Assembly: GCA_021736615.1 (NCBI GenBank)
Contig: JAIPFN010000127.1
Location: 1-15,418 of the forward strand
DNA: 15,418 bases
DNA from: Phycisphaerae bacterium
GTDB taxonomy: Bacteria > Planctomycetota > Phycisphaerae > Sedimentisphaerales > Anaerohalosphaeraceae
Reading direction: 5' to 3'
Made by a program: the position numbers and the translations under genes. The first letter of the stretch is position 1, and each line of letters starts with the position of its first letter. This document shows positions 1-15,418 of this stretch, piece by piece. The notes under the pieces are model-generated. The model had not been told where the DNA came from. It did not search any database and saw only the letters and a program-made list of their open reading frames with translations.

Positions 1-7
1 ATACAGC

Positions 8-23
8 GTGTGCTGAAGCACAC
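8..23. promoter_or_regulatory. Perfect 6-bp hairpin upstream of fliE
   Basis: GTGTGC (8-13) and GCACAC (18-23) are perfect inverted arms around a TGAA tetraloop, about 40 bases before the fliE start. No T-run follows, so it is not a standard intrinsic terminator. It may be an intercistronic RNA hairpin, since fliE often follows flgB-flgC in an operon; that upstream context lies outside the window. Confidence 0.4.
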
Positions 24-63
24 CCTACGGTTCATATTGAAGTTACGAAACGAGGTTATCAAG

Positions 64-369
64 ATGGTACAATTTAATCCTAATGCCGGGGCGATCAGAC
101 CGAATATCGGTACAGGCGGCGCAACCGGTGCTCAAAAAGGAGCAGGCGGTGCTGACTTTGGCAAGATCGTTCAAAATCAGATATCCAATGTCAACGGTTT
201 ACAGGACGAGTCGGCATCGGCGGTGAAAGATCTGCTTGCCGGCAAGAGCCAGGATGTCAATTCAATGGTTGCCGCTGTCGCAAAAAGCGATATGAGCTTT
301 AAGCTGATGGTCGGTGTTCGTAATAAGATCATCGAAGCCTATAAAGAGACCATGCGAATGCAGATCTAA
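64..369 (+). CDS. fliE: Flagellar hook-basal body complex protein FliE
   Basis: FliE joins the MS ring to the proximal rod and is among the first proteins through the flagellar export gate. The start at 64 gives 101 residues, close to the usual ~100-110. It is preceded by GAGG at 52-55 with 8-base spacing. An in-frame upstream TTG/GTG extension from position 10 would add 18 residues that do not look like FliE. The N-terminal third is Gly/Ala-rich and low complexity. The C-terminal half carries the family signature: a helical segment reading SFKLMVGVRNKIIEAYKETM, then RMQI at the very end, matching the conserved 'S-F-x-L-M-x-x-V-R-N-K-x-x-E-A-Y-x-E-I-M-R-M-Q' pattern. It is the first gene of the fliE-F-G-H-I-J run. 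Confidence 0.95.
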   Translation: MVQFNPNAGAIRPNIGTGGATGAQKGAGGADFGKIVQNQISNVNGLQDESASAVKDLLAGKSQDVNSMVAAVAKSDMSFKLMVGVRNKIIEAYKETMRMQI

Positions 370-395
370 CCAAACTGCCCTATCGGTCAGTTTGG
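370..395. promoter_or_regulatory. Stem-loop directly after the fliE stop
   Basis: CCAAACTG (370-377) and CAGTTTGG (388-395) form a perfect 8-bp stem around a 10-base loop, starting at the base after the fliE stop. What follows is an AATTACT heptamer tract, not a T-run, so termination is doubtful. It may instead protect or process the mRNA 3' end and set the FliE:FliF ratio. An analogous but unrelated hairpin follows fliF. Confidence 0.45.
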
Positions 396-435
396 AATTA
401 CTAATTACTAATTGAGGATTCGGCCTTACGGCCGA
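396..435. repeat. Intergenic composite repeat, copy 1 (heptamers + TCGGCC hairpin)
   Basis: Heptamers AATTACT, AATTACT and a partial AATT fill 396-413. A six-base linker ending in GGAT follows, then a hairpin: TCGGCC (420-425), TTAC loop, GGCCGA (430-435). Aligned without gaps to 1988-2027, 34 of 40 bases are identical, and the differences fall in the seventh heptamer base, the linker and the hairpin loop. The 3' arm of the hairpin overlaps the GAGG (434-437) that serves fliF. Confidence 0.7.
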
Positions 436-444
436 GGTAATTTT

Positions 445-1944
445 ATGAATTTTCTTGAGAATCTTTCGGTGGTCTGGCAGAAACTTAGCCTGGTTCAGCG
501 AGCTATGCTTATAGCGATACTGGTTGCAGGCGGTATTACTGCGGTATTTTTGACTAAATGGGCGTCTAAACCCAATATGCGTCCTCTTTATACAGGTGTC
601 AGTGCCAAAGACGGCAGCGCTATTACCGATAAACTGAGAGAATTAAATATCCCATACGAACTTCATGGTCCGGGCAATATATATGTTCCAATGGAGCAGG
701 TTGATCAGATGCGTCAAACCATGGCAGGTGCGGGATTGCCGAGCAGTGACAGCGCAGGTTACTCGCTTTTAAGTGAGAGCAAGTTTGGTTCGAGTCCTTT
801 TTTAAACGATGTTAATTTTAAGCGTGCCCAGGAAGGTGAACTTGCCAAATCCATTCAGTCATTCGATACTATTACAAGCGCTCGCGTTCATATCGTTCAG
901 CCTGAGAAAAATCCTTTTGCTGCTTCCGAGCAGAATTCCACAGCTTCTGTCTTTTTGAATATCAAGCCCGGATACACTATCAGCCCATCTACGGTCGCGG
1001 CGATCACGCATATGGTTGCAGGCAGTATTGAAGGGCTTAATTCTTCTGGAGTTACTGTTGTAGACAGCCATGGAAATTTACTCAGCAATCCCAATGATGA
1101 TGCTGTAACCGGGATGGCAAATAGCTATATGAATTATAAAGCCGAAACTGAAAAGCGACTTGCGGCCGAAGCTCAGGAAATGCTCGAGATCGCACTTGGA
1201 CCGGGCAGGTCAAAGGTTATGGTAAGTGCGGAAGTTGACATGGACAGCGAAGTGGTCAGGACTACAACTCTCGGCAAAGCAGAAACCATAAGTGAAACTA
1301 TTGAATCAACTACTGAAACAAAAGGCGGCGGCAAGAATGCCAAAGGTGACCCGATTGCCGGAGATCAAAATAACTCTGAAACTATAAAGACGGAAAAAAG
1401 TATACCCGAGACAATAACTGAAACTACTAAAATGGCTGGCAAAATTTTGTCTATCTCTGTGGCTGTTATTGTTGATCTTACAGTTATACCGCCAGTCGCT
1501 AAGGTTAAAGAAGGCGATACGGCTCCGACTGCTGCTGCACCTACTAAGATAATGCAAGTTGCGGACGTCGAGGAGCTTATGTTAAGTGCTCTTGGTAAAA
1601 GTAAGCTTACCAAAGAAAATCTTACAGTTAAAGATGTTCCGTTTAATCGTGCTGCAATTCCTGAGCAGGATGAAACACCCTGGCATGTCGCATATATTGA
1701 TATATTTAAACAGAGCTCGCTTGGAATCATGGCTATTTGTGCATTGCTGGCACTTAAGGTATTCAGCGGAAAGGTCAAACCAGGTAAGGGCGGCCGAGCA
1801 GTTTCCCATTTGCCCGGCGGCAGCGAGGGTGGTATAGCTGCACTTCAATCCGGCGATATGAGAGAACAAATTTCGATTGCATACAGGAGCGACCCTGAGC
1901 AGGTTAAGGAATTGTTTACCAGCTGGATCGAAGAAAAAGGTTAA
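445..1944 (+). CDS. fliF: Flagellar MS-ring protein FliF
   Basis: FliF oligomerises in the inner membrane to form the MS ring, the base on which rotor, rod and export gate assemble. The start at 445 gives 499 residues; GAGG at 434-437 precedes it, and a TTG 33 bases upstream would read through the intergenic hairpin and is rejected. A first membrane helix lies at about residues 21-39. The two ring-building (secretin-like/YscJ-type) domains follow, with recognisable stretches such as NFKRAQEGELAKSI and ARVHIVQPEKNPF. A Gly/Thr/Glu-rich low-complexity linker leads to the beta-collar region. A second membrane helix lies at about 424-443. The C-terminal tail, about 470-499, ends in a 'P-E-Q-V-K-E-L-F-x-S-W-I' helix typical of the FliG-binding end of FliF. 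Family length is usually 500-570, so this one is compact. Confidence 0.96.
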   Translation: MNFLENLSVVWQKLSLVQRAMLIAILVAGGITAVFLTKWASKPNMRPLYTGVSAKDGSAITDKLRELNIPYELHGPGNIYVPMEQVDQMRQTMAGAGLPSSDSAGYSLLSESKFGSSPFLNDVNFKRAQEGELAKSIQSFDTITSARVHIVQPEKNPFAASEQNSTASVFLNIKPGYTISPSTVAAITHMVAGSIEGLNSSGVTVVDSHGNLLSNPNDDAVTGMANSYMNYKAETEKRLAAEAQEMLEIALGPGRSKVMVSAEVDMDSEVVRTTTLGKAETISETIESTTETKGGGKNAKGDPIAGDQNNSETIKTEKSIPETITETTKMAGKILSISVAVIVDLTVIPPVAKVKEGDTAPTAAAPTKIMQVADVEELMLSALGKSKLTKENLTVKDVPFNRAAIPEQDETPWHVAYIDIFKQSSLGIMAICALLALKVFSGKVKPGKGGRAVSHLPGGSEGGIAALQSGDMREQISIAYRSDPEQVKELFTSWIEEKG

Positions 1945-1953
1945 TATAGCAAA

Positions 1954-1968
1954 CTTGCCTATGGCAAG
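1954..1968. promoter_or_regulatory. Stem-loop after the fliF stop
   Basis: CTTGCC (1954-1959) and GGCAAG (1963-1968) pair around a TAT loop, 9 bases after the fliF stop. It is followed by the heptamer repeat, not by a T-run. Its position mirrors the hairpin after fliE, with a different sequence. Confidence 0.4.
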
Positions 1969-1973
1969 CTTGT

Positions 1974-2027
1974 AATTACGAATTACAAATTACAAATTAC
2001 GAATTTTGGATTCGGCCTAAAGGCCGA
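1974..2027. repeat. Intergenic composite repeat, copy 2 (heptamers + TCGGCC hairpin)
   Basis: Heptamers AATTACG, AATTACA, AATTACA, AATTACG and a partial AATT fill 1974-2005. The linker ends in GGAT. The hairpin is TCGGCC (2012-2017), TAAA loop, GGCCGA (2022-2027). It has the same architecture as the copy before fliF, with two more heptamer units. After both hairpins the sequence returns to TAATTT. It sits just ahead of the fliG start region, with AAAGGG at 2040-2045 as the likely SD. Confidence 0.7.
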
Positions 2028-2052
2028 TGCTAATTTGTTAAAGGGTTATTAA

Positions 2053-3048
2053 GTGGCTAAGTTAATTGGATTACGCAAGGCGGCGACGCTGATCATGGGG
2101 CTTGACGGGATTACTGCAATTGAATTGCTTAAGGGTCGCCCCCCTGAAGAGGTCCAGGAGATCGCGCTGATGCTGGCACAAGTTGACGCATCCGGCCAGA
2201 GAGACACTAAGGAAGAAGATAAGGTTGCGCGTGAGTTTTTAGATATACTGCAAAAGAGACAGGCCCAACGATTTAGTATACGTAAGTTTCTCAATGAAAT
2301 GCTTTCGTCTGTTCTTGGTTCCAGTAAGGCCGAAGAGATTAAAACTCAGATATTGAATACTACTCAGCAAAAGGATCCTTTTATCGATATTCGCTCGGCG
2401 ATGATCGACGAGCTTGTACTCGCTCTTAAGGGGCAGCATCCACAGACAATAGCTACGGTTATCGGAGAATTATCGACAGAAAAGAGCCAGGAGATTCTTG
2501 AGCTTCTTGATGAACATACCAGGGCTCAAGTGGTTTTCAGAATGACGAGCCTTGAGACTCTTCGTCCCGAAATGAAAAGACGTATCGCAGAGATGGTTGA
2601 TCAGCGGCTTGCTAAGTTTAAAGGGGAAGTACTTCCAGAAGGTAAAGAGCAGACGCTTCGACGACTTGCAGTCGTGCTTGGCGGTATGAAGACGCAAATG
2701 CGTGATGAACTGCTTGAGGCGCTCACCGAAAAGGATGAAGAGATCGGTGCGATGGTTCGTACTCTGATGATTACCTGGGAAGATATTCCCTCTATCGCAG
2801 ACCGCTCGCTTCAGGATTGTCTGCGAAGCGTGGAAGCGGGAAAAATGGCAGTTGCGCTGTTCGAAGCCGATCCGGATATCGCTTCAAAGTTACGCTCGAA
2901 TATTTCCGAACGTACCGTCGGTATGCTTGACGAAGAGATATCGCTTATGCAGGAACCGACAGAAGAAGAAGTTACAGAGGCGAGAGAAGAGATCGTACGA
3001 CCGCTTCGTGAAGCCAACGAGGCCGGTACATTGCGGATTGAAAAATAA
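2053..3048 (+). CDS. fliG: Flagellar motor switch protein FliG
   Basis: FliG is the rotor protein that receives torque from the MotA/B stator and sits on the MS ring. A GTG start with AAAGGG (2040-2045) seven bases upstream gives 331 residues, the normal family size. The N-terminal FliF-binding domain covers about 1-100 (LRKAATLIMGLD, then the RPPEEVQEIA helix). The middle domain carries the 'EHPQ' motif as QHPQ at 128-131, followed by TIATVIGEL. The C-terminal torque domain includes TWEDIPSIADRSLQDCL, the region with the conserved charged residues that face MotA, and ends in a charged helix. In canonical FliG the corresponding 'DDR' is Asp-Asp-Arg; here it reads Ala-Asp-Arg, so one acidic residue is substituted. 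Confidence 0.95.
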   Translation: MAKLIGLRKAATLIMGLDGITAIELLKGRPPEEVQEIALMLAQVDASGQRDTKEEDKVAREFLDILQKRQAQRFSIRKFLNEMLSSVLGSSKAEEIKTQILNTTQQKDPFIDIRSAMIDELVLALKGQHPQTIATVIGELSTEKSQEILELLDEHTRAQVVFRMTSLETLRPEMKRRIAEMVDQRLAKFKGEVLPEGKEQTLRRLAVVLGGMKTQMRDELLEALTEKDEEIGAMVRTLMITWEDIPSIADRSLQDCLRSVEAGKMAVALFEADPDIASKLRSNISERTVGMLDEEISLMQEPTEEEVTEAREEIVRPLREANEAGTLRIEK

Positions 3049-3080
3049 GAAGCGGACAGCGTTTTTTATTGGGAATTATA

Positions 3081-3647
3081 ATGTTAAATATGGTTTCAAT
3101 AATTTTGGACAGGCCTATTTCATCTGCACAGGTTTGCGGCGCAGAAGATAACCAGCAGGTTAAGCAGGCCGCTGCCGCGCAGGCGAAAGCGATGTTTGAC
3201 GCTGAAATGCAAAAGATCGAAGCAGAGAAGAAGCGTATCGTCCAGTTAATATCGGCAGTCGAGGCGGCAGCGATAGAGATCGACGATATCCGCAAGCGTA
3301 CGGTAACCGAAAACCAGAAGCAAATAGCTTTACTCGCAGTCGAGATCGCCAGAAAGATACTTACAAGCGAGATCGAAGAAGGCAGGTATGATATCGAGGC
3401 AATGATCGAAAAGGCTTTGCAGGCGTCTCCTTCCAGACAAGGTGCCGTAGTAAGACTAAGTCCAGCAGATCACGCGACCATCGAAAAGATAATGAAATCC
3501 GGAAACGGTAATTTTGAGAATATAAAGTTTGAAGCCGACAGTTCTATTTTGCCGGCTCAATGTTTTGTGGCGACATCAAAGGGTGTTGTCGAGTATTTCA
3601 TAGACGATCAACTGAACAGTATTAGCGAAACGCTCAGTTCAAACTGA
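3081..3647 (+). CDS. fliH: Flagellar assembly protein FliH
   Basis: FliH is the peripheral-stalk-like regulator of the FliI ATPase and tethers it to the export gate and C ring; it is homologous to V/F-type stator-stalk subunits. The ATG at 3081 (GGGA at 3071-3074 just upstream) gives 188 residues; an in-frame TTG four codons earlier is less likely. The first ~25 residues are a short N-terminal segment. Residues ~27-85 are an Ala/Glu/Lys-rich predicted coiled coil. The C-terminal globular domain contains LAVEIARKIL and, near the end, the typical 'S-x-L-P-x-x-C-x-V-x-T-x-x-G-V-V' stretch. It lies between fliG and fliI, the canonical place. Confidence 0.88.
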   Translation: MLNMVSIILDRPISSAQVCGAEDNQQVKQAAAAQAKAMFDAEMQKIEAEKKRIVQLISAVEAAAIEIDDIRKRTVTENQKQIALLAVEIARKILTSEIEEGRYDIEAMIEKALQASPSRQGAVVRLSPADHATIEKIMKSGNGNFENIKFEADSSILPAQCFVATSKGVVEYFIDDQLNSISETLSSN

Positions 3648-3707
3648 CGTAAGGGCATGTCAGTAATTATTCGTCTTTAGAGTTGGATACGGTACTGGAA
3701 TATATAA

Positions 3708-5084
3708 TTGGAAAATAACTCTGAAAATCCGGTTGACTTTAAGAGTCTTCACTGTCGTCTTTCGGACATGAATCTTTTGACGTGCAAGGGAACTATTACA
3801 AAAGTTGCCGGTCTTGTACTTGAGAGTAATGGGCCTAATATGGGCCTTGGCGAACTTTGCGGAATTCATCTTGATGACGGACGCAGGATTCTTGCCGAGG
3901 TTATCGGTTTCAGGAACGGTAATCTTGTGCTTTTGCCGCTTGAAGATGTTGCCGGTGTTCGACAAGGCAACATTGTCACTAGACGTGCAAAGCAGCGGGA
4001 TTTGACCGTAGGTGACGGGATCCTTGGCAGAGTAATCGACGGTCTCGGTCGCCCCATCGACGGAAAGGGTCCGTTGATCGGTAATGACAGCAGGCCGGTT
4101 GACAATATAAGTGTTCCACCGCTTACGCGTAAGATGATCACCGAACCGCTGTCTCTGGGCATACGTTCCATCGACGGTATGCTTACGTGCGGGCGCGGGC
4201 AGAGGATTGGCATCTTTGCCGGCAGCGGCGTCGGTAAAAGTGTTCTCCTCGGTGAGATAGCAAACTCCACCGAAGCTGAGATCAACGTAGTAGCACTGGT
4301 CGGTGAGCGCGGCCGTGAGGTTCGCGAGTTTATCGAAGAAGATCTTGGGCCAGAAGGGCTTGCCAGAAGTGTTATAATAGTTTCGACATCCGATTCGGCA
4401 CCGGTGCAAAGAGTTAGGGCTGCATTCGTGGCTGTTACTATTGCCGAGTATTTCCGGGATCAGAGCAAAGATGTTCTGTTTATGATGGATTCGCTGACGC
4501 GACTGGCACAGGCTCAACGCGAGATCGGTCTGGCGGCGGGCGAACCTCCGGCTAGCAAGGGATATTGTCCGAGTGTGTTTACATTACTGCCGCGTCTGAT
4601 AGAACGGCTTGGGTGCAGCGACAAAGGAAGTATAACTGGAATCCTTACGGTTTTGACCGAGGGCGACGACATGAACGACCCAGTTGCCGATTCTGCCCGG
4701 TCACTGCTTGACGGCCATTACGTTCTTTCAAGAAAGCTCGCAGAAAAGGGCCATTATCCGGCAGTCGATATTTTGCAGAGCATCAGCAGGCTGATGGGTG
4801 TTGTTGTTTCTCGTGAGCACCTGGCCGCGTCGAATAAGCTAAAAGAAATATACGCCGTCTATGCAGACGCTGAAGACCTGATCAATATCGGTGCTTATGT
4901 TTCCGGAAGTAACCGCCGCATCGACGGAGCTGTCGCGCTGATTGGCCAGATTAACACGTTTCTTATTCAGTCAGTTCGCGAGCGTTCAAGTTTTAATGAG
5001 ACGTCCAGGCGACTTATAGAGATCATCAATCAATGGGACTCTATTATTTCGGGTAATGTTGCAACGGCAGGTGCGGGCGTTTAA
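3708..5084 (+). CDS. fliI: Flagellum-specific ATPase FliI
   Basis: FliI is the cytoplasmic hexameric ATPase of the flagellar type III export apparatus, related to F1-beta. The frame has a stop immediately upstream, so TTG at 3708 (GGAA at 3697-3700 upstream) is the earliest start and gives 458 residues, the normal length. A later ATG at codon 21 would cut into the N-terminal helix. Seen in order: N-terminal beta-barrel to ~residue 95; DGLGRPIDGKG at 111-121; Walker A GSGVGKS at 172-178 with Lys177; the catalytic-Glu motif VGERGREVREF around 198-208; Walker B LFMMD at 257-261; then the FliI/YscN signature through AGEPPASKGYCPSVF. All catalytic residues are intact. Confidence 0.97.
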   Translation: MENNSENPVDFKSLHCRLSDMNLLTCKGTITKVAGLVLESNGPNMGLGELCGIHLDDGRRILAEVIGFRNGNLVLLPLEDVAGVRQGNIVTRRAKQRDLTVGDGILGRVIDGLGRPIDGKGPLIGNDSRPVDNISVPPLTRKMITEPLSLGIRSIDGMLTCGRGQRIGIFAGSGVGKSVLLGEIANSTEAEINVVALVGERGREVREFIEEDLGPEGLARSVIIVSTSDSAPVQRVRAAFVAVTIAEYFRDQSKDVLFMMDSLTRLAQAQREIGLAAGEPPASKGYCPSVFTLLPRLIERLGCSDKGSITGILTVLTEGDDMNDPVADSARSLLDGHYVLSRKLAEKGHYPAVDILQSISRLMGVVVSREHLAASNKLKEIYAVYADAEDLINIGAYVSGSNRRIDGAVALIGQINTFLIQSVRERSSFNETSRRLIEIINQWDSIISGNVATAGAGV

Positions 5085-5157
5085 TAAAGCGGCAGGTGCG
5101 AAGGTGACAAGTGACAGTTTTGAGAAATTGAAAGTCTTTTAAAGATTGAAGGTTTTT

Positions 5158-5610
5158 ATGGCGCGTTTTGTTTGGCGGTTACAGCGGGTACTGGACATCC
5201 GGGAAAAGGAAGAACTGGTATTAAGAAGTGAGCTTATGGCGTTAAGCGAACGTATGGTTGTGCTCAGGCAGGAAATAATGGTTATACGTGCACGAATTCA
5301 TTCGGCTCTTGAAGAGCTGGGTTATAAGGAGCCTTCAGAACGGTTGTCTTCGCAACAGCTTTTTATGAAGTATTCCGAATACAGTGAAATCGAGATAGAT
5401 TCGCTTAGATCGCAACTTTCCAACGTTGACAGGCAGCGAAAGGAAAAGATGAATGAGATACTTAAAAAACGCCAATCGATCAAGGCGTTAGAGAAACTAC
5501 GAGCCAGGGCGAAAGAAGAGTATTTGGCTGATTCGGCACATAAAGAGCAAAATGAACTAGACGAGTACACGAAAAACAAGTTCGGCAGACGTTCGGTTGT
5601 GAGTGCCTGA
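5158..5610 (+). CDS. fliJ: Flagellar export protein FliJ
   Basis: FliJ is the central-stalk-like (gamma-like) partner of the FliI hexamer and interacts with FlhA and export chaperones. ATG at 5158, with GAAGG at 5148-5152, gives 150 residues; the in-frame TTG at 5146 is rejected on SD grounds. The N-terminus reads FVWRLQRVLDIREKEE, matching the conserved 'F-x-F-R-L-x-x-V-L-x-x-R' FliJ opening. The rest is a predicted two-helix antiparallel coiled coil rich in Glu, Lys, Arg and Leu, with no membrane segment. Its place directly after fliI supports the call. Confidence 0.85.
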   Translation: MARFVWRLQRVLDIREKEELVLRSELMALSERMVVLRQEIMVIRARIHSALEELGYKEPSERLSSQQLFMKYSEYSEIEIDSLRSQLSNVDRQRKEKMNEILKKRQSIKALEKLRARAKEEYLADSAHKEQNELDEYTKNKFGRRSVVSA

Positions 5611-5645
5611 GGTCCGCTTGAAATCAGTACGATTGGAGTTTAATT

Positions 5646-6359
5646 ATGAATAAAAAACAAATAGTTATCATGGCAGGTATCGGACTAATCTGTTTTGCAT
5701 TGTCATTTACGGTGGGATTGTTTACCAGAAAAGCCAAAAATCAAGCTGCCGATGCCAATAAAACAGATACCCCGCAGGTTGTCGTATCTCTTAGCGAAAA
5801 TCCTGAACAAATTGACCAGACAGATACGTACGGAGTTGAGCCGGCAGGCAATTTCCGGGCTAAGCAGGTTAGTCTTGACCGGTCACTTAAGGTAAAACAA
5901 TTAGACAGCTTGATCGACGAGATGCATTCTAAACTGACCGAGTTTAAGGCAAAAGAAAAAATGCTCGCTGAAAAGGAAGGCCGAATTCAGATGTCGATGG
6001 AGGAACTACAGAAAGATGTTAAAGAAATGGAGGAGCTTCGGGTTAAGCTTGTCGCCCAGGTTTCGGCGATTAAGCAGCAACAGACAGTCCTTGACGAAAA
6101 ACTGATATCGATAGGTATAATTGAGAAGAATAATATTATCAAGACTGCTTTGGTATATGACAAGATGAAACCTCTGCCGGCTAGCGAGTCGATGATCAAT
6201 CTGACAAAATCAAATCAGTTGGACTACGCTGTAAAGATCGCCTATTACATGACGGAAAGAACGTCTGCGAATCTTCTGGCAGAGATTACTAAACAAGATC
6301 CTACGCTGGCAGCGAATATGATCGAGAAAATGAGATGGATCAAAGAAGCGAATGAGTAA
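5646..6359 (+). CDS. MotE/MgtE_N-like coiled-coil membrane protein
   Basis: 237 residues from ATG 5646, with GGAG at 5635-5638. Residues 5-27 form one N-terminal membrane anchor, residues ~28-70 a polar linker, and residues ~72-152 a predicted coiled coil rich in Glu, Lys and Met. The C-terminal ~70 residues contain YDKMKP and a 'DPTLAANMIEKM' helix that resembles the MgtE N-terminal helical repeats found in MotE-type flagellar proteins. MotE-family proteins help stabilise a stator partner or the cytoplasmic ring in other bacteria. Here the gene sits between fliJ and motA, consistent with a stator-linked or basal-body-linked role. The family call rests on architecture and position. FliK is the other protein often found here, but there is no hook-length-control signature. 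Confidence 0.6.
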   Translation: MNKKQIVIMAGIGLICFALSFTVGLFTRKAKNQAADANKTDTPQVVVSLSENPEQIDQTDTYGVEPAGNFRAKQVSLDRSLKVKQLDSLIDEMHSKLTEFKAKEKMLAEKEGRIQMSMEELQKDVKEMEELRVKLVAQVSAIKQQQTVLDEKLISIGIIEKNNIIKTALVYDKMKPLPASESMINLTKSNQLDYAVKIAYYMTERTSANLLAEITKQDPTLAANMIEKMRWIKEANE

Positions 6360-6434
6360 GGCAAACTAAGTTGTTTGTATTTTATTAATCAATAATTATA
6401 TTATTTCATTTTAGATGTCGGGAAAGTTTTTACG

Positions 6435-7205
6435 ATGGACATTGCGACAATTGTAGGAATATTGGCAGGTTTTGGTGTTATCATTGCGGCTATTCTCGCC
6501 GGTGGCGGTGCGTGGGCTTTCGTTGACATCCCATCAATACTAATTGTTGTAGGCGGAATGCTTTGCACTGTTTTGATTCATTTTTCATTGGGTCAGTTCC
6601 TGAGCATCTTTGGTATTGTAAAGAACACGTTTGTAAATAAAACGACCGCCGTGAGTGAACTTGTTCAGCAGATGGTTAATTATGCGGCAATCAATCGTAG
6701 AGACGGGGCCCTCGCTCTCGAGCAGGAGATGCGCAATGTTGATAACAAATTTCTCGGCAAAGGTTTACAGGCCCTTATCGACGGTCAGGAAGAAAATGAC
6801 ATCCGTGACCTGATGAATATGGAGACTATCTATATGCAGCAGCGTCATGCCGATGGTAAGAAGGTTCTGGAATTTATGGGTGCATCGGCTCCTGCGTTCG
6901 GTATGATCGGCACCTTGATCGGCTTGGTTAAGATGCTCCAGAACCTTTCATCTCCGGATACACTTGGTGCCGGTATGGCTATTGCGCTGCTTACTACGTT
7001 TTACGGTGCGGTTATTGCCAACCTGATTTTCATACCGCTTGCCGGTAAACTTGGCCAGTACTCAAAGAATGAATCGCTTGCGATGGAGATGACCATAGAG
7101 GGCATCTGCGCAATTGTAAAAGGCGACAGCCCTACAATAGTCAGGGAAAAGATGCAGGCATTTGTTTCGGATTGTAAGCGTGAGGAAGTTAAGATAAATA
7201 TTTAA
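6435..7205 (+). CDS. motA: Flagellar stator protein MotA (PomA-like)
   Basis: MotA surrounds the MotB dimer in the inner membrane and pushes on FliG as ions pass. The ATG at 6435 (GGAAAG at 6421-6426) gives 256 residues, the size of PomA/short MotA proteins. Four membrane segments are visible: ~4-24, ~30-52, ~146-168 and ~180-202. The long cytoplasmic loop between the second and third carries the charged FliG-contact region (RRDGALALEQEM). Conserved prolines are at 153 (GASAPAFG) and 201 (FIPLAGK). GMIGTLIGL and LLTTFYGA match PomA-class sequences, where equivalent threonines line the Na+ path. A sodium-driven stator is therefore possible, but these residues also occur in some proton-type proteins. 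It is followed by two motB genes and no second motA. Confidence 0.94.
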   Translation: MDIATIVGILAGFGVIIAAILAGGGAWAFVDIPSILIVVGGMLCTVLIHFSLGQFLSIFGIVKNTFVNKTTAVSELVQQMVNYAAINRRDGALALEQEMRNVDNKFLGKGLQALIDGQEENDIRDLMNMETIYMQQRHADGKKVLEFMGASAPAFGMIGTLIGLVKMLQNLSSPDTLGAGMAIALLTTFYGAVIANLIFIPLAGKLGQYSKNESLAMEMTIEGICAIVKGDSPTIVREKMQAFVSDCKREEVKINI

Positions 7206-7275
7206 CTCATGGTCCTTCAAAGTCGGATATTACATCTTTGGCTGTCAGTTATTAGTTTATATTTTGAGTTGTAAG

Positions 7276-7947
7276 ATGGCACAGAACAGAAAAAAAGTTG
7301 AACCGGAAGAAACTGCCGGTGCCCCCGAGTGGATGGTTACTTTTAGTGACTGCATGACTTTGCTGCTTACTTTTTTTGTTCTACTTTTAAGTTTTTCAAG
7401 CTTTGACGATGCCGCGATGAGCAGAGTTCAGAAATCAATCGGAATGGGCATGCCGGCAAAAGCCAGCATTACAGGAAACATGAACACTTCGCTTGCGGAA
7501 ATAAAAACCATCAAGAAAGTTGATATCATTACGGAAGGAAGCAAAACTCCTACGCCAACCGATATTGCACTTGGAAATATTGCAAAGCAACCGCGTCTTA
7601 CGGACTATCAACGCCAGAAAGTCTTCTCCATAGATTCAGACAAAATATTCGTCGGAAAATCCAGCGATGTTATCAACCCGAAGAACAAGCAAATTCTGGA
7701 TAATATGACAGTTTTCCTTAAGGCCAAACCGAGCAGAGTCGTCGTCAGTGAATTTGACCCTAAAACCCCTGACCATTCCGACAAGTTGGGCCTTAATAGA
7801 GCTTGGGCGATAATGAATTATTTTGTAAAATCAAATATTGATGCCTCAAACTTTAGCATAACCGGCTCATCAATGCTTACCAGGAACGACAATATCGATA
7901 AACGTCAGATCGTTATTACGCTGCTTGAGGAAGACGTCTACAAATGA
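7276..7947 (+). CDS. motB: Flagellar stator protein MotB, first paralogue
   Basis: MotB-type stator subunit that anchors the motor to peptidoglycan and carries the ion-binding aspartate. ATG at 7276 gives 223 residues; a TTG four codons upstream is possible, and the SD (GAG at 7266-7268) is weak. Residues ~18-41 are the single membrane helix, with the ion-binding Asp at 25 in VTFSDCMTLLLTFFVLLLS. A charged stretch just after it resembles the plug region. An OmpA-like periplasmic domain lies at ~115-220, with NRAWAIMNYF (Arg175) in the conserved 'R-A-x-x-V' position and DKRQIVITLLE near the end. The usual GHTD-type peptidoglycan motif is replaced by SEFD, so binding may be altered. The stop overlaps the next motB start in ATGA. 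Confidence 0.88.
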   Translation: MAQNRKKVEPEETAGAPEWMVTFSDCMTLLLTFFVLLLSFSSFDDAAMSRVQKSIGMGMPAKASITGNMNTSLAEIKTIKKVDIITEGSKTPTPTDIALGNIAKQPRLTDYQRQKVFSIDSDKIFVGKSSDVINPKNKQILDNMTVFLKAKPSRVVVSEFDPKTPDHSDKLGLNRAWAIMNYFVKSNIDASNFSITGSSMLTRNDNIDKRQIVITLLEEDVYK

Positions 7948-8669
7948 GTAGAAACATAGAACCTCCAAAAGAAGAAAAGGCAAAGGTTCCAACCTACATC
8001 GTCACATTCTCCGACATGATCACTCTTCTGCTTACATTCTTTGTTCTTCTTTTATCAATGGCCACTGAACAGATTGACGATGCTAAGTTCGAAAAAGGTC
8101 GTGACGCACTCATTGATGCAATGTCAAATGTCGGGATCAAAGGTATTTCATTTAGTACAAAGCCTACAATGGGTAAAGTAGAAAGTACGCTTCATCCGGT
8201 CGAGAATAACGAAAAATTCACACAAGAAGAAGCTTTGGATGCAACAGAGGAGGTGGTTCGTCGAATATTCAAGGAACTTGAGAAGCAAATGAAGATAACA
8301 CCTGCTCAGATTACAGGCAAGTCTCCGGATTTCCGGCCAACCAGCATTAAATTTAAAAAAGATGGAGCGGTCTTAAATGAGTCTTCGATGAATTATCTGA
8401 AAAAGTTTTCCTTTAATCTACAAGAGAATATTGGCAACCAGAATTTAACTGTATATGTTGTAGGTTTGGCGCAGGATGAGAAGTCTCTTCAAAAGCAGTG
8501 CCTTGTTTCGGCAAAGCGGGCCCAGGTAGCAGCTGACTTTCTCAGGGAGTCTTTGCCTGAAGGTCTCCGCTGGAAGATTCACAGTTGGGGAGCCGGTCCC
8601 GGGGGACAGTGGAAAACCAACGGCCCGGTTGAAGAAAGTCAGGTTGTAATAGCCGTACTTGGTAATTAA
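7944..8669 (+). CDS. Flagellar stator protein MotB, second paralogue
   Basis: A second, distinct MotB of 241 residues, translationally coupled to the first by a 4-base ATGA overlap. Its single membrane helix at ~17-39 reads VTFSDMITLLLTFFVLLLS, nearly identical to the first copy, with the ion-binding Asp at 24. The following ATEQIDDAKFEKGRDAL resembles a plug helix. The periplasmic linker is longer (~60-130). The OmpA-like domain at ~130-240 has FKKDGAVLNESS and SAKRAQVAADFL (Arg192), but GLAQ where GHTD is expected. Outside the membrane helix the two paralogues share little by eye, so the duplication is old or the two have specialised. Only one MotA gene is present. Confidence 0.85.
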   Translation: MSRNIEPPKEEKAKVPTYIVTFSDMITLLLTFFVLLLSMATEQIDDAKFEKGRDALIDAMSNVGIKGISFSTKPTMGKVESTLHPVENNEKFTQEEALDATEEVVRRIFKELEKQMKITPAQITGKSPDFRPTSIKFKKDGAVLNESSMNYLKKFSFNLQENIGNQNLTVYVVGLAQDEKSLQKQCLVSAKRAQVAADFLRESLPEGLRWKIHSWGAGPGGQWKTNGPVEESQVVIAVLGN

Positions 8670-8681
8670 GCACCAGTAAGT

Positions 8682-8714
8682 TCAGGCCGCCAAAAGTGCG
8701 ATTTTGAGCCTGAG
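8682..8714 (+). terminator. Candidate terminator after the stator genes
   Basis: Nested inverted repeats start 12 bases after the second motB stop: TCAGGC (8682-8687) pairs with GCCTGA (8708-8713). Inside them CAAAA (8691-8695) pairs with TTTTG (8702-8706) around a six-base loop. The bases after it, TTCTTGCTTT, are moderately T-rich. It would end the motA-motB transcript ahead of a new unit starting at fliO. The internal bulge and imperfect T-run make this tentative. Confidence 0.4.
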
Positions 8715-8749
8715 TTCTTGCTTTGTGTAAAGATATTATACGTTGTTTT

Positions 8750-8818
8750 GGGGTTTGAGTGGGGATTCCGCGCCTTTTGGGGGATTATTCAATTCTTATG
8801 GGCATTTGGGGTTTTGGG
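8750..8818 (+). other. G-run cluster in the motB-fliO gap
   Basis: Six runs of three to five G (8750-8753, 8761-8764, 8779-8783, 8800-8802, 8808-8811, 8816-8818) occur in 69 bases on the + strand, a composition unlike the rest of the window. Loops of 4-16 bases would permit a long-loop G-quadruplex. The runs also coincide with Trp-Gly and Gly codons of the short hydrophobic frame, which is an alternative cause. Confidence 0.35.
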
Positions 8819-8831
8819 TATGCCATTTGCA
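8816..8831 (+). promoter_or_regulatory. Candidate sigma-54 promoter for fliO-flhB
   Basis: GGGTATGCCATTTGCA fits the sigma-54 consensus TGGCAC-G-N4-TTGCA. The invariant GG (8817-8818) and GC (8829-8830) are exactly 10 bases apart, the whole TTGCA -12 element is present, and A and G of the -24 side match; three positions deviate. Transcription would begin near 8841, leaving a leader of about 46 bases before fliO. Sigma-54 control of flagellar genes is common in bacteria. This is the only such match I noticed in the intergenic regions of the window. Confidence 0.5.
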
Positions 8832-8887
8832 TTCATTAATACTGATTAAGTTCAGTTTGACCAATTAATGACTGTGAAAGTTGAAGA

Positions 8888-9277
8888 ATGCTAAAAGTTA
8901 AAAACACTCTTGTTCTAGGCGGTATGATAACGGCATGGCCGGTCCTTTGTCTTGGCATAACTGACCCCAATAGTCAATTCGAAGTCCCCGACAACGGCGA
9001 TTTCTTCAGTACTTTGATAACATCGATCTTTTTTATTGTTGTTCTCGGTGGAATCGCACTTTATCTTTCTAAGAAGTTCATGCCAAAACTTCGCCCTACG
9101 TCCGGCCAAGACATAAATATTCGCGAGACGATCCACCTGGGCCCTAACAAGACGATGCATCTTGTAGAAGTCGGCAAAAAGAAGTTCCTTGTCGGGAGCA
9201 CCTCTGAAAATATTACGATGCTTGCCGATGTAACCGAAATACTTGACGCTGAAGCCGGCGATGAAGAGATTATTTGA
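8888..9277 (+). CDS. fliO: Flagellar biosynthesis protein FliO
   Basis: FliO is the membrane assembly factor that helps build the FliP-FliQ-FliR export-gate core. ATG 8888 gives 129 residues, within family range, though the SD is weak (GAAG just upstream). An N-terminal hydrophobic segment (residues ~7-23) may be a signal peptide. The main membrane helix is ~40-62, followed by the basic SKKFMPKLRP. The cytoplasmic domain carries the FliO pattern 'I-R-E-T-I-x-L-G-P-x-K-x-M-H-L-V-E-V' and KKFLVGSTSENITMLADV. It is the first gene after the 218-bp gap and is followed by fliP after seven bases. Confidence 0.9.
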   Translation: MLKVKNTLVLGGMITAWPVLCLGITDPNSQFEVPDNGDFFSTLITSIFFIVVLGGIALYLSKKFMPKLRPTSGQDINIRETIHLGPNKTMHLVEVGKKKFLVGSTSENITMLADVTEILDAEAGDEEII

Positions 9278-9284
9278 GGACGTC

Positions 9285-10100
9285 ATGCCGATTAGAAAAT
9301 TTTTAGCGATCCTGGTTTGTTTCTGGCTGCTGATCCCGGCGGGTTTGGTTCATGCCGCAGGTGAAGACGATGCGGCGAAACAGAAAGCAGGGTCACTACC
9401 CGGTGTCGGCGAGATACTCGACGTGATCGGCAAGGCGACGACGCCAAATGATACAGCCGACGAGAAACCCGAATGGTCGGGTCCGATCAAACTGGTTATT
9501 GTTTTCACCGCACTTGCGATTATCCCAAGCCTTTTGATCATGATGACGTCGTTTACGCGGATCATTATCGTTTTATCATTCGCCAGGCGTGCGCTCGGTA
9601 CGCAGACTATTCCTCCGACAACCGCGATCATCGGGCTTGCGATGTTTCTTACGCTGTTTACGATGGCTCCGACATTTTCCGAGATAAACGAAAAGGCCAT
9701 CGGCCCGTATCTTGCCGATAAGGCAGATTTTAATACGGCACTGGCGACGGCCGGTGAGACTATCAAAGGGTTTATGCTCAAACAGGTTCGGCCTGCCGAT
9801 CTTACGCTTTTTGTTCAGATGTCCAGGATCGAAAAGCCGGCAAGCCCTCAAGCGGTTCCGCTTTACGTGACGATCCCTGCGTTTATTATTAGTGAATTTC
9901 GTACTGCTTTTGAGATGGGATGCCTTTTGTTTATCCCGTTTTTGCTGATCGATCTTGTTACTGCGAGTATTCTTTTGAGTGCGGGCATGATGATGCTTCC
10001 GCCGGTTATGATATCGCTTCCATTTAAGCTGATATTGTTTATTCTTGTCGACGGATGGTCGCTGCTTGCCAAGAGTTTGAGTTTGAGTTTTGGTGGATAG
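9285..10100 (+). CDS. fliP: Flagellar biosynthesis protein FliP
   Basis: FliP forms the pentameric core of the export-gate pore with FliQ and FliR. I chose ATG 9285, giving 271 residues, because GAGGA (9276-9280) precedes it and the product then opens with a signal peptide (basic MPIRK, hydrophobic core, VHA-A cleavage-like site near residue 24), as FliP normally does. Earlier in-frame starts at 9243 or 9261 lie inside fliO and would bury the signal. Family motifs: TSFTRIIIVLSFARRALGTQ at 88-107; the FliP signature PAFIISEFRTAFEMG at 198-212; and ASILLSAGMMMLPPVMIS around 227-244. Four membrane helices follow the cleaved region. Confidence 0.96.
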   Translation: MPIRKFLAILVCFWLLIPAGLVHAAGEDDAAKQKAGSLPGVGEILDVIGKATTPNDTADEKPEWSGPIKLVIVFTALAIIPSLLIMMTSFTRIIIVLSFARRALGTQTIPPTTAIIGLAMFLTLFTMAPTFSEINEKAIGPYLADKADFNTALATAGETIKGFMLKQVRPADLTLFVQMSRIEKPASPQAVPLYVTIPAFIISEFRTAFEMGCLLFIPFLLIDLVTASILLSAGMMMLPPVMISLPFKLILFILVDGWSLLAKSLSLSFGG

Positions 10101-10114
10101 TTGGAGATACTGTT

Positions 10115-10384
10115 ATGGATGCTAATTGGGTTTTGTTTCTTGGGCGCCACACTATTGAGACGGCGTTTCTGGTTTCGGCTCCGATACTTATTGTTTGTAT
10201 TGTAGTCGGTCTCCTGGTTTCTCTGTTCCAGGCGGTCACCTCGCTTAAGGACATGACATTGTCTATGGTACCAAAACTCTTTGCCGTCGGAATTACAACG
10301 GTAATATTCGGCGGGTGGATGCTTGAAGTAGTCTTAAAGTTCACCAATGAGATATTTTTCTATATTCAGAAATACGGTTCATAA
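10115..10384 (+). CDS. fliQ: Flagellar biosynthesis protein FliQ
   Basis: Export-gate subunit that wraps around the FliP-FliR core. ATG 10115, with GGAG at 10103-10106, gives 89 residues, exactly the family size. There are two membrane hairpin helices (~17-40 and ~53-76). Between them lies FQAVTSLKDMTLSMVPK, matching the conserved 'Q-A-x-T-x-x-x-E/D-x-T-L-x-x-x-P-K' motif of FliQ/SctS. An open frame extending upstream overlaps the end of fliP and is rejected. Confidence 0.95.
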   Translation: MDANWVLFLGRHTIETAFLVSAPILIVCIVVGLLVSLFQAVTSLKDMTLSMVPKLFAVGITTVIFGGWMLEVVLKFTNEIFFYIQKYGS

Positions 10385-10386
10385 GT

Positions 10387-11136
10387 ATGGATTTTTTTGA
10401 AGGTAGAATCCTTGCCTTTGTGATAATTCTTACGAGGGTATCGGCGTTTATGATGTCCGCACCGCTGTTTAGCTGGGTTGCGATCCCGGTAAGAATAAGA
10501 GTCGCGGTCGCATTTTTGACAACTATATTTTTTGCCATGATAACTCCGGCAGCCGAGTCCGTCAATTCGATCATCCAGGTTTTTCTTTTGCTCGCCAATG
10601 AAGTGGTATACGGTATAGCATTGGGGCTTATAACGACAATGCTGTACTCAGCTGTGAAAATTAGCGGCAGAATAGCAGAGCGGCAAATGGGCATGGCGAT
10701 GGCCGAAGTGATGGACCCGTTTACCGGCGAAGGGGCCCAGCCGATTGGTATGACCATGGAGATACTTTTTATAATGCTGCTGCTTTCAGTAAACGCGCAT
10801 CACTTTTTTTTAAAGACAATAGCAACGAGTTTCGAGGTTTTTGCACCTGGAACCACTCCTGAATTGATAGTGCTTGTCAAGGGGATAATAGCGTCGGGTT
10901 CGCTGATGCTTACGATGGCTCTTAAACTTGCCGTACCGACAATGGGGGTATTTATGGCCCTGACTGTCGTACTTGGAATACTTGCGAGAATCGCGCCGGA
11001 GATGAATATATTCTTCCTGAGCTTTCCGGTCAGGATTGGGCTTGGACTTATAATCATAACTTATCTGGTGCCGTTTATTAATAATTATACAGGCGAGTTT
11101 GCTAAAATGCTTACCAGATTATTGCCGCTTGGCTAA
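10387..11136 (+). CDS. fliR: Flagellar biosynthesis protein FliR
   Basis: Single-copy subunit that completes the FliP5-Q4-R1 export pore. It starts two bases after fliQ ends, with no clear SD, so translation is probably coupled. At 249 residues it is slightly short but within range. It has about six hydrophobic segments. Family landmarks: LTRVSAFMMSAPLFS near the N-terminus; AERQMGMAMAEVMDP followed by the central gate-loop region; VNAHHFFLKTI; and LARIAPEMNIFFLSFPVRI near the C-terminus. Confidence 0.95.
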   Translation: MDFFEGRILAFVIILTRVSAFMMSAPLFSWVAIPVRIRVAVAFLTTIFFAMITPAAESVNSIIQVFLLLANEVVYGIALGLITTMLYSAVKISGRIAERQMGMAMAEVMDPFTGEGAQPIGMTMEILFIMLLLSVNAHHFFLKTIATSFEVFAPGTTPELIVLVKGIIASGSLMLTMALKLAVPTMGVFMALTVVLGILARIAPEMNIFFLSFPVRIGLGLIIITYLVPFINNYTGEFAKMLTRLLPLG

Positions 11137-11197
11137 CTCTTAAGTGATAAATATTATTATTGGGCAATGCGACCTTAAATTGAAAGTAGAGTTTTAG

Positions 11198-12283
11198 ATG
11201 GCTGAGAAACCTGCCGGCGAACGTACCGAAAAAGCGTCCCCGCGACGTATACGCAAAACGCGTCAAAAGGGACAGGTTCCGCATAGCCAGGAACTCCCTT
11301 CGGTATTGTCGCTTGCTACACTGCTGGTTGTATGCATGGCAATGGGGCCAAAAGTCTTCGCCTGGTTCAGGATGCAGATTACCGAAAGTATGTCATTGAA
11401 CAGTGAGTTTATGACTACTCCAGATGCATTTGTCGGCTTTTTCTCTTCAAAGATTATTGAAACAACAGTTATCGCGGCTCCGTTTTTTGTCGCACTTATT
11501 ATTGCAGGTGCCGCCGGCTCAATTTTTGTCGGCGGAATGACCTGGTCAATGAATCCTCTTAAGTGGAAACTCAGTGCAATATCGCCAATAAAAGGTGTGA
11601 AGAATTTATTTTCCACGAGCTCTGTCATGAACCTTTTGTTGTCGATTGCAAAAATCGTCCTTATTACTGCAATAGTATGGTTTTATTTCCGTGACAAACT
11701 CCCTTCGTTCATAAGCCTTCAATGGTTATGGCCGACAGATATCCCGAGTGCCATCGCAGGTCCTATTGTAGTAGTTGTAATTCGTATCTGTATAGCTCTG
11801 ATCGCAATAGCACTCATCGACATTGCGTACCAGAAGTGGAAGTATATGAAAGATATGAAGATGACTAAACAGGAGGTTAAAGAAGAGCACAAAGAAACCG
11901 ACGGCTCTCCTGAAGTTAAAAGCAAAATCCGTCAAAAACAGATGGCGATAGCGACTAAGCGGATGCTTGAAGAAGTACCAAAGGCCGATGTGATCCTGGT
12001 TAACCCGACCCATGTCGCGGTAGCTATCAGATACGACTCGGCTGTTTCGGATGCACCGGTTGTCAAAGCCAAAGGCGGCGACCATATGTGTGAAAAGATC
12101 AAAGAGATCGCCAGGGCTTACGGTGTGCCAATCGTCCGAAAACCTAAGCTGGCAAGAACCATTTTCAAGACCGTCAAAATCGACCAGCCAATCCCGGAAA
12201 ACCTGTTTGTCGCTGTCGCCGAGGTTCTTGCAATGATCTACAGAATCAGGCAGAGAAAACGAATGGGAAAGGCAAATGTATAA
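11198..12283 (+). CDS. flhB: Flagellar biosynthesis protein FlhB
   Basis: FlhB is the export-gate component that switches specificity from rod/hook to filament substrates by self-cleavage. ATG 11198 (GTAGAG upstream) gives 361 residues. The N-terminus AEKPAGERTEKASPRRIRKTRQKG is canonical in pattern: 'E-K-T-E-x-A-T-P-x-R-x-x-x-A-R-x-x-G'. Four membrane helices lie at about 34-52, 88-112, 142-164 and 187-210. The charged linker precedes the cleavage motif N269-P270-T271-H272 (VNPTHVAVAIRYD), which is intact, so autocleavage between Asn and Pro is expected. The C-terminal domain ends normally with a basic tail. A 61-bp gap separates it from fliR. Confidence 0.96.
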   Translation: MAEKPAGERTEKASPRRIRKTRQKGQVPHSQELPSVLSLATLLVVCMAMGPKVFAWFRMQITESMSLNSEFMTTPDAFVGFFSSKIIETTVIAAPFFVALIIAGAAGSIFVGGMTWSMNPLKWKLSAISPIKGVKNLFSTSSVMNLLLSIAKIVLITAIVWFYFRDKLPSFISLQWLWPTDIPSAIAGPIVVVVIRICIALIAIALIDIAYQKWKYMKDMKMTKQEVKEEHKETDGSPEVKSKIRQKQMAIATKRMLEEVPKADVILVNPTHVAVAIRYDSAVSDAPVVKAKGGDHMCEKIKEIARAYGVPIVRKPKLARTIFKTVKIDQPIPENLFVAVAEVLAMIYRIRQRKRMGKANV

Positions 12284-12313
12284 TGCCTAATGACTGAAAC
12301 CCCTTAACAAAAT

Positions 12314-13924
12314 ATGTCGGAAATCGTAACTTATAAAAATGATTCTACTGTTGAGGCTAAGGCACGTCGTGCTTTGGAGCCTTCCATGCTTGCGCGCGGG
12401 CAGGTTTTATTCGTTGCCTGTTTAGTGGTAATCATTGCCGCAATTGCTATCCCGGTCCCGGCGAGTTTTCTGTGGCTTCTTGACGCAGGGTGGATACTCA
12501 CGGTTTGTTTGTCGGCTGCGATACTGATGCTTGCTATGATGGCGAAGAACCTGTCAGAGCTTTCCGGATTTGCATCATTTGTCGTATCGATCACGTTGAT
12601 CCGGCTTGGGTTTGCCGTCGCTTCCGCAAAGTTGATAATAATTCAACAGTCGGCTGGAAGTTTAATCGAAAAAACCGGCTCGCTTTTGATGCTGGAAAAC
12701 ATTTCGCTATACGCGGTCGTTATACCGGTTATGGTACTTGCCGGTGTCGTTATGATTTTCATGGCGACCGGCAGCGTGATTAAAAAAACGTCTAAATATG
12801 CGACCGACACATTGCCCTTTAAATACATCAGTGCCGAAGCCGACCTCAACGCTTCGGTAATAAGCCAGTCGCAAGCGGCAGAAATTAAAGATAAGATCAA
12901 AACCGAGGCGAAGTTTTATGTTTCAATGGCAACGGCAGGGAAATTCCTGCGATTTGACGCGGTGATCAATGTCCTGATCGTTGGCTGTTCGGCACTTGGG
13001 ATATTAAAGTCACATGCGGCGATGGGAGTAAGCGGTGGAGTCGCCGGCACTTCATTCGGATACGGTTCTGTAGAAGTCGGCATAATGCTTTCGGTCGGGC
13101 TTTGGGCGATGGTGTTTTTACCGGCAATCGTCCTTGCGTTTTCGAGCAGTTCGGTAGTCAACAAGAATAACCTTCATGCCGGCAGCGTCGCCAAAGCCTC
13201 AATCACCGGCGAAAATACTAATAACACCGAAATAATCGACGCGGAGGACGACGAGTTTGAACTGCTTAACCCTGATTTCGCGGATGTTTCCAGCCGGATC
13301 AAAAATGGAAGAAGACTTGACATTGCCGATGATTTTGAGGACAATTCAGATAATCGCCTTGAACCGGCAAACGAAAATATTATTGACAAAATCACTGAGG
13401 GTGAAAACATGTATGCTGATATTGCAGAGTTGGTCGTTAGCCAATGCCATAACGGACCGGTGACAGCACTTCTTTGTTCCGAGAGCGTCGAGCTGCTGCC
13501 GGTAACTACGGCAGTTAAGATCGCCATAGAACTGACAGATCGAGGAAAAAAATGTTTGCTGATAGATGCTGATACGACAAGAGACGCTGTCTATAAAGTA
13601 TTCGACATAGAACCGAATTTAGCGGCTGGACCGGTTGACTGCTGCATAGACAATCTTTCAATATGGGCAGTCAGCAATCAGAGCAAAACAATCGGCAGCG
13701 ATCTTGCCGCTAAGATCAGCGAAGTCGGCGGCGATTACGATTGCGTTATGATCTATGCCCCGCGGGTCGAGGACTCAAACTACTATGGCAAACTTGCCGG
13801 TCTTGTAAGTGTTGCCGGGTTTGCCATAGGCAATCCTGTTAGTGAAGAAAAGTATATCCTGCAGTTAAAGGGTCTGCTTGCCTCGGTGGATTGCAAGTGC
13901 ATCGTCAGAGAAAGCCTGGCTTAA
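12314..13924 (+). CDS. FlhA-like membrane domain fused to a degenerate BY-kinase/MinD-type domain
   Basis: One uninterrupted frame of 536 residues at the place where flhA is expected. Residues ~30-285 match the FlhA membrane half: LLDAGWILTVCLS and SFVVSITLIRLGFAVAS parallel the FlhA 'LDLLLALNIxLS' and 'FPSILLxTTLFRLALNVAS'. The FHIPEP segment is recognisable at 160-183 (DTLPFKYISAEADLNAS), followed by the 'E-A-x-F-Y-x-x-M-x-x-A-x-K-F-x-R-x-D' stretch. After the last helix (~257-281) FlhA's large cytosolic domain is absent. Residues ~286-365 are an acidic linker. Residues ~366-536 resemble CpsD-type tyrosine kinases: GKKCLLIDAD (411-420), DTTRDAVYKVF (420-430). The P-loop Lys is replaced (VELLPVTTA, Pro396) and the Walker B Asp by Tyr481. 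I infer a non-catalytic FlhA paralogue; canonical FlhA should be elsewhere. Start is uncertain: ATG 12386 has a better SD (GGAG 12376-12379) and fits the FlhA opening. Confidence 0.8.
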   Translation: MSEIVTYKNDSTVEAKARRALEPSMLARGQVLFVACLVVIIAAIAIPVPASFLWLLDAGWILTVCLSAAILMLAMMAKNLSELSGFASFVVSITLIRLGFAVASAKLIIIQQSAGSLIEKTGSLLMLENISLYAVVIPVMVLAGVVMIFMATGSVIKKTSKYATDTLPFKYISAEADLNASVISQSQAAEIKDKIKTEAKFYVSMATAGKFLRFDAVINVLIVGCSALGILKSHAAMGVSGGVAGTSFGYGSVEVGIMLSVGLWAMVFLPAIVLAFSSSSVVNKNNLHAGSVAKASITGENTNNTEIIDAEDDEFELLNPDFADVSSRIKNGRRLDIADDFEDNSDNRLEPANENIIDKITEGENMYADIAELVVSQCHNGPVTALLCSESVELLPVTTAVKIAIELTDRGKKCLLIDADTTRDAVYKVFDIEPNLAAGPVDCCIDNLSIWAVSNQSKTIGSDLAAKISEVGGDYDCVMIYAPRVEDSNYYGKLAGLVSVAGFAIGNPVSEEKYILQLKGLLASVDCKCIVRESLA

Positions 13925-15418
13925 CTATTCATCTGAAGCATACTCAATGATGAGAGTTGCTGCTGCAGGATTGTCATGGTTTTTTCAAGACGAGCAAACT
14001 GTGCGGTTAGACGTGCCTCTTTTTTCGTCAGCCTTTTCTCCTCCAGTGCAATTCTGTCGTCGATAGCTTCCATGGCTTTTTTACCGCTTTCCGTATCAAT
14101 GGCAAGGTACCCCCTGGGTACCATATTTTCGTCGACAGTAGTGTCAAGGATGTCTTTGAGGCGATCTTTGAGTGCTCCTGCAAAACCCTGTTGAACATGA
14201 ATTGTCGCCGTATACGTCTGGCTAGCCGAAAGAGAGTCCATGTCAATACTGATTTGCAAATCGCGTTCCGGGTACCACTCATCGCTATCCGCGTTAAGTC
14301 TTCCCTTTATTGTTACCAGGCCATTATCATCCCAGGTGTCGGCGGGCTGATAGTGCCATTGAGTTTCCGATGAATGCTTAATTCTTACCTGTAAGATATC
14401 TCCGGCACCATCGGTATCGACTTCAACTTCATAGTCGCCGACCTCCGTGTATTGGCTGGAACCGGTGAAATTGATTATATTCTTGTCTGTCCCGCTGCTC
14501 TTGCCGGCATTGAAGGCACCTATCAGTGCCGCCACTGCCTCATAATCATTCTCAATCGCCTCGTCGAGTTTGGCTTCGTCGAGTTTAAGCGTTCCAAGGC
14601 TGTCCTGGTCGCTGCTGAAATCCAGGCCGATCTCCCATGCGTAGATATATTCTTCTTCGCCTTCTGTAAACCCAACCGCCGGTGTTCTGATCCCTGCTCT
14701 CATGATGGATTGAACGACCTTTGTTGTGTAGTTTGAGATCAGGACGCCTGCTTTCTTTGTCTCTTCGTCGTATGCTGATTTTTCCTTGATGAAGGATATT
14801 GTCGAATTATATGAGCTTACCAGACCCTTGAGCTTGGATTTTAAAGAATTTAAATCTTTGTTAAGGCTGATCTGAACTGTTCCAACATCGTAAAGCTCAA
14901 TAGATACGCCCGGCAGAACGCCCGAGAATGAATTTGAACTCCTGCTTATCCAGGCCTTTGCCGTTTCTTCCATGGAATAATTTGATGCACCCGACTGGTC
15001 GAGTAAAGCCGGGTCTATAGAAATCATCGACGCATCGCCTATCGAAGAAGCAAATGTAAATTTAACATCGCCTGCGTCGAGAGAACCCGAGACGGTTATG
15101 TCACCAGCGTTTACGTTTGACAGGCCTTCGAGAGCGGCCTGTATCACGGCGTTAGAAGCGTCAACGGCAATGTTACCTGTTGTCTGTCCGTCGTAAGTCA
15201 GCGTATATGTTCCCGTAGCTGGCGATGTTACCGCAGAAAGTGTCTGTACTTCATTTGCCGGATAACCGTCGACTTTTATCTGACTGTCCTGGGCGGCCTG
15301 GGTTCTGATGAAATCTCCGGCATTGAGAATATTGGAAAGCAACCCGCCTTCTGTTCCACCGTCAGCTGTGGCATCGCTGAAAGTCGGCAGAACCAGCGCA
15401 GCAGGATCACCGCCGCCT
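13921..15418 (-). CDS. fliD: Flagellar filament cap protein FliD (HAP2), 5' end outside the window
   Basis: FliD caps the growing filament and folds flagellin into it. The frame stays open to the window edge (at least 498 residues), so the start is missing; the internal TTG at 15342 is not a real start. Order from the N-terminal side: a hook-IN-like 'I-K-V-D-G' edge; a ~80-residue beta-rich module (about 14995-15237); then SSNSFSGVLPGVSIELY, the FliD 'S-S-N-T-x-x-x-x-x-P-G-V-T-x-x-L' motif; helices KGLVSSYNSTISFIKEK; LGTLKLDEAKLDEAIENDYEAVAALI, typical FliD_C; an additional beta-rich stretch (residues ~290-390 counted from 15342); and a terminal coiled coil ALEEKRLTKKEARLTAQFAR matching 'RIxxLExRLxxxExRLxxQFxxLE'. 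No leader or chaperone gene is visible. Confidence 0.9.
   Translation of the reverse strand, partial: GGGDPAALVLPTFSDATADGGTEGGLLSNILNAGDFIRTQAAQDSQIKVDGYPANEVQTLSAVTSPATGTYTLTYDGQTTGNIAVDASNAVIQAALEGLSNVNAGDITVSGSLDAGDVKFTFASSIGDASMISIDPALLDQSGASNYSMEETAKAWISRSSNSFSGVLPGVSIELYDVGTVQISLNKDLNSLKSKLKGLVSSYNSTISFIKEKSAYDEETKKAGVLISNYTTKVVQSIMRAGIRTPAVGFTEGEEEYIYAWEIGLDFSSDQDSLGTLKLDEAKLDEAIENDYEAVAALIGAFNAGKSSGTDKNIINFTGSSQYTEVGDYEVEVDTDGAGDILQVRIKHSSETQWHYQPADTWDDNGLVTIKGRLNADSDEWYPERDLQISIDMDSLSASQTYTATIHVQQGFAGALKDRLKDILDTTVDENMVPRGYLAIDTESGKKAMEAIDDRIALEEKRLTKKEARLTAQFARLEKTMTILQQQLSSLSMLQMNS

Follow-up and report, generated by a model that had tools for sequence, protein, structure and literature searches.

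An FlhA-like membrane domain joined to a BY-pseudokinase domain in flagellar operons of one planctomycete order

FlhA has been described as a nonamer of identical subunits in which proton flow is coupled to export. The window analyzed here (the whole stretch of 15,418 nucleotides) carries, directly after flhB, a frame in which an FlhA-like membrane domain runs into a domain resembling bacterial tyrosine kinases (BY-kinases), which raises the question of whether this protein replaces the FlhA of the cell or works beside it. The features concerned are:

12314..13924, plus strand: fusion gene, 536 aa (FlhA-like membrane domain, linker and BY-pseudokinase domain)
12398..13168, plus strand: FlhA-like membrane domain, residues 29-285, about TM1-TM6, without TM7-8
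12761..12928, plus strand: FHIPEP-type cytoplasmic segment between TM4 and TM5, about residues 150-205, placed by FlhA alignment, with long helices in the model
13169..13396, plus strand: acidic linker, residues 286-361, of low model confidence and weak constraint except for its motif
13259..13279, plus strand: linker motif ELLNPDF, residues 316-322 (E[LIV]LNP in 34 of 46 fusion rows)
13397..13921, plus strand: BY-pseudokinase domain, residues 362-536, placed by profile and structure matches
13496..13507, plus strand: degenerate Walker A, LPVT, residues 395-398 (lysine in 0 of 46 rows)
13556..13582, plus strand: retained Walker A' region, LLIDADTTR, residues 415-423 (D418 invariant in 46 of 46 rows)
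13745..13762, plus strand: degenerate Walker B, VMIYAP, residues 478-483 (Asp to Tyr in 46 of 46 rows)
11198..12283, plus strand: flhB (Pfam), 30 bases upstream of the fusion gene
13921..15417, minus strand: fliD (Pfam), convergent, running off the window, its stop overlapping the fusion stop

The fusion gene is a single unbroken frame with an ATG start. Pfam FHIPEP (PF00771) matches residues 40-292 with 102.4 bits (cut-off 29.1, E 3e-29), and the match covers profile positions 1-244 of 657 only. The best PDB sequence match is an FlhA chain (E 9.3e-23, residues 29-283), and the score against the FlhA equivalog TIGR01398 is 104.2 bits, below its cut-off of 772.1. When the predicted model was used in a structure search, C-half matches filled the lists and no fold support was returned for the membrane half, so that its FlhA homology is a matter of sequence; on that basis the membrane half is FlhA-like. 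The preliminary description had identified this N-terminal half and had proposed that an FlhA paralogue traded its docking ring for another fold. The end of the match at position 244 agrees with this and refines it, since the truncation lies after TM6 and TM7-8 are gone as well. A TM7-8-like helix, sought as a hydrophobic 19-residue stretch with a mean above 1.2, was found in 0 of 46 fusion linkers; the TM7-8 stretch of three FlhA controls has a mean of 1.8-2.1.

A search of 5.8 billion proteins returned 15 further proteins built in the same way (24 to 86% identity, lengths of 505-542 aa), one of which (P0004) is publicly named 'hypothetical protein', and the next matches after these were ordinary FlhA. 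Another of the 15 comes from the planctomycete MAG MohnsGC08_bin187 (locus L001), where the operon is the same. The fusion was detected in at least 7 of 392 genomes of a phylum sample, in 25 of 397 genomes of a class sample (E <= 1e-52) and in 32 of 161 genomes of one planctomycete order (E <= 1e-52), which we take to be Sedimentisphaerales; the fusion genomes of the two wider samples are all contained in these 32. A domain search added weaker fusions (G761, G635, G682, G638, G608, G796 and G647), and the total for the order is 40 of 161 genomes, three of them seen in part. Contig ends leave only the linker and C-half in G796 and G647, G472 shows the N-half only at a contig edge, and the G801 fusion begins inside the membrane half. 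The membrane half of G608 is not recognized by Pfam FHIPEP, yet it matches the family profile. A misassembly near 13200-13400, at the domain junction, had been named in advance as a possible refutation; an assembly artefact or a chance open frame joining two genes is practically excluded by the identical architecture on many independent contigs. The anatomy of the fusion is firm, and its function is what we infer below.

The C-half of the window protein alone gave weak matches, to AAA_31 with 19.4 bits (under the cut-off of 27), to eps_fam with E 6e-4 and to TIGR01007 with 20.2 bits (below the curated cut-off of 108.05). Used as a 28-row profile, it matched 4jlv CapA1/CapB1 (E 1.5e-11), BceF, VpsO and CapB, each of them a BY-kinase, followed by Soj and MinD. 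TIGR01007 was matched by 28 of 28 C-domains at E <= 0.1 (best 8.5e-12) and AAA_31 by 27 of 28; these profile searches used 28 of the 46 rows, and the other 18 include several of the most divergent. BY-kinases came ahead of FlhG, MinD and ParA both in the profile matches and in the structure matches (by Z), the fold being common to all of them. This ranking supports the C-half as a BY-kinase-type pseudo-ATPase domain, in line with the pseudo-BY-kinase domain that had been proposed for it. An origin from FlhG is less likely, since BY-kinases score better by profile and by structure.

The catalytic residues of this domain are missing throughout the family. The position of the Walker A lysine holds Pro in 39, Gly in 6 and Ala in 1 of the 46 rows, and the Tyr-rich C-terminal tail is absent (34 rows have no Tyr among their last 20 residues, the other 12 a single one). 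An active ATPase or kinase can be ruled out, as judged from the loss of the Walker A lysine together with the Walker B Asp. All 46 rows have R423 and F430, and 42 of 46 have D420. That positions without a catalytic role are so strictly conserved speaks for binding as the function of the pseudokinase half.

We compared the proton-path residues of the membrane half in 45 fusion rows and 10 FlhA rows. Asp249 is present in 10 of 10 FlhA rows and in none of the 45 fusions, which have no Asp or Glu within three columns of it. At E. coli position 137, where FlhA has Asn or Gln, neither occurs in any of the 45 fusions, there or one column beside, and Q254 is kept in 9 of 45. Other positions are retained more often: D45 in 44, R94 (as R/K) in 40, K163 in 38, D170 in 37, R85 in 33 and D208 (as D/E) in 28 of the 45, and the window fusion retains both R85 and D208. 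In Salmonella, Asp208 and Asp249 were required for export, their mutants were dominant negative, and D208A and D249A proteins seem able to enter the gate as dead protomers (PMC3139655). A 2026 preprint reports Asn137 and Gln254 as essential and places TM2-6 in the ring core, with TM1 and TM7-8 reaching neighboring subunits (PMC13308203). Following that placement, the retained part of the fusion would correspond approximately to the ring core plus TM1. From these residues the membrane half looks catalytically inactive, and both halves of the fusion look catalytically dead. Purifying selection acts on both domains all the same: when the window gene is compared with that of L001, the whole protein has a dN/dS (NG86) of 0.16, the two domains have 0.11 and 0.10 (their boundaries being good to about 4 codons) and the linker has 0.73, with 0.12 for flhB.

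Does the fusion stand in for FlhA? In MohnsGC08_bin187 a full-length FlhA (817 bits) lies about 32 kb from the fusion, and a separate FlhA match was found in 30 of the first 32 fusion genomes, one of these FlhA being split over two contigs, another a 134-position fragment and a third truncated by the end of its contig. G775 and G706 gave no separate FlhA match; their assemblies are 2.3 and 1.8 Mb in short contigs. Replacement of the cell's FlhA is therefore ruled out in the relatives, where the fusion is a paralogue, and for them the search for a full-length FlhA bears out the paralogy proposed earlier. On the membrane-domain tree, the fusions group together (support 100/100) and share one clade with 37 FlhA of the order (100/100); E. 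coli, other planctomycetes and two members of the order that branch early lie outside it. This tree was made with a simple LG+G4 model and 24 fusion rows (from 29, chosen out of 45; five long fusion rows and PLA_L028 were left out), and the long fusion branches call for caution, the fusion stem measuring 1.1 changes per column. The tree gives a single origin of the fusion, as sister to the order's own FlhA.

Gene order tells a compatible history. The window has a run that we take to be fliE-fliF-fliG-fliH-fliI-fliJ-motE-like-motA-motB-motB-fliO-fliP-fliQ-fliR-flhB and that ends at the fusion; the genes at 9243..11136 (plus strand) are presumably fliP, fliQ and fliR, named from gene order. The usual order in fusion genomes is flhB, fusion and convergent fliD. 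In the first 32 fusion genomes, flhB directly precedes the fusion, at most 361 bases away, in 28 of the 31 loci that could be assessed, the exceptions being G389, G143 and G462 (G758 has a short flhB frame), and fliD is next downstream in 27 of 29, except in G641 and G462; the G462 fusion is away from both genes. For the fusion genomes added later, flhB lies directly upstream in G761, G635, G608 and G472 and was not found within 4 kb upstream in G682, while fliD lies directly downstream in G761 and G796 and was not seen downstream in G608, G647 and G638. The preliminary description had suggested a search for this architecture beside flhB in related planctomycetes, and it is found there. Two early-branching genomes of the order read fliP-fliQ-fliR-flhB-flhA, and in seven main-clade contexts flhA follows a gene that is presumably fliN; this agrees with the FlhA tree. 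The 'flhA position' assigned to the fusion in the preliminary description therefore holds in an evolutionary sense too, and the simplest history is that a copy of flhA came to occupy, or stayed in, the old place behind flhB, with several losses later on. Eight fusion-less contexts have flhB followed directly by convergent fliD (in fusion-less G759, no fliD was found within 7 kb of flhB, and the remaining fusion-less contexts are truncated), and FHIPEP matches occur in 128 of the 161 genomes of the order, some being contig fragments or the fusion itself. Since the fusion is absent from most FlhA-bearing genomes and flhB and fliD are contiguous in these eight, it is dispensable for having a flagellum.

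Outside one motif the linker is weakly constrained. This motif, ELLNPDF, looks like the beginning of FlhA-C in the FlhA of the order, a likeness that is suggestive only. The motif scored best at the linker/FlhA-C junction in 19 of 29 FlhA from fusion genomes, and the junction came first in 2 of the 19 FlhA that fusion-less genomes provided; in FlhA of the two early-branching genomes its ranks were 29th and 33rd. Because all FlhA rows are related, this rank result is close to one observation. A linker HMM had no significant match among 48 FlhA (four gave hits, each with a score below zero, and one hit fell at the junction), and 12 of the 46 fusion rows are without the motif. Mimicry of the FlhA linker by ELLNPDF thus has weak and mixed sequence support.

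The pseudokinase domain also occurs by itself. The C-domain profile finds free-standing proteins in 37 of the 161 genomes of the order (read from the list), with frames of 201-305 residues and one of 452, and many match the profile as well as some fusions do. All 12 that were aligned are without the Walker A lysine, their Walker B position holds Asn in 6, Tyr in 5 and Ser in 1, and by eye most have one hydrophobic N-terminal stretch. One example is L198:9773-10456 (minus strand); others are at L199-L209. The fusion occurs in 25 of the 37 genomes and is lacking in 12, and no FHIPEP match was found in the assemblies of at least 6 of these 12 (G501, G511, G554, G778, G752 and G452). A pseudokinase present in genomes without FHIPEP probably has a non-flagellar role. 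In the class sample, a search with free-standing pseudokinases (E <= 1e-20) returned 36 of 397 genomes, fusions included; as all 36 are within the list of the order, the fusion and pseudokinase family looks confined to one planctomycete order among the genomes sampled.

On a tree of the pseudokinase domains, which left out L053 (cut at a contig end) and the near-copies P0002, P0003, P0005, P0006 and P0007, nine true BY-kinases are set apart from a group that holds fused and free pseudokinases alike (100/100); the fusions also come out together, with support that is moderate (82/85). This grouping suggests one fusion event from an existing pseudokinase family, and the reverse direction would also be possible. 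Directly before the free-standing gene, 5 of 6 contexts have a gene for a long acidic protein whose N-terminus is of a recurring ADIL type and whose C-terminal segment is similar from case to case; in the sixth context this place is masked by the frame filter used. Acidic partner genes are found at L198:10463-11812, L199:9777-12380 and L206:10061-11218 (all minus strand); a Pfam scan of these three gave no match in two and weak coiled-coil-type matches in the third.

What could such a protein do? We propose, with an even chance of being right, that it is a non-conducting FlhA-like subunit whose pseudokinase scaffold tunes assembly or gating of the export gate. In this scheme an ancestral flhA would have duplicated within one planctomycete order, and the copy would have been stripped of TM7-8 and of its cytosolic docking ring and would have acquired a BY-pseudokinase domain common to the order-specific free-standing family. 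We would place the product beside FlhB and the true FlhA at the export gate, either as a non-conducting protomer that now and then takes a place in the FlhA ring or as the ring's neighbor. Its pseudokinase would there bind proteins as a scaffold and so determine assembly, stoichiometry or timing of export, with no use of ATP and no conduction of protons. Gate location, ring incorporation and scaffolding are steps that we infer. Given that dead Salmonella protomers seem to enter the gate and that EcpK-type pseudokinases have been proposed to bind an oligomeric membrane protein, a non-conducting scaffold subunit is the most economical reading. The absence of the fusion from most FlhA-bearing genomes of the order and the loci of G462 and G682 count against it, and the lack of TM7-8, which in the Salmonella structure pack onto the neighboring subunit (PMC13308203), means that a fit into the ring is not guaranteed. 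A stronger version, that the FlhA ring is a hetero-oligomer in which one or a few dead, docking-less protomers carry the pseudokinase that fixes gate asymmetry or timing, appears doubtful; if true, the fusion would be like a natural dominant-negative subunit kept by selection.

The main rival to the scaffold subunit is a tether, in which the FlhA-like half anchors at or near the gate or forms its own ring and the pseudokinase links the flagellar base to a scaffold of the envelope or of polarity, which might be the acidic protein encoded next to the free-standing pseudokinase. We hold this possibility only tentatively. The acidic gene adjoining the free-standing relative is in its favor, as is the probable non-flagellar role of the latter in genomes such as G501, G511, G554 and G778, which the fusion could bring to the flagellum; on the other side, 15 of the 40 fusion genomes, for example G753, G745 and G599, have no clear free-standing copy. 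FlhF could be read the same way, as it is above the curated cut-off in 11 of 161 genomes of the order and in 0 of the 40 fusion genomes, but fusion-less main-clade genomes are also without FlhF above the cut-off. The rest of the order is without FlhF with or without the fusion, so that loss of FlhF does not separate the two. It is unlikely, we think, that the fusion is an assembly or export-order factor bound transiently to FlhB and FlhA, with ELLNPDF imitating the FlhA linker that binds a neighboring FlhA-C. The junction scores in fusion genomes and the filament-type substrate encoded by the neighboring fliD fit such a factor, and the Salmonella FlhA linker binds the neighboring subunit and controls export switching (PMC8166844). 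The low junction ranks in the remaining FlhA, the linker HMM result and the 12 rows without the motif speak against it. A domesticated duplicate with no present link to the gate, kept by operon inertia or as a general membrane protein, would explain the fast evolution on the FlhA tree and the repeated absence; with a conserved place in the flagellar operon and purifying selection on both domains, it is highly improbable.

Each half is of a known kind. Like FlhA/SctV, the fusion has a TM1-6 membrane domain with the FHIPEP segment and mostly keeps D45, K163 and D170, but it is without TM7-8, the FlhA-C docking ring, Asp249 and the amide at position 137. It shares the fold and the Walker A' region with BY-kinases (CpsD/CapB, the Wzc C-terminal domain, TIGR01007), and its layout of a membrane part followed by a cytosolic BY-kinase domain resembles that of Wzc; it differs from the former in having no Walker A lysine, Tyr for the Walker B Asp and no Tyr-rich tail, and from the latter in that the membrane part is FlhA-like and not Wzz-like. 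With FlhG/FleN, the MinD-like flagellar ATPase, it shares the general deviant P-loop fold and the link to flagella. The pseudokinases EcpK/HfsB likewise have a BY-kinase fold without catalytic residues, and their proposed action is binding an oligomeric membrane protein (PMC12004946). EcpK is stand-alone, has also lost Walker A' and serves polysaccharide synthesis (PMC12004946), whereas the fusion domain is joined to an FlhA half in a flagellar operon and keeps Walker A'. Among the open-licence papers listed, judged by title and opening of the abstract, none describes an FlhA membrane domain fused to another domain. The combination, its pairing with an intact FlhA and its order-wide conservation appear undescribed, and the fusion looks to be a part of the flagellar export machine, regulatory or structural, that has had no description so far. 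In a preprint, one protomer was found to break the ninefold symmetry of FlhA, and sequential protomer use was proposed (PMC13308203). With an FlhA-like subunit that has neither proton path nor docking ring, one could test directly whether conduction by all nine protomers is required, and also how gate stoichiometry is determined. Such a subunit would further be an example of a BY pseudokinase that went from scaffolding at the membrane to a type III secretion machine.

Some minor observations were made along the way. The shortest complete fusion frame read is that of G608 (L214:3824-5071, minus strand, 416 aa), directly after flhB, which by eye is without much of the FHIPEP segment. Two FlhF-bearing genomes, G587 and G058, branch early on the tree; the two inspected keep flhB and flhA together, and in seven main-clade contexts flhA is beside fliN. 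At 7264-8669 the window has what we take to be two tandem motB-like genes after one motA, and this motB-like pair recurs in most fusion operons that extend that far.
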